Positions 1-49,487 of a stretch of 49,487 nucleotides of DNA are shown here, one piece after another. The stretch lies in assembly GCA_026987075.1 (NCBI GenBank), contig JALSNI010000026.1, positions 1-49,487 on the forward strand. The letters run 5' to 3'. The position numbers were made by a program, and so were the translations under genes. This stretch comes from Persephonella sp. Lineage in GTDB: Bacteria; Aquificota; Aquificia; Aquificales; Hydrogenothermaceae. Every line of letters begins with the position of its first letter. The first letter of the stretch is position 1. The notes beneath the pieces are model-generated. The model did no database searches. It saw only the letters and a program-made list of their open reading frames with translations, and was not told the DNA's origin.

Positions 1-637
1 GAACCTGCTCTCCTTTCAGCAGTTCCTGATAAAACATATCATACTCTTCTTCTGTCAGAACACAGTTAAAGTAATCTCCTTCTCCTTTTGAGTATCTGTC
101 CCCCCAGAAACCTTTGGAGTAATCTACTGTTTCTGCATCAACGGTAGGGGCTATTGCATCATAAAAGTAAAGATGCTCAGCCCCTGTCAGTTTCTGAATT
201 TCCTTTGAAAACTCTTCTGAGGTTAATGGTCCTGTAGCAATTATGATAAAGTCGTAATCCTCAGGAATTTTCGTTATCTCTTTTCTTATCACTTTTATGT
301 TTGGATGGTTTTCTAAAATCTGTGTTATATTTTGTGAGAACTTTTCTCTATCTACTGCCAGAGCTCCTCCTGCCGGAACAGAAAACTCTTCAGCAACTTT
401 AATGATAAGGGAGCTCAGCATCTTCATCTCTTCTTTTAAAAGTCCTGCCCCTGTTGTGATTTCTTTTCCTCCCAGGGAGTTTGAACATACCAGCTCTGCG
501 AATTTTTCCGTTCTGTGGGCTGGGGTATATTTTTTTGGTCTCATTTCGTACAAATCTACCTTAAACCCTTCCTCTGCTATCCTGTAAGCTGTTTCGCTAC
601 CTGCAAGTCCTGCACCAATTACTGCTACTTTTTTCAT
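1..637 (-). CDS. trmFO: TrmFO, folate-dependent tRNA U54 methyltransferase (partial)
   Basis: Methylates uridine 54 in the T-loop of tRNA to ribothymidine, using methylene-THF and FAD, in the cytoplasm. The first 212 codons are present; the C-terminal half lies beyond base 1. The N-terminus has the FAD-binding Rossmann motif GAGLAG (residues 8-13), then the family motif YEMRP (30-34) and AELVCSNSLGG (48-58), whose Cys is conserved in TrmFO. The ATG at 637 opens directly on the Rossmann strand, as usual. It lies 54 nt downstream of the antiporter gene on the same strand. The family is clear; only the truncated end is unseen. Confidence 0.93.
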   Translation of the reverse strand, partial: MKKVAVIGAGLAGSETAYRIAEEGFKVDLYEMRPKKYTPAHRTEKFAELVCSNSLGGKEITTGAGLLKEEMKMLSSLIIKVAEEFSVPAGGALAVDREKFSQNITQILENHPNIKVIRKEITKIPEDYDFIIIATGPLTSEEFSKEIQKLTGAEHLYFYDAIAPTVDAETVDYSKGFWGDRYSKGEGDYFNCVLTEEEYDMFYQELLKGEQV

Positions 638-691
638 TTTTTCCTTTTAGTTTTGTATTTTGGGAGAAATATAAGATATATTGATGCTTTT

Positions 692-1915
692 TCAATCCTT
701 ATTTTCTGTTTTCTGAGTTTCTTCTAATTTAAACAGATACTTAAGTAAAAATGGAGGGACAAGTGTTGTTAATATAACTATAAAAACTACAGCTGAGTAT
801 ATTTCGTTTGTAAATATCTTTACAGACCTTCCCAACTCAGCAAAAATTAATCCCACTTCACCACGGGGAACCATAGAAGTCCCTATTATAAGTTTGTTAA
901 GACCACTGGTGCCCCGTAGCATATAAGCTCCTCCTACTTTTCCAAATATGGCGACTACTAACAGAATGCCTGTTAACAGCCAGAACGTTGAAGAGCTAAA
1001 ATCTATTTCCCTTAAGTTCATAGACAGCCCAACAGTTACAAAAAATATGGGGGTGAAAAGGAATATCAGTGGCCTCATCTGTGTCTCTAACTTTTCAACA
1101 AAGTGGGGGTCTGCTTTCAAAGCAATACCAAATGGAAGGAAAAATCTACGGGAAAGGGCAATACCTGCAGCAAAGGCTCCTATTATCTCTGGAGCTCCAA
1201 ACAGATGTGCTATGTAGGCAAAGAACAGAATTAGAGAGACAATTATTGTTGGAATGAAACCAGGAACTCTTCTATATCTTCTGTCGTAAACGTGTATAAA
1301 CTTTGACATTAAAGCAGCTAAAACAGGAGCTGTCGCGAAGAAAAATGCTACTAATACTATTATTCTAATAGTATTTTCTAAGTTTACTTCTCCTGTTAAG
1401 GCAAAATCAGCCAAAATTACGAGGAGTATAACCCCAATAACATCATCTAAAACAGCTGCTCCTACCACTATCTGTGCAACAGATGTTTTTTCTTTGTTTA
1501 AATCTTTTAAAACCCTTACAGTAATACCTATACTTGTTGCTGTAAGCGTTCCTCCTATAAATAATGAAACAATTAGAGGCAAATTAAAGACATAGTAAGA
1601 TATAACAAATCCAAGGCCAAAAGGAACTATAGCACCAAATAGGGCGACTATAACAGACTTTGTTCCCTCTTTCTGGAGTTTTTTCAGGTCTGTTTCCAGA
1701 CCTACTTCAAACAGGAGAAGGATTATACCAATCTCTGCAATAATTTTTATTATCTCGTTAACCTCAACTATTCCCAAAATACTGGGACCTATCAGAATAC
1801 CTGCAAAAACTTCTCCTAAAACAGGAGGCATTTTCAAGTATGAAAATATTTCTGCAAAAACCCTTGCAGAAACCAGTATTATCAGTAAAGACAGAATAAA
1901 CTCATGCATTTCCAT
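692..1915 (-). CDS. CPA2-family Na+(K+)/H+ antiporter (KefB/NapA-like), no RCK domain
   Basis: Inner-membrane cation/proton antiporter of 407 residues. It is hydrophobic throughout, with about 12 predicted membrane segments. The early motif PPVLGEVFAGILIGP and the following LLLFEVGLETDL are classic for the Na+/H+ exchanger domain of the CPA2 (KefB/GerN) group. VLDDVIGVILL carries the double Asp of the ion-binding segment, and GTSMVPRGEVGL is the conserved loop near the C-terminus. There is no cytoplasmic TrkA-N/RCK tail as in KefB or KefC, so ligand gating is unlikely. Whether Na+ or K+ is moved cannot be decided from sequence alone. It probably follows moaE in a minus-strand run. Confidence 0.85.
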   Translation of the reverse strand: MEMHEFILSLLIILVSARVFAEIFSYLKMPPVLGEVFAGILIGPSILGIVEVNEIIKIIAEIGIILLLFEVGLETDLKKLQKEGTKSVIVALFGAIVPFGLGFVISYYVFNLPLIVSLFIGGTLTATSIGITVRVLKDLNKEKTSVAQIVVGAAVLDDVIGVILLVILADFALTGEVNLENTIRIIVLVAFFFATAPVLAALMSKFIHVYDRRYRRVPGFIPTIIVSLILFFAYIAHLFGAPEIIGAFAAGIALSRRFFLPFGIALKADPHFVEKLETQMRPLIFLFTPIFFVTVGLSMNLREIDFSSSTFWLLTGILLVVAIFGKVGGAYMLRGTSGLNKLIIGTSMVPRGEVGLIFAELGRSVKIFTNEIYSAVVFIVILTTLVPPFLLKYLFKLEETQKTENKD

Positions 1916-1956
1916 GTTTTTTTTACCTTCCCCTTTTTTGTATTGTGTTTTTTAGA

Positions 1957-2370
1957 CTACTTCCAGCTTTCCTCTCCTGTTTTAAATACCTCTTTCTTCC
2001 AGATAGGAGCTCTTGCTTTTGTTTCGTCAACTATGTATCTACAGGCTTCAAAAGCTTCCTGCCTGTGTCCTGACCATACTGCAACTAAAAAGGAAGGGAC
2101 TAAAACAGGAACTATACCTGTTCTGTGGTGAACTACTGCGTGTTTAATACCAAATTTTTCTTTTGCTTCTTCTATTATTTCTTTTATTACTTTTTCTGCC
2201 ATACTTTCGTATGCTTCATAATGGAGCTCTTTTACTTCTCCATCTTCCGGAGCAGAGCGTGGAATACCAAGAAAGATATCCACAGCCCCACAAGTTTCAT
2301 CCTGATAACTATTGAGAACATCATTTATATCAAACCATTTTTCTCCTATGTAAACCTGTGGTACAGTCAT
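1957..2370 (-). CDS. moaE: Molybdopterin synthase catalytic subunit MoaE
   Basis: Large subunit of molybdopterin synthase. With MoaD thiocarboxylate it puts the dithiolene sulfurs into precursor Z. It is 137 residues from the ATG at 2370, preceded by AAGGGG; an in-frame GTG at 2388 is possible but has no better ribosome site. Family signatures are GAVDIFLGIPR, the LHYEAYESMAE block, VVHHRTGIVPV and VWSGHRQEAFEACRYIVDE, followed by the APIWKKE segment that contains an active-site Lys. No moaD or other cofactor genes are in the window, so its partner is encoded elsewhere. It starts just after the thioredoxin-like gene and may be co-transcribed with it. Confidence 0.92.
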   Translation of the reverse strand: MTVPQVYIGEKWFDINDVLNSYQDETCGAVDIFLGIPRSAPEDGEVKELHYEAYESMAEKVIKEIIEEAKEKFGIKHAVVHHRTGIVPVLVPSFLVAVWSGHRQEAFEACRYIVDETKARAPIWKKEVFKTGEESWK

Positions 2371-2381
2371 AATATACCCCT

Positions 2382-2894
2382 TTAACACTTTTTTCCGTTT
2401 TCTAAATATTTATCAAATTTAACCTTTTTGTAACATCCAGAGCCTAAGTAATCTAAGAAGTCCATAAAATCCTGTTTTGGAATAAATCCAGGCTGATAAT
2501 AAAGCACTTTGTAATTTTGTTCAGGGTCAAAAACTACTATGGTAGGATACCCTGTTACCTTGTATGCGTAAGCCATGGCTGACTCTTCCATCTTTGCTCC
2601 TGTTTCTGGGTCTGTGACCATCCTCTCTCCATTGACGTCTATAATTGCAATGTTTATTTTGTTTTTTATTTTCTTTTCTTTAAAGTCTGGCTGGTCTAAC
2701 ACTTCTTTGTGAAGTTTCTCACAGTATTGGCATGTTTCTGACTCAAATATCAGTATAAGTATTTTTTTGTTTTTTAAAGCATCCTGAATTATTGGGTCTG
2801 GGTTCTGGGCAAATTTGTTCATTCCAGACTCTTTTTGACAGGATAGAAAAACAAGCATTCCTAAAAAAATGGATATAGTCAAAATCTTTCTCAT
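2382..2894 (-). CDS. Thioredoxin-fold lipoprotein (SoxW/DsbC-related), CQYC active site
   Basis: 170 residues. A short hydrophobic signal ends in a lipobox (LVFLSC), so the mature protein is probably a lipid-anchored periplasmic protein. The thioredoxin core has the redox motif ETCQYCEK and a downstream cis-proline motif TGYPTIVVFD. Two additional Cys (GSGC near residue 154 and the terminal KKC) could form a further disulfide. Family knowledge suggests a disulfide reductase or a SoxW-type partner of sulfur oxidation or cytochrome maturation; no sox genes are in view, so the substrate is unknown. The start at 2894 has a good GAGGTG ribosome site. The downstream gene is moaE. Confidence 0.75.
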   Translation of the reverse strand: MRKILTISIFLGMLVFLSCQKESGMNKFAQNPDPIIQDALKNKKILILIFESETCQYCEKLHKEVLDQPDFKEKKIKNKINIAIIDVNGERMVTDPETGAKMEESAMAYAYKVTGYPTIVVFDPEQNYKVLYYQPGFIPKQDFMDFLDYLGSGCYKKVKFDKYLENGKKC

Positions 2895-2905
2895 TTTTCA
2901 CCTCA

Positions 2906-4078
2906 CTACAATTTTTTTAAAGCCTCTTTTATTCTTCTCATTCCTTCCTTCAGGTTTTCCATTGATGTTGCGTAAGAAAGTCTTATGTAACCTTCTTTTC
3001 CAAATGCAGAGCCGGGAACGACTGCTACTTTTGCCTCTTCTAACAGGTATGCTGTAAAATCTATATCGTTTTTAATATTTCCTTTTATGTAAGCAGAAAT
3101 GTTTGGAAATACATAAAATGCCCCTTTAGGCTGAGGACAGGTTATTCCTTCTATAGATAAGAATTCCTTTACAACAAAATCTCTTCTTTTCCTGAATTCC
3201 TCCTTCATCATCTGAGGGAATTTTCCCCCATCTTCAAGGGCAGCTAATGCTCCATACTGGGCAAATGAAGTAGGATTAGATATTGTTTGAGACTGGATGA
3301 TAGAGAGTTTTTTTATGTATTCTTCTGGAGCTGCTACCCATCCAAGTCTCCATCCTGTCATAGAGTAAGCTTTTGAAAATGCATTCACTGTGAATGTTAT
3401 CTTTTTAATCTCTGGAGACAGAGAAGCTATGCTAACGTGGGGTTCCTCATAACAGAACTCTTCATAACATTCGTCAGATATTATCAGAATATTATGTTCA
3501 AGACATATTTGAGCTATTTTTTCTAATTCTTCTTTTGGAATAACTGCTCCTGTTGGATTGGAAGGTGTATTCAGGACGAGGGCTTTTGTTTTTGGTGTTA
3601 TTGCAGATTTTACAGTCTCAGCTGTTAGAATAAATCCATTTTCTTCAGACATTTCAACTATTACAGGTTTTCCATCACACAGTTTTACCTGCTCTGTGTA
3701 TGAAACCCAGTAAGGAGCTGGAATAATTACTTCATCATCGGGGTTAAGAATGACGGCAAAAATCTCATACAGTCCCATTTTTGCTCCCGGTGTAACGATA
3801 ACTTCTGAAGGGCTGTAATCTATACCATTTTTTTCCTTCAATCTTTTTGCTATTCCTTCTCTGAGCTCAGGTATTCCAGCAGCAGGTGTATACTTTGTTT
3901 TTCCTTCCTTTAAGGCTTTGATGGCTGCCTCCTTGACAAAATCTGGAGTGTCAAAATCAGGTTCTCCAGCCCCAAAACCTATAACATCCACTCCCTGTCT
4001 TCGCATTTCCGCAGCTTTTGCTGTTATTACGAGTGTCTGAGAAGGTTGAACTCTAAGCACTCTATCAGAAAATTTCAT
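2906..4078 (-). CDS. aspC: Aspartate aminotransferase (class I, PLP)
   Basis: Transfers the amino group between aspartate and 2-oxoglutarate or related keto acids; cytoplasmic and PLP-dependent. 390 residues, normal for the thermophilic type-I beta branch. The ATG at 4078 is chosen because GGAGG lies just upstream, and MKFSDRV..QPS is the usual family N-terminus. Motifs: GFGAGEPDFDTPD near the N-terminus, NTPSNPTG, SDECYEEF, and the PLP-lysine block SKAYSMTGWRLGW near residue 235. Such enzymes sometimes also act as prephenate or kynurenine aminotransferases, so the exact substrate range is open. It lies 11 nt upstream of the thioredoxin-like gene and probably shares its transcript. Confidence 0.9.
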   Translation of the reverse strand: MKFSDRVLRVQPSQTLVITAKAAEMRRQGVDVIGFGAGEPDFDTPDFVKEAAIKALKEGKTKYTPAAGIPELREGIAKRLKEKNGIDYSPSEVIVTPGAKMGLYEIFAVILNPDDEVIIPAPYWVSYTEQVKLCDGKPVIVEMSEENGFILTAETVKSAITPKTKALVLNTPSNPTGAVIPKEELEKIAQICLEHNILIISDECYEEFCYEEPHVSIASLSPEIKKITFTVNAFSKAYSMTGWRLGWVAAPEEYIKKLSIIQSQTISNPTSFAQYGALAALEDGGKFPQMMKEEFRKRRDFVVKEFLSIEGITCPQPKGAFYVFPNISAYIKGNIKNDIDFTAYLLEEAKVAVVPGSAFGKEGYIRLSYATSMENLKEGMRRIKEALKKL

Positions 4079-4117
4079 GGTTTCCTCCAACAAATATTTG
4101 TATCTCAATATTTTATC

Positions 4118-5002
4118 TCAAAATTGGTGTTCACACTGTCTTATTATTTTTACGTAGCCTGTTTCTGTGGAAAATTTTTCTTTTTCCTTAAACAGACTTC
4201 TCAATATGTAGCCAAGACATAATTTTCCGTCAGGACTAACGGAAGTAACTGTTCCGACAGGTTTGTTATTTTTCAGTATCTTTTCTCCCTCTTTTACTTT
4301 TCCCTCTGTTTCAAATAGTGCAAGGGTTCTTGGTGTCCTTCCCCTGAAGTAAACCCTTGCGATAGCTTCCTGACCAACATAACATCCTTTATTAAAAGAG
4401 AAAGCATAAAGTATATTTGTTTCCAAAGGATGAAATCCTTTTCTTAGCTCTTTCCCTATCTTAGGAATGCAGTTTGTTATTCTAAGCTTTTCTGCCTGTT
4501 CTTCTGTCAATCTATCTTCTTCTAAAAGACTGCTTTTTAATTGGGATAGGTTGCCAAAAATATCTATTCCGTCTAAGCCATACCTTACAGGATTTCTTCC
4601 AAAATATAAGTTGTTTTGTTTAGTGAAGTGAAATTTTTCAGGTATTTCTTCTACAAGTTTTTTAATAGTTTCTCCAAAAACAAAGATATGTTTGTAATCT
4701 AATTCTTCAAAAAATACTTTCAGAGATAGCTTTAATCTGTTGAGCTCTTGAATAAGTATTTCAGGATTAATGTTTGTGTCTAAAATAAAAAAATCTTTTT
4801 CCCGGTATACAAAAAAATCAGCAACAGGTTCGCCAGTTCCTGTAAGTCTTAGGTTGTAATTAAATTGTCCTGCTTTAAGGTTCTTTATGTCATTTGTTAA
4901 CAGATTGTGGAGGAATGCCACCTCATCAGAAGGTATGTTTTTAATGCTTCCTTTCTCACCGTAAACTTTTATCTTGTATCTATTAAGCTGTATCCAGCCC
5001 AT
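4118..5002 (-). CDS. ygfZ: YgfZ/GcvT-like folate-binding protein (Fe-S cluster/tRNA modification)
   Basis: 294 residues with a GcvT (aminomethyltransferase) fold. It carries the YgfZ signature KGCYVGQE in the last third, whose Cys is characteristic of this group rather than of the glycine cleavage T protein. Known members bind tetrahydrofolate and support repair or assembly of particular Fe-S enzymes, including the tRNA thiomethylase MiaB. It starts at an ATG with a strong AAGGAGG ribosome site. It lies divergent from tlyA and 39 nt upstream of the aminotransferase gene on the same strand. Confidence 0.82.
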   Translation of the reverse strand: MGWIQLNRYKIKVYGEKGSIKNIPSDEVAFLHNLLTNDIKNLKAGQFNYNLRLTGTGEPVADFFVYREKDFFILDTNINPEILIQELNRLKLSLKVFFEELDYKHIFVFGETIKKLVEEIPEKFHFTKQNNLYFGRNPVRYGLDGIDIFGNLSQLKSSLLEEDRLTEEQAEKLRITNCIPKIGKELRKGFHPLETNILYAFSFNKGCYVGQEAIARVYFRGRTPRTLALFETEGKVKEGEKILKNNKPVGTVTSVSPDGKLCLGYILRSLFKEKEKFSTETGYVKIIRQCEHQF

Positions 5003-5058
5003 TTTTGCCTCCTTGAAAGTTTTGTGTAATATTCTATTTTTAGGCTTAAGAAACTTTT

Positions 5059-5883
5059 ATGAGGAAGGTCTTGAAAAAGGAGAGGATTGATAAACTACTT
5101 GTAGATAAGGGATTTGTTGAGAGTAGAGAAAAGGCTCAGAGGCTCGTTATGTCTGGTGTTGTGTTTGTTAATGGGGAAAAGATAGATAAACCAGGGACAA
5201 AAGTGAAAATAGATGCTGATGTTTTTGTAAAGGAAAAGGAGAGGTATGTTTCACGGGGAGGCTATAAGTTAGAAAAGGCTATAAATGTTTTTAAACCAGA
5301 GCTGAAAGGAAAAGTCTGTCTTGATATTGGAGCGTCAACAGGTGGATTTACAGACTGTCTGCTTCAAAATGGAGCAAAAAAAGTTTATGCTGTTGATGTT
5401 GGGAAAAATCAGCTTCATGAACGGCTAAAAAAGGATAGAAGGGTAATCTCGCTGGAAAAAACCAACGCAAGATACCTGACAGAGAGTGAGATACCAGAAA
5501 AGATACAGTTTTTTACGTGTGATGTTTCCTTCATATCTGTGTTGAAGATACTTCCAAATCTGTGCAATCTATTAGAAGATGGAGCAGAAGGAATAATCCT
5601 GATAAAACCCCAATTTGAGCTTTCAAAAAATGAAGTAAAAGGAGGGGTAGTAAAAATCCCTGAGCTACACTTTAAAGCAGTAGAAAAGGTGTTAACTGGA
5701 CTTGAAGAGAGCTGTTACTGTATTAAGAACCTTACTTTTTCTGAGACGTGGGGTCCGGAAGGTAACATAGAATTTTTAGCGTATGTTGAAAAGTGTGATA
5801 AAGGACAATTTATAAGGCAGATGGAATACAAAAATATCTGGAAAGTTATTGAAGAAGCTCACAAGAAGTTTAAAGAAAAATGA
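5059..5883 (+). CDS. tlyA: TlyA-family rRNA 2'-O-methyltransferase (S4 + FtsJ-like)
   Basis: 274 residues. An N-terminal S4 RNA-binding domain (ERIDKLLVDKGFVESREKAQRLV) precedes a Rossmann methyltransferase domain with SAM motif I DIGASTGGFTD, then CDVSFIS and KPQFE. Family members 2'-O-methylate cytidines in 16S and/or 23S rRNA; many are mis-named hemolysins. No clear ribosome site precedes the ATG at 5059. It is divergent from ygfZ and is followed 79 nt later by the LysR regulator. Assignment to the family is secure; which rRNA position is modified cannot be told here. Confidence 0.9.
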   Translation: MRKVLKKERIDKLLVDKGFVESREKAQRLVMSGVVFVNGEKIDKPGTKVKIDADVFVKEKERYVSRGGYKLEKAINVFKPELKGKVCLDIGASTGGFTDCLLQNGAKKVYAVDVGKNQLHERLKKDRRVISLEKTNARYLTESEIPEKIQFFTCDVSFISVLKILPNLCNLLEDGAEGIILIKPQFELSKNEVKGGVVKIPELHFKAVEKVLTGLEESCYCIKNLTFSETWGPEGNIEFLAYVEKCDKGQFIRQMEYKNIWKVIEEAHKKFKEK

Positions 5884-5962
5884 TTATTCTCATAGACAGG
5901 GAAGATTTGTTATATATTAACTAAAACCAGAGTTATGATAAATAAGATAAGAAGGCGGGAAG

Positions 5963-6847
5963 ATGGAAGTTTTAGACTATCACAAGCTAAAAATATTCAA
6001 AACTGTTGCCGACACAAAAAGTTTTTCAAAAGCAGCAGAGCTCCTTTTTCTCTCTCAACCTACGGTAACCCTTCAGATAAAAAAGATAGAGAATTATTTA
6101 GGTATAACTCTTTTTAGAAGGGATAAAAAGGGTGTTTTTCTAACGGCAGAGGGGAAAATATTTTATGAGTATGCATCAAAGATATTAGATGATTATAATC
6201 TTATGGAAGAAGGTTTATCTAACCTTAAAGAAAATCTTCAGAAGAGTCTCAGAATAGGGGCAAGCACAACTATAGGAGATTTTCTCATTCCTGACATACT
6301 TCCCCAATTTTTGAGAGGGAAGGAAAACATAAAAGTAAATCTTTTTGTTGGGAACTCTAAAGAGATAGAAGAAGGAGTGTTATCAAAGATATTTTACGTG
6401 GGTCTGATAGAGGATGAGGTTCATTCAAACAAGTATGAGCAGTTTGAGTTTTTTTCTGACGAAATAATCCTAATCGCATCAAAAATGTCAGAGATACCAG
6501 AGGAGATTGATGTAAAAGAGTTAAACAAGTATAGGTTTGTGTTTAGAGAACAAGGTTCTGGGACAAGGAATATAGTGGAAAAGAGATTAGAAAAAGAAAA
6601 TGTGAAGATAAAACCTGACATAGAAATCAGCAGTAGTAAGGCTATTGCAAGACTTGTTGCAAATTCTGACTACCTATCTTTTGTATCAAAATTGGTAGTA
6701 AAAAATATGTTAGGGATACATCTAAAACATGTGAAAATAAGAAACATCTCTTTTACAAGGAAGTTTTACTGCATTACCCAGAAAAACATAAGACTGCCTA
6801 AAATAGATAGAGAGTTTATACAGTATTTACTGGACATTGAGGGATAA
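5963..6847 (+). CDS. LysR-family transcriptional regulator
   Basis: 294 residues. The N-terminal winged helix-turn-helix (YHKLKIFKTVADTKSFSKAAELLFLSQP region, about residues 5-60) is the classic LysR DNA-binding domain. A linker helix and a periplasmic-binding-protein-like effector domain follow, including the FREQGSGTRN motif common in CysB/CbbR-type effector domains. The start has a GGCGGGAAG ribosome site, and a possible extended -10 (TGT-TATATA) lies at 5908-5916. LysR regulators usually control a divergent neighbour, but here the upstream gene tlyA is co-directional. The target is therefore unclear; the small RNA unit immediately downstream is one candidate. Confidence 0.9.
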   Translation: MEVLDYHKLKIFKTVADTKSFSKAAELLFLSQPTVTLQIKKIENYLGITLFRRDKKGVFLTAEGKIFYEYASKILDDYNLMEEGLSNLKENLQKSLRIGASTTIGDFLIPDILPQFLRGKENIKVNLFVGNSKEIEEGVLSKIFYVGLIEDEVHSNKYEQFEFFSDEIILIASKMSEIPEEIDVKELNKYRFVFREQGSGTRNIVEKRLEKENVKIKPDIEISSSKAIARLVANSDYLSFVSKLVVKNMLGIHLKHVKIRNISFTRKFYCITQKNIRLPKIDREFIQYLLDIEG

Positions 6848-6871
6848 TTTCAAACAACGAAAATTAATCTC

Positions 6872-6900
6872 TTGACTATCACGGAAATTTTATTAATAAT
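6872..6900 (+). promoter_or_regulatory. Sigma70-type promoter of the intergenic small RNA
   Basis: TTGACT at 6872-6877 and AATAAT at 6895-6900 are separated by 17 nt. Each is one mismatch from the vegetative consensus and the spacing is ideal. This is the best two-box promoter I noticed in the window. It lies just after the LysR stop codon and points to a start near 6907, with no ORF downstream before the terminator. Confidence 0.6.
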
Positions 6901-6906
6901 AAATAT

Positions 6907-6975
6907 TATTACTGGTGTCGTTCACCACCACTCTCCCCCTTTCCTGGTGGGTCGTAAAGACCCGCCGTTTTTTTT
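6907..6975 (+). ncRNA. Putative C-rich stand-alone small RNA (about 70 nt)
   Basis: A transcript from the promoter at 6872-6900 to the terminator at 6946-6975 would be about 69 nt. It has a 5' hairpin (6913-6917 with 6923-6927, TGGTG/CACCA, loop TCGTT), then an unstructured C/U-rich segment (6931-6944, core CTCTCCCCCTTT), then the terminator. The CCACCA at 6925-6930 could alternatively pair with TGGTGG at 6945-6950, giving two competing folds. It contains no convincing ORF. The C-run is complementary to Shine-Dalgarno-like GGGGGAG sequences, as in known C-rich trans-acting sRNAs. Its 3' end just reaches the stop codon of convergent kdsD. I do not recognise it as a known family. Confidence 0.55.
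6946..6975 (+). terminator. Intrinsic terminator of the small RNA
   Basis: Eight-pair stem GGTGGGTC (6946-6953) with GACCCGCC (6959-6966), including one U-G pair. The loop is GTAAA, followed by a G and eight T residues (6968-6975). It is strong and oriented on the plus strand. It could also stop read-through from lysR. Confidence 0.88.
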
Positions 6976-7957
6976 ATATGACGCCGCTTTTTAATATGTC
7001 GTGCATGTGAATAAGACCTATAGGTTTATTGTTTTCTACCACTGGTAAAACTGTGATGTTATACCTTTCCATAATCTCAAGAGCTTCAATTACTAACATT
7101 TCTTTTGAGACAGTTTTAGGACTTAAGGTCATTGCTTCAGCTGTTTTACCTGTGTCTATGCTTCCTCCCTTTTTTATGAACCTTCTTAAGTCTCCATCTG
7201 TTAATATTCCTTTTAGTAGTTCATTTTCATCTGTTACGACGGCACATCCAAATCCTTTTTCAGACATTATAACTACAGTTTCTTTGAGGGGGGTTTCAGG
7301 TTTTACTAAAGGTAATTTTTCTCCAGTATGCATTATTTCTGAAACTTTCATAAGCTTTTTCCCTAAAGAACCTCCTGGATGAAAGCGAGCAAAGTCTTCT
7401 GGTGTAAATCCCTTTAACTCTAAAAGGGCTATTGCTAAAGCATCTCCAAGGGCTAAAGTTGCAGTAGATGAAGATGTGGGAGCTAAGTTATGGGGACACG
7501 CTTCTCTTTCTACATTTAAAAAAAGATGTATGTGGCTTTCCTTTGATAATGTTGATTCAGGGTTGTTTGTTATTGATATTATTTTATGTCCCCATCTTTT
7601 TATAGTAGGTATAATAGCTAATAGTTCAGGTGTCTCTCCACTGTTTGATATTGCAAGTATCACATCTCCCTTTGATATCATTCCAAGGTCTCCGTGAATT
7701 GCCTCTGCTGGATGGAGGAAAAATGCTGGTGTTCCTGTTGATGCAAGGGTTGCAGCAATTTTTTGACCTACATGTCCAGACTTTCCCATACCTGTGACTA
7801 TTACTTTTCCCTTTGTGGTTGCAATGGTTTCTACTGCTTTTTTAAAATTTTCGTCAAGGGCATCTATAAGGTTTTCAATAGCTTTTTTCTCTTCCTCTAA
7901 AACCCTTTTTCCTATTTTTAAAGGGTCTTTACTCTTCAATCCTGTTTTTACCTCCAT
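6974..7957 (-). CDS. kdsD: Arabinose-5-phosphate isomerase KdsD (SIS + two CBS domains)
   Basis: Interconverts ribulose-5-phosphate and arabinose-5-phosphate, the first step to Kdo for lipopolysaccharide. 327 residues, the usual length. The SIS domain (about 40-180) has VTGMGKSGHVGQKIAATLASTG and the SNSGET motif. Two CBS repeats follow (VSEIMHTGEKLPLV and AMTLSPKTVSK segments). The first 28 nt overlap the end of ricT. The ATG at 7957 has little ribosome-site support; an in-frame TTG at 7939 follows a GGAGG at longer spacing. It is the last gene of the tmk-holB-ricT-kdsD unit and implies a Gram-negative outer membrane with Kdo. Confidence 0.93.
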   Translation of the reverse strand: MEVKTGLKSKDPLKIGKRVLEEEKKAIENLIDALDENFKKAVETIATTKGKVIVTGMGKSGHVGQKIAATLASTGTPAFFLHPAEAIHGDLGMISKGDVILAISNSGETPELLAIIPTIKRWGHKIISITNNPESTLSKESHIHLFLNVEREACPHNLAPTSSSTATLALGDALAIALLELKGFTPEDFARFHPGGSLGKKLMKVSEIMHTGEKLPLVKPETPLKETVVIMSEKGFGCAVVTDENELLKGILTDGDLRRFIKKGGSIDTGKTAEAMTLSPKTVSKEMLVIEALEIMERYNITVLPVVENNKPIGLIHMHDILKSGVI

Positions 7958-8798
7958 TTTTCATACTACAATTTTCGCAAGGTGGCTGTTTTTTTATACC
8001 TAATTTGTCTAACTGGTCAAAACTGTAAGAAATAATCTCTCCTGTTTCTGTAGTGAAGAAAATTTTTTCCCTTATGAAGTCATACTCTTTTACCCTGTAA
8101 ATTTCTCCATTAATTTCAATCTCTGAGTCTATCTCTGGAAGGTCTTTTCTTATTGAGTAATTATCAATTTCAAAAGCAAGACAGCACATAAGCCTTCCAC
8201 ATATTCCTGTAAACTTTGTTGGTGTTGGGGGAAGGTTTTGTTCTTCTAACATTTCTACGTTCACTGTATCAAATTTATCTATAAAAACTGAACAGCAACA
8301 CTGATTTCCACATACTCCTATTGCCCCTGCCATCTGAACACCGTCTCTAACACCAATCTGTCTCATTTCTATTCTCATTTTTAGTTTTTTTGCAAGATCT
8401 TTTACTAACTGCCTAAAATCTACCCTTCCTTCTGAAACATAGTAGAACATAATTTTTGAGCGGTTTAGAGGGATGTAAGCTTTAAGGAGGTTCATTTTTA
8501 GTCCTAAGTTTTCGGCAAACTTTTTACACAGATTTAACGCTTTTTCTGCTTCTTTCTCGTGCTTATCAAATATACTTATGTCTTTTTTGGTTGCTTTTCT
8601 GATAAATCTGTATGGTGAAGGATTTTCTATATCTGGAACAGACCTACCAACTGCTAAAACGAGCTCTTCTCCTTTCTCTGTTTCTATGACTATAAAGTCT
8701 CCTTTGTTGATGTTATCTGGAACATTTTCCACATCTCCAAACTTGTGGGTATCTAAAAATCTTATTCTCACTGTTTTTTTATCTAAATCAACTGTCAT
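7929..8798 (-). CDS. ricT: PSP1-domain protein RicT (YaaT)
   Basis: 289 residues. It carries the PSP1 C-terminal domain of the YaaT/RicT family, with the Cys-rich stretches GVCGNQCCCSVFIDKF and GICGRLMCCLAFE and a further CENC pair near the C-terminus. In Bacillus, RicT with RicA and RicF forms an Fe-S-containing complex that helps RNase Y-dependent mRNA maturation. RicA and RicF are not seen here, so the local role is uncertain. The Cys clusters fit Fe-S or zinc binding. Position directly after holB matches the conserved gene order in many bacteria. The ATG at 8798 has an AGGAGG ribosome site, and the tail overlaps kdsD. Confidence 0.85.
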   Translation of the reverse strand: MTVDLDKKTVRIRFLDTHKFGDVENVPDNINKGDFIVIETEKGEELVLAVGRSVPDIENPSPYRFIRKATKKDISIFDKHEKEAEKALNLCKKFAENLGLKMNLLKAYIPLNRSKIMFYYVSEGRVDFRQLVKDLAKKLKMRIEMRQIGVRDGVQMAGAIGVCGNQCCCSVFIDKFDTVNVEMLEEQNLPPTPTKFTGICGRLMCCLAFEIDNYSIRKDLPEIDSEIEINGEIYRVKEYDFIREKIFFTTETGEIISYSFDQLDKLGIKKQPPCENCSMKNGGKNRIEE

Positions 8799-8807
8799 TT
8801 TTTCCTC

Positions 8808-9725
8808 CTAACTTTTCAGATTAAAATACATTCCTTCTAATGCTAATTTTTTCTTTACTCCTCTATATATAGACTTTTCAAATTCCTGTTTTTCTTTTAT
8901 AAATCTATCATAAAAGTCTGGGTTGACTTCACCTTTTAGTGTTTTTTTGTATAGTATTTTTTCTACAATGTTTGCAATGCTCTCTATCTCTTCATTGCTC
9001 AGTTTATCAAATATCTCACCGAGGGTTATAATTCCTTCTGGATGTAGCTCTTCAATGTAAAGCAGATTGTATAAATCCCTTGCATATTTGAGCCGTTTCT
9101 CATCTTTTGTCACTGCATCAGGAATACACATGCTTCCGTCAGAGAGGGCAAGTAAAATCTGATAGTTTTTTTCTTCAATGTTTTTTAAAGATAGAATCTG
9201 CTGCACCTCTTCTTTTTTTAATGGTCTAAATCTTATCTTTTTACATCTTGATATGATAGTTGGGAGGAGTATTTCCTGATTAGATGTAGTAAGAATTATA
9301 AGGGAGTTTTCTGGGGGCTCTTCAAGGGTTTTAAGGAGTGCATTTGACGCTTCTAAGTTCATCTTTTCTGCTTTTTCTATGATAACAGCTTTTTTTCTTT
9401 TTAGTTTTAGAAAATGGATTACCTGTCTTATCTGGTCTATTTTTATCTCTCTTTCTGGAGAAACTACCATTAAATCTGGATGGGGAGTAAGTTCTTTCCC
9501 TTCGTATATGTTTAAAATAGTGTTGTTAACAAGTTTGCAGTTTTCACACTCATCACATCCAAAGCTGTAATTCTTTTTACACAGGAATGCTTTTGCTGTT
9601 AAGAGGGCAGCTAACTTTTTTCCTATACAGTCTTTTCCTTCAAATAGAAATGAGTATGAGCTGTAATTTTTGTCTAAAAATCTCCTTATAAACTTTAAGC
9701 TGTCTTGATGTCCTATTAGTTTCAT
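8808..9725 (-). CDS. holB: DNA polymerase III delta' subunit HolB
   Basis: 305 residues; part of the clamp loader that places the sliding clamp at primer termini. The N-terminal AAA+ domain has a P-loop-like GKDCIGKK, a four-Cys zinc module (from CKKNYSFGCDECENC), the NALLKTLEEPP motif typical of DnaX/delta' proteins, and the ISRCKKIRF sensor SRC motif. A helical C-terminal domain follows. The start codon lies 7 nt after the tmk stop without a good ribosome site, suggesting translational coupling. ricT follows 9 nt later. Confidence 0.9.
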   Translation of the reverse strand: MKLIGHQDSLKFIRRFLDKNYSSYSFLFEGKDCIGKKLAALLTAKAFLCKKNYSFGCDECENCKLVNNTILNIYEGKELTPHPDLMVVSPEREIKIDQIRQVIHFLKLKRKKAVIIEKAEKMNLEASNALLKTLEEPPENSLIILTTSNQEILLPTIISRCKKIRFRPLKKEEVQQILSLKNIEEKNYQILLALSDGSMCIPDAVTKDEKRLKYARDLYNLLYIEELHPEGIITLGEIFDKLSNEEIESIANIVEKILYKKTLKGEVNPDFYDRFIKEKQEFEKSIYRGVKKKLALEGMYFNLKS

Positions 9726-9731
9726 AATCTA

Positions 9732-10349
9732 TTAGATTATATGTCTATTTTTTATAATCTCTAATATTTGTTGAAATATATTTTCTTCGCTATCTGTTCC
9801 ATCTATCACAAAAATTCTTTCTTTTTCCTCTTCAGCTATTTTCAAAAATCCTTTCCTTAATCTGTGGTGAAACTGCAAATCTTCATTTTCTATTCTGTCT
9901 TTTTCTCTTTTTATTCTTTTCATTCCTTCCTCAACAGGAATGTCAATCAAAAATGTTATGTTGGGCTTTATGCCTTCTGATGCAATCTCATTCATTTTTT
10001 TTATAAGCTTTATATCCAGACCTCTGGCATAGCCCTGATAGGCAAGTGTTGAGTCTGTAAATCTGTCTGATATAACGATGTATCCTTTCTTTAGATAAGG
10101 TTTTATTATGTTGTTTATGTGGAAATTTCTGTCAGCTTCATACAGAAATAGTTCTGCAACAGAAGGGAATATCTCGTCTGTTTTTGACAGTAAAATTTCC
10201 CTTATTTTTTTACCTGTTTTTGTTCCTCCAGGTTCTCTTGTAAGTATGGTTTTTATACCTTTTTCTGTTAGATATTGATGCAGTTTTTTTGCCTGTGTTG
10301 ACTTTCCTGCACCTTCTATGCCTTCAAATGTTATAAGTTTTCCTTTCAT
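9732..10349 (-). CDS. tmk: Thymidylate kinase
   Basis: Phosphorylates dTMP to dTDP; cytoplasmic. 205 residues from the ATG at 10349, which has GGAAGG upstream and begins MKGKLITFEGIEGAGKSTQ with the P-loop. A longer in-frame start at 10478 would add an unrelated hydrophobic leader and overlap the divergent nfu gene, so I reject it. TREPGGT and the DR(F/Y)xxS motif (ISDRFTDSTLAYQG) follow. It is the first gene of the tmk-holB-ricT-kdsD unit. A TATAAT for this strand sits at 10378-10383, only about 30 nt upstream. Confidence 0.95.
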   Translation of the reverse strand: MKGKLITFEGIEGAGKSTQAKKLHQYLTEKGIKTILTREPGGTKTGKKIREILLSKTDEIFPSVAELFLYEADRNFHINNIIKPYLKKGYIVISDRFTDSTLAYQGYARGLDIKLIKKMNEIASEGIKPNITFLIDIPVEEGMKRIKREKDRIENEDLQFHHRLRKGFLKIAEEEKERIFVIDGTDSEENIFQQILEIIKNRHII

Positions 10350-10463
10350 CTGTTTACCTTCCTGTTTAAACAGAGAGATTATAACCGATAACTTGAGGAA
10401 AATCATACATAAAATACATCTATAGGTTATAATTAAAACCAAAATTAAACTGGAGGTTTTGTA

Positions 10464-10745
10464 ATGACGCAGGAACAAAAAGAAAAGGTTTCTATAGATA
10501 GGGAAAAGGTTGAGGCTGTTTTAGAAAAAATAAGACCAGCTCTTAGATTTGACGGTGGTGATGTTGAACTTGTTGATATTGGAGAGGACGGCACAGTTTA
10601 TGTTAGACTGATGGGTGCCTGCCATGGATGTGCTATGTCCCTTGTTACCCTGAAAGGTGGTATTGAAATGAAATTAAAAGAAGAAATACCTGAGGTTAAA
10701 GAGGTCGTTGCTGTAAATCTTGACCAAGGATTTGGTGGATTTTAA
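10464..10745 (+). CDS. nfu: Nfu/NifU C-terminal domain Fe-S scaffold or carrier
   Basis: 93 residues, essentially one NifU-like C-terminal domain: LEKIRPALRFDGGDVELV and the cluster-binding CHGCAMS (CxxC), ending GFGGF. Such proteins carry [4Fe-4S] clusters to apo-enzymes, usually as dimers bridging a cluster through the CxxC pair. The ATG follows a TGGAGG ribosome site. A TATAAT at 10428-10433 fits its promoter. It is divergent from tmk and convergent with glnE; no isc or suf genes are nearby. Confidence 0.92.
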   Translation: MTQEQKEKVSIDREKVEAVLEKIRPALRFDGGDVELVDIGEDGTVYVRLMGACHGCAMSLVTLKGGIEMKLKEEIPEVKEVVAVNLDQGFGGF

Positions 10746-10751
10746 GACTGG

Positions 10752-10770
10752 GGGGAAGTTATTCCCCTTC
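10752..10770 (+). terminator. Hairpin between convergent nfu and glnE
   Basis: GGGGAA (10752-10757) pairs with TTCCCC (10762-10767) around a GTTA loop. The downstream tract TTCTCTTAAG is only partly T-rich, so this is a weak terminator. It overlaps the last codons of glnE and may serve nfu. Confidence 0.4.
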
Positions 10771-13482
10771 TCTTAAGATTTTCATTTCCCGTAAAAAAAT
10801 CTCTCTTATTTCTTTTTTTGTGTCGTTTATCTTTTCCCACAGATGGTTGACTTCCATGTTAAATGAATGGGCTATCCTGTACAGGAAAGGAGAATTTAGG
10901 TGTATTTTTGACATGCCTATACCTTTTATCATTCTTAGCCGTGCTTCCACTTCTCTCAAGAATGTGTAGTCTGCTATAAGCTCTTTTTTGAACAGTTCAA
11001 CCCCTTCTAATATGTTTGTTATTCTTTTTTTGTATTTTAGAGAAAGAATCTGAACAAGAAATTCTATGTCAGTTACCCCCCCTTTGCCTAACTTTATATC
11101 TATTTCTTCTGGTGTTTCCCTTGCAAGTCCTTCTAATCTAAGTCTCATCTCTAAGGCTTCATTTATAAAGTTTCTGTCTACAGGAGCGGAAAACAGGAAC
11201 TCTTCTATTATTCTGTCCATTTTTTCTCTTACTTTTAAGTCTCCAGTTATAAATCGGGCTTTCGTCCAGGCAAGTCTTTCCCAGGTTCTTGCTTCCGTTG
11301 AGAAATACTTCTCATAAAATGATAAAGAAGGTGAAAGTTCTCCCCCTCTTCCAAAAGGTCTGAGTCTCAGGTCTATGTTGTATAAAATTCCTTCTCCTGA
11401 ATATGTAGTGAGGGCTTTAACTATATTTTGAGGTATTTTTAAAAGTCTGTTTTTGCTGTTTTCATCTTTAAAAACAAACACAAGGTCAAGGTCTGAACCT
11501 ATGTTCATCTCTCTGCTTCCTAACTTTCCTAAGCTGTATATAGCAAACTCTCTTCCTTCAAAGTGGTGGTATAACTTGTCTAATATAAATTCAGCAAGAT
11601 TTGAAAGGGCATTGTTTATCTCCTTCAGTCTTTCTTCTGAGTTGACTGTATTTATCTTTGACAGATATCTTAGAGAGACTAAGACTTCAACAATTTTTTT
11701 CAATCTTTTCAGTCTGTCTATAAAATCTGCTTTTTTAATTACTAAAAGCTCTTTTTCAAAGTCTTCACTCTTTTCTGGAACTTCTTCTATTCCAAATGCC
11801 CAGTCTAAAAGCTCTCTATCTTTTGAGATAATGTCTGATATGTAGTCAGACAGTTTTGCTATGTTCAGCATAAATCTGACTAAATTATAATTTTGTTCTA
11901 ATGCTGACACAAACACCCAGAGCATTCCACCATCTAACACCATTTTTGTAAAGTTTAGAAGGAAGTCTTCTCTGTCCTGAAAATTTTTTAACTCTTTCTC
12001 TAATTCAGGTATAAAACTGAAGAGGGTTTCTTTTGAGTTTTCAGAAAGCTCAACATAAATCTTGCTGAAAAAAATTTTTTTAAACATCTGAAGGGCTCGC
12101 TCAGGCTCCCTAAACCCTAAATTTTTCAGATATTCTTTTGTTTCTTCTTCGTAATGTTTTGTTAAAATAAACTTTTGTAGGGGAGTTAACTTGACATCTA
12201 TGTCAGGGGATATGTTTTTAAAAGTTTCCTTAACTCCTTTTCTTATATCGTCAAGTTTTTTTAAAAATTCCTCTTCAGTAAATCCCATTTTTTTTGCGAA
12301 CTCCTTGCTGTCTTTTAAGGAAAATTTCTGGGTCTGGACACAATTTTTAATCTGCACTAAATGTTCAAGTTTTCTGAGAAAGATATAACTTTCTGTAAGA
12401 AAATCTCCAGTTTTTTTATCAATAATTTTTTCTTCTGTTAACTTTTTTATTGCTTTTAGTGTTCTCCTTTCTTGAAGTCGTGGAATTTTACCTCCATACA
12501 TAAGCTGTAAAATCTGGACAGTAAATTCTATCTCTCTTATTCCACCTTCACTTTTTTTGATATCTATTTCATCTGATTTTCCTTTTTTTGCTTCCTGTTG
12601 AATCAGTTTTTTCATTTCCACAATCTCTTCAAAAACTTCCATTCCAGAATGTTTTCTGTAAACGAAAGGTTTTATGACATTCATAAATTCTTCAGAAACT
12701 TTTTTACTTCCAGCACAGTGTCTTGCCTTAATGAGCATGTGCCTTTCCCATGTCCTTCCGTGACTCCAGTAATAAAACTCCACAGCAGGAAGAGAGTATG
12801 CTAAAAATCCTTTTTTTCCCTCAGGCCTCAGGTCTAAATCAACAATCCACCCTTGACCTTCAACATTTCTCTTTGTCATAAAGTTTGTTACCATCTTGAA
12901 AAGCTCAATAAAAAATTCTCTGTTAGAAATACCCTTGTCTGTTTTTCCTTCATTGGAATATAGATACATAACATCAACGTCAGAGTAGTAATTGAGCTCC
13001 AATCCTCCTAATTTCCCTAATGCTATCACGCATCCTTCTGCTTTTTCTCCTGTTTCCTGGTCAATAGGAGTGCCGTATATTTTTTCTGTAATCTCATAAG
13101 CTCTTCTATAACACACCTCAAACAGAGCATCAGCAAGATAAGATAATTCTTCTGTTAGTTCCCCGAGGTGATTTGTTGAGTATATGTCTTTAGCGATGAT
13201 TCTTGAGAAATGTTTCATCTTGAAAAAAGAAAGTCTTTCTACGAACCTGTTTCTGTCTTTCTCCTGCAGAAGTGTTAAAGACTCTTTAAGGAGATTTTCT
13301 TTGCCGTATAAAGGTTTTTTTAGATTTTCGTATATGTAATCAAGTTGTTCTGTATGTCTGAATATAAAATCTGTTACACATGATGAATATTCTGATATTT
13401 TCTTTAGGAGTTCCAGTTTCTCTTTTGAGAGGGATTTTAGAAATTCTGGTTTTAGTGCCTCAAATTTTGTAAGTTTTGCCAT
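10759..13482 (-). CDS. glnE: Glutamine synthetase adenylyltransferase/deadenylylase GlnE
   Basis: Adds and removes AMP on glutamine synthetase in response to PII and glutamine. 907 residues, close to the usual length. It has the duplicated nucleotidyltransferase architecture: an N-terminal deadenylylase site ALGKLGGLELNYYSDVDV (D168, D170) and a C-terminal adenylylase site SLGKLGSREMNIGSDLDL near residue 660. Each is followed by a GGIREIEF or GGVTDIEF motif. Both Asp pairs are intact, so both activities are expected. Neither glutamine synthetase nor PII is encoded in the window. It is transcribed divergently from htrA and ends convergent with nfu. Confidence 0.95.
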   Translation of the reverse strand: MAKLTKFEALKPEFLKSLSKEKLELLKKISEYSSCVTDFIFRHTEQLDYIYENLKKPLYGKENLLKESLTLLQEKDRNRFVERLSFFKMKHFSRIIAKDIYSTNHLGELTEELSYLADALFEVCYRRAYEITEKIYGTPIDQETGEKAEGCVIALGKLGGLELNYYSDVDVMYLYSNEGKTDKGISNREFFIELFKMVTNFMTKRNVEGQGWIVDLDLRPEGKKGFLAYSLPAVEFYYWSHGRTWERHMLIKARHCAGSKKVSEEFMNVIKPFVYRKHSGMEVFEEIVEMKKLIQQEAKKGKSDEIDIKKSEGGIREIEFTVQILQLMYGGKIPRLQERRTLKAIKKLTEEKIIDKKTGDFLTESYIFLRKLEHLVQIKNCVQTQKFSLKDSKEFAKKMGFTEEEFLKKLDDIRKGVKETFKNISPDIDVKLTPLQKFILTKHYEEETKEYLKNLGFREPERALQMFKKIFFSKIYVELSENSKETLFSFIPELEKELKNFQDREDFLLNFTKMVLDGGMLWVFVSALEQNYNLVRFMLNIAKLSDYISDIISKDRELLDWAFGIEEVPEKSEDFEKELLVIKKADFIDRLKRLKKIVEVLVSLRYLSKINTVNSEERLKEINNALSNLAEFILDKLYHHFEGREFAIYSLGKLGSREMNIGSDLDLVFVFKDENSKNRLLKIPQNIVKALTTYSGEGILYNIDLRLRPFGRGGELSPSLSFYEKYFSTEARTWERLAWTKARFITGDLKVREKMDRIIEEFLFSAPVDRNFINEALEMRLRLEGLARETPEEIDIKLGKGGVTDIEFLVQILSLKYKKRITNILEGVELFKKELIADYTFLREVEARLRMIKGIGMSKIHLNSPFLYRIAHSFNMEVNHLWEKINDTKKEIREIFLREMKILREGE

Positions 13483-13497
13483 GAAACACCTCTATAG

Positions 13498-13506
13498 TGT
13501 TATAAT
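13498..13506 (+). promoter_or_regulatory. Extended -10 element upstream of the HtrA gene
   Basis: TGT followed by TATAAT (13501-13506) is an exact extended -10. No good -35 hexamer is seen, as is common for extended -10 promoters. It gives a leader of about 25 nt before the ATG at 13538 and its GAGGA ribosome site. Confidence 0.5.
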
Positions 13507-13537
13507 TTTTTACTAAAATCCCTAATAGAGGACATAA

Positions 13538-14617
13538 ATGCATCGTTTGTTTTTTCTCCTTTTTCTACTTTTTGTTATTTCTGCCTGTGAAGATAAAAAT
13601 AAAGAAAGTCCTCAAATTATCAAGATAGAAAAAAAAGGAACAGACCCTGTTAAAGCTATTCAGGATAAGATATCATCTGTAATATTGGATACAAAACCAT
13701 CTATAGTAACAATACTGTCAAAATCTTCTACAGGAAAAACACCTATAATATTTAAATTTAATGACGAGATATCTTCTGGAGATAACGAATCTTTAGGCTC
13801 TGGATTTGTTATAAGAAAAAGTAGAGGTTTTCTTTTTATAGTAACAAACAGTCATGTTATAGAGAAAGCAAAGATAATAATTGTAAAGTTTTATAATGGT
13901 AGTAAGTATAAAGCAGTTGTTGTTGGAAAAGATTCAAAAAGTGACATAGCTGTTTTGAAGGTAAAGGTAGATGAAAAAATAAAAAATGTAAAACCTCTAA
14001 AAATAGGTAATCCCTCTCTATTAAAAGTAGGATATTTTGTTTTGTCTGGAGGTAGCCCTTACAATTTAGGTCTTACTTTTACTTTAGGGATAATCTCTGC
14101 CCTTAACAGAAATTTAGGGATATCTGCATATGAAAATTATATTCAAACTGATGCAGCAATCAATCCAGGGGATTCTGGAGGTCCTCTTCTTAATTTAGAT
14201 GGTGAAGTAATAGGAATGAATACAGCAATTATACAGACAGGTCAAGGGCTTGGCTTCGCAATACCTATAAACACTGTTGTGGATATAGCTGACCAGCTGA
14301 TAAAATACGGTAGAGTAAAAAGAGGATGGTTAGGGGTTTTAGTTCAAGAATTACCTGAAAAGCTAAAAAAGGAGCTTGGACTGAGTTATGGTGTTCAGAT
14401 AATAAAGGTGTTTAAAAACAGCCCTGCAGCTATTTCAGGACTAAAGACAGGAGATGTTATACTATCAATAAAAGGTAAAAAAATATCATCTCCTACCGAT
14501 TTAAAATATATAGTCTCACAGCTAAAGCCAGAAGAGACTGTTGAAGTAGAATACATAAGGGGACGAAAAAAGTATAAAATTATTGTAAAAATAAAAGAGC
14601 TTGTAGACAGAAAATAA
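13538..14617 (+). CDS. HtrA/DegP-type serine protease, lipoprotein with one PDZ domain
   Basis: 359 residues. The N-terminal signal ends in the lipobox VISAC (Cys17), so this is probably a lipid-anchored envelope protease, unlike the soluble DegP. The trypsin-like domain has the full triad: H106 (TNSHV), D136 (SDIAVLK) and S213 (GDSGGP). LGFAIPI and a single PDZ domain (about 265-350, starting RGWLGV) follow, giving a DegS-like layout. Expected role: degrading or sensing misfolded envelope proteins. The group 2 sigma factor gene follows 46 nt later on the same strand, which suggests a shared stress function. Confidence 0.88.
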   Translation: MHRLFFLLFLLFVISACEDKNKESPQIIKIEKKGTDPVKAIQDKISSVILDTKPSIVTILSKSSTGKTPIIFKFNDEISSGDNESLGSGFVIRKSRGFLFIVTNSHVIEKAKIIIVKFYNGSKYKAVVVGKDSKSDIAVLKVKVDEKIKNVKPLKIGNPSLLKVGYFVLSGGSPYNLGLTFTLGIISALNRNLGISAYENYIQTDAAINPGDSGGPLLNLDGEVIGMNTAIIQTGQGLGFAIPINTVVDIADQLIKYGRVKRGWLGVLVQELPEKLKKELGLSYGVQIIKVFKNSPAAISGLKTGDVILSIKGKKISSPTDLKYIVSQLKPEETVEVEYIRGRKKYKIIVKIKELVDRK

Positions 14618-14663
14618 AGGAATATAGTAAAAATTCCAGTCAATAAGCGGAGAGTGGAATAAT

Positions 14664-15521
14664 ATGAGGAAATTTACTTACGAAGAGGGGATAACTTTTT
14701 ATCTAAAATCTATATCAAAAATTCCCCTTCTGTCTCCGGAAGAAGAAAAGGAGATAGCAAGAAAGGCAAAAGAGGGGGATAGGGAAGCTTTAGAAAAGCT
14801 AATAAAATCAAACCTCAGATTTGTTGTTAATGTGGCAAAAAACTATTCAGGATATGGGATTCCATTTCAAGAGCTTATATCAGCAGGGAATATAGGTCTG
14901 ATAGAAGCAGCAAAGAGATTTGACCCAGATAGAGGAGTGAGATTTATATCTTACGCTATCTGGTGGATAAAACAGTCAATACTCCAGACAATACAGAGTC
15001 AGAAAGACGTAATAAAAATACCTCAAAAAACCCAGAACCTTTCCATAAAAATAGACACAGCATATTTAGAACTTAAAGAAAAACTAAACAGAGAGCCGAA
15101 ATATTCGGAGATAAAAGAATATCTTCAAGAAAGGGAAGGAATAGAGGTAGATGAAGATACAATAGAAAGCTATCTACTGATAAAGAGACATTCAGTTTCT
15201 CTTGACACACCTGTAGACATGGAAGAAGGAACGTTTTTTATAGACCTTGTTTCAAAACACAGCACAAAAGATATTGAAGAAAATATAGTCAGAGAGTCTA
15301 TAGAAAAGGAAGTAGAATACATACTTTCACACCTTTCTGACAGGGAAAGATACATAATCATTAATAGATTTGGACTCCACGGAAAAGAACCTAAAACATT
15401 GAGAGAGATAGGGAAAGAACTTGGTATATCAAGGGAGAGAGTTAGACAGATAGAGATTAGAGCATTGAAAAAAATCCGAGCCTTAGCTACGAAGAAGCAT
15501 CTGAAAGACCTGTTAAGCTGA
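14664..15521 (+). CDS. Alternative RNA polymerase sigma factor, sigma70 group 2 (RpoS/RpoH-like)
   Basis: 285 residues. Region 1.2/2 (YLKSISKIPLLSPEEEKEIA through LIKSNLRFVVNVAKNY), region 2.3-2.4 (GVRFISYAIWWIKQSI), region 3, and region 4.2 helix-turn-helix (LREIGKELGISRERVRQIE) are all present. It lacks the long region 1.1 of the housekeeping factor, so it is a secondary sigma factor. Conserved 2.4 and 4.2 residues imply recognition of near-consensus promoters. It has a GGAGAGTGG ribosome site 5 nt before the ATG. Placement after the htrA-type gene suggests stress or stationary-phase control, which is inference. RpoS and RpoH labels are both possible. Confidence 0.88.
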   Translation: MRKFTYEEGITFYLKSISKIPLLSPEEEKEIARKAKEGDREALEKLIKSNLRFVVNVAKNYSGYGIPFQELISAGNIGLIEAAKRFDPDRGVRFISYAIWWIKQSILQTIQSQKDVIKIPQKTQNLSIKIDTAYLELKEKLNREPKYSEIKEYLQEREGIEVDEDTIESYLLIKRHSVSLDTPVDMEEGTFFIDLVSKHSTKDIEENIVRESIEKEVEYILSHLSDRERYIIINRFGLHGKEPKTLREIGKELGISRERVRQIEIRALKKIRALATKKHLKDLLS

Positions 15522-15746
15522 AATTAAGTATTCATATCAGCATGTTAAAAAACTCATATCACTAACTCTCTTAACAAGGAAATCATAGCTATGTCTGTTA
15601 TTACAGTTATCCCCATCTGTTTATATCTGAAACAATCATTTATACCTTCTGTCAATTACAAAATTATAAAAACCTGTTGCTATAGCAGACTGAGGTATCT
15701 CTCATATTGGTGATTTGAAGAAAAGTTGATAAAAAAGATTAGGAAT
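15522..15746. other. 225-nt AT-rich intergenic region without a recognised gene
   Basis: Lies between the sigma factor gene and the convergent 60-codon Cys gene. Short frames exist, such as a plus-strand 40-codon frame from the ATG near 15592, but they have no recognisable product. I see no clear terminator with a T-run, tRNA or tandem repeat. A TTGACA occurs on the minus strand near 15650 without a properly spaced -10. It may be decayed sequence. Confidence 0.4.
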
Positions 15747-15929
15747 TTATTTATTTTCTTTTTTTTTAAAGCTGAGGCACTCCTTACCAGAGGCCATTTT
15801 AACTTCTACAGAAGGTAGAAGACGACTCTTAAAGCCATAGGCTTTACATCCATATGGAAAGTTTTTGTCCCATGTTATGTAAAAATGCTTACATTTAAAG
15901 CAGTTAATCTTTATAGGTTCCCTATCCAT
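15747..15929 (-). CDS. Small Cys-motif protein, putative zinc-binding, unknown function
   Basis: 60 residues with four Cys: CFKCKHF (C10, C13), YGCKAY near 28 and KECLSF near 52. The spacing suggests a single zinc or Fe-S knuckle. Similar short proteins (CxxCxxF...W...GCxA...C.F) occur widely in Deltaproteobacteria and Aquificota and are often auto-named uracil-DNA glycosylase, but no glycosylase fold could fit in 60 residues. The start overlaps the end of the YqaA-like gene by 19 nt, so it is probably translated from the same mRNA as tyrS and yqaA. Function unknown. Confidence 0.7.
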   Translation of the reverse strand: MDREPIKINCFKCKHFYITWDKNFPYGCKAYGFKSRLLPSVEVKMASGKECLSFKKKENK

Positions 15930-16381
15930 TGACCAAAAAACGCCATAAACAAAAATCTTGGCAATCTTCCTACAAATGCAGCTATAACAAAACCTAAAAA
16001 CGGCATTTCAAATATTCCTGCAAGCCAGCATATAGCTTTAAAAGGTATAGGTGTTATCGCTGCTATTATAACAGCCCATATTCCGTATTTTCTAAATAAT
16101 ATCTCTCCTTTATCATACCATTTTTCACCGATAAATTTTTTAAAAATAGGTTCTCCAAGGAATTTTCCTAACAGGTACCCAACCATTCCACCTAACACAC
16201 TTGCAATTGCAGCTGTGAGGGCAGCATAAATAGGAGAGAGACCAAAAGCTGTTCCACCAGTAATAAAAGGGTCTGGGGGGACAGGCTGAATAATACTTTC
16301 TGTAAAAGAGATAATAAATATTCCAGCGTAGCCGTATTCAGCCACAATTTCTTCAGCCCACTGTTTTAAACCTTCAAACAT
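15911..16381 (-). CDS. YqaA/DedA-family (VTT domain) membrane protein
   Basis: 156 residues with about four membrane segments and the VTT/SNARE-associated domain features of DedA relatives. These are an early acidic E(S/T) motif (FTESIIQPVPPDPFI), GGMVGYLLGKFLGEP, and the central IAAITPIPFKAICWLAG motif with conserved P and K. DedA relatives are implicated in recycling undecaprenyl phosphate and other lipid carriers at the inner membrane; this YqaA branch has no proven substrate. It lies 16 nt after tyrS and overlaps the small Cys gene. Confidence 0.85.
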   Translation of the reverse strand: MFEGLKQWAEEIVAEYGYAGIFIISFTESIIQPVPPDPFITGGTAFGLSPIYAALTAAIASVLGGMVGYLLGKFLGEPIFKKFIGEKWYDKGEILFRKYGIWAVIIAAITPIPFKAICWLAGIFEMPFLGFVIAAFVGRLPRFLFMAFFGQWIGNL

Positions 16382-16397
16382 TAATATATTCCTTCAG

Positions 16398-17639
16398 CTA
16401 TCTTTCTATTTTGATATTTTCAGGTTTTATTCTGGCAAATTTTCTCTTTCCTACCTGAAGGACAAATTCCTTCGTAAGGTCAACCTCAAAATAAGGGTCT
16501 GTAAATTTGTTGCCATCTATTTTTACAGCCCCTCCTTTTATCAGCCTTCTTGCCTCAGATTTAGATGGGGCAAATTTTAGCTTGTAAATAAGCTCATAAA
16601 GAGGAATTTTACCTTCTGTTGCAATAGTTAGCTCAGGCTCAGGTATTTCTTCTGGCAGCTCTCTTTTTGAGTGAACTCTTTCAAAATGCTCTTTTGCTTT
16701 TATTGCAGTTTCTTCATCATAAAATCTACTTACTATATACATTGCAAGCTGCTTTTTAACTTCCATTGGATGTAAAATGCCTGCTTCAACATCTTTTTTC
16801 ATCTTCTCTATCTCTTCAATAGTCAGGTCTGTAAGCAACTCCCAGTAATCCCACATAAGCTCATCAGGGATGGACATCACTTTACCAAACATCTCTTCTG
16901 GAGGTTCAGTTATACCAATGTAGTTTCCGTAAGACTTGCTCATCTTCCTGACGCCGTCTGTTCCAACAAGAAGAGGAAGGAGTATTGCAACCTGTGGCTT
17001 TTCAATTCCATACTCTTTCTGAATGTCTCTTCCTATTAAAAGATTAAATCTCTGGTCTGAACCACCAAGCTCAACATCAGCCTTTATTGCAACAGAGTCG
17101 TAAGCCTGTAGTAGCGGATATATAAACTCGTGTATGGCTATAGGCTTGTTTTCCTTGAATCTTTTCTTAAAATCATCCCTCTCAAGCATCCTTGCAACAG
17201 TATACTTTGCTGTCAGCCTTATAATGTCTTGTGCAGTCATATTACCAAGCCACTCACTGTTGAAAACAACAATTGTCCTATCTGGGTCTAAAACCTTAAA
17301 CACCTGTTCTTTATATGTTTTTGCATTTTCAAGAACTTGCTGTTTTGTAAGTGGAGGTCTTGTTTTATCTCTACCTGAAGGGTCTCCTATCATAGCGGTA
17401 AAGTCGCCGATTATAAAGTAAACTGTATGCCCAAGTTGCTGGAATGTTCTCAGCTTCTGAAGTAAAACGGTGTGTCCAAGGTGTAAATCAGGGGCTGTTG
17501 GGTCAAATCCTGCTTTTATTATCAGAGGTCTTTCTTCTTTTAGTTTTTCTAAAAGTTCTTCTTCATTTATTATTTCAAGAACACCTTTTTTTATTATCTT
17601 CATCTGTTCCTCAGGTGAAAGGCCGTGCCAGTTTGACAA
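16398..17639 (-). CDS. tyrS: Tyrosyl-tRNA synthetase
   Basis: Class I aminoacyl-tRNA synthetase, 413 residues. The ATP-binding HIGH motif appears as HLGHT ([12 protein letters not shown]), and the KMSKS motif is exact (RKMSKSYGN). The C-terminal S4 domain ([14 protein letters not shown]) binds tRNA. Length and motif spelling fit the TyrZ-like branch. It is the first gene of a minus-strand unit with the YqaA-like protein and the small Cys protein, and is divergent from argD. Confidence 0.96.
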
Positions 17640-17702
17640 AGGATTACCTCCGAAAGTTTTGTGAATATTATACGATAAAATAGCTGTAATTAGATTATTT
17701 GT

Positions 17703-17711
17703 TGCTAAAAT
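17703..17711 (+). promoter_or_regulatory. Possible extended -10 upstream of argD
   Basis: TGC followed by TAAAAT (17706-17711), one mismatch from TATAAT. It would start transcription near 17718, about 27 nt before the argD ATG. No -35 box is evident. Confidence 0.35.
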
Positions 17712-17744
17712 ATTATTTGTTCAATACTAATTCTGGAGATGTAG

Positions 17745-18917
17745 ATGACAGATTTTATCCAGGAAGGAAACAAATATCTGATAGGAAATTATGCAAGATA
17801 TCCTGTTTCTTTTGTTAGAGGGGAAGATGTTTACCTTTATGATACTGAAGGGAAGAAGTATTTAGATATGCTTTCAGGAATTGCAGTTAACAGTTTAGGT
17901 TATTCACACCCTGAGCTTACAGATGCTCTGTGCAATCAGATAAAACAGCTTATCCATACCTCCAACCTGTTCTACATACAGCCTCAGATAGAAGTTGCAA
18001 AGATACTTGTTGAAAATTCATGTCTTGACAAGGTATTTTTCTGCAATTCTGGAGCAGAAGCAAACGAAACAGCAATAAAGTTAGTCAGGAAATATTTCTA
18101 CGACAGAGGAGAGCCTGGGAAATACGAAATTATCACATTTACAGGAGGATTTCACGGCAGAACGATAGGTTCCCTTACAGCAACAGCACAGCCTAAATAT
18201 CACGAGGGGTTCAAGCCTTTACTTCAAGGAATAAAATATGCTGAGTTTAATAATATAGATAGTCTGAAAAATGCAGTAACAAAAAATACAGCAGCTATTA
18301 TGTTTGAGTTTATTCAGGGAGAGGGAGGTATTAATCCTATAGATAAAGATTTTCTGAATGCTATTGTAGATATTGCTCAGGAAAAAAATCTCCTGATTGT
18401 TGTTGACGAAGTCCAGACAGGTATAGGAAGAACAGGAAAACTTTTTGCTTACCAGCATTACGACATATGTCCTGACATTATTACCCTTGCAAAAGGTTTA
18501 GGTGGTGGAGTGCCTATAGGGGCTGTAATGGCAAAAGAAGAAATTGCTAAATCTTTTACTCCTGGGACACACGGTTCAACCTTTGGAGGAAATTATCTTT
18601 CAACAACTGCAGCAAAAGTTGTTCTGAAAGAAGTTCTAAAAGATGGGTTTTTAGAATCTGTTCAGAAAAAAGGGGATTATCTATCGCATCTTTTACAGGA
18701 TGCTGGTTTAAATGTAAGAGGAAAAGGTCTCATGATAGGAGTTCCTCTACCTGAAACTATAAAAGCTTCAGATGTGGCACAGAGATGTCTTGAAAATGGT
18801 CTTATTATTGGAACGGCAGGGGGAAATACTCTCAGATTTGTCCCACCTCTCATAATAACAGAAAACCAGATAAAAGAAGGAGTGGAGAGATTAGAAACAG
18901 TCTTGAAGGAGTTTTAA
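17745..18917 (+). CDS. argD: Acetylornithine aminotransferase
   Basis: Class III PLP aminotransferase of arginine biosynthesis, acting on N-acetylglutamate semialdehyde and glutamate; possibly also on the succinyl-diaminopimelate intermediate of lysine synthesis. 390 residues. Motifs: MLSGIAVNSLGYSHPEL, FCNSGAEANETAIK, TGGFHGRT, FEFIQGEGGI, VVDEVQTGIGRTG, and the PLP-lysine block TLAKGLGGGVPIGA near residue 250. GSTFGGN follows, as expected. The ATG at 17745 has a GGAG ribosome site. No other arg genes are in the window. Confidence 0.94.
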   Translation: MTDFIQEGNKYLIGNYARYPVSFVRGEDVYLYDTEGKKYLDMLSGIAVNSLGYSHPELTDALCNQIKQLIHTSNLFYIQPQIEVAKILVENSCLDKVFFCNSGAEANETAIKLVRKYFYDRGEPGKYEIITFTGGFHGRTIGSLTATAQPKYHEGFKPLLQGIKYAEFNNIDSLKNAVTKNTAAIMFEFIQGEGGINPIDKDFLNAIVDIAQEKNLLIVVDEVQTGIGRTGKLFAYQHYDICPDIITLAKGLGGGVPIGAVMAKEEIAKSFTPGTHGSTFGGNYLSTTAAKVVLKEVLKDGFLESVQKKGDYLSHLLQDAGLNVRGKGLMIGVPLPETIKASDVAQRCLENGLIIGTAGGNTLRFVPPLIITENQIKEGVERLETVLKEF

Positions 18918-18957
18918 ATGGCAGTTATTGTTATATAAAAAATCTTAAGGGTAGTAG

Positions 18958-21057
18958 ATGGAGATAACAGAAAAAGATGTTATTAATTTTTTGAAGCACA
19001 GAGGTAAACCTGTTTACTTTAAAATGCTCCGTAAAAAGTTAGGAGTTCCAAAATCAGAGCAGAAACTGTTAAGAAAAATCCTGAAAAAACTCCAGAAGAA
19101 AAAAATCATCAGATACGAAAAAGGTAAATATCTTCTTACAGAATGGAAAACAAAGGGGGAAAATCTTATAGAAGGAAAGGTTGAAGCCCATCCCAGTGGA
19201 TATGGTTTTCTGATTATTGGAGAAGAAGTGGAAGACCTCTTTATCCCTCCCCCTGAGATGAGATATCTGTTTGATGGAGATGTAGTTCTTGCAAAAGCTG
19301 TCAAAAGAAAGAAAAAAGATGAAGCAAAAGTTGTAAAGGTAATTCAAAGAGCAATAAAAACAGCTGTTGGAAGATACTACAAAGACAAAACAGGTCATTA
19401 TGTTATCCTGTCTGACACTGTTATTCCCCACAGAATTTATCTAAATAAGAAGGAAGTAAAGAAAAAAAAGTTAGAAGAAGGAAGTTATGTTGTAATAGAG
19501 ATAACCCAGTATCCTGCTCCAAGGATAAGAGGAAAGGGTAAAATACTAAAAGTATTAGGTAAAACAAAGAACACACAGACTGTAGCTGAGATTATAGCAA
19601 GGAAGTATAACCTTCCAACAGAACATTCAAAAGAGGCAGTAAAAGAAGCAGAAAAACTCTCTCCAGTTGTAAGGATAACAAAAAACAGAAGAGATTTAAC
19701 GAAACAGATATGCTTTACCATAGACCCTGAATCTGCCAGAGACCACGACGATGCTGTAGCAATAGAGAAAGAAGGAAACAACTACAGGCTTTTTGTTCAT
19801 ATAGCAGATGTTTCCTACTATGTAAAAGAAGGCTCAGCAATAGACAGGGAAGCATTTGAGAGGGGAAACACCTACTACCTCCCAGAAAGAGCTCTTCACA
19901 TGCTCCCTGAAAGACTTGCAGCACAGCTTTGCAGTCTCAGGCCAAATGAGAAAAAATATGCATTTACCTGTGAGATGCTGATAAACAGGACAGGAAAAGT
20001 GATAGATTACCACATATACGAAAGCGTGATAATTAGCAAAGCAAAACTGACTTACGACGAAGCCCTTAGAATAATAGTTGGAGACCCAGCCTTAGAACAA
20101 AAATATCCAGAAGTTGTTCAGCCTCTGAGATACATGGAAGAGCTCGCAAAAATACTTATGAAAGCTAAAGAAAAAAGGGGAAGTATAGATTTTGACATGC
20201 CAGAAAGCCAGATACTTTTCACAGAGACAGGAGACCCATATGATGTAGTTCCTTACGAGAGACACCTTGCCCACAGAATTATTGAGGAATTTATGATTAT
20301 TGCTAATGAAACAGTAGCAAGACATATGTATGAAAAGAGCTATCCCTTTATATACAGAACCCACGAAGAACCAGATTTAGACAAAGTGATAAGATTTGTT
20401 GACCTTGTGGCAGGTCTTGGATACGAGGTGTCCTATCCTGAAAAGATAACTCCCAAATTTATCCAGAAAATATTAGAGAAAGTTTCAGGAACACCAGAGG
20501 AAACACTGGTCAGATTTATGGCTCTCAGAACAATGAAGCAGGCAAAATACACGACAGAAAACATCGGTCATTTTGGTCTTGCTTCAGACTGTTATACCCA
20601 CTTTACTTCCCCTATCAGAAGATATGCTGACATTAACGTTCACAGAATGTTGAAAAAGGCGATAAAAGGAAAGTTTACAAAAAAAGACCTCCAGACACTT
20701 CCTTCAAGGTTAGAAGAGATAGCAAAACAGTGTTCAAAGATGGAAAGGATTGCAGATGATGCAGAAAGGGATGCATTAGATATACTAAAACTTAGACTTC
20801 TTTCAAATCACGTTGGAGAAGTATTTGAAGGAATAATAACAGGTGTTGTTTCTTTCGGTTTGTTTGTTGAGCTAAAAAGATACCTTATAGAAGGTCTTAT
20901 TCCAATAAACACACTTCCATACCGTTTCAAATATGACGAAATAAATCAGAGATTAATCAGTGAGAAAAAAATATTCCGATTAGGTGACCGGATAAAAGTC
21001 AAGATAGAAAAAGTTGACGAAGACCTAAAAAAACTTGACCTTTCTTATGTAGAATAA
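18958..21057 (+). CDS. rnr: Ribonuclease R
   Basis: Processive 3'-5' exoribonuclease that degrades structured RNA. 699 residues. Order: N-terminal winged helix (about 5-65), cold-shock RNA-binding domains, the RNB catalytic domain with ITIDPE-type acidic cluster (IDPESARDHDDAVA, the metal-binding Asp residues), and a C-terminal S1 domain (VGEVFEGIITGVVSFGLFVEL). It lies 40 nt after argD and may be co-transcribed. The ATP synthase promoter follows its stop codon closely. It lacks the long Lys-rich tail of E. coli RNase R. Confidence 0.95.
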   Translation: MEITEKDVINFLKHRGKPVYFKMLRKKLGVPKSEQKLLRKILKKLQKKKIIRYEKGKYLLTEWKTKGENLIEGKVEAHPSGYGFLIIGEEVEDLFIPPPEMRYLFDGDVVLAKAVKRKKKDEAKVVKVIQRAIKTAVGRYYKDKTGHYVILSDTVIPHRIYLNKKEVKKKKLEEGSYVVIEITQYPAPRIRGKGKILKVLGKTKNTQTVAEIIARKYNLPTEHSKEAVKEAEKLSPVVRITKNRRDLTKQICFTIDPESARDHDDAVAIEKEGNNYRLFVHIADVSYYVKEGSAIDREAFERGNTYYLPERALHMLPERLAAQLCSLRPNEKKYAFTCEMLINRTGKVIDYHIYESVIISKAKLTYDEALRIIVGDPALEQKYPEVVQPLRYMEELAKILMKAKEKRGSIDFDMPESQILFTETGDPYDVVPYERHLAHRIIEEFMIIANETVARHMYEKSYPFIYRTHEEPDLDKVIRFVDLVAGLGYEVSYPEKITPKFIQKILEKVSGTPEETLVRFMALRTMKQAKYTTENIGHFGLASDCYTHFTSPIRRYADINVHRMLKKAIKGKFTKKDLQTLPSRLEEIAKQCSKMERIADDAERDALDILKLRLLSNHVGEVFEGIITGVVSFGLFVELKRYLIEGLIPINTLPYRFKYDEINQRLISEKKIFRLGDRIKVKIEKVDEDLKKLDLSYVE

Positions 21058-21076
21058 GGCATTCTCCTTAAAATTT

Positions 21077-21106
21077 TTGATATGTCTGTTAATGTTGTGA
21101 TATGAT
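21077..21106 (+). promoter_or_regulatory. Promoter of the first ATP synthase operon
   Basis: TTGATA (21077-21082), an 18-nt spacer, then TATGAT (21101-21106) preceded by TGA, making an extended -10. The predicted start near 21113 gives a 30-nt leader with GGAGG before the b' gene. It is placed only 20 nt after the rnr stop. Confidence 0.6.
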
Positions 21107-21144
21107 AATTAAGATTGAAATTACTCTGTGGAGGATTGTGGAGA

Positions 21145-21588
21145 ATGCCTGAGGTTCATGTTATACCTGATATTACTCTGTTTGTCCAGCTGATAATATT
21201 TCTTGTATTTATGGTCATAATGAAAAAGGTTTATTTTGACCCATATCTTGAAGCCTTTGATGAAAGAGAAAAAACTGTAGAAAAACTTCTCGCAGAGGCT
21301 GAAGAGAACAATAAAAAAGCAGAAAAAATATTAGAAGAAGTAGACAAAATACTTGCCCAAACAAGGGAAGAATCTAAGAAAATAATGGAGCAGTATCACA
21401 AAGAAACAACAGAAATGGTTAACAACATACTGAAAAAAGCCCAGGCTGAAGCAGAAAAAGAGATAGAAGATGCTAAAAAAGAGGTAGAGATGACTGTTGA
21501 GATTGAGAAGAAAACAATGGATAAGATTATCCAATCTATGGCTGAAGAAATTGCAGAAAAACTACTTCTGAAGGAGAAAGCAGCATGA
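21145..21588 (+). CDS. atpF': ATP synthase F0 subunit b' (first b-type subunit)
   Basis: 147 residues from the ATG at 21145, with GGAGG 10 nt upstream; a longer in-frame start at 21115 would lie next to the predicted transcription start and is less likely. One N-terminal membrane helix (LFVQLIIFLVFMVIM) precedes a long charged coiled coil rich in E, K and A, the stator stalk that links F0 to delta/alpha. Two different b-like genes in tandem imply a heterodimeric stalk, as in photosynthetic bacteria and Aquifex. The end overlaps the next gene by 4 nt (ATGA). Confidence 0.88.
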   Translation: MPEVHVIPDITLFVQLIIFLVFMVIMKKVYFDPYLEAFDEREKTVEKLLAEAEENNKKAEKILEEVDKILAQTREESKKIMEQYHKETTEMVNNILKKAQAEAEKEIEDAKKEVEMTVEIEKKTMDKIIQSMAEEIAEKLLLKEKAA

Positions 21589-22112
21589 AAAACAGCCTCT
21601 TATTTATCCTTGGAACAGTTTCTGTAGCAGTTGCATCAGGTGGAGAAGGTAGTCTTCTTGTGTGGAAAATCATTAATACCGTAATCCTTGTTATTCTCCT
21701 TGCGTGGATAATTAAAAAGTGGGGGGTTCAGTTTTTTGAAAATAGAAGGAAAACTATAGCCTCAATGGTAGAAGAAGCTCAAAAGGCACAGGCTGATAGC
21801 AGAAAAGCTCTTGAGGAGGCAAAAGCAAAGTTAGAAGATGCAAAGATGAAGTTTGAAGAATCACTTAAAATAGCAGAGGAAACAGCAAAGAAAGAGAGAG
21901 AAGTGGCATTAAAAGAAGCTCAAGAAATGGCAAACAGAATCAAAGAACAGGCAAAAGAAGCAGTTATGATAGAAATCAAAAGGGGAGAAAATGAGCTTAG
22001 AAAATATGCAGTTCAGAAAGCTATAGAAATTTCAGAAAAAGTTGTAAAAGAAAAAATAAGCCCTGAAGTTGAAAAGGAAATCATAATGAAAACTCTAAAA
22101 AGTATTTCATAA
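21585..22112 (+). CDS. atpF: ATP synthase F0 subunit b, with apparent signal peptide
   Basis: 175 residues. The N-terminus looks like a cleavable signal peptide (hydrophobic core LLFILGTVSVAVA, then SGGEGS). It is followed by the true membrane anchor (KIINTVILVILLAWIIKKW) and a long coiled coil. If the signal is cleaved, the mature N-terminus would face the periplasm, the normal orientation of b. It is translationally coupled to b' (4-nt overlap) and precedes atpH. Which of the two is termed b or b' is a convention. Confidence 0.88.
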   Translation: MKNSLLFILGTVSVAVASGGEGSLLVWKIINTVILVILLAWIIKKWGVQFFENRRKTIASMVEEAQKAQADSRKALEEAKAKLEDAKMKFEESLKIAEETAKKEREVALKEAQEMANRIKEQAKEAVMIEIKRGENELRKYAVQKAIEISEKVVKEKISPEVEKEIIMKTLKSIS

Positions 22113-22124
22113 CGGAGGTCAACC

Positions 22125-22673
22125 TTGAAAGTAGATAAAAAAGTATTAAAAAGAGTAGTAAAAGTTCTTCTTAACAAAATACCAAGAGAAGAAACAGCAC
22201 TTATAAAAGTTTCAGATGACCTTTCGCTTATTCAGGAATTATACAGGAAAAATAAGCCATTCAGAAACTTTATACTTAATCCATTAATAAGTTTTGAGGA
22301 TAAGGAAAAAGTTATAAACAATTTTTCTGAAAAAGTAAATCTTGATAAAAATGTAGTTGAAGCAGTTAAATATGTCGTAAAAATAAACAAAGGCAATGTT
22401 TTGAGAGAGATTGCAGACCAGTTTAGATTTGAGGTTGAAAAGTTCTTTGCGACAGTGAAAGGGGAAGTAATAACAGCTTATCCTGTAGATGAAAAGTTGT
22501 TAGAAGAAATCAAAAATGCAGTTGAGAAAAAGCTTGGTAAAAAAGTTGAGTTTGAAGTAAAACAAGATTCGTCCATTATTGGAGGAGTTGTGGTAAAAGC
22601 AGGTAGTTATGTTCTTGATTCTTCTATAAAAACATACCTGAGAAAATTAGAACAACAGCTCACATCTTACTAA
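22125..22673 (+). CDS. atpH: ATP synthase F1 subunit delta, TTG start
   Basis: 182 residues. It connects the stator stalk to the top of the alpha3beta3 head. The start is a TTG at 22125, with GGAGG 6-7 nt upstream and no competing ATG. The helical N-terminal domain and the C-terminal KVEFEVKQDSSIIGGVVVKAGSYVLDSS motif (equivalent to the D..LIGG....G...D.S signature) identify it. It lies between b and alpha in the canonical order. Confidence 0.92.
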   Translation: MKVDKKVLKRVVKVLLNKIPREETALIKVSDDLSLIQELYRKNKPFRNFILNPLISFEDKEKVINNFSEKVNLDKNVVEAVKYVVKINKGNVLREIADQFRFEVEKFFATVKGEVITAYPVDEKLLEEIKNAVEKKLGKKVEFEVKQDSSIIGGVVVKAGSYVLDSSIKTYLRKLEQQLTSY

Positions 22674-22707
22674 AATAAAAAATTTATAAGATAAAAGGAG
22701 GTTTTAG

Positions 22708-24222
22708 ATGTCTGCAATAAGAGCTGAAGAAGTTGCTGAAAGCCTAAAAAAACAGCTTGAAGAGTTTGAAGCTAAAGCAAACCTTGAAGAGGTTGGAACA
22801 GTTCTTCAGGTTGGTGATGGTGTTGCAAGGGTTTTTGGTCTTGAGAAGGCTATGTATGGGGAAATGGTTGAGTTTGAAAATGGAACGTTAGGTGTTGCCT
22901 TTAACCTTGAGGAAGACAACGTGGGTATCATTCTCCTTGGAGATGAGACAGGTATAGAAGAAGGAACAATCGTAAAAAGAACAGGAAAAATATTAGAAAT
23001 TCCCGTTGGAATGGGACTTGTGGGAAGGGTTGTTGATGGGACAGGTAAACCTATAGACGGAAAGGGGCCAATAGAAAACATCGCTTACTACTCACCAGTT
23101 GAAAAAATTGCTCCTGGTGTTGTAACAAGAAAGTCTGTTCACGAGCCTCTCCAGACAGGTATCAAGGCTATAGATGCCATGATACCAATCGGAAGGGGAC
23201 AGAGGGAACTGATTATCGGTGATAGAGCCACAGGTAAAACAACAATTGCAATAGACACTATACTGAACCAGAAAGGAGAAGATGTTTACTGTGTTTACGT
23301 TGCAATAGGTCAAAAAAGGGCAGTAGTAAGACAGATAGTTGAAACACTCCAGAAGCACGGAGCTATGGAATACACTACTGTTGTTGCTGCTACAGCCTCT
23401 GACCCAGCAACAATGCAGTATATTGCTCCATTTGTTGGATGCACAATTGCTGAATACTTCAGAGATAATGGAATGCACGCACTTATCATATATGACGACC
23501 TTACAAAACACGCATATGCTTATAGACAGCTATCTCTCCTCCTCAGAAGACCGCCGGGAAGGGAAGCTTATCCGGGAGATGTTTTCTATCTTCACTCAAG
23601 ACTTCTTGAGAGGGCAGCAAAACTGAACGACGAGCTTGGAGCAGGCTCTCTTACTGCACTGCCTATCATTGAAACTCAAGCTGGAGACGTTGCTGCATAC
23701 ATACCAACAAACGTTATTTCTATCACAGATGGACAGATATTCCTTGAAACAGACCTGTTCCACAAAGGTGTAAGACCTGCTATTAACGTTGGTCTTTCTG
23801 TTTCAAGGGTTGGTGGAGCTGCTCAAATAAAAGCTATGAAACAGGTTGCAGGAACACTCAGGCTGGAGCTTGCCCAGTTTAGAGAGCTTGAAGCGTTTGT
23901 TCAGTTTGCATCGGAACTTGACAAGGCAACACAGCAACAGATTGCAAGGGGACAGAGACTGGTTGAGATACTGAAACAGCCACCAAACAAGCCTGTTCCA
24001 GTTGAAAAACAGATAGCAATCATATATGCAGGAACAAAAGGGTATCTTGACGACATTCCTGTCAGTGCTATACAGAAATTTGAGCAGGAGTTTTACACAT
24101 TCCTTGACACTGAAAAACCAGAAGTATTAGAAATGATTAGAGCAGAGAAAAAACTGACAGATGAGATAGAGACAAAACTGAAAGAGGCTATAGAAGAATT
24201 TAAAAAGAAAGTTGCCTTTTAG
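22708..24222 (+). CDS. atpA: ATP synthase F1 subunit alpha
   Basis: 504 residues, the normal length. Non-catalytic nucleotide-binding subunit of the F1 head. Walker A GDRATGKT lies near residue 170, and [17 protein letters not shown] and the [13 protein letters not shown] block follow. The start has AGGAGG. All motifs are intact. Confidence 0.98.
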
Positions 24223-24237
24223 TGAGGTGAAAGAAGA

Positions 24238-25113
24238 ATGGCAAAGCTCTCACCAAGGGATATAAAGAGGAAGATACAGGGTATAAAGAATACTCAGCGT
24301 ATTACAAAGGCGATGAAGGCAGTTTCTGCTGCCAAGCTGAACAAAGCAAGGGCTATGCTCAATGCAACACGCCCTTACTCAGAAAGACTTTATGACCTTA
24401 TAAACGACCTTGCTATGTTTGTGGACAGAGATATTCATCCTCTTCTAAAAGTTAGAGAGGAAAGGAAGATAGATTATGTAGTTATAACGGCAGATAGAGG
24501 ACTGGCAGGAGCGTTTAACTCCTATGTTATAAAAAGAACTCTGTCAGACGTTCAGAAATTTCAGGAAGAGGGGAAAGAAGTAAATCTTCTTCTCATTGGA
24601 AGAAAAGCTGTTCAGTTTTTTAAAAACAAAGGGTTTAATATTATTGAGGAGTATGAGGACATATACAGAGACCACATGAACCTTGCGTTTACTTCAAAAG
24701 TTGGTGGAATTCTTGCAGAAAGATATGAGAACGAAAAAACTGACGCAGTTTACCTGATAAATAACGAGCTTATAACCACCGCAACCTATGAAACAAAGGT
24801 TAGAAAATTGTTTCCCATAGAGCCTGAGCTGAGCTACGACAAGCTTTCTGAACTTTCCAGATACAACATAGAGCCATCTGCGGAAGATGTATTAGAAGAG
24901 CTTCTCAAAAGATACATAAACTTCCAGCTTTACAGAGCGCTGGTAGAGTCATCTACAGCAGAGCATGCTGCAAGGATGATTGCTATGGATAACGCTACAA
25001 GGAATGCAGGGGAAGCTATCAAAAGATGGACAATTATATTTAACAAGGCAAGACAGGAAGCAATCACAACAGAGCTTATTGACATTATTAATGCAGCTAA
25101 TGCAATTGAATAA
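24238..25113 (+). CDS. atpG: ATP synthase F1 subunit gamma
   Basis: 291 residues; the central rotor shaft. The N-terminal helix IKRKIQGIKNTQRITKAMKAVSAAKL and the C-terminal helix with EHAARMIAMDNATRNA are both typical and form the coiled coil inside the head. TADRGLAGAFNS in the Rossmann-like middle is also a family mark. It follows alpha by 15 nt with a GAGGTGA ribosome site. Confidence 0.97.
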   Translation: MAKLSPRDIKRKIQGIKNTQRITKAMKAVSAAKLNKARAMLNATRPYSERLYDLINDLAMFVDRDIHPLLKVREERKIDYVVITADRGLAGAFNSYVIKRTLSDVQKFQEEGKEVNLLLIGRKAVQFFKNKGFNIIEEYEDIYRDHMNLAFTSKVGGILAERYENEKTDAVYLINNELITTATYETKVRKLFPIEPELSYDKLSELSRYNIEPSAEDVLEELLKRYINFQLYRALVESSTAEHAARMIAMDNATRNAGEAIKRWTIIFNKARQEAITTELIDIINAANAIE

Positions 25114-25134
25114 AAGAAATTCAGGAGGATATAA

Positions 25135-26571
<1,437 letters not shown>

Positions 26572-26597
26572 TATATACGGTAAATTAGAAAATTCTT

Positions 26598-26622
26598 AAC
26601 GGGCACTATGCCCGTTTTTTTT
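26598..26622 (+). terminator. Intrinsic terminator after atpD
   Basis: AACGGGC (26598-26604) pairs with GCCCGTT (26610-26616), loop ACTAT, followed by a run of T residues to 26622. A textbook terminator that closes the six-gene ATP synthase operon. Confidence 0.93.
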
Positions 26623-26688
26623 AACTTTCTAATAAGTTAATAATTTATTAATCAGAATATTAATACTTTCTCTCCAGCAGGGTTTTAT

Positions 26689-28668
26689 ATGCTAAGTTAT
26701 GAGATTTTTGAACCTTACTTAGAAGAAATATTTGAGAAATTTTACACAGATGTTCTGTCAAATGAATTTCTCAGGACATTTTTTGAATCAGAAGAGCAAA
26801 TAAAATCCCTCGTAAAAAAACAAATCCAAAACTTTAAGGAAACATTAAAAGAAGGGGAAAAGGAGCTATATCTTAGATACTACAATCTTGGTAAGCTCCA
26901 TTATGAAAGAAGAATACCCTTCGTTAATCTGATTTCTGGAGTTGATTTTATAAAGAATGAGATTTACAGGATTTTGATTGAGAAGAATCTTATTGAGATT
27001 TATTTTTTTGAACTTCACGGACTTTTTGAGAAGATAAAAAATATTCTTGCTAAAACTTATTTAGAACTTTCTCTTAATGAAATGTATGTTGAAGTAAATC
27101 CTGAATACAAAGAGTATCCTTTTTTTAATCATCATTATAACTGGTTGTTGAAGTTAAAGCATGTAATACATTCTAAAGATAGGAATAAAATCCCAGAACT
27201 TGATGCATATAACTGTCAGCTTGGTAGATGGTTAAAAAGTAATGAGTTTAAGTTTATATGTGGAGATAATGAAAAATGCAAGATAATTAACGAGATACAT
27301 GAACTTATTCATAATACAGCGAAAAGTCTGGTTTTTTATGTTTTTCAGGAAAGGTATGTGGAAGGATACCTCCTTTTTAAAACCCTTAATGGATTGTCTT
27401 TGAAGATATTAAACGAACTTTATGAAACATATCTTTCTTATGTTAATAATAGAGAAGAGCGTTTTCTTTATTTCCTTTCAGAGGAATTGAAGAATACAAA
27501 GTCAGGAAACATTACAGTTGTTAATGTGAAAAGGTTAAAAGCAATTAATGAAATATACGGTAAAGAAACAGGAGATTTTATTTTAGAAAAGATAGAACAG
27601 TTAATAAAGAAAAATTTTTTGAAAAAGAATGAGATAGTAACAAGAGGTATCTCAGGAGAGTTTTTTGTATTCACAGATACAGAATATACAAAAAGATTTA
27701 AAGAAAGGCTTCTAAAAATTAAAAACTTTATTGAGCAGTATGAAGGATTTCCTGTAAAAGTAAAGGTCTATATAGGCTCTATATTTTTACCAGAAAATCT
27801 TTCTTTGCTCCCAGAAGAAATCAGGAAGATGATATCTATCGTAAAACAAAAAGCAAAGGATAATATGGACTTCTACATTGCGGAAAAGGAAGAAGTGGAA
27901 CGGGAAATAATACCTTCAGTAAGCATAAAATTTAAAGATATATCTTTTATCAGTGATGCAATTGCTGAGGAAAGAGTAGATGTATTTTTACAACCTATCG
28001 TTAATCTTAAACTTGGTGATATTTATGGATATGAAGCTCTTGCAAGATTAGAAAGAGATGGGAGTATAATATCAGCAGGAGCTTTCCTTGAGATAATACA
28101 CAAGTTAGACTTAACTGTTGACCTTGATAGGATTGTTTTGAAGAAACTGTCAAAATACACAGATAAACTGGGAAATATCACAAGAAATTTGTTCGTTAAT
28201 GTTGATTCTAAGTCTTTAAGAACAGAAAACTACATAGAGATTTTAGTAGATTTGAGTAAGAAGTTTGAAAGAGAGAATATAAAATTAATTATGGAGCTGA
28301 CAGAACATTCCCTTTTAGGAAATGTTGAGGTAATAAAATTTCTTAACGAAGAGTTTGGTATAAGATTTGCTGTTGATGACTTTGGGACAGGTTATTCTTC
28401 ACTAAAAACAGTTATAGACCTTGCAGATTCAGGACTTATAGAGGTTTTAAAAATAGATGGAGAGCTTGTAAAAAGTATCACATCTTCACAGAAAAGCAGA
28501 AAAATAGTAAGAATGATTGCTTCAATGTCCAAAAATCTTAACGCAAAAACAGTTGCTGAGTTTTTAGAAAATTCGGAAATTATAGCTCTCGTAAGGGAGA
28601 TGGGTATAAATTACGGACAGGGTTATGCCCTGGGAAAACCTCAACCTATTGACCAGCTTCTCTCCTGA
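26689..28668 (+). CDS. Globin-sensor / CZB / degenerate GGDEF / EAL protein (c-di-GMP phosphodiesterase)
   Basis: 659 residues in four parts. Residues 1-130 resemble a globin-coupled sensor: helical, with NLGKLHYERRIPF, whose H71 could be the proximal haem ligand. Residues 148-208 match the CZB zinc-site pattern: H149xxW152, C176-Q-L-G-x-W181, H204xxxH208, with the expected gaps of 23 and 22 residues. Residues 270-400 are a GGDEF domain whose motif reads ISGEF (321-325), so cyclase activity is doubtful. Residues 425-659 are an EAL domain with E449-A-L, N504, E536/TE539, D563-D564-FGTGYSS, K588, E624 and Q644 all present, so phosphodiesterase activity is expected. It is soluble. The 3' end overlaps convergent tsaD by 23 nt. 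The globin call is the least certain part. Confidence 0.85.
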   Translation: MLSYEIFEPYLEEIFEKFYTDVLSNEFLRTFFESEEQIKSLVKKQIQNFKETLKEGEKELYLRYYNLGKLHYERRIPFVNLISGVDFIKNEIYRILIEKNLIEIYFFELHGLFEKIKNILAKTYLELSLNEMYVEVNPEYKEYPFFNHHYNWLLKLKHVIHSKDRNKIPELDAYNCQLGRWLKSNEFKFICGDNEKCKIINEIHELIHNTAKSLVFYVFQERYVEGYLLFKTLNGLSLKILNELYETYLSYVNNREERFLYFLSEELKNTKSGNITVVNVKRLKAINEIYGKETGDFILEKIEQLIKKNFLKKNEIVTRGISGEFFVFTDTEYTKRFKERLLKIKNFIEQYEGFPVKVKVYIGSIFLPENLSLLPEEIRKMISIVKQKAKDNMDFYIAEKEEVEREIIPSVSIKFKDISFISDAIAEERVDVFLQPIVNLKLGDIYGYEALARLERDGSIISAGAFLEIIHKLDLTVDLDRIVLKKLSKYTDKLGNITRNLFVNVDSKSLRTENYIEILVDLSKKFERENIKLIMELTEHSLLGNVEVIKFLNEEFGIRFAVDDFGTGYSSLKTVIDLADSGLIEVLKIDGELVKSITSSQKSRKIVRMIASMSKNLNAKTVAEFLENSEIIALVREMGINYGQGYALGKPQPIDQLLS

Positions 28669-29677
28669 TGTAATCCACAAATCTATCCAATCTCAGTCTT
28701 GCCTTCCCTTCAAAATTAAGTCCTACTGTTCTTCCTGTTTCTTTAAATCTTCTGTATCCTGTATAAGCAATCATTGCTCCGTTGTCTGTGCACAGATAAA
28801 GGGGAGGAAAATAAACGGAAAATCCTGTTTTCTGACTTTCTTCCTGAAATCTCTCCCTCAGTCTTGAATTTGCAGATACACCTCCAGCAACAACAACATT
28901 TTTTATTCCATACTCTATGACTGCATCAACAGTTTTCCCCACTAAAACATCAACCACAGCTTCCTGAAATGAATGGGCTATGTCTTCTTTGCTGTAAAAA
29001 CCTTTTTCTACTTCCCTCATAACTGCTGTTTTTAAACCAGAAAAAGAAAAGTTAAAACGGTTCTTCCCTCTGTCTTTCATCAGTGGTCTTGGAAGCTTTA
29101 CAACTTCTCTTCCTTTTTTTGCCAGTCTGTCTATTATTGGACCTCCAGGATATCCTAATCCTAAAATCCTTGCTACTTTATCGTAAGCTTCGCCAGCAGC
29201 ATCATCTAAAGTGCCTCCTAAATATATATAGTCCTCAAATCCTCTAATTATGTATAGCTCTGTATGGCCTCCTGATACAACAAGGGCAATGAAGGGAAAC
29301 TGTATCGCTTGTTCAATAAATATGGCAAAAATGTGAGCTTCAATGTGGTGAACAGGAATAAGAGGTTTTTTTAAACTCCAGCTAAGAGCCTTTGCTGAAG
29401 ATATGCCTATGACAAGAGATACAATTAAGCCTGGAGCAACGGTGACAGCTACAGCATCTATGTCGTTGAGATGTATTCCAGCTTCTTTTACAGCCTTATC
29501 TAAAACAGGTATTATGTTTTTTGTGTGTTCCCGTGCTGCAAGGTCTGGATATACTCCTCCCCATTCTGCATGGAGTTTTATCTGGGAAGATACAACATTA
29601 GACAAAATTCCCTTTTCAGAGTGGAAAAGACAGACCCCTGTATCATCACAGGAGGTCTCTATTCCTAAAACAATCAT
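28646..29677 (-). CDS. tsaD: tRNA N6-adenosine threonylcarbamoyltransferase TsaD
   Basis: 343 residues. Transfers the threonylcarbamoyl group to A37 of ANN-decoding tRNAs with TsaB, TsaE and TsaC. Metal-binding HHIEAH is exact, and ETSCDDTGVC (N-terminal phosphate-1 motif), VVSGGHTELY, and VVAGGVSANSRLRE follow. The start overlaps the stop of ctpA by 4 nt (ATGA type), so the pair is translationally coupled. TsaB and TsaE are not in the window. Confidence 0.96.
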   Translation of the reverse strand: MIVLGIETSCDDTGVCLFHSEKGILSNVVSSQIKLHAEWGGVYPDLAAREHTKNIIPVLDKAVKEAGIHLNDIDAVAVTVAPGLIVSLVIGISSAKALSWSLKKPLIPVHHIEAHIFAIFIEQAIQFPFIALVVSGGHTELYIIRGFEDYIYLGGTLDDAAGEAYDKVARILGLGYPGGPIIDRLAKKGREVVKLPRPLMKDRGKNRFNFSFSGLKTAVMREVEKGFYSKEDIAHSFQEAVVDVLVGKTVDAVIEYGIKNVVVAGGVSANSRLRERFQEESQKTGFSVYFPPLYLCTDNGAMIAYTGYRRFKETGRTVGLNFEGKARLRLDRFVDYIRREAGQ

Positions 29678-30903
29678 TTTTCAGCTTTTTTTGCAAAGTT
29701 CAGTATTTTTATAGCATTGATTGCAGCATCAAGTTGAGGGTCTTTTATCTTTACCTTTTTGCCGTGTATTTTTGCTTCCCTTTCTGCCTTCAGTCTTTCC
29801 ATTTCCTCTTTTTCTGTTACATGGACAACAATGTCTGGTGTTATACCTTTGTTCATAATCAGTTTTCCACTTGGTGTGTAGTAGTGGGCAGTGGTAACCT
29901 TTATACCTGAGCCGTCAGGTAGCGGTATCAGTGTCTGAACAGAAGCCTTTCCAAATGTTTTATCTCCAACAGCAATGGCTCTATTGTTATCTTTTAGAGC
30001 TCCTGTTAGAATCTCTGATGCACTGGCAGAACCTTTGTTAACTAAAATAACTATTGGCATATCAAGGGGTATTACAGGGTCTGTCCTTGAGTAAAATTCT
30101 TCGTTTGATCTTGGAGTTCTGCCCCTTGTATATACAATCATATCTCCTTTTTTCAGTATCATGTCTGCAATTCTGACTGCTGTTGACAGTAGTCCTCCCG
30201 GATTATTTCTCAGGTCAATAATTATTCCTTCTTTATCTTTAAACTTGAGCAAGGCTTTTTTGAAATCTTCAGCGGAATTTTCCTGAAACTGTGTCAGTCT
30301 GATGTATCCAATTTTGCCATTTTCAAGCTCTTTTGTTTTTACACTTCTTATTTTTATTATTGCCCGTGTTATTGTTACCTTGAATGGTTTTTCAACACCT
30401 TTTCTCCATATTGTAAGGGTTATCTTTGTTCCTGGTTTTCCCCTCATTTTTTTAACAGCCTGGAGAAGTGTCATTTTGTCTGTAGGTTCACCATTTATCT
30501 CAATAATGATATCCCCAGGTTTTAATCCAGCTCTCCACGCTGGAGTATCCTCAATAGGAGCAACAATTATCAGTTTGTGATTTTCCATTGTTATTTCTAT
30601 CCCCAGACCTCCAAACTCTCCGTGGGTTTCTGTTGTAAAATCTTTGTATTCGTCAGGGGTAAAAAATGCTGAGTATGGGTCAAGGGAGTTCATCATCCCT
30701 CTGAGAGAACCATAAATCAGTTTTTTTGAATCAACAGGTTCTACATATATCTCCTTTACTATCTTAAAGACTTCTGTATATATACCAAGCAGTTCAAGGT
30801 CTTTTTTTAGTTTTTCTGTATCTGTTTTGGTATTTAAGCCGAAGCTTAGGCCTGCTATAAATATTAGAAGTATTCCAGCAACAAGAGAAAGTCTACTTTT
30901 CAT
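29674..30903 (-). CDS. ctpA: Carboxy-terminal processing protease (S41 family)
   Basis: 409 residues. An N-terminal hydrophobic segment (LVAGILLIFIAGLSFG) exports or anchors the protein to the periplasmic side. A PDZ domain (about 95-175, GLGIEITMEN...GLKPGDIIIEING) is followed by the S41 catalytic core with the Ser in GSASASEIL (about residue 293) and the Lys in KTFGKASVQT (about 318), the usual Ser-Lys dyad. It trims C-termini of envelope proteins. First gene of the ctpA-tsaD pair, divergent from aroC. Confidence 0.95.
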   Translation of the reverse strand: MKSRLSLVAGILLIFIAGLSFGLNTKTDTEKLKKDLELLGIYTEVFKIVKEIYVEPVDSKKLIYGSLRGMMNSLDPYSAFFTPDEYKDFTTETHGEFGGLGIEITMENHKLIIVAPIEDTPAWRAGLKPGDIIIEINGEPTDKMTLLQAVKKMRGKPGTKITLTIWRKGVEKPFKVTITRAIIKIRSVKTKELENGKIGYIRLTQFQENSAEDFKKALLKFKDKEGIIIDLRNNPGGLLSTAVRIADMILKKGDMIVYTRGRTPRSNEEFYSRTDPVIPLDMPIVILVNKGSASASEILTGALKDNNRAIAVGDKTFGKASVQTLIPLPDGSGIKVTTAHYYTPSGKLIMNKGITPDIVVHVTEKEEMERLKAEREAKIHGKKVKIKDPQLDAAINAIKILNFAKKAEK

Positions 30904-31009
30904 CTTTTTCTCCCAACAGTAAGATTTTTAATTCATTATCTCAAAGATTAGTATTTATTTCAAAGGAATGATGTAAAATATTCTGATAACAAAACTGCGA
31001 AGGAGAGTT

Positions 31010-32185
31010 ATGGGTAGATTAAGATTCCTAAATGCAGGTGAGTCCCACGGACCTGCTTTGACGGCTATTATAGAAGGGATTCCTTCTAATCTTGAGATAT
31101 CATCTGATTATATCAACCGTCAGCTTGAGAGGAGACAGCAAGGCTATGGCCGTGGCGGAAGAATGAAAATAGAAAAGGACAGGGTTGAGATACTGTCAGG
31201 AGTTAGATTTGGGAAAACATTAGGCTCTCCCATAACCCTGATGATAAAAAATAGGGACTGGGAAAACTGGACAGAAGTTATGGCGGTAGAAGGAGAACCT
31301 ACTGAGAAAAGAGAAATTACTAATCCCAGGCCTGGGCATGCAGACCTCGTTGGTGGAATAAAATACGGATTTGAGGATTTGAGAAATGTCTTGGAAAGGG
31401 CAAGTGCAAGGGAAACAACAACAAGGGTTGCTGTTGGAGCTGTATGTAGGAAGCTGTTGGAAGATTTAGGAATAAAGATTGGCAGTTATGTAATTTCCAT
31501 AGGAGAGTTGTCTGTTGAAGAGCTGATAAGGGATATACCCCTTGAACGCAGATTTGAGAAAGCAGAAAAATCAGTGGTGAGAACACCTGTTCCAGAAGAA
31601 GACGAAAAGTTTAAAAAACTGATAGATATGGCGAAACAGGAGGGGGAAAGTCTTGGAGGTGTTTTTGAAGTTTTTGCTATAGGTGTTCCTCCGGGAATAG
31701 GTTCTTACGTTCAATGGGATAGAAGAATAGACGGGAAGATTGCTCAGGCATTTATGAGTATTCAGGCCATAAAAGGCGTTGAGATAGGAGAGGGTTTCAG
31801 ACTGGCACGGAAGTTTGGCTCACAAGCACATGACGAAATATTCTGGGAAAAGGAAAGAGGATTTTATCACAGAACGAACAAAGCAGGAGGAATAGAAGGA
31901 GGGATGACAAATGGAGAGCCTGTAATAGTCAGGGCGGCAATGAAGCCTATTCCTACACTTATGAGAAAAAAATCTCTCCACTCTGTAAACATAAAAACAA
32001 AACAGCCCTTTGATGCGGCAAAAGAACGGTCTGATGTTACTGCTGTTCCAGCGGCAGCAGTTGTTGGAGAAGCTATGCTTGCTATTGTTTTAGCTGATGC
32101 ACTTCTTGAAAAGTTTGGCAACGATAACTGGGAAGAAATTAAAAAAAGAGTGGAAGAATACAGAAAGTGTGTTAGAGAGTTTTAG
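31010..32185 (+). CDS. aroC: Chorismate synthase
   Basis: Last step of the shikimate pathway: converts EPSP to chorismate using reduced FMN. 391 residues. N-terminal GESHGPALTAIIEGIP, the RRQQGYGRGGRMKIEKD block, RPGHADLVGGIKYG, RASARETT and GGIEGGMTNGEP are all conserved. The ATG has a GGAGAG ribosome site. It stands upstream of the atpB promoter but is otherwise alone. Confidence 0.97.
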   Translation: MGRLRFLNAGESHGPALTAIIEGIPSNLEISSDYINRQLERRQQGYGRGGRMKIEKDRVEILSGVRFGKTLGSPITLMIKNRDWENWTEVMAVEGEPTEKREITNPRPGHADLVGGIKYGFEDLRNVLERASARETTTRVAVGAVCRKLLEDLGIKIGSYVISIGELSVEELIRDIPLERRFEKAEKSVVRTPVPEEDEKFKKLIDMAKQEGESLGGVFEVFAIGVPPGIGSYVQWDRRIDGKIAQAFMSIQAIKGVEIGEGFRLARKFGSQAHDEIFWEKERGFYHRTNKAGGIEGGMTNGEPVIVRAAMKPIPTLMRKKSLHSVNIKTKQPFDAAKERSDVTAVPAAAVVGEAMLAIVLADALLEKFGNDNWEEIKKRVEEYRKCVREF

Positions 32186-32215
32186 TTTACACTGTTAGTA
32201 AATTTTTGATATAAT
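32186..32215 (+). promoter_or_regulatory. Promoter of the atpB-usp-atpE unit
   Basis: TTTACA (32186-32191), an 18-nt spacer, then TATAAT (32210-32215) preceded by TGA, an extended -10. A start near 32222 leaves almost no leader before the GTG at 32227, which bears on the choice of atpB start codon. Confidence 0.6.
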
Positions 32216-32226
32216 AATCAGAGTTT

Positions 32227-32895
32227 GTGAAATCAAAACACCTAATAGTGGAGGAAGCTTTGGAAGGGTTCTATACTCATCACATACTGATGGCACTACT
32301 TGTTTTAGTTGTAATTCCTGCTGCATTTTCTGTTGTTGCAAAAAAGCCGTCACTTGTTCCAACTCCTGTTCAGAACCTTTTTGAAATGTATATAGAATTT
32401 GTTGATAATATGCTCAAAGAGCAGATGGGTAAAGAAGGTAGAAAGTTTTTTCCTTTAGTTGCAGGTCTTGGATTGTTTATATTTTTTGGTAATCTTCTTG
32501 GAATGATACCTGGATTTGAATCTTATACTGCTAACATAAATACAACTTTAGCATTAGCTTTGATGGTATTTGTGCTTTATAACTATTTAGGCTTTAAAAA
32601 ACACGGAATTTCTTACTTGAAGCATTTTATGGGACCTATTCCTGCTGCAGCTCCCATATTTTTCGTAATAGAAGTTATATCCCACATAAGCAGACCAATA
32701 ACCTTAGCTCTTCGTTTGTTTGCAAACATGACAGGTGGAGAGCTTATAACAGTTGTTTTAATAATGCTTGTTCCCCTTCTTATTCCCTTGCCCATAATGG
32801 TTGTTCACCTTATTGCAGTATTTTTACAGACATATGTATTTATGATACTGACTACTGTTTACATAGCTGGAGCTCTTGTTGAGGAAGCTCACTAA
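32227..32895 (+). CDS. atpB: ATP synthase F0 subunit a
   Basis: 222 residues from the GTG at 32227. Five or six membrane segments; the proton half-channel. The key Arg lies in PITLALRLFANMTGGEL, and the preceding FFGNLLGMIPGFE segment is also conserved. Start choice: from the GTG, the N-terminus resembles other a subunits (short acidic segment before helix 1), but the GTG is only about 5 nt after the predicted transcription start. An in-frame TTG at 32260 has GGAGG at ideal spacing and would give 211 residues. It precedes a UspA-like gene rather than atpE, and lies about 5.7 kb from the F1 genes. Confidence 0.93.
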   Translation: MKSKHLIVEEALEGFYTHHILMALLVLVVIPAAFSVVAKKPSLVPTPVQNLFEMYIEFVDNMLKEQMGKEGRKFFPLVAGLGLFIFFGNLLGMIPGFESYTANINTTLALALMVFVLYNYLGFKKHGISYLKHFMGPIPAAAPIFFVIEVISHISRPITLALRLFANMTGGELITVVLIMLVPLLIPLPIMVVHLIAVFLQTYVFMILTTVYIAGALVEEAH

Positions 32896-32906
32896 AGGAG
32901 ACTGCG

Positions 32907-33299
32907 ATGGACATAAACAAAATTCTGGTCTGTGTTGACCTTACGCCATTATCTCTTAAAGCATTAGAGTGGGCGAAGTTTTTAGCCCAGAAGCTCGGTG
33001 CAGAATTAGTTGTGTTTCACGAATTAGAAGATGTTTACACAATGATAAAAACAAGTGCATCTTTCGGAATGCCTGCATCTCCAGACCTTAGGGAGAAGGC
33101 AGAGAAAAGTGTTGTAGATAAACTTACTCCTCTGTTGAAAGGTTGTGAAAACTACAAATTAATAATAGAGGCAAAAGGAAAAACAGCAGATAGACTTATA
33201 GAAGTTGTAAATGATGAAAACCCCCAGCTTACAGTTATTACAATAGAATATGAAAGAGTTGTAACAAAATTGAATTCGCAAGTATTGGTAATAAAATAA
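32907..33299 (+). CDS. Universal stress protein (UspA-like), divergent C-terminus
   Basis: 130 residues with a UspA-like fold: opening strand KILVCVDLTPLSLKALEWAKFLAQKLGAEL and closing LNSQVLVIK. The usual ATP-binding signature (GxxGx9GS/T) before the last strand is absent; that region reads VITIEYERVV. It is therefore probably a non-nucleotide-binding member. It lies between atpB (11 nt upstream) and atpE (25 nt downstream), so it is co-transcribed with the membrane sector of the ATP synthase. A role in regulating or assembling the enzyme is suggested only by position. Confidence 0.78.
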   Translation: MDINKILVCVDLTPLSLKALEWAKFLAQKLGAELVVFHELEDVYTMIKTSASFGMPASPDLREKAEKSVVDKLTPLLKGCENYKLIIEAKGKTADRLIEVVNDENPQLTVITIEYERVVTKLNSQVLVIK

Positions 33300-33324
33300 A
33301 ATACAGAAGGAGGTTTTTACAGTA

Positions 33325-33678
33325 ATGAAGAAATACTCTACAGTTTTCCTGATGCTCTTAATGGTTGCAGGAGCTTTATCATCTGCTTTTGCAGGAGATG
33401 GTTCTGATGCCCTTGCAAAAGCTGTATTTTACGGTGGTGTTGCAATTGGTGCTGGTGTTGCAATTGGTGCTGCTGCAGGTGGTGGTGCTGCTGGATTAGG
33501 TAACGCTATAAGAGGGGTTTTAGAGGGAATGGCAAGAAATCCAAACATGGGTGGAAAACTCCTTACAACAATGTTTATTGGTATGGCATTGATAGAAACA
33601 TTTGTCCTCTATGGACTACTTATTGCAATTATATTCATCTTTACAGGAATATTTGACGCCAAGTTTTTAGGACATTAA
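33325..33678 (+). CDS. atpE: ATP synthase F0 subunit c with N-terminal signal peptide
   Basis: 117 residues, longer than the usual 75-85 because of a signal peptide (residues 1-23, ending SSAFA before GDGS). The mature hairpin has a Gly/Ala-rich first helix (GVAIGAGVAIGAAAGGGAAG), the polar loop MARNP, and the ion-carrying Glu91 in the second helix (ALIETFVLYG). The position equivalent to the Na+-coordinating Gln is Leu58, and the residues after Glu are T and F, so proton coupling is expected. A signal peptide on subunit c is established for Aquifex aeolicus. AGGAGG precedes the ATG, and a strong terminator follows. Confidence 0.96.
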   Translation: MKKYSTVFLMLLMVAGALSSAFAGDGSDALAKAVFYGGVAIGAGVAIGAAAGGGAAGLGNAIRGVLEGMARNPNMGGKLLTTMFIGMALIETFVLYGLLIAIIFIFTGIFDAKFLGH

Positions 33679-33700
33679 CAGTATTTGATAAACCATTATA

Positions 33701-33744
33701 GAGGGCATGTATCTCTTTATGCATACAGCCCTCTTTTATTTTTT
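33701..33744 (+). terminator. Long intrinsic terminator between atpE and rpmH
   Basis: GAGGGC (33701-33706) pairs with GCCCTC (33728-33733), and TGTAT (33708-33712) with ATACA (33723-33727), with one bulged A. The tail is TTTTATTTTTT. It closes the atpB unit. It ends only 16 nt before the rpmH ATG, so it may double as an attenuator for rpmH. Confidence 0.9.
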
Positions 33745-33760
33745 AATAAGGAGGTAAGAA

Positions 33761-33901
33761 ATGTCAGGTAAAGTGCAAAATAGAATATCTAACAAAAAAA
33801 GAAAGAGAACTTCAGGATTTTTAGCAAGGAAAAGAACAAAATCTGGAAGAAAGATACTTGCAAGGAGAAGGGCTAAAGGAAGAAAAAGATTGGCTGCTTA
33901 A
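33761..33901 (+). CDS. rpmH: 50S ribosomal protein L34
   Basis: 46 residues, highly basic: the conserved core is [29 protein letters not shown]. The first residues ([15 protein letters not shown]) are somewhat longer than the usual MKRTYQPS-type start. AAGGAGG lies just before the ATG. It is followed after 3 nt by rnpA, the near-universal partner. The dnaA gene that normally lies upstream is absent; the ATP synthase membrane-sector genes are there instead. Confidence 0.95.
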
Positions 33902-33904
33902 TAA

Positions 33905-34231
33905 ATGGAAACTCTGAAAAACATAGAAATAAAGAATTTACTCAAATCTGGTAATGTGATAAAAACAGAGCATCTTGTTGTTATCTTTGATAAAAATAGC
34001 TTAAGGAAACCAAGATTTGCTTTTATCGTTTCAAAAAGGTTTTCAAAAAAAGCTGTTGAAAGAAATAGGGCAAAAAGAGTGTTAAGGGAAGCTCTTAGAC
34101 TGTATGGAACAGAGCTTAAGAATGTAGCTTGTGATATTATACTGATACCTAAGAAAAATATGTTGAACATAAAGGTCTGGCAGTTAAAACCTGATGTCCA
34201 CTACCTGGTAGAAAAGTTAAAAAAATGCTAA
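33905..34231 (+). CDS. rnpA: Ribonuclease P protein component
   Basis: 108 residues, basic. It contains the family RNR-like motif in [23 protein letters not shown], which contacts RNase P RNA and the 5' leader of pre-tRNA. It sits between rpmH and yidD, overlapping yidD by 7 nt. The RNA subunit gene is not in the window. Confidence 0.94.
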
Positions 34232-34434
34232 AGAATTTTATTGTTAAGTTACTGAGATTGTATCAAAAGTTTATTTCGCCCCTTTATCCGGCGAGTTGCC
34301 GTTATTATCCGACATGCTCCCAATACAGTATAGAAGCAGTGGAAAAGTATGGTGTGTTTAAAGGAATGTTAAAGTCTATCTGGAGAGTGCTTAGATGTAA
34401 CCCTTTCTCCAGAGGGGGTATAGATAAACCTTAA
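34225..34434 (+). CDS. yidD: Membrane protein insertion efficiency factor YidD
   Basis: 69 residues. Exact family motifs: [35 protein letters not shown] and [12 protein letters not shown]. It is an amphipathic membrane-associated factor that assists YidC and Sec insertion. It overlaps rnpA and precedes yidC by 12 nt. Confidence 0.95.
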
Positions 34435-34446
34435 GAGAGGTTGTAA

Positions 34447-36048
34447 ATGAATCAAGAAACAGACCTTCAGAAAAGAATGCTTATATTTTTCGTTGTTGTT
34501 GCAGTGTTGATGATAGGATACTCTGTGTTGAGTTCCTATTATTTTTCAGAGGAAAAACTTGTTGCTACAAACTCAGATAATCAGACATTTCAAAAAAAAC
34601 AGGAGGTAGAATCCTCTAAACAAAAAAATCCAAGGGGGCAAAATGTTCTGTCTTATGCAGGAGGAAGTTATAATCTGTTAATGGGAAGTAAAAGGGTAAA
34701 TTCTGATGATTTAAAAAATCTTATAACAGTAAAAACAAACTTTGGAGAGGTCAAGTTTTCAAAAATTGGAGGAAGAATAGTTTCAATTTATGTAGATAAA
34801 TATAAAACAGACATAATTAGTGAGTTTGCGAAAAATAACAGAATATTTCCTACAGAAATAATAACCACAAACCCTTCGTTGACAGCACTTGTGAATTTTT
34901 CAGAGTATAACTTCAGGAAAGAGGGGAATAGTTATATATTTTCTTTAGAAAAGGAAGGTATAAAAATAGAAAAAAAATTTACATTTGAGAATTCTGTTTT
35001 CTCTATTGATATTAAAACAGAAGGTCTGGAAAAAGAAGGGCTGGCTATAGTAAATGGTATAGTTCTTACAGAGAATACCAGTGCCTTTGGACACTCTGGA
35101 GCTATAATAAAAACTGACAAAGAGCTTATAAAAATAGATGCAGACATAGACAGGGAACAGGTTATAAGGGGAAACATACTTTGGGCAGGAGAAGAAAATA
35201 AATATTTTATACAGCTTTTAGCTACTAAAAATGGTTTCAATGCAACACATGTGATACCTGTAGCTAAGGAAAAAACAGTTGTCATATCTGAGATTCCTAC
35301 CAACTTGGAAGGATTTTTCTTCGGAGGACCCAAACTTTACTCCCTTTTAGAATCTATATCTGAAAAGTATAAAAAAATCTGGGGAAAGGATTTAGCACTA
35401 CAGGACAGTGTTGATTTTGGATTTTTTGGAATACTTGGAAAACCTCTTTTTATTGTTCTCCACTTCTTCTATAACTACACCCACAACTGGGGAATTGCAA
35501 TAATTCTGCTTACTGTTGTTATCAGAATTCTGTTTTTCCCTCTAAATCACAAAAGCCTAAAAGCAATGAAAAAGATGGCAGATCTTGCCCCTGAGATAAA
35601 GAAACTCCAGAAGAAATATAAAGATGACCCTCAAAAACTTCAGCAGGAGATGATGAAACTGTATGCAGAGCATGGGGCAAATCCAATGTCAGGATGCCTC
35701 CCTATAATCGTTCAGATACCTGTTTTTATTGCCCTTTACAATGTTCTTATGGTAACTGTTGAGCTGAAAAATGCACCATTTATGCTCTGGATAACAGACC
35801 TATCCTCTAAAGACCCTTACTACATTCTTCCTATACTTATGGGTCTTTCAATGATAGCCCAGCAGTGGATTACCCCTTCTTCAGATAAAAATCAGAAGAT
35901 GATTATGTATATAATGGCTGTTGTATTTACCTTTATGTTTATGAACTTCCCATCAGGACTTGTTTTATACTGGCTTACGAATAATATATTAGGACTGGCT
36001 CAAAGTTATATCATCAACAAAAGTATGGGAAGATATAAGAAATCTTAA
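34447..36048 (+). CDS. yidC: Membrane protein insertase YidC
   Basis: 533 residues. An N-terminal membrane helix (MLIFFVVVAVLMIGYSVL) and a large periplasmic beta domain (about 60-330) mark the Gram-negative type. The conserved insertase core follows (THNWGIAIILLTVVIRILFFPL, with the Arg of the hydrophilic groove; GCLPIIVQIPVFIALY; FPSGLVLYWLTNN). It inserts membrane proteins alone or with Sec, including F0 subunit c in other bacteria, which is relevant given atpE nearby. No jag gene follows; mnmE does, 3 nt later. Confidence 0.96.
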   Translation: MNQETDLQKRMLIFFVVVAVLMIGYSVLSSYYFSEEKLVATNSDNQTFQKKQEVESSKQKNPRGQNVLSYAGGSYNLLMGSKRVNSDDLKNLITVKTNFGEVKFSKIGGRIVSIYVDKYKTDIISEFAKNNRIFPTEIITTNPSLTALVNFSEYNFRKEGNSYIFSLEKEGIKIEKKFTFENSVFSIDIKTEGLEKEGLAIVNGIVLTENTSAFGHSGAIIKTDKELIKIDADIDREQVIRGNILWAGEENKYFIQLLATKNGFNATHVIPVAKEKTVVISEIPTNLEGFFFGGPKLYSLLESISEKYKKIWGKDLALQDSVDFGFFGILGKPLFIVLHFFYNYTHNWGIAIILLTVVIRILFFPLNHKSLKAMKKMADLAPEIKKLQKKYKDDPQKLQQEMMKLYAEHGANPMSGCLPIIVQIPVFIALYNVLMVTVELKNAPFMLWITDLSSKDPYYILPILMGLSMIAQQWITPSSDKNQKMIMYIMAVVFTFMFMNFPSGLVLYWLTNNILGLAQSYIINKSMGRYKKS

Positions 36049-36051
36049 GTT

Positions 36052-37401
36052 ATGTATGAAAAAGATACAATAGTTGCCAATGCAACACCGCTTATTCCTT
36101 CAGCTGTAGGTATAGTAAGGATAAGCGGTGAAAAAGCTCTTCAAATAGGTAAAAAGCTGTTTACCCTTCCAGAAAAAGTAGAGGAAAGGAAAGCCTACTA
36201 CGGCAAAATAAAGGACAGGAAGGATGAAGTTATAGATGAGGGATTACTGCTGTTTTTTAAGGCTCCCCGGAGCTTTACTGGTGAAGATGTAGTGGAAATC
36301 TACCCTCACGGCAGTGTCCCGGTAATAAGGAAGATACTTCAGGAAGCTGTATATTTTGGAGCAAGATTAGCCCAGCCGGGAGAATTTACCAAGAGAGCTT
36401 TTTTCAATGGTAAGATAGACCTGACGCAAGCAGAAGCTATAGCTGAACTGATAGAAGCAAAAACAGAAAAGGCGACAAAAGCAGCTGTTAACATTCTTGA
36501 AGGAAAACTATCAAAAAAGATAAACCAGCTTAGAGAAGAACTTATCCATCTGATTTCACTTATTGAAGCAGAAATAAACTTTCCAGAAGATGTTGAGGAG
36601 ATAGAAGAGAAAACTGTTAAAGAAATTTTAAAATCTGTTATTGGCAGAATAAAGGAGCTTATAAAGACCTATAGAAAAGGAGAAATAATAAGAGAGGGGA
36701 TTAAGTTAGCCATCGTTGGAAAGCCTAATGTGGGAAAGTCTTCCCTTTTCAATGCTCTTGTCGGATACGAGAGGGCTATTGTCTCAGAATTTGAAGGAAC
36801 AACGAGAGACTTTTTAGAAGAGAGTCTTTCAATAAACGGAATACCTGTTAAGCTTCTTGACACTGCTGGAATAAGGGAAACAGAGAACAAAGTAGAAAAG
36901 ATAGGCATAGAAAAAGCAATACAAAAGATTGAAGAAGCAGACATTGTTCTGTTTGTTTTTGATTTAAGCAGCGGTATAACAGAAGAAGACATCCAGATTT
37001 ATGAAAAAATAAAAAATAAAAATCCCATAATAGTCGGAAATAAACTTGACTTGGCACTTGATAAAAACGATGAAAAGTATTATTTTAATGATGTAATACC
37101 TGTTAGTAGCAAGACATTACAAAACTTAGACCAATTAGAGGAGAAAATCCTTCAAAAACTAAATCTTTTGGAAGAAACAGATACAGATATTTATATCAAT
37201 TTAAGGCATTATGAGTTATTAAAAAAGGCACAAAAGGTTTTAGAGGGAGTTTTAAAAAACATTAAATACTTAATGTCAAATAAGGAAATACTTATGCTTG
37301 AAATCTCAGAAGCGTTAAAAGCTCTTGAGGAAATTACAGGGGAAATTACAACAGAAGATATCCTTGGGAACATATTCAGTAAATTCTGTATAGGAAAATA
37401 A
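36052..37401 (+). CDS. mnmE: tRNA uridine-5-carboxymethylaminomethyl(34) synthesis GTPase MnmE
   Basis: 449 residues. The N-terminal folate-binding domain (DTIVANATPLIPSAVGIVRISG) is followed by a helical domain and an inserted G domain: G1 GKPNVGKSSLFN, G2 EGTTRDF, G3 DTAG, G4 GNKLDL. The C-terminal FCIGK supplies the invariant Cys. With MnmG it modifies wobble U34. It is immediately downstream of yidC, in conserved order, and 28 nt before rho. Confidence 0.96.
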   Translation: MYEKDTIVANATPLIPSAVGIVRISGEKALQIGKKLFTLPEKVEERKAYYGKIKDRKDEVIDEGLLLFFKAPRSFTGEDVVEIYPHGSVPVIRKILQEAVYFGARLAQPGEFTKRAFFNGKIDLTQAEAIAELIEAKTEKATKAAVNILEGKLSKKINQLREELIHLISLIEAEINFPEDVEEIEEKTVKEILKSVIGRIKELIKTYRKGEIIREGIKLAIVGKPNVGKSSLFNALVGYERAIVSEFEGTTRDFLEESLSINGIPVKLLDTAGIRETENKVEKIGIEKAIQKIEEADIVLFVFDLSSGITEEDIQIYEKIKNKNPIIVGNKLDLALDKNDEKYYFNDVIPVSSKTLQNLDQLEEKILQKLNLLEETDTDIYINLRHYELLKKAQKVLEGVLKNIKYLMSNKEILMLEISEALKALEEITGEITTEDILGNIFSKFCIGK

Positions 37402-37429
37402 AAACAATTAGAGGAGGTTTATATAAATC

Positions 37430-38698
37430 ATGGCAACCACAGCGTTATCTGTTGAAGAACTGAAAAAAATGACCCTTCAGGAACTTCAAAAACTTGGAAA
37501 AGAGATAGGACTTCAGAGAACAACAGGTCTGAAAAAACAGGAGCTTATAGCAAGAATTTTAGAAAAAAAAGCTCAGGAAGAAGGGCTGAACTTTATAAGA
37601 GGAGTGTTAGAAGTTCTACCTGAAGGATACGGCTTTATAAGGTCTATAGAAAACAATTATGCTCCCCACTCTTCTGACATATATGTATCACCCTCGCAGA
37701 TAAAGAAATTTGGTTTGAGAACAGGGGATTACATAATAGGAATAGCGAGACTTCCAAAGGATAATGAAAAATACAGAGCTTTAATAAAAATAGAAGCTGT
37801 CAATACTGTAGAACCAGAAGTGGCAAAAAAAAGACCACGATTTGATACTTTGACTCCTTACCATCCAACAGAAAGATTTAATTTAGAATACGACCCATCA
37901 GATTTGTCAACAAGGGTAGTCAGTCTAATAACACCTATAGGAAAAGGACAGAGGGGACTTATCGTTGCTCCACCAAAAGCAGGAAAAACTGTTCTGATTC
38001 AAAGACTTGCAAAAGCACTGATAAAAAACCATCCAGAAACACATCTGATAATACTCCTGATAGACGAAAGGCCAGAAGAAGTTACAGAGATGAGAAGAAT
38101 AGTGGGAGAAGGAGCAGAAGTTGTTGCCTCAACATTTGATGAGCCGCCGGAGAGGCATATGCACGTTGCAGAGCTTATTATAGAAAGGGCAAAAAGATTA
38201 GTTGAACTGGGACAGGATGTTGTTATACTCCTTGACTCTATGACAAGACTTGCAAGAGCATCAAACGCCATAACACCGCCTTCAGGTAGAGTTTTATCTG
38301 GTGGTCTTGAAGCAACAGCCCTCCAGAGGCCTAAAAAATTCTTCGGAGCTGCGAGGAACATAGAAGAAGGGGGAAGTTTAACAATACTTGCAACAGCACT
38401 TGTTGAAACAGGTTCAAAGATGGATGACGTAATATTTGAGGAGTTCAAAGGAACAGGAAATATGGAGCTTTACCTTGACAGGAGACTGATGGAAAGAAGA
38501 ATATTCCCTGCTATAAACATACCAAAATCCGGTACAAGAAAAGAAGAACTGTTAGTGGAAGAATGGGAACTTCAGAGACTGTGGATACTGAGAAAGTTTC
38601 TCTCCACAATGGATGAGGTAGAAGCAATGGAGTTTCTCCTCAGTAAACTGTCCAAATTCAAGACAAACGAGGAATTTCTCAAATCTATGAACACTTGA
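37430..38698 (+). CDS. rho: Transcription termination factor Rho
   Basis: 422 residues, hexameric RNA helicase. An N-terminal Rho_N helix-extended-loop-helix ([15 protein letters not shown]) is followed by the cold-shock RNA-binding domain (EGYGFIRS), then RecA-type ATPase with Walker A PPKAGKT and the [10 protein letters not shown] and DSMTRLARA motifs. The ATG has GAGGAGG 8 nt upstream. It lies 28 nt after mnmE, so probably in the same transcript. Confidence 0.97.
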
Positions 38699-38732
38699 TA
38701 AAAATTTCTGCAAATAATAAAATATACGTTTG

Positions 38733-38757
38733 CCTGATTTTTCTTCAGGTATATATT
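38733..38757 (+). other. Hairpin in the rho-rpmE gap (weak terminator or rpmE leader)
   Basis: CCTGA (38733-38737) pairs with TCAGG (38745-38749), loop TTTTTCT. AATATA upstream (38721-38726) can pair with the TATATATT that follows. There is no T-run, so it is a poor terminator. It lies about 20 nt before the L31 start, where some bacteria carry autoregulatory leaders. Confidence 0.3.
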
Positions 38758-38779
38758 AAATGGAAAAGGAGGTATTGAG

Positions 38780-38980
38780 TTGAAAAAAGATATTCATCCA
38801 GAGCTTAAACTTACCCACTTTGTTTGTGGTTGCGGAAATGAGTTTGACCTGCTTTCAACAAAAGGTGGAACAGTTTACCTTGAAGTGTGTAACCAGTGTC
38901 ATCCATTTTACACAGGTAAACTGAGAATAAAGCCATTTTTCCTTGAGATAAAAGGAGAAGCTGTTCAAGAAAGTAAGTAA
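38780..38980 (+). CDS. rpmE: 50S ribosomal protein L31, zinc-binding type, TTG start
   Basis: 66 residues. It starts with a TTG (38780) after [24 protein letters not shown] and [13 protein letters not shown] give the four Cys zinc site of the C+ type. The stop codon overlaps the prfA ATG (TAATG), so translation is coupled. The rho-rpmE-prfA order is conserved in many bacteria. Confidence 0.95.
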
Positions 38981-40065
38981 TGCTAAATAGACATATTGTA
39001 GATAAGCTTGAAAAGTTAGAAGAAAAACTGAAAAAGTTAGAGGCAGAGCTTTCTAACCCTGAAGTATTAAAAGACCAGAGAAAACTACAGCAGGTAGCAA
39101 AAGAACACAAAGAAGCAGAACAGCTGTATAAACTATACAGAGAGTATAAGCAGGTAGAAAAAGACATAAAAGAAGCTAAATCCCTCCTTAACTCTCCCGA
39201 TGAGGAGATGAGAATTTTAGCAGAAGAAGAGCTGAAAAATCTTCAGGAAAAGAAAGAAAAGTTAGAAAAAGACATACAACTTCAGCTCCTACCTAAAGAC
39301 CCTAACGATGAAAAAAATGTAATATTAGAGATAAGACAGGGAGCAGGAGGAGAAGAGGCAGCTCTTTTTGCAGCAGAGCTGTTCAGGATGTATCAGAGGT
39401 ATGCAGAGAGACACGGGTGGAAGGTTGAAGTCCTCAGTATGCATCCCACTGACAGGGGAGGTATAAAGGAAGTTATAGCTCTTATAAAAGGTAAGGGAGC
39501 TTACTCAAGGCTGAAGTTTGAAAGCGGTGTTCACAGGGTTCAGAGAGTTCCAGAAACAGAAAGTTCAGGAAGAATACATACATCAACAGCAACTGTTGCT
39601 GTTTTGCCCGAAGCTGAAGAAGTAGATGTGGAGATAAAACCGGAAGAGCTGAAAATAGAAACAATGAGGGCATCAGGAGCCGGGGGACAGCACGTTAACA
39701 CAACAGATTCAGCTGTCAGAATAACCCACATTCCTACAGGAATTGTTGTTAGCTGTCAGGATGAAAGGTCTCAGCTCCAGAACAGAGCAAAGGCAATGCA
39801 GATTTTAAGGGCAAGGCTGAAGGATTACTATGATAGATTAGAAAGACAGAAGATAGAAAAAGAGAGAAGGTCTCAGGTAGGAACAGGAGACAGGTCAGAG
39901 AAGATAAGAACTTACAACTTTCCACAAAACAGAGTAACAGACCACCGTATTGGATACACCTCCCACAGGATACACGAGATTTTAGACGGGGATTTAGACG
40001 AGATAATAGACAGACTGATAGCAAAGGAGCAGGAACAGAAACTGTTAGCAATAGAAAATCAGTGA
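38980..40065 (+). CDS. prfA: Peptide chain release factor 1
   Basis: 361 residues; recognises UAA and UAG stop codons. The N-terminal helical domain is followed by the anticodon-mimic region and the catalytic GGQ loop ([15 protein letters not shown]). [18 protein letters not shown] is typical of RF1. Its stop is 3 nt before tRNA-Arg. Confidence 0.97.
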
Positions 40066-40068
40066 TAG

Positions 40069-40145
40069 GCGCCCGTAGCTCAACTGGATAGAGCACGTGA
40101 CTACGGATCACGAGGTTGCAGGTTCGACTCCTGCCGGGCGCGCCA
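40069..40145 (+). tRNA. tRNA-Arg(ACG)
   Basis: 77 nt including encoded CCA (40143-40145). Acceptor GCGCCCG (40069-40075) pairs with CGGGCGC (40135-40141), discriminator G. D-arm GCTC/GAGC, anticodon stem CGTGA/TCACG with loop CTACGGA (anticodon ACG), T-arm GCAGG/CCTGC with loop TTCGACT. It reads CGN codons after A34-to-inosine editing. It starts 3 nt after prfA and is probably cut from that transcript. Confidence 0.97.
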
Positions 40146-40210
40146 GACAAAAATCATAAAAATTTCTGCATAATCAGTTTAAATTTTATCCAAAAACAGG
40201 AAGGTTAGTG

Positions 40211-40417
40211 ATGGATATACTGATTTCAGCTTTTGTTTTGCTTTCTGCAAATATACAGACATCAGAGAATAAGGACTGTTTCCAGATAGATGTGTGTGCC
40301 TGCAGAGGAAACAGCTGTATGATATTCCCAACAACATGTGTTCCAGAAAACTGGAAGATAGAAGACTTCACAAAGTGTGAAAACAGACCTGATAAGATAA
40401 AGATACCAACCCACTGA
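40211..40417 (+). CDS. Small secreted Cys-rich protein of unknown function
   Basis: 68 residues from the ATG at 40211, with GGAAGG upstream; a GTG one codon earlier is also possible. The first 13-15 residues (MDILISAFVLLSANI) form a short hydrophobic segment that may be a signal peptide, followed by a polar region with six Cys (DCF, VCACRGNSC, TTC, TKC). An even Cys count in a short exported protein suggests disulfides or a metal site. I do not recognise a family. It lies between two tRNA genes. Coding status is likely but unproven. Confidence 0.5.
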   Translation: MDILISAFVLLSANIQTSENKDCFQIDVCACRGNSCMIFPTTCVPENWKIEDFTKCENRPDKIKIPTH

Positions 40418-40420
40418 AAA

Positions 40421-40429
40421 TGGTATAAT
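40421..40429 (+). promoter_or_regulatory. Extended -10 promoter element of tRNA-Ala
   Basis: TGG followed by TATAAT (40424-40429). It places the start near 40436, four nt before the mature tRNA 5' end. The -35 position (around 40401) is not recognisable. It overlaps nothing coding beyond the stop of the small Cys gene. Confidence 0.6.
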
Positions 40430-40439
40430 ATCTATGTAT

Positions 40440-40512
40440 GGGGTCGTAGCTCAGCTGGGAGAGCGTTGCCTCGGCATGGCAAAGGTCGCGGGTTCGAATC
40501 CCGCCGACTCCA
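40440..40512 (+). tRNA. tRNA-Ala(GGC), CCA not encoded, unusual C33
   Basis: 73 nt. Acceptor GGGGTCG (40440-40446) pairs with CGACTCC (40505-40511); G3 opposite T70 gives the G3-U70 alanine identity pair, and the discriminator is A. D-arm GCTC/GAGC; anticodon stem TTGCC/GGCAA with loop TCGGCAT, anticodon GGC (40473-40475); T-arm GCGGG/CCCGC, loop TTCGAAT. The loop has C at position 33 (40472) instead of the near-invariant U. The bases after the discriminator are TTA, so CCA must be added. It ends against the stop codon of the convergent YeeE gene. Confidence 0.94.
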
Positions 40513-41055
40513 TTAATCTTTAATGTATTTCTTCTCTAACCAGTCTATAACAAAGGCAAGAACAACAAATGTTCCACCAATTGCAGTGCCAACAATCATC
40601 TTGGAAATCCCTTCTAACCCAAAAAGGTCTGTCAGTGTGGGAGCTCCAAATGTTGGACCATGAAGAAAAGAGTTGTGATAAACAGGATATAAAACTGTAA
40701 AAATAATCCCTCCTATAACGCCGGAAACAATACCAAGAAAAGCATCCATTCTCCCCTCCCCTACAGCTTCAGGCATACTACCGGGACAGTACCCTACAAT
40801 AACCATTCCTGTTCCAAATACAAGCCCACCAAGGGCAACGCCAACGGGATAAAAAGGTTTTATATGAAACTGCAGCAGTCCAAAATGTTCTCCTGTGTAG
40901 ATAAGAATAGCTCCAACACCCATAGCAATCAAAAGGGCTTTAGGTATAGTTAAATCCTTCAGAAGGAATGCCCCAACAACCTTAGACAGTCTATCTAAAA
41001 ATCCCAGCTGCATTATAGCACCAAAAATCATCCCAAGAAAAAACACCTTCAGCAT
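40513..41055 (-). CDS. YeeE/YedE-family membrane protein (sulfur-compound transport), second of pair
   Basis: 180 residues with about five membrane segments. It carries the family Cys motif VGYCPGSMPEA in a transmembrane context, as in YeeE/TsuA thiosulfate importers. It begins in a 1-nt overlap (TAATG) with the preceding gene, which has the other Cys motif. Together the two would make one full-size transporter, as in PmpA/PmpB pairs. The substrate is probably a reduced sulfur compound by family analogy; not proven here. Confidence 0.8.
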   Translation of the reverse strand: MLKVFFLGMIFGAIMQLGFLDRLSKVVGAFLLKDLTIPKALLIAMGVGAILIYTGEHFGLLQFHIKPFYPVGVALGGLVFGTGMVIVGYCPGSMPEAVGEGRMDAFLGIVSGVIGGIIFTVLYPVYHNSFLHGPTFGAPTLTDLFGLEGISKMIVGTAIGGTFVVLAFVIDWLEKKYIKD

Positions 41056-41552
41056 TATCTGTACCTCCTTCTGTAAATCAGATTGGCAGTGATTAAACCT
41101 CCAGCAAAGGCAAAGATACCAAACAGCAGTGAGCTGACAGCAAGCTGCATCCCACCGCTAAACATATGTCCTGACGTGCATCCTCCTGCCATTCTCGCAC
41201 CAAAAATCAGTAAAAATCCCCCTAAAAATGCAAACAGTATTCTGGATTTCCTTCCTAGATTCAGCCTGTTTTCCCAGTAAACAGGTGTAAATGTAAGTCT
41301 GAATGTTCTTGTAAGGAGTGAGGTGATAACAGCACCAACAAATCCACCAGCTAAAAACCACAGTTCCCATCTTCCAGCTTTCTCAATCTCTGGTAAATAT
41401 TCGTTGTTAATTACAGGAAACAGAAGGTTTCCCAAATATGGAAATGCTGTTGATGCACCGATAGGTCTGTGCTCAACAATAAAGACTATAAAATTAATAA
41501 GAGCAAGAAAAAATCCAGCCCAGAACCAGTTGATAACAGGTTTTTCTTTCAT
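41055..41552 (-). CDS. YeeE/YedE-family membrane protein (sulfur-compound transport), first of pair
   Basis: 165 residues, hydrophobic, about four or five membrane segments. The motif ARMAGGCTSGHMFSGG is the N-terminal-half signature of YeeE/YedE proteins, whose Cys is thought to pass a sulfur species through the membrane. It starts MKEKPVINWFWAGFF and is translationally coupled to the second half. No sox, sqr or sulfurtransferase gene is adjacent. In a sulfur-using Aquificota bacterium the pair fits sulfur uptake. Confidence 0.8.
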   Translation of the reverse strand: MKEKPVINWFWAGFFLALINFIVFIVEHRPIGASTAFPYLGNLLFPVINNEYLPEIEKAGRWELWFLAGGFVGAVITSLLTRTFRLTFTPVYWENRLNLGRKSRILFAFLGGFLLIFGARMAGGCTSGHMFSGGMQLAVSSLLFGIFAFAGGLITANLIYRRRYR

Positions 41553-41642
41553 TCTTAACCTCTGAGTTAGTTTTTTCTAACTAACATACCAGAAAATCTT
41601 TATTTTCTGTTTTTGCTTTATAAATAAGGGAATTTAGAAATT

Positions 41643-41651
41643 TGATATAAT
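41643..41651 (+). promoter_or_regulatory. Extended -10 promoter element of proS
   Basis: TGA followed by TATAAT (41646-41651), about 28 nt before the proS ATG at 41679 and its GCGAGGAG ribosome site. No clear -35. The same TGATATAAT string occurs at atpB. Confidence 0.5.
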
Positions 41652-41678
41652 CTAAAAAAAAGCGAGGAGAAGATACTG

Positions 41679-43373
41679 ATGAGGGCATCTTCCTACTTTA
41701 TTCCAACTCTAAAGGAAGCACCTGCTGAGGCAGAGGTTCCCAGTCATATATTTCTAATCAGAGGAGGTTTTATAAGACAGTTAGCAGCAGGATTATACGA
41801 ATATTTACCTTTAGGATACAGGGTTTTAAAAAAGATAGAAAACATAGTGAGAAAACATATGGACAGGGCTGGAGCTCTTGAAGTTTTACTGCCGATTTTA
41901 ACACCTTCAGAGCTGTGGCAGGAAACAGGCCGATGGGATGTTTATGGAAAGGAACTGTTTAGAGTTGAAGACAGAAAAGGAAGGATGTTTGCCCTTGGAC
42001 CAACCCACGAAGAGACAATCACAGACCTCGTAAGAAAGAATATCCGTTCTTACAAAGACCTTCCAAAAAATTTCTACCAGATACAGACAAAGTTCAGAGA
42101 TGAAGCAAGACCCAGATACGGTCTGATAAGGGGAAGGGAGTTTATTATGAAAGATGCCTACTCGTTTGATGTTTCAGAGGAGATGGCAGTAAAGTCTTAC
42201 AATCTGATGAAAGAAACATACAGAAAGATATTTGATGAGCTTGGACTTGACTACCTTATGGTTGAGGCTGATACAGGAGCAATAGGAGGGAAATACTCCC
42301 ACGAATTTGTAGTGAAGGTTCCAAATGGTGAAGCACATATCGTTTACTGTGAAAAATGTGGTTATGCTGCAAATGTTGAGGCAGCAAAGTATGAGTTTGA
42401 GCTTGATAAACTACCTCCAGAGGAAGAAAAACCTTTAGAGAAAGTTCACACTCCAGGTGTTTCATCTGTTACAGATGTGGCACAGTTTCTCGGTGTTGAT
42501 GAAAAGAAGATAGTTAAAACGCTGGTGTATATATTAGATGATGGAACAGCTGTTGCAGTTCTTATCAGGGGAGATAGAGAGCTGAATGAGACAAAGCTGA
42601 TAAACTACTTCAATGTGTTAGATGCTCATCTTGCTTCTTCTGAAGAGTTAGAAAAACTAAACATAGTTGAGGGATTTGTTGGTCCCATTGGTCTTGATAT
42701 CCCTGTCTATGCAGATATTTCTGTAAAAGACCTTCACAATTTTGTTGTAGGAGCAAACGAAAAAGATTACCACTACATAAACGTAAACATACCCAGAGAT
42801 TTTAAGCCTGTTGAGTTTGTGGATTTCTCAACAGCAAGGGAAGGAGACCCGTGTCCTGTATGCAAAGCTCCTTTAAAAGAAACAACAGGTCTTGAGGTAG
42901 GTCATATATTTCTCCTTGGAACAAAATACTCTGAAGCTATGAAAGCTTACTTTGTAGATAGAGACGGTAGAGAGAAGCCTATTATTATGGGCTGCTATGG
43001 AATTGGAGTAAGCAGACTGATGGCAGCAGCAGTTGAGCAGAGCCACGACGAGAACGGAATTATATGGCCTGAAAGCATCGCCCCATTTAAACTACACATA
43101 CTTGCATTGAACATAAAAGATAGTCAGATTAAAGATGTAGCAGAACAGCTTTACCAGAAAGCTCTTGGTATGGGAATAGAAGTGCTTTATGACGATAGGG
43201 ATATTTCTCCCGGAGCAAAGTTTAAAGATGCAGACCTTATAGGGATACCTTACAGGATAGTTGTTGGGAAAAAGGTAAAAGAAGGAAAAGTAGAACTTCA
43301 AAAGAGAGGAGCAGAAGAAAAAGAAGAGATAAAAATAACTGATGTGGAAGGGTTTCTCCAGAAACTCCAATAG
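41679..43373 (+). CDS. proS: Prolyl-tRNA synthetase, bacterial type with editing domain
   Basis: 564 residues; class II synthetase. Motif 1-2 region: YLPLGYRVLKKIENIVRKHMDRAGALEVLLP and KFRDEARPRYGLIRGREFIMKDAYSFD. An inserted YbaK-like editing domain (about 225-390, HTPGVSSVTDVAQFLGV) removes mis-charged alanine. Motif 3 is GCYGIGVSRLMAA, followed by the anticodon-binding domain. It is the first of three co-directional genes with the GAF-PAS protein and the PilB/GspE ATPase. Confidence 0.97.
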   Translation: MRASSYFIPTLKEAPAEAEVPSHIFLIRGGFIRQLAAGLYEYLPLGYRVLKKIENIVRKHMDRAGALEVLLPILTPSELWQETGRWDVYGKELFRVEDRKGRMFALGPTHEETITDLVRKNIRSYKDLPKNFYQIQTKFRDEARPRYGLIRGREFIMKDAYSFDVSEEMAVKSYNLMKETYRKIFDELGLDYLMVEADTGAIGGKYSHEFVVKVPNGEAHIVYCEKCGYAANVEAAKYEFELDKLPPEEEKPLEKVHTPGVSSVTDVAQFLGVDEKKIVKTLVYILDDGTAVAVLIRGDRELNETKLINYFNVLDAHLASSEELEKLNIVEGFVGPIGLDIPVYADISVKDLHNFVVGANEKDYHYINVNIPRDFKPVEFVDFSTAREGDPCPVCKAPLKETTGLEVGHIFLLGTKYSEAMKAYFVDRDGREKPIIMGCYGIGVSRLMAAAVEQSHDENGIIWPESIAPFKLHILALNIKDSQIKDVAEQLYQKALGMGIEVLYDDRDISPGAKFKDADLIGIPYRIVVGKKVKEGKVELQKRGAEEKEEIKITDVEGFLQKLQ

Positions 43374-43380
43374 GTTAAAA

Positions 43381-44241
43381 ATGGAAGATTTCATTTATCA
43401 GCTTTCAAAGGAGATACTGTCAGACCTGTCTTTAGATAAAATGCTCCTTAATGTATCAGATAAGATAAAGGATTACATTGGAGCAGAAAGGGCATCCCTT
43501 TTTGTTTATGACCCTGAGAGAAACAGCCTTAACTCTGTTGTCCTCCTTGCAGATTCAGGAAAAATAAAGAACGTTCAGATACCTGTTGCAAAGGAGAGTA
43601 TAGCAGGATTTACAGCAATTTCAGGAAGAACAGTGAACATAAAAGATGTTCACGACTTTGAAGAACTCAGAAAGATAGACCCCCAGCTGAGATACCACAG
43701 CCCATGGGTTTACATACCTGACGTAAAAACTACCTCAATGATTTCTATTCCTGTAAAAAAGGATGGAAAACTCCTTGGTGTTTTTCAGGCAATAAACAAG
43801 GAGGGTGGATTTACCCAGGAAGACGAGAAGGTATTAGAGAAACTCAGCCCACTTATAGCAATAGCTATTGAAAGAGCACTGTTTATAAACAGATTAGAGA
43901 TGCTCAGAGCTACTGAAAAAACAATTTTAGATAATATAATGGAAGGAGTTGTGCTTGTTGACCTTGATTTGAGGATAAAGGAGATGAATGCGTCATTTAT
44001 AGAAATGTTAGGCTATAGGTATTCTGAAGAAGAGCTTTTAGGAGCAGACATAACAAAATTTATTCCTGCCCTCAAAGAATACAGAAAAAAGTTAGAGTTT
44101 GCTGTTGAAAATGAGATTTCAGAGGAAATCTTTATAGGTATGATGAGAATAAAAATCATACCTGTAGAATGGAATTGCCTTCACAAAAAGGAGATTAAAT
44201 ATATAGCACTGATATTCAGTTTTCCGGTAGGTAGAGTATGA
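43381..44241 (+). CDS. GAF-PAS sensory protein without output domain
   Basis: 286 residues from the ATG at 43381, 7 nt after proS; an in-frame start at 43342 would lie inside proS and is less likely. The GAF domain (about 5-165) has the ISIPVKKDGKLLGVFQAINK core. A PAS domain follows (about 175-270): ILDNIMEGVVLVDLDLRIKEMNASFIEMLGY. There is no kinase, GGDEF or DNA-binding module, so it is a stand-alone sensor or adaptor. It overlaps the ATPase gene by 4 nt (ATGA), so the two proteins are probably made in step and may interact. The ligand is unknown. Confidence 0.82.
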   Translation: MEDFIYQLSKEILSDLSLDKMLLNVSDKIKDYIGAERASLFVYDPERNSLNSVVLLADSGKIKNVQIPVAKESIAGFTAISGRTVNIKDVHDFEELRKIDPQLRYHSPWVYIPDVKTTSMISIPVKKDGKLLGVFQAINKEGGFTQEDEKVLEKLSPLIAIAIERALFINRLEMLRATEKTILDNIMEGVVLVDLDLRIKEMNASFIEMLGYRYSEEELLGADITKFIPALKEYRKKLEFAVENEISEEIFIGMMRIKIIPVEWNCLHKKEIKYIALIFSFPVGRV

Positions 44242-45968
44242 GAGTAAAGATAAAAAGGGCTTCTCCAGAGGTCAGCTTTATTGACCTGATAATAGAGAGA
44301 CTGGGGCTTTCAACAGAGGAGATTCAAAAGTTCCAGCAAAAGGCAAAAGAGCAGAAGAAAAGCCTCCTTCAGATACTTATAGAGCAGGGATATTCAGAAG
44401 AGGAAATAGCAAAAATAAAGGCAGATTACTTTGGATATAAATTTGAAAAACTGACAAACTATGTTCCCCCTGAGGATATCGTAAACATATTCAGTAAGGA
44501 TTTTCTGAAAGAGAGGTTAATCCTTCCCCTGAGCTATCAAGGTGGAATTCTCAAAATAGCAATGGTTGAGCCTACAGACATTGTTAGCATAAATGAGGTG
44601 ATAGAACGGCTCAAGTCCCACGGTATAGAGATAACAGAGGTGGACATAGTAGTAACAACAAAAAAACAGATATTAGAAAAGATAGAGCTGATTTTTGAGG
44701 AAAAGAAAAAGATAGAAGAGCTTCTTAACATATTAGAGTCAGAAAAAGATATACAGCTTGAAGAGATTGAAACAGAAGAAAAAATAACAGAAAAATCTTC
44801 CCCCATAATAGCCCTTGCGAACAAAATTATTGAAGATGCATACAGAAAAGGAGCATCAGACATACACATCCAGCCTACAGAAAACAGTTCTGTTATAAGG
44901 ATGAGAATTGACGGAGACCTTACAGAATACCTCGTTCTTCCCAAGTATGCCCATGAGCCACTGATAACCCGTTATAAAATCATGTCAAATATGAAAATAG
45001 ACGAAAAAAGAGTCCCACAGGATGCACGGATAAATTTTGAGAGATATAATCCCAGTATAAAAGTGGACTTAAGAGTATCAACTGTTCCCACTATTTACGG
45101 TGAAGACCTCGTTATGAGACTCCTCCTCAAGTCTGGAGCAATATTAGATTTAGAAAAGTTAGGATTTTCTGAAGAACATCTAAAACTCTACAGAGAGACC
45201 ATCAGAAAACCATACGGTATTATCCTCCACGTAGGACCCACAGGTTCAGGGAAAACAACAACCCTTTACTCAGCACTTAAGGAGATAGATACACCAGAGA
45301 AAAAGATTATAACCGTTGAAGACCCTGTTGAGTATACCTTGGGAGGTTCTATAGTCCAGACAAGTATAAACCCATTGGCTGGCTATACATTTGCAAAGGC
45401 GATTAAGGCATTCCTCAGACACGACCCTGACGTTATGCTTGTTGGAGAGATAAGAGATTTGGAAACTGCAAGGATAGCCGTTGAAGCGTCTCTTACAGGA
45501 CATTTAGTGTTTTCTACACTTCACACAAATGATGCTGTCTCAACCATAACAAGACTTGAGGAGATGGGAATAGAGAGTTATCTCCTCGCAGACTCACTGC
45601 TTCTTATATGTGCCCAAAGGCTTGTTAAGAAGGTATGCACAAACTGTAAAACTGAGTATAAACCTTCAAAAAAAGAAGAAATAGTTATAAAAAATGCAGG
45701 ATTTGAGATAGATGAAAATACAAGATTATACAAAGGTCTTGGATGTAAGATGTGTAATTTTACAGGTTACAGGGGAAGAACAGGAATTCACGAACTGCTG
45801 AAGGTAGATGACGAGATAAAAAGTATGCTGATAGAAAGGAGAGGAACAGATGAGATAAAAGACATTGCCCTAAAAAAAGGAATGAAAACCCTCAGGCAGG
45901 ATGCTGTCCTGAAGGCTCTGTCAGGAATAACGACGATTGACGAGGTAATAAGGGTAACAATAGAATAA
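44238..45968 (+). CDS. PilB/GspE-type secretion or type IV pilus assembly ATPase
   Basis: 576 residues. An N-terminal T2SSE/MshEN-like domain (about 14-75, LLQILIEQGYSEEEIAKIKADYF) precedes the motor: Walker A GPTGSGKTT (about 333), Asp box, Walker B VMLVGEIRDLETA (about 398) and His box FSTLHTNDA. A zinc-type CxxC (CTNC) and CxxC (CKMC) pair in the C-terminal part is typical of PilB/GspE. The c-di-GMP-binding RLG motif is not clear in the N-domain. Whether it drives a pilus or type II secretion is undecided, since no other pil or gsp gene is nearby. It abuts convergent ychF without a gap. Confidence 0.9.
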   Translation: MRVKIKRASPEVSFIDLIIERLGLSTEEIQKFQQKAKEQKKSLLQILIEQGYSEEEIAKIKADYFGYKFEKLTNYVPPEDIVNIFSKDFLKERLILPLSYQGGILKIAMVEPTDIVSINEVIERLKSHGIEITEVDIVVTTKKQILEKIELIFEEKKKIEELLNILESEKDIQLEEIETEEKITEKSSPIIALANKIIEDAYRKGASDIHIQPTENSSVIRMRIDGDLTEYLVLPKYAHEPLITRYKIMSNMKIDEKRVPQDARINFERYNPSIKVDLRVSTVPTIYGEDLVMRLLLKSGAILDLEKLGFSEEHLKLYRETIRKPYGIILHVGPTGSGKTTTLYSALKEIDTPEKKIITVEDPVEYTLGGSIVQTSINPLAGYTFAKAIKAFLRHDPDVMLVGEIRDLETARIAVEASLTGHLVFSTLHTNDAVSTITRLEEMGIESYLLADSLLLICAQRLVKKVCTNCKTEYKPSKKEEIVIKNAGFEIDENTRLYKGLGCKMCNFTGYRGRTGIHELLKVDDEIKSMLIERRGTDEIKDIALKKGMKTLRQDAVLKALSGITTIDEVIRVTIE

Positions 45969-47081
45969 TCAAACATTAAATCTAAAATGTATCACATCTC
46001 CATCCTGAACTACATAATCTTTTCCTTCTATACGGAGAATTCCTGACTCTTTTGCTTTTTGCAAAGACCCTACCTTTATTAAGTCCTCGTAATTTATCAC
46101 CTCTGCTGCTATAAATCCCCTCTCAAAGTCTGAATGGATTTCACCTGCAGCCTGAGGGGCTTTTGTCCCTTTTTTTATAGTCCATGCCCTTGCTTCCTTT
46201 TCTCCTGCTGTGAAATATGTAATAAGGTCAAGAAGTCGGTATCCTGTTTTTATCATTCTGCTCAGTCCCGGTTCAGAAAGACCGTAAGCCTCCAATATTT
46301 CTTTCCTTTCTTCCTTAGGCAGTTCTACAATCTCCTGCTCCACCTTTCCGCACAGCACTACTACGGGAGCCCCTTCTTTCTCTGCTTTTTCTTTTAGCTG
46401 CTGGACATAAGGATTTCCCTCTCCTTCTGGCAGGTATTCCTCATCTATGTTCGCCACGTACATAACAGGTTTTATAGTCAGGGGAAAGATTGTTTTTTTC
46501 ATGTAATCTATCTCTTCCTCTTCAAACTGGGAGAGATTTGTCCTCAGGGGCTGGAGCTGCTGTAAAACATCTTTTGCCTTTTCTAAAACCTGAACCTCAA
46601 ACTTTGCCTTTTTGTCCCCTGATTTTGCTGGCTTTAAAACCTTTTCTAATCTTTTTTCAACTGTCTGAAGGTCTGCAAGAATGAGCTCTGTTTCAATAAT
46701 CTCTGCATCTCTGACAGGATTAACGCTACCTTCAACATGAACAACGTCTTCATCCTCAAAGCATCTTACAACATGTGCAATGGCAGAGACATTTCTAATA
46801 TTTGATAAAAACTGATTACCTAAACCTTCTCCTTTACTTGCTCCCTTTACAAGCCCTGCAATGTCAACAAACTCAATGGTGGCAGGGATAATCTTCTTAG
46901 AGTTTTCAATCTGGGCTAACTTTTCTAACCTTTCATCTGGGACATCAACAATTCCCACATTTGGGTCAATTGTGCAGAAAGGGTAGTTAGCTACGCCAGC
47001 TTTGGCAGTTTCTGTCAGTGCATTAAATATGGTGGATTTTCCAACATTAGGAAGACCTACTATTCCAATGTTTAGCTTCAT
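45969..47081 (-). CDS. ychF: YchF/OLA1-family ribosome-associated ATPase (Obg-like)
   Basis: 370 residues from the ATG at 47081, with AGGAGG upstream; an in-frame start at 47105 would add eight unusual residues. G1 GIVGLPNVGKSTIFN, G3 DIAGLVKGASKGEGLGN, the NxxE-type G4 (NIDEE, giving ATP rather than GTP preference), and the C-terminal TGS domain (AWTIKKGTKAPQAAGEIHSDFERGFIAAEV). A negative regulator of stress responses and a translation factor in other bacteria. A minus-strand extended -10 lies upstream. Confidence 0.96.
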   Translation of the reverse strand: MKLNIGIVGLPNVGKSTIFNALTETAKAGVANYPFCTIDPNVGIVDVPDERLEKLAQIENSKKIIPATIEFVDIAGLVKGASKGEGLGNQFLSNIRNVSAIAHVVRCFEDEDVVHVEGSVNPVRDAEIIETELILADLQTVEKRLEKVLKPAKSGDKKAKFEVQVLEKAKDVLQQLQPLRTNLSQFEEEEIDYMKKTIFPLTIKPVMYVANIDEEYLPEGEGNPYVQQLKEKAEKEGAPVVVLCGKVEQEIVELPKEERKEILEAYGLSEPGLSRMIKTGYRLLDLITYFTAGEKEARAWTIKKGTKAPQAAGEIHSDFERGFIAAEVINYEDLIKVGSLQKAKESGILRIEGKDYVVQDGDVIHFRFNV

Positions 47082-47117
47082 CTTTCCTCCTGAAAGATTT
47101 TTCACAAAAAGTTATGA

Positions 47118-47126
47118 TATATAACA
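47118..47126 (-). promoter_or_regulatory. Extended -10 element upstream of ychF
   Basis: On the minus strand TGT followed by TATATA (47126 down to 47118). It lies about 37 nt upstream of the ychF ATG. A weak match, without a clear -35. Confidence 0.35.
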
Positions 47127-47132
47127 AAATTT

Positions 47133-47414
47133 TCAAACAGAAGCTGTTTCTTCTGTGGTTTCTTTCTCTTCAGAGAATATCTTTTTCAACCTTCTGTATG
47201 CATCAATTTTGTTGCTGAACAGAGCAACTCTTCTTTCTTCAGGTTTTTCAAAAATGATAAACACCTGATGTTTCCTGAAAGGTTTCACCACAAGGTCAAA
47301 CTTTGTTCCATCTATATATCCGCTTACCCATATCTCTCTGTTTTTATCATAAATAAATATCTCGTATCCGTTCTCTTCACTCACCTTTTTCAAAAATTTC
47401 GTTATCTTTTCCAT
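47133..47414 (-). CDS. Conserved-looking small soluble protein, unknown function
   Basis: 93 residues from the ATG at 47414, five nt after GGAGG. A tandem ATG at 47417 is too close to the ribosome site, and a longer frame to 47531 would overlap the small membrane protein throughout. The sequence is mixed alpha/beta (GYEIFIYDKNREIWVSGY, FDLVVKPF, VFIIFEKPEERRVALF) with a basic helix (KIDAYRRLKKIF) and an acidic, Thr-rich tail. No known motif. It is coupled to the upstream 40-codon membrane gene. Confidence 0.65.
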   Translation of the reverse strand: MEKITKFLKKVSEENGYEIFIYDKNREIWVSGYIDGTKFDLVVKPFRKHQVFIIFEKPEERRVALFSNKIDAYRRLKKIFSEEKETTEETASV

Positions 47415-47536
47415 CATTCCTCCTGCTTCGTTTCTGTCTGTCTGCTTTTTTTTATGGCAGGTCTGATTCTCATATATACTAAGAAAACCATCGTCCCAAC
47501 ATATATGAGAAACATCAAAAATATAAGCCATTTCAT
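47414..47536 (-). CDS. 40-residue single-pass membrane protein
   Basis: Short frame from the ATG at 47536, with TTGGAG upstream. It has one strongly hydrophobic segment (MKWLIFLMFLIYVGTMVFLVY), followed by a basic turn (MRIRPAIKKSR) and a polar tail ending KQEE. By the positive-inside rule the C-terminus is cytoplasmic. Its stop TGA overlaps the ATG of the 93-residue gene, and the ribosome site of that gene lies within its last codons. The extended -10 at 47573-47581 would give a 30-nt leader. The combination of promoter, ribosome site and coupling makes it a likely real gene; the product is unrecognised. Confidence 0.6.
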   Translation of the reverse strand: MKWLIFLMFLIYVGTMVFLVYMRIRPAIKKSRQTETKQEE

Positions 47537-47572
47537 AATATGCTCCAATCTTTTGTTTATAATAGATACTTA

Positions 47573-47581
47573 ATTATATCA
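47573..47581 (-). promoter_or_regulatory. Extended -10 promoter of the small membrane-protein unit
   Basis: On the minus strand TGA followed by TATAAT (47581 down to 47573), the same string as at atpB and proS. On the plus strand a TATAAT (47558-47563) faces the other way for the symporter gene, so the two promoters overlap. Confidence 0.5.
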
Positions 47582-47593
47582 GGAGAGAGGGCA

Positions 47594-48781
47594 TTGAAGG
47601 GTTTTATTTCTGTAGAAAATCTTACTGTTGTAGGTATTGTTTTGGGAATTGTTGCAGGTATTTACCTGCCTGAGCTTATGCTCAGTCTGAAAGTTGTGGG
47701 AGATACTTTTTTAAGTCTATTGAAGATGATTGTTATTCCTCTAATATTTGTATCTATCTTTGTCAGTATTGCTTCCCTTTCTTCCCTTGACGACCTGAAA
47801 GATATGGGAATTAAAGCTTTGATTTATTACTTTTCAACTACTGCTTTGGCAGTTCTGACAGGTCTTGTTGTTACTAATCTTATTCATTTCTCTCCGGAAG
47901 GGATTAAGCATTCAGAAGAAACTGTAAAGGTAAACGATTTTACGTTAGAGAGCTTTATGGATAACCTTATACCTTCCAACATTTTTGAAAGTTTTGCAGA
48001 GGGGAAAGCAATACATGTTATTCTGTTTGCTATTTTGTTTGCTGTAGCTGTTGTTGGCCTGTCTAATGCAAAAAGGGAAACAGTGGTAAGATTTTTTGAC
48101 GGTTCAAACGATGCATTTATGAAGATTGCAAAATGGATTATAGCCCTTACTCCTGTTGGTGTTTTTTCTCTTATCGGTTATGTGGTTGCAGACAAAGGCA
48201 TTGGTGTTATCTTCTCACTGTGGCAGTATGTTGTTGCTGTTATTGGTGCAATCCTGATACATGCCTTTATTAATCTCCCTGTTATAGCTTACATATTTGG
48301 AAGGTTTAATCCATTTTCTTACATGAAAAAGGTCAGAGAGGCTCTGTTAGTTGCATTTTCTACATGTTCTTCCTCGGCTACTCTTCCTGTATCCCTTGAG
48401 GTCTCAACAGAAAAAGGAAAGGTTGACAAGAAGGTGGCAGGATTTGTCCTTCCCCTTGGAGCTACTGTCAATATGGACGGGACAGCCCTTTATGAAGCTG
48501 TTGCAGCCATCTTTATTGCTTCTGTTTTTGGTGTGGAGCTTACCCTTTTTCAGCAGGTTATTATCTTTATTACTGCAACCCTTGCTGCTGTTGGTGCTGC
48601 CAGTATTCCTTCTGCTGGACTGGTTACAATGACCCTCGTGTTTTCTGCTGTTGGACTGCCTTTAGAGGGGATAGCTATCATAATAGCTGTTGACAGATTT
48701 TTGGATATGTTCAGAACAGCAACAAATGTATGGGGAGACCTGATAGGAGCGAAAATTATCTCAAGGTTTATCAATGGTTGA
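47594..48781 (+). CDS. Dicarboxylate/amino acid:cation symporter (DAACS family), TTG start
   Basis: 395 residues from the TTG at 47594, just after AGGAGAGAGG. An in-frame ATG at 47540 lies upstream of the likely -10 (TATAAT, 47558-47563) and is rejected. About eight membrane segments plus two re-entrant loops. The serine-rich loop FSTCSSSATLP and the substrate motif GATVNMDGTALYEA are exact for GltP/DctA-like carriers, and DRFLDMFRTATNVWGD is the C-terminal signature. Glutamate, aspartate or C4-dicarboxylates are the likely substrates, with H+ or Na+. The 3' end overlaps the AEC permease gene by 8 nt. Confidence 0.92.
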   Translation: MKGFISVENLTVVGIVLGIVAGIYLPELMLSLKVVGDTFLSLLKMIVIPLIFVSIFVSIASLSSLDDLKDMGIKALIYYFSTTALAVLTGLVVTNLIHFSPEGIKHSEETVKVNDFTLESFMDNLIPSNIFESFAEGKAIHVILFAILFAVAVVGLSNAKRETVVRFFDGSNDAFMKIAKWIIALTPVGVFSLIGYVVADKGIGVIFSLWQYVVAVIGAILIHAFINLPVIAYIFGRFNPFSYMKKVREALLVAFSTCSSSATLPVSLEVSTEKGKVDKKVAGFVLPLGATVNMDGTALYEAVAAIFIASVFGVELTLFQQVIIFITATLAAVGAASIPSAGLVTMTLVFSAVGLPLEGIAIIIAVDRFLDMFRTATNVWGDLIGAKIISRFING

Positions 48782-49487
48782 AAATCTGTTTTCTGTGGTG
48801 CTGTTTTTTTCACTGGGATATCTGCTGAGAAAGGTAGGCATATTCAGTGAGAAAGATTCTGACCTGCTGATAAAGTTTATCATATATGTGGCTTTTCCTT
48901 CCCTTGTGGTTTACAACATATACCATCTCCAGCTAAGTAGCTCTGTTTTGTGGATTGTTATTTTAGGATGGGGAGTTATCGTTTTTTCCATTGTGCTGTC
49001 TTTTTTTGTCGGTAGAATGCTGAATCTTTCAAAACCGGTTCTTGCATCTTTTGTGATGATGTCCTCTTTTGGTAATACTTCCTTTTTAGGTTTTCCTTTT
49101 CAGCTTGCCCTACTGGGAGAAGAAGGTCTCAGATATGCAGTGGTTTTTGACCAGCTTGCTTCATTTCTTCCTGTTTCTCTCCTGTCTCCTTTTATACTGT
49201 CCTACGGACAGGGGAAGAAGGTAAGTTTAGACCTGAAGAAGGTTATTACCTTTCCTCCATTTATTGCTGTTGTTTTTTCCTTTCTGATAAAAGGTTTTTC
49301 TGTTCCTGATTTTGTTTTAGGCAGTTTAAAATCCCTAGGAATGACTGTTATTCCCCTTGCCCTTTTTTCTGTGGGGGTTAATCTGAGATTTTCAAAAGTG
49401 AAAGACAGACTGAGGGATATATCTGCCGTCATACTGATAAAAATGATTGTTGTTCCTGCTGTTTTTCTTGGTTTTCTCTTGTTTGTA
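48774..49487 (+). CDS. AEC-family permease (auxin efflux carrier-like), partial
   Basis: 238 codons are present and the frame is open to the window edge. The ATG at 48774 overlaps the symporter gene by 8 nt. Hydrophobic, with repeated membrane segments. MVENLFSVVLFFSLGYLLRKVGIFS, ASFVMMSSFGNTSFLGFPF and the second-half VIPLALFSVGVNL match the AEC/YfdV family, whose members export or import organic acids such as malate and malonate. A typical AEC protein is about 300-320 residues, so roughly 70 are missing. Coupling to the dicarboxylate symporter suggests organic-acid transport. Confidence 0.85.
   Translation, partial: MVENLFSVVLFFSLGYLLRKVGIFSEKDSDLLIKFIIYVAFPSLVVYNIYHLQLSSSVLWIVILGWGVIVFSIVLSFFVGRMLNLSKPVLASFVMMSSFGNTSFLGFPFQLALLGEEGLRYAVVFDQLASFLPVSLLSPFILSYGQGKKVSLDLKKVITFPPFIAVVFSFLIKGFSVPDFVLGSLKSLGMTVIPLALFSVGVNLRFSKVKDRLRDISAVILIKMIVVPAVFLGFLLFV

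Follow-up and report, generated by a model that had tools for sequence, protein, structure and literature searches.

Small RNAs (sRNAs) of the anti-Shine-Dalgarno class share a simple layout, in which an unpaired anti-Shine-Dalgarno segment is followed by a terminator with a U-run. The main known target of RepG, an sRNA of Helicobacter pylori, is the chemotaxis receptor mRNA tlpB, which is bound in its 5' UTR, the RepG terminator loop pairing there with a G-repeat that varies and lies upstream of the ribosome site (PMC8295292). In the phylum Aquificota, the Hfq protein of Aquifex aeolicus binds U-rich RNA (U6; PMC5379935), and the intergenic ncRNA candidates n1-n99 of this organism come from dRNA-seq (PMC4227106); in that report Persephonella marina enters the comparative genome analysis only, and the main text mentions neither a C-rich sRNA nor one linked to chemotaxis. 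Aquifex aeolicus belongs to the same phylum as Persephonella but to another family of bacteria. Although the phylum has Hfq, no Aquificota trans-acting sRNA with known targets is described in the open-licence literature searched.

The lysR-kdsD locus compared with described sRNAs

We describe a predicted sRNA gene of about 69 nt in a window of 49,487 nt (the whole stretch of Persephonella sp. DNA analysed), where it lies between lysR and the convergent kdsD gene. From sequence comparison it is probably a clade-specific, trans-acting, base-pairing sRNA (we put this at about 0.74) that would pair with the ribosome sites of a chemotaxis receptor gene, mcp, and a thioredoxin-like gene, trx, lowering their translation. 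The features of the locus are as follows.

5963..6847, + strand: lysR, the upstream neighbour, a LysR-family regulator gene (open reading frame; Pfam HTH_1 and LysR_substrate); context, outside the sRNA
6872..6877, + strand: -35 element TTGACT, invariant across six genomes
6890..6911, + strand: conserved A+T-rich block with the -10 element AATAAT (6895-6900) and the predicted start (alignment)
6907..6975, + strand: predicted sRNA of about 69 nt, its 5' end placed from the promoter
6913..6927, + strand: 5' hairpin TGGTG/CACCA (predicted fold, conservation absent)
6922..6942, + strand: invariant, mostly unpaired core of 21 nt, TCACCACCACTCTCCCCCTTT (alignment, predicted ensembles)
6923..6935, + strand: predicted pairing segment CACCACCACTCTC, complementary over 13 nt to the Shine-Dalgarno region of mcp
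6931-6944, + strand: C-rich segment CTCTCCCCCTTTCC (sequence)
6945..6967, + strand: intrinsic terminator stem-loop of 9 pairs including a T-G, its stem present in six genomes
6968..6975, + strand: terminator T-run, T8, overlapping the kdsD stop by 2 nt
6974..7957, - strand: convergent kdsD gene, with SIS and two CBS domains (open reading frame, Pfam); context

Like RepG, the predicted sRNA is intergenic, has a pairing region rich in C and U, and has a chemotaxis receptor mRNA as its target, here a predicted one. A comparison with RepG had been drawn when the sequence was read by itself, and it is apt for a reason left out there, namely the nature of the RepG target (PMC8295292), which makes RepG a parallel in function. 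The two differ in that here the predicted pairing joins the ribosome site itself to an unpaired linker that precedes the terminator, and in that the key motif is CACCACCAC, whereas that of RepG is a C/U run. Membership of a RepG family does not fit the short, variable terminator loops or the mcp site, GAGAGTGGTGGTG, which has no G-run. The locus has the modular layout of the anti-Shine-Dalgarno class. The rhizobial sRNAs AbcR1 and AbcR2 block ribosome sites with an unpaired anti-Shine-Dalgarno segment (PMC8844928), but the Persephonella sRNA has no Rfam match at threshold that would place it with sRNAs of this type, and Rfam searches at gathering and relaxed thresholds give no match above threshold. 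The best weak score is to Burkholderia ncS16 (RF02866), which carries a CACCA-UCUCC segment before its terminator, a likeness of generic layout only; membership was rejected, as its 23.3 bits fall far short of the gathering score of 48. Trans-acting sRNAs directed at ribosome sites are a kind of regulator already known; the sRNA family, having no Rfam match, is new.

Organization and conservation of the sRNA gene

The putative promoter (17 nt between TTGACT and AATAAT) matches the consensus at 10 of 12 positions, a match that is by itself within chance expectation (7 found versus 5.2 +/- 2.0 in 2-kb shuffles) but rises above chance because it is conserved in six genomes. The 6907-6975 fold has an energy of -22.5 kcal/mol (z = -4.1; as good in 0 of 200 shuffles), which is mostly due to the terminator. 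The element is present as a single copy in the genome (G000; 1.66 Mb, 78 contigs). Promoter, non-coding stretch of about 69 nt, and terminator with T8 all lie where the sequence-only reading had placed them, and its proposal that an sRNA gene stands alone here, with a promoter and a terminator to itself, is supported by this anatomy and by conservation. As in trans-encoded sRNAs generally, the element is intergenic, has its own promoter and intrinsic terminator and no conserved open reading frame, and contains a conserved unpaired segment complementary to mRNAs encoded elsewhere. The A+T-rich block over the -10 element (6890-6911) is a possible operator; a search with it returned the window site as the sole exact match, and no regulon, while at 3 mismatches it gave 4 sites versus 2 for a reversed control.

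Five other Persephonella genomes (G002, G004, G009, G010, and G011) carry the element in the lysR-kdsD gap. The -35 element and UCACCACCACUCUCCCCCUUU are invariant among the six; in the alignment CTTGACT and the whole of TCACCACCACTCTCCCCCTTT do not vary, the -10 region is nearly invariant, and the promoter spacer and the interval between lysR and the promoter are unconserved. The C-run is conserved in relatives, as part of the invariant core at 6922-6942, and this core is also found exactly in the public Persephonella MAG contig JALTAS010000021.1 in a scan of public genome contigs. The terminator sequences diverge strongly, yet 36 of 36 inner stem cells are paired in the six genomes, and only 4 of 720 arm re-pairings reach full pairing; the loops vary and span 4-5 nt (GTAAA, GCAC, TTTA, CTGC, and TCTGC).

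Not all of the secondary structure first proposed is retained. The C-rich middle is unpaired as predicted, at about 95% in all six predicted ensembles, and of the 6907-6975 fold the terminator stem is kept in relatives. The 5' hairpin is gone in G011 and weaker in G002, without compensatory change, and the suggested competition between CCACCA and TGGTGG fails, with TGGTGG present only in G000 (G009 has CGGTGG) and the C-rich middle open throughout.

Predicted target genes

Starts were ranked by duplex energy with the invariant sRNA segment over 386 called starts in a 449-kb sample (27% of the genome), and long-site patterns were searched for in whole genomes. The top start of the 386 in G000 (-26.2 kcal/mol) is that of mcp, which codes for a protein with MCPsignal and HAMP domains and, in all orthologues checked, a CxxCH motif in the predicted sensor region, possibly a c-heme motif. 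The mcp leader in G000 reads ...atatcGAGAGTGGTGGTGtggcATG, and the sRNA segment CACCACCACUCUC is a perfect 13-nt complement of its Shine-Dalgarno region (-17..-5). In a search of 14 genus genomes, the exact mcp-site pattern occurs in G000, besides the mcp start, only in the sRNA gene. Orthologues carry related sites: AAGAATGGTGGTGatATG in G009, with one internal mismatch, CAGAGTGGTGGTGagATG in G011, CAGGGTGGTGGTGaaATG in G004, GAGAGTGGTGGTAAgATG in G010, and TGGAGTGGTGGTGatATG in G008. Site energies lie between -18.5 and -26.2 kcal/mol, a level that 0 of 500 shuffles per genome equalled, and the site ranks 2-10 in G009, G004, G010, G011, and G008.

The mcp site is missing in G001, G005, G006, G013, and G003, where energies are -6.6 to -10.8 kcal/mol; G003 (G003:C37:4996-5703) retains an mcp orthologue, and both the site and the sRNA at the kdsD locus are missing, which fits co-occurrence. 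When the count is limited to genomes in which the kdsD locus reveals whether the sRNA is there, 5 of 5 carriers with the gene found have the site versus 0 of 4 non-carriers (p = 0.008, a value that assumes an independence that shared ancestry forbids). We also note that the mcp leaders contain a ACCGATAA-like box, clearest in G011, which resembles the flagellar sigma-28 -10 element and suggests that mcp is a motility-regulon gene.

The same search yields a second start, that of trx, encoding a thioredoxin-like protein of about 92 aa (Thioredoxin_3, with a CPxC motif). Its leader contains GGGAAGGTGGTGGTGAgtTTG in G000 and G009 and AAAGGGTGGTGGTGAACGTG in G004, and the pairing with the sRNA extends over up to 16 contiguous nt. 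Energies are -27 to -34 kcal/mol in five genomes (e.g. G004 -34.4, G011 -33.5, G000 -28.7, and G008 -27.7) and weaker, about -21, in G002 (-20.9); trx paralogues (a second copy in G004, and those in G024 and G034) lack the site and reach only about -5 kcal/mol. Within the genus, the only genomes in which trx is found are ones with the sRNA, and G008, and in G001, G005, and G006 there is none near kdsD and none genome-wide. G008 (genome 55% complete) has both the mcp and the trx sites, and the sRNA locus was not found there; the trans-acting model predicts that this species has the sRNA.

A ribosome-site role alone could explain the conservation of the mcp and trx sites, in which case the transcript would be real and the sRNA would act on other mRNAs or on a protein. 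GGTGGTG is indeed located where a ribosome site is expected, and one shared clade accounts for the co-occurrence, but we regard this explanation as unlikely, given that GGTGGTG is unusual here (1 of 386 starts, versus 103 with GGAGG), that complementarity of 12-16 nt reaches beyond the ribosome site at two unrelated genes, and that the trx paralogues do without it.

The probable pairing segment

The sequence-only reading had the C-run, CUCUCCCCC, bind many G-rich ribosome sites, making the sRNA a global repressor. Action at ribosome-binding sites agrees with the targets above, but the global part of this proposal does not hold up and is improbable. In its favour, the C-run is invariant and unpaired, and real starts bind better than shuffled ones (mean -9.4 versus -7.9 kcal/mol); however, scrambled versions of the segment bind the 386 starts equally well on average, or better, so the average duplex energy is uninformative and individual conserved sites alone are informative. 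Among the 386 starts in G000, GGAG occurs at 171 and GGAGG at 103, whereas GGGGG occurs at 6 and GGGGGAG at 0. No conserved carrier start is complementary to the whole 13-nt CTCTCCCCCTTTC; the matches that are conserved are antisense of another C-rich RNA gene.

The seed is likely to be CACCACCAC, as judged from the complementarities. Target prediction with the C-rich segment had been suggested, and ribosome sites are indeed where the best conserved pairing falls, although it runs through CACCACCACUCUC and not through the C-run. The C-run was itself tried as the seed and rejected: a seed-complement search (GRRRGGGGGRGRG) gives mostly the antisense of C-rich RNA genes, and not conserved carrier starts.

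Other C-rich elements

G000 carries at least two further C-rich, terminator-ended elements. One is an RNA-like element between gatC and topA (G000:C46:19263-19289), in which CCCCCTCCCTCCCCCTCCAT is exact in most genomes of the family Hydrogenothermaceae that have the element, across several genera; it is far more widely conserved than the lysR-kdsD sRNA. A terminator follows it, a ATGATNNNNATCATT palindrome with spacing like that of a CRP/FNR-family site precedes it, and it has no Rfam match. This element suits the anti-Shine-Dalgarno idea better, because CCUCC, which is truly complementary to GGAGG, occurs within it. Some genomes of the next family (f2) carry an element analogous to it, in which AAACTCCCTCCCTCCCCCTCCCTCCCC is followed by a G+C-rich hairpin and preceded by a TTGACA-like promoter; many other genomes of that family have one match each to a reversed control pattern. 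A related C-rich RNA may be present order-wide.

A third C-rich element, TTTTCTCCCCCCTCTCCCCCTTCC with a CCTCCC/GGGAGG terminator (G000:C32:2436-2448, minus strand), lies just upstream of a protein start and may represent either an sRNA or an attenuator in the leader. The fourth is found in two congeners (G007:C98 and G012:C102), where CCTCCCTCTCCCCCTCCCCCC... precedes a terminator with a T-run at its end.

Origin of the gene

Among genomes from the family's other genera, 27 were searched, and none has a match to the lysR-kdsD element at up to 3 mismatches. In G001, G005, and G006, as in several further genera, lysR and kdsD end in stop codons that touch or overlap, leaving a gap of zero, and this empty junction indicates that the sRNA gene was most likely gained within a single clade. 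The carriers probably form one clade, grouping together in the kdsD tree with modest support (72% of bootstrap trees), and for this reason the co-occurrence of sRNA and target sites may reflect one evolutionary event. The lysR-kdsD pair predates the sRNA and does not depend on it. Control by the adjacent LysR protein (top NCBIfam model LysR_Sec_metab, under cut-off), which had been suggested, is not supported, since the same gene pair is present in genomes and genera without the sRNA and nothing is conserved upstream of the -35 element.

That the element is a processed lysR 3' UTR or terminator region of no independent function is very unlikely: read-through is possible, with no terminator-like site between the lysR stop and the element, but the -35 element is invariant despite the unconserved stretch from lysR to the promoter, lysR needs no such terminator in congeners and other genera, and the conservation of the core exceeds a terminator's needs. 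A small protein gene is scarcely credible, as the 40-codon TTG reading frame over the element (6872-6994) begins within the -35 element, G011 and G002 have lost the GTG inside the transcript and no frame is conserved, and the terminator half varies in length and sequence.

Proposed mode of action and significance

As a trans-acting sRNA, the element would be transcribed from its own sigma-70-type promoter and end at the intrinsic terminator, and its conserved 5'-CGUUCACCACCACUCUCCCCC would pair in the cell with the Shine-Dalgarno and start regions of at least two mRNAs, mcp and trx. Covering their ribosome-binding sites, it would lower translation; Hfq perhaps acts at the U-rich 3' end. We infer a link to redox or energy taxis.

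A broader account, for which we see about even chances, is that of a young sRNA that arose in a new gap in one clade together with a regulon, comprising mcp, which acquired a 12-14-nt site, and trx, a gene that is itself clade-limited within the genus. No earlier Aquificota sRNA would have named targets backed by evolutionary evidence; the sRNA would parallel RepG independently, and its genome would hold at least three C-rich sRNA genes, this one included.

The case offers a predicted sRNA, two named predicted target genes, and the exact base pairs predicted between them, and the availability of congeners with and without the sRNA makes it a clean example from nature of the joint appearance of an sRNA and its target sites. 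Confirmation would mean that chemotaxis receptors came under the control of C-rich sRNAs separately in Helicobacter and in bacteria of hot vents.

Follow-up and report, generated by a model that had tools for sequence, protein, structure and literature searches.

A predicted globin-coupled c-di-GMP phosphodiesterase with a CZB zinc motif in Persephonella

What signals would control a c-di-GMP enzyme that carries both a globin and a CZB domain? The question is raised by one gene of Persephonella sp., a member of a microaerophilic, thermophilic vent genus; the gene lies in a stretch of 49,487 nucleotides (contig JALSNI010000026.1), here called the window. The original prediction placed four domains on one chain, and all four indeed score above their Pfam cut-offs: Protoglobin (residues 6–101, 27.8 bits, cut-off 25), CZB (residues 149–214, 31.7 bits, cut-off 29.4), GGDEF (residues 253–390, 34.5 bits, cut-off 23.8) and EAL (residues 421–651, 158.8 bits, cut-off 31.3). 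The gene and its parts are as follows.

26689..28668, + strand: globin-CZB-GGDEF(degenerate)-EAL gene, ATG start, 659 aa
26689..27081, + strand: globin domain, residues 1–131 (Pfam, sensor model, VIA-align)
27118..27354, + strand: CZB domain, residues 144–222 (Pfam at 149–214; phmmer and hhalign to DgcZ)
27355..27495, + strand: long connecting helices 223–253 and 255–269, from CZB to GGDEF (model, conservation)
27496..27882, + strand: degenerate GGDEF domain, residues 270–398 (Pfam, alignment)
27949..28641, + strand: EAL phosphodiesterase domain, residues 421–651 (Pfam, active-site residues)

A chance ORF or a frame artefact is ruled out by the eight full-length orthologs in Persephonella, 53–78% identical to the 659-aa protein over its entire length, and by the opposite strand, which is packed with stop codons. 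The model of the full-length protein has pLDDT 87.7 and pTM 0.61.

The globin domain matches positions 28–125 of the 158 positions of the Protoglobin profile. It thus starts about 27 positions into the profile, by which measure the N-terminal (pre-A/A) segment of a full globin-coupled sensor (GCS) globin is absent or very short. The model of the sensor module (residues 1–270), built from a 44-sequence alignment, has pLDDT 90.2 and pTM 0.85. VIA-align superimposes residues 1–125 on the AfGcHK globin (5ohe_C) with rmsd 1.6 Å over 125 residues and Z 16.7; next, at Z 14.2–16.1, are the globin sensors of Thermosynechococcus, Geobacter and Bordetella, DosC (Z 14.7) and HemAT (Z 14.6). The first 12 rows are globin-sensor domains only (Z 14.4–16.7), the best ordinary globin, with Z 14.2, lying within 1 of the lower globin-sensor rows. 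Foldseek yielded no match to the sensor model at E ≤ 0.001, the best one having E 0.014 and probability 1.00. The sequence profile of the globin part, compared with PDB sequences (E up to 10), gave 32 rows, 28 of them globins or globin sensors and the first 22 such without exception; the best matches are the anti-anti-sigma factor 7o0i and a GCS protein (E about 2e-4).

The original prediction depended on residues 1–140 folding as a globin, with H71 in the context of a GCS-like F helix. Both expectations were borne out: residues 1–125 model as a GCS globin, and H71 is aligned with the proximal His98 of DosC, as well as with the corresponding histidines of 7o0i and 4uii in the globin-profile search. 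By its fold (VIA-align, Protoglobin above the cut-off) and its proximal F8 histidine (the H71 alignments) the modelled region 1–125 belongs to the GCS-type globins, and it is a predicted haem sensor. Two features had not been noticed earlier, namely Y19 at the distal (B10) position and the CX5C pair C191/C197. The former is aligned with Tyr43, which stabilises O2 bound to DosC (PMC5549716).

26743..26745, + strand: Y19, distal B10, aligned with DosC Tyr43 (hhalign; invariant in 9/9 orthologs)
26899..26901, + strand: H71, proximal haem His position (F8), aligned with DosC His98 (hhalign, invariance in orthologs)

With the single sequence of the CZB region as query, phmmer already hits the DgcZ CZB structure 3t9o (E 1.5e-4), and hhalign aligns the region with DgcZ (E 4.6e-5). 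The spacing of the proposed zinc motif, H149-xx-W152-x23-C176 followed by W181-x22-H204-xxx-H208, is exact, and in the phmmer alignment H149, C176, H204 and H208 are in register with the zinc ligands of DgcZ, among them His22 (PMC8262984). With the 3His/1Cys motif present, a Pfam score above the cut-off and invariance in nine orthologs, the domain is a CZB member. The CZB part of the sensor model is a helical bundle, which the structure searches barely probed: the best row listed for its helices is a generic helical bundle, the McpS ligand domain (Z 11.8), and the absence of 3t9o from the listed rows is uninformative either way.

27133..27135, + strand: H149, putative zinc ligand 1, corresponding to DgcZ H22 (alignment, invariance)
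27214..27216, + strand: C176, putative zinc ligand 2 and reactive thiol, corresponding to DgcZ C52 (alignment, invariance)
27298..27312, + strand: H204 and H208 (HxxxH), putative zinc ligands 3 and 4 (alignment, invariance)
27259..27279, + strand: CGDNEKC, CX5C thiol pair C191/C197, outside the CZB zinc motif (invariant in nine orthologs)

The earlier suggestion of two inputs, O2 and zinc/redox, is plausible. HOCl is an unlikely stimulus at a vent. DgcZ is inhibited by zinc and released from this inhibition when its cysteine is oxidised (PMC8262984, PMC8846402). At that, the zinc affinity of DgcZ is sub-femtomolar (PMC8262984), so that the zinc of a CZB domain can be nearly permanent and, by analogy, the zinc/thiol site may set the gain or be structural rather than carry an everyday signal.

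A comparison of the nine orthologs, one of which is the 659-aa protein itself, shows no variation at 239 of the 659 positions. Out of ten histidines only H71, H149, H204 and H208 are among them, and hence the conservation of the sensor-site residues is beyond chance. All three cysteines (176, 191, 197) and both tryptophans (152, 181) are invariant as well. Conservation peaks in the connecting helices between CZB and GGDEF (80% mean pairwise identity) and is lowest in the degenerate GGDEF domain (60%).

Of the 136 Aquificota genomes, 40, belonging to 13 of 30 genera, contain matches to the profile of the module. Seven of the 69 profile matches (a fragment, chemoreceptors and globin-only proteins) were excluded, leaving 62 in the alignment; three of these have a gap at a site, so the counts cover 59 proteins with all sites readable. 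The haem His together with four zinc ligands occurs in 27 of the 59, the zinc site only in 21, the His only in 4 and neither in 7, near-identical rows (L021/L022, L041/L042/L075, L078/L079, L092/L093) being counted separately and the alignment of the very distant rows L077, L082, L084, L086, L092 and L093 being unsure. Among the 36 EAL-type proteins, 14 have both sites, 2 have the His with fewer ligands, 13 have four ligands without the His, and in 7 neither site is complete. The 17 cyclase-type proteins have both sites (11) or the zinc site only (6). Fragments and other proteins (n=6) are divided equally between both sites, His only and zinc site only, two each. Thus, across the Aquificota, loss of the haem His is more frequent than loss of the zinc site.

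The tree of 51 rows (11 of the 62, which were fragmentary, distant or nearly identical to others, having been left out) requires 8 changes among the four site states. More than one of these changes of state concerns the haem His, and the zinc ligands were lost at least twice within the haem-less EAL clade (L002; L028/L039/L041/L042). Both L002 and one clade (L028, L039, L041, L042, L075) are devoid of three of the four zinc ligands and retain the EAL residues checked. In the L002-type paralogous phosphodiesterases the proximal His is mostly replaced by Tyr and the distal residue is mostly charged; their globin region can be aligned by sequence and has no obvious haem site, and some have no zinc site either.

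The CX5C pair has its own distribution in the Aquificota set, being present in 27 of the 36 EAL-type relatives and in none of the 17 cyclase-type ones. It is kept in all seven EAL-type proteins without complete haem-His and zinc sites. It may form a disulfide, provide an extra metal site or be structural.

These data bear on two rival explanations. Zinc could be purely structural: the CZB domain would be a heat-stable relay, O2 at the haem the sole signal, and the cysteines would not be redox switches. The genus is thermophilic, and most relatives in which the haem His has been lost retain the zinc ligands, as expected of a structural element; however, L028, L039, L041, L042, L075 and L002, each without three of the four ligands, indicate that the bundle can live zinc-free. 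From DgcZ the arguments run both ways, as its very tight zinc binding agrees with a structural role, but zinc and C52 regulate its activity (PMC8262984). We regard this explanation as possible, though rather unlikely.

Alternatively, the CZB domain could be the main input, and the globin a remnant or a dimerisation module without gas sensing in vivo. The 21 of 59 proteins that have four zinc ligands and no His, versus 4 with the His and fewer ligands, are in line with this, as is the missing N-terminal part of the globin. Yet neither H71 nor Y19 varies among the nine orthologs, in contrast to the six histidines outside the two sites, which drift; moreover, position 19 is mostly Lys, Arg, Glu or Asn in those EAL-type relatives that have no haem His, so that the pocket residues covary. 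Given this pattern, a globin without a sensory role is improbable.

The output is predicted as follows. The replacement of GGDEF by ISGEF (residues 321–325), already pointed out in the original prediction, is found in all nine full-length orthologs (9/9), and N279 stands at the first metal-Asp position; we take the GGDEF motif and the metal-Asp positions to have their usual significance here. Neither the GG[DE]EF motif nor the metal Asp of active diguanylate cyclases is present, the motif is dead, and because of ISGEF and N279 cyclase activity of the domain is very unlikely. The EAL active site, described as complete, is so: all eight residues checked (E449, N504, E536, D563, D564, K588, E624, Q644), which we take to be catalytic, are present. 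Since the GGDEF motif is degenerate and the EAL residues are complete, the protein is predicted to be a c-di-GMP phosphodiesterase. Many c-di-GMP receptors, unlike this protein, do not have all these EAL residues. That it is such a receptor instead of an enzyme, or a bifunctional or NO/redox sensor like DcpG, which also has GGDEF and EAL on one chain and switches between both activities (PMC10882959), is highly improbable, the more so as ISGEF and N279 speak against the cyclase half of such a switch.

The same genome encodes several relatives. The full-length paralog L002:1480-3501 (G000:C30) is without the haem His and three of the four zinc ligands. L043:13744-15039 (431 aa) is a globin-CZB cyclase with GGEEF and with the haem His and the zinc-ligand residues all present, and L011 is a CZB cyclase whose haem position is occupied by Leu. 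Three observations count against the globin of L043: Pfam does not list it at E 0.1, the Protoglobin scores of the orthologs L050 and L051 (22.8 and 21.7 bits) are below the 25-bit cut-off, and position 19 of L043 is Phe, not Tyr. The globin-CZB cyclase twin is present in 10 of 14 Persephonella genomes (one copy broken, one split over contig ends) and in six of the seven that are at least 90% complete. The phosphodiesterase ortholog is present in 10 of 14 (one broken) and in all seven (7/7) of at least 90% completeness. By this co-occurrence the twin and the phosphodiesterase are a candidate opposing pair.

Several minor observations concern these genomes. One incomplete genome has an ortholog of the phosphodiesterase with two in-frame stops (L015, G008:C14:2890-3675), which is either decay or an assembly error. 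The genome of the window (G000) holds 12 EAL matches and 3 PilZ matches. It also encodes a 297-aa protein (L047:691-1581, G000:C48) in which a protoglobin is joined to a PsiE-family membrane domain; the protoglobin is strongly matched in seven other genomes of the genus. CZB cyclases and CZB chemoreceptors (L043, L011, L044, L045) are found together in it, an exception to the remark in the CZB census that species tend toward one or the other (PMC8262984).

On balance we lean towards the following reading: the 659-aa protein would be a cytosolic dimeric GCS c-di-GMP phosphodiesterase, activated by O2, with a CZB relay tuned by zinc or thiols. O2 would bind the haem held by H71 and be stabilised by Y19, and the dimer interface formed by globin helices G and H would shift. 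The shift would run through the CZB four-helix bundle, which occupies the position of the middle domain in DosC-type sensors, and reach the GGDEF/EAL pair by way of the conserved helices that follow the CZB domain; the dead GGDEF might have a coupling or a GTP-binding role. The EAL domain would hydrolyse c-di-GMP, most likely more with O2 bound. Zinc occupancy or oxidation of C176, and perhaps of C191/C197 too, would set the transmission of the haem signal, and the sister globin-CZB cyclase (GGEEF) of the same genomes would oppose the phosphodiesterase. The polarity of this scheme is borrowed from other GCS proteins, the O2-bound form being the active state of GCS-HD-GYP and the phosphodiesterase-active state of DcpG (PMC10882959). 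While the domains, globin fold, residue correspondence, conservation and co-occurrence are computed, we infer the haem, the zinc, the dimer, the O2 polarity and the redox tuning. The short globin N terminus and the globins without haem His within the same family count against the reading.

The four-domain order had been described as unfamiliar, and this part of the original prediction has to be weakened. Pfam names the middle domain of DosC "DosC CZB-like middle domain", DcpG is a characterised GCS with GGDEF and EAL (PMC10882959), and the CZB census counts EAL-containing cyclases and lists the globin among partner domains (PMC8262984). In At. caldus, Protoglobin and CZB domains were predicted among c-di-GMP enzymes, with no statement that they share one chain (PMC4331095). 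Given the Pfam name, globin-CZB-GGDEF is the standard order of GCS cyclases, here with the zinc site intact and a phosphodiesterase appended. No characterised globin-CZB-EAL protein was found in the open-licence literature.

DosC of E. coli, like BpeGReg and PccGCS, has a globin, a CZB-like middle domain and then GGDEF. Unlike the 659-aa protein, it is a cyclase without EAL, and its middle domain (180–289) lacks cysteine; the histidines there are 223, 227 and 237 only, which do not make the zinc pattern. By hhalign, Y19, H71 and CQLGRW stand against DosC Y43, H98 and ADFGLW, the latter immediately preceding H223/K224 of the pi-helix, which are essential in DosC (PMC5549716). The direct hhalign comparison of the DosC middle domain, represented by one sequence, with CZB is weak (prob 0.6, E 0.099), too weak to identify it as CZB by itself; in Foldseek its structure 4zvc ranks 43rd for the sensor model (prob 0.57). 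Homology of the two domains is Pfam's view, and the data are consistent with it. The Pfam family DosC_2nd (PF21118) is absent from the 659-aa protein at E ≤ 1, whereas DosC itself scores 167 bits; hence the CZB domain here resembles the DosC middle domain by position and is not a PF21118 member. In the available portions of two papers on that domain (PMC5549716, PMC7033309), the words zinc and CZB do not occur.

The other known systems share parts of this design. DcpG of Paenibacillus dendritiformis, whose O2 form is phosphodiesterase-active, differs in that its GGDEF is active (in the NO form; PMC10882959), whereas the motif is dead in the 659-aa protein, in which a zinc-motif CZB lies in between. 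DgcZ (YdeH) of E. coli has a CZB domain with matching 3His/1Cys ligands feeding a c-di-GMP enzyme, but neither globin nor EAL, and its output is a cyclase. The GCS-HD-GYP of V. fluvialis is a globin-controlled, O2-activated c-di-GMP phosphodiesterase, but with HD-GYP as the output and no mention of a CZB (PMC10882959). DosP of E. coli, whose structures are matched by the full-length model, is an O2-sensing GGDEF-EAL phosphodiesterase, but its haem is on a PAS domain (PMC8846402), not a globin, and it has no CZB.

What is new is the candidate cyclase/phosphodiesterase pair, the more frequent loss of the haem His compared with the zinc site, and the CX5C pair in the phosphodiesterase members. 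Globin-coupled cyclases cannot do without their middle domain, the mechanism of which is unclear (PMC5549716, PMC7033309); a naturally occurring variant whose zinc motif is intact makes it possible to ask whether this relay formerly worked as a metal or thiol sensor. The pair, together with the relatives without the haem His, the zinc site or both, is a natural mutant series. One may speculate further that a haem globin acting through a true zinc CZB relay is the ancestral state of globin-coupled c-di-GMP enzymes, that DosC-type proteins are its zinc-less descendants, and that the Persephonella pair is an opposing O2 × zinc/thiol coincidence switch with CX5C as a second thiol switch on the phosphodiesterase arm only; as a whole, this is unlikely.

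The atpD gene is situated upstream of the 659-aa gene in all five Persephonella neighbourhoods read (the window, L052, L053, L055 and L056). In the window the two are separated by a terminator-like site, and hence the 659-aa gene is probably its own transcription unit, apart from atpD; such sites number 2 in the region versus a mean of 1.2 in shuffles.

26598..26616, + strand: terminator-like hairpin and T run, between atpD and the 659-aa gene

In two genus-mates, L055 (L055:4953-6287) and L056 (L056:6941-8161), three genes separate atpD from the phosphodiesterase gene, encoding an Arf/Ras-like GTPase, an 85-aa protein and a Roadblock/LC7 protein, as assigned by a family search on the L055 copies. 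Co-transcription with the ATP synthase operon was considered and rejected, given the terminator-like site in the window and the three genes in L055/L056. L054, from another genus, has no neighbour in common with the Persephonella loci. Due to the terminator-like site, the intervening genes and the unshared neighbours in L054, the neighbourhood is not read as function.

No plasmid relatives of residues 1–260 were found. A single-sequence scan of genome contigs gave 17 stretches that fit the pattern and no relatives among them; a second scan gave two loci, both from Persephonella sp.

Two loci feature candidate c-di-GMP receptors. In L054 (L054:7739-8854, G015) the homologous gene is directly followed by a gene with a PilZ domain, a c-di-GMP receptor type. 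In the window, at 43342-45968, a gene for a GAF-PAS protein overlaps that of a type II/IV secretion ATPase with an MshEN domain; MshEN is likewise a c-di-GMP receptor type, and hence a possible output.
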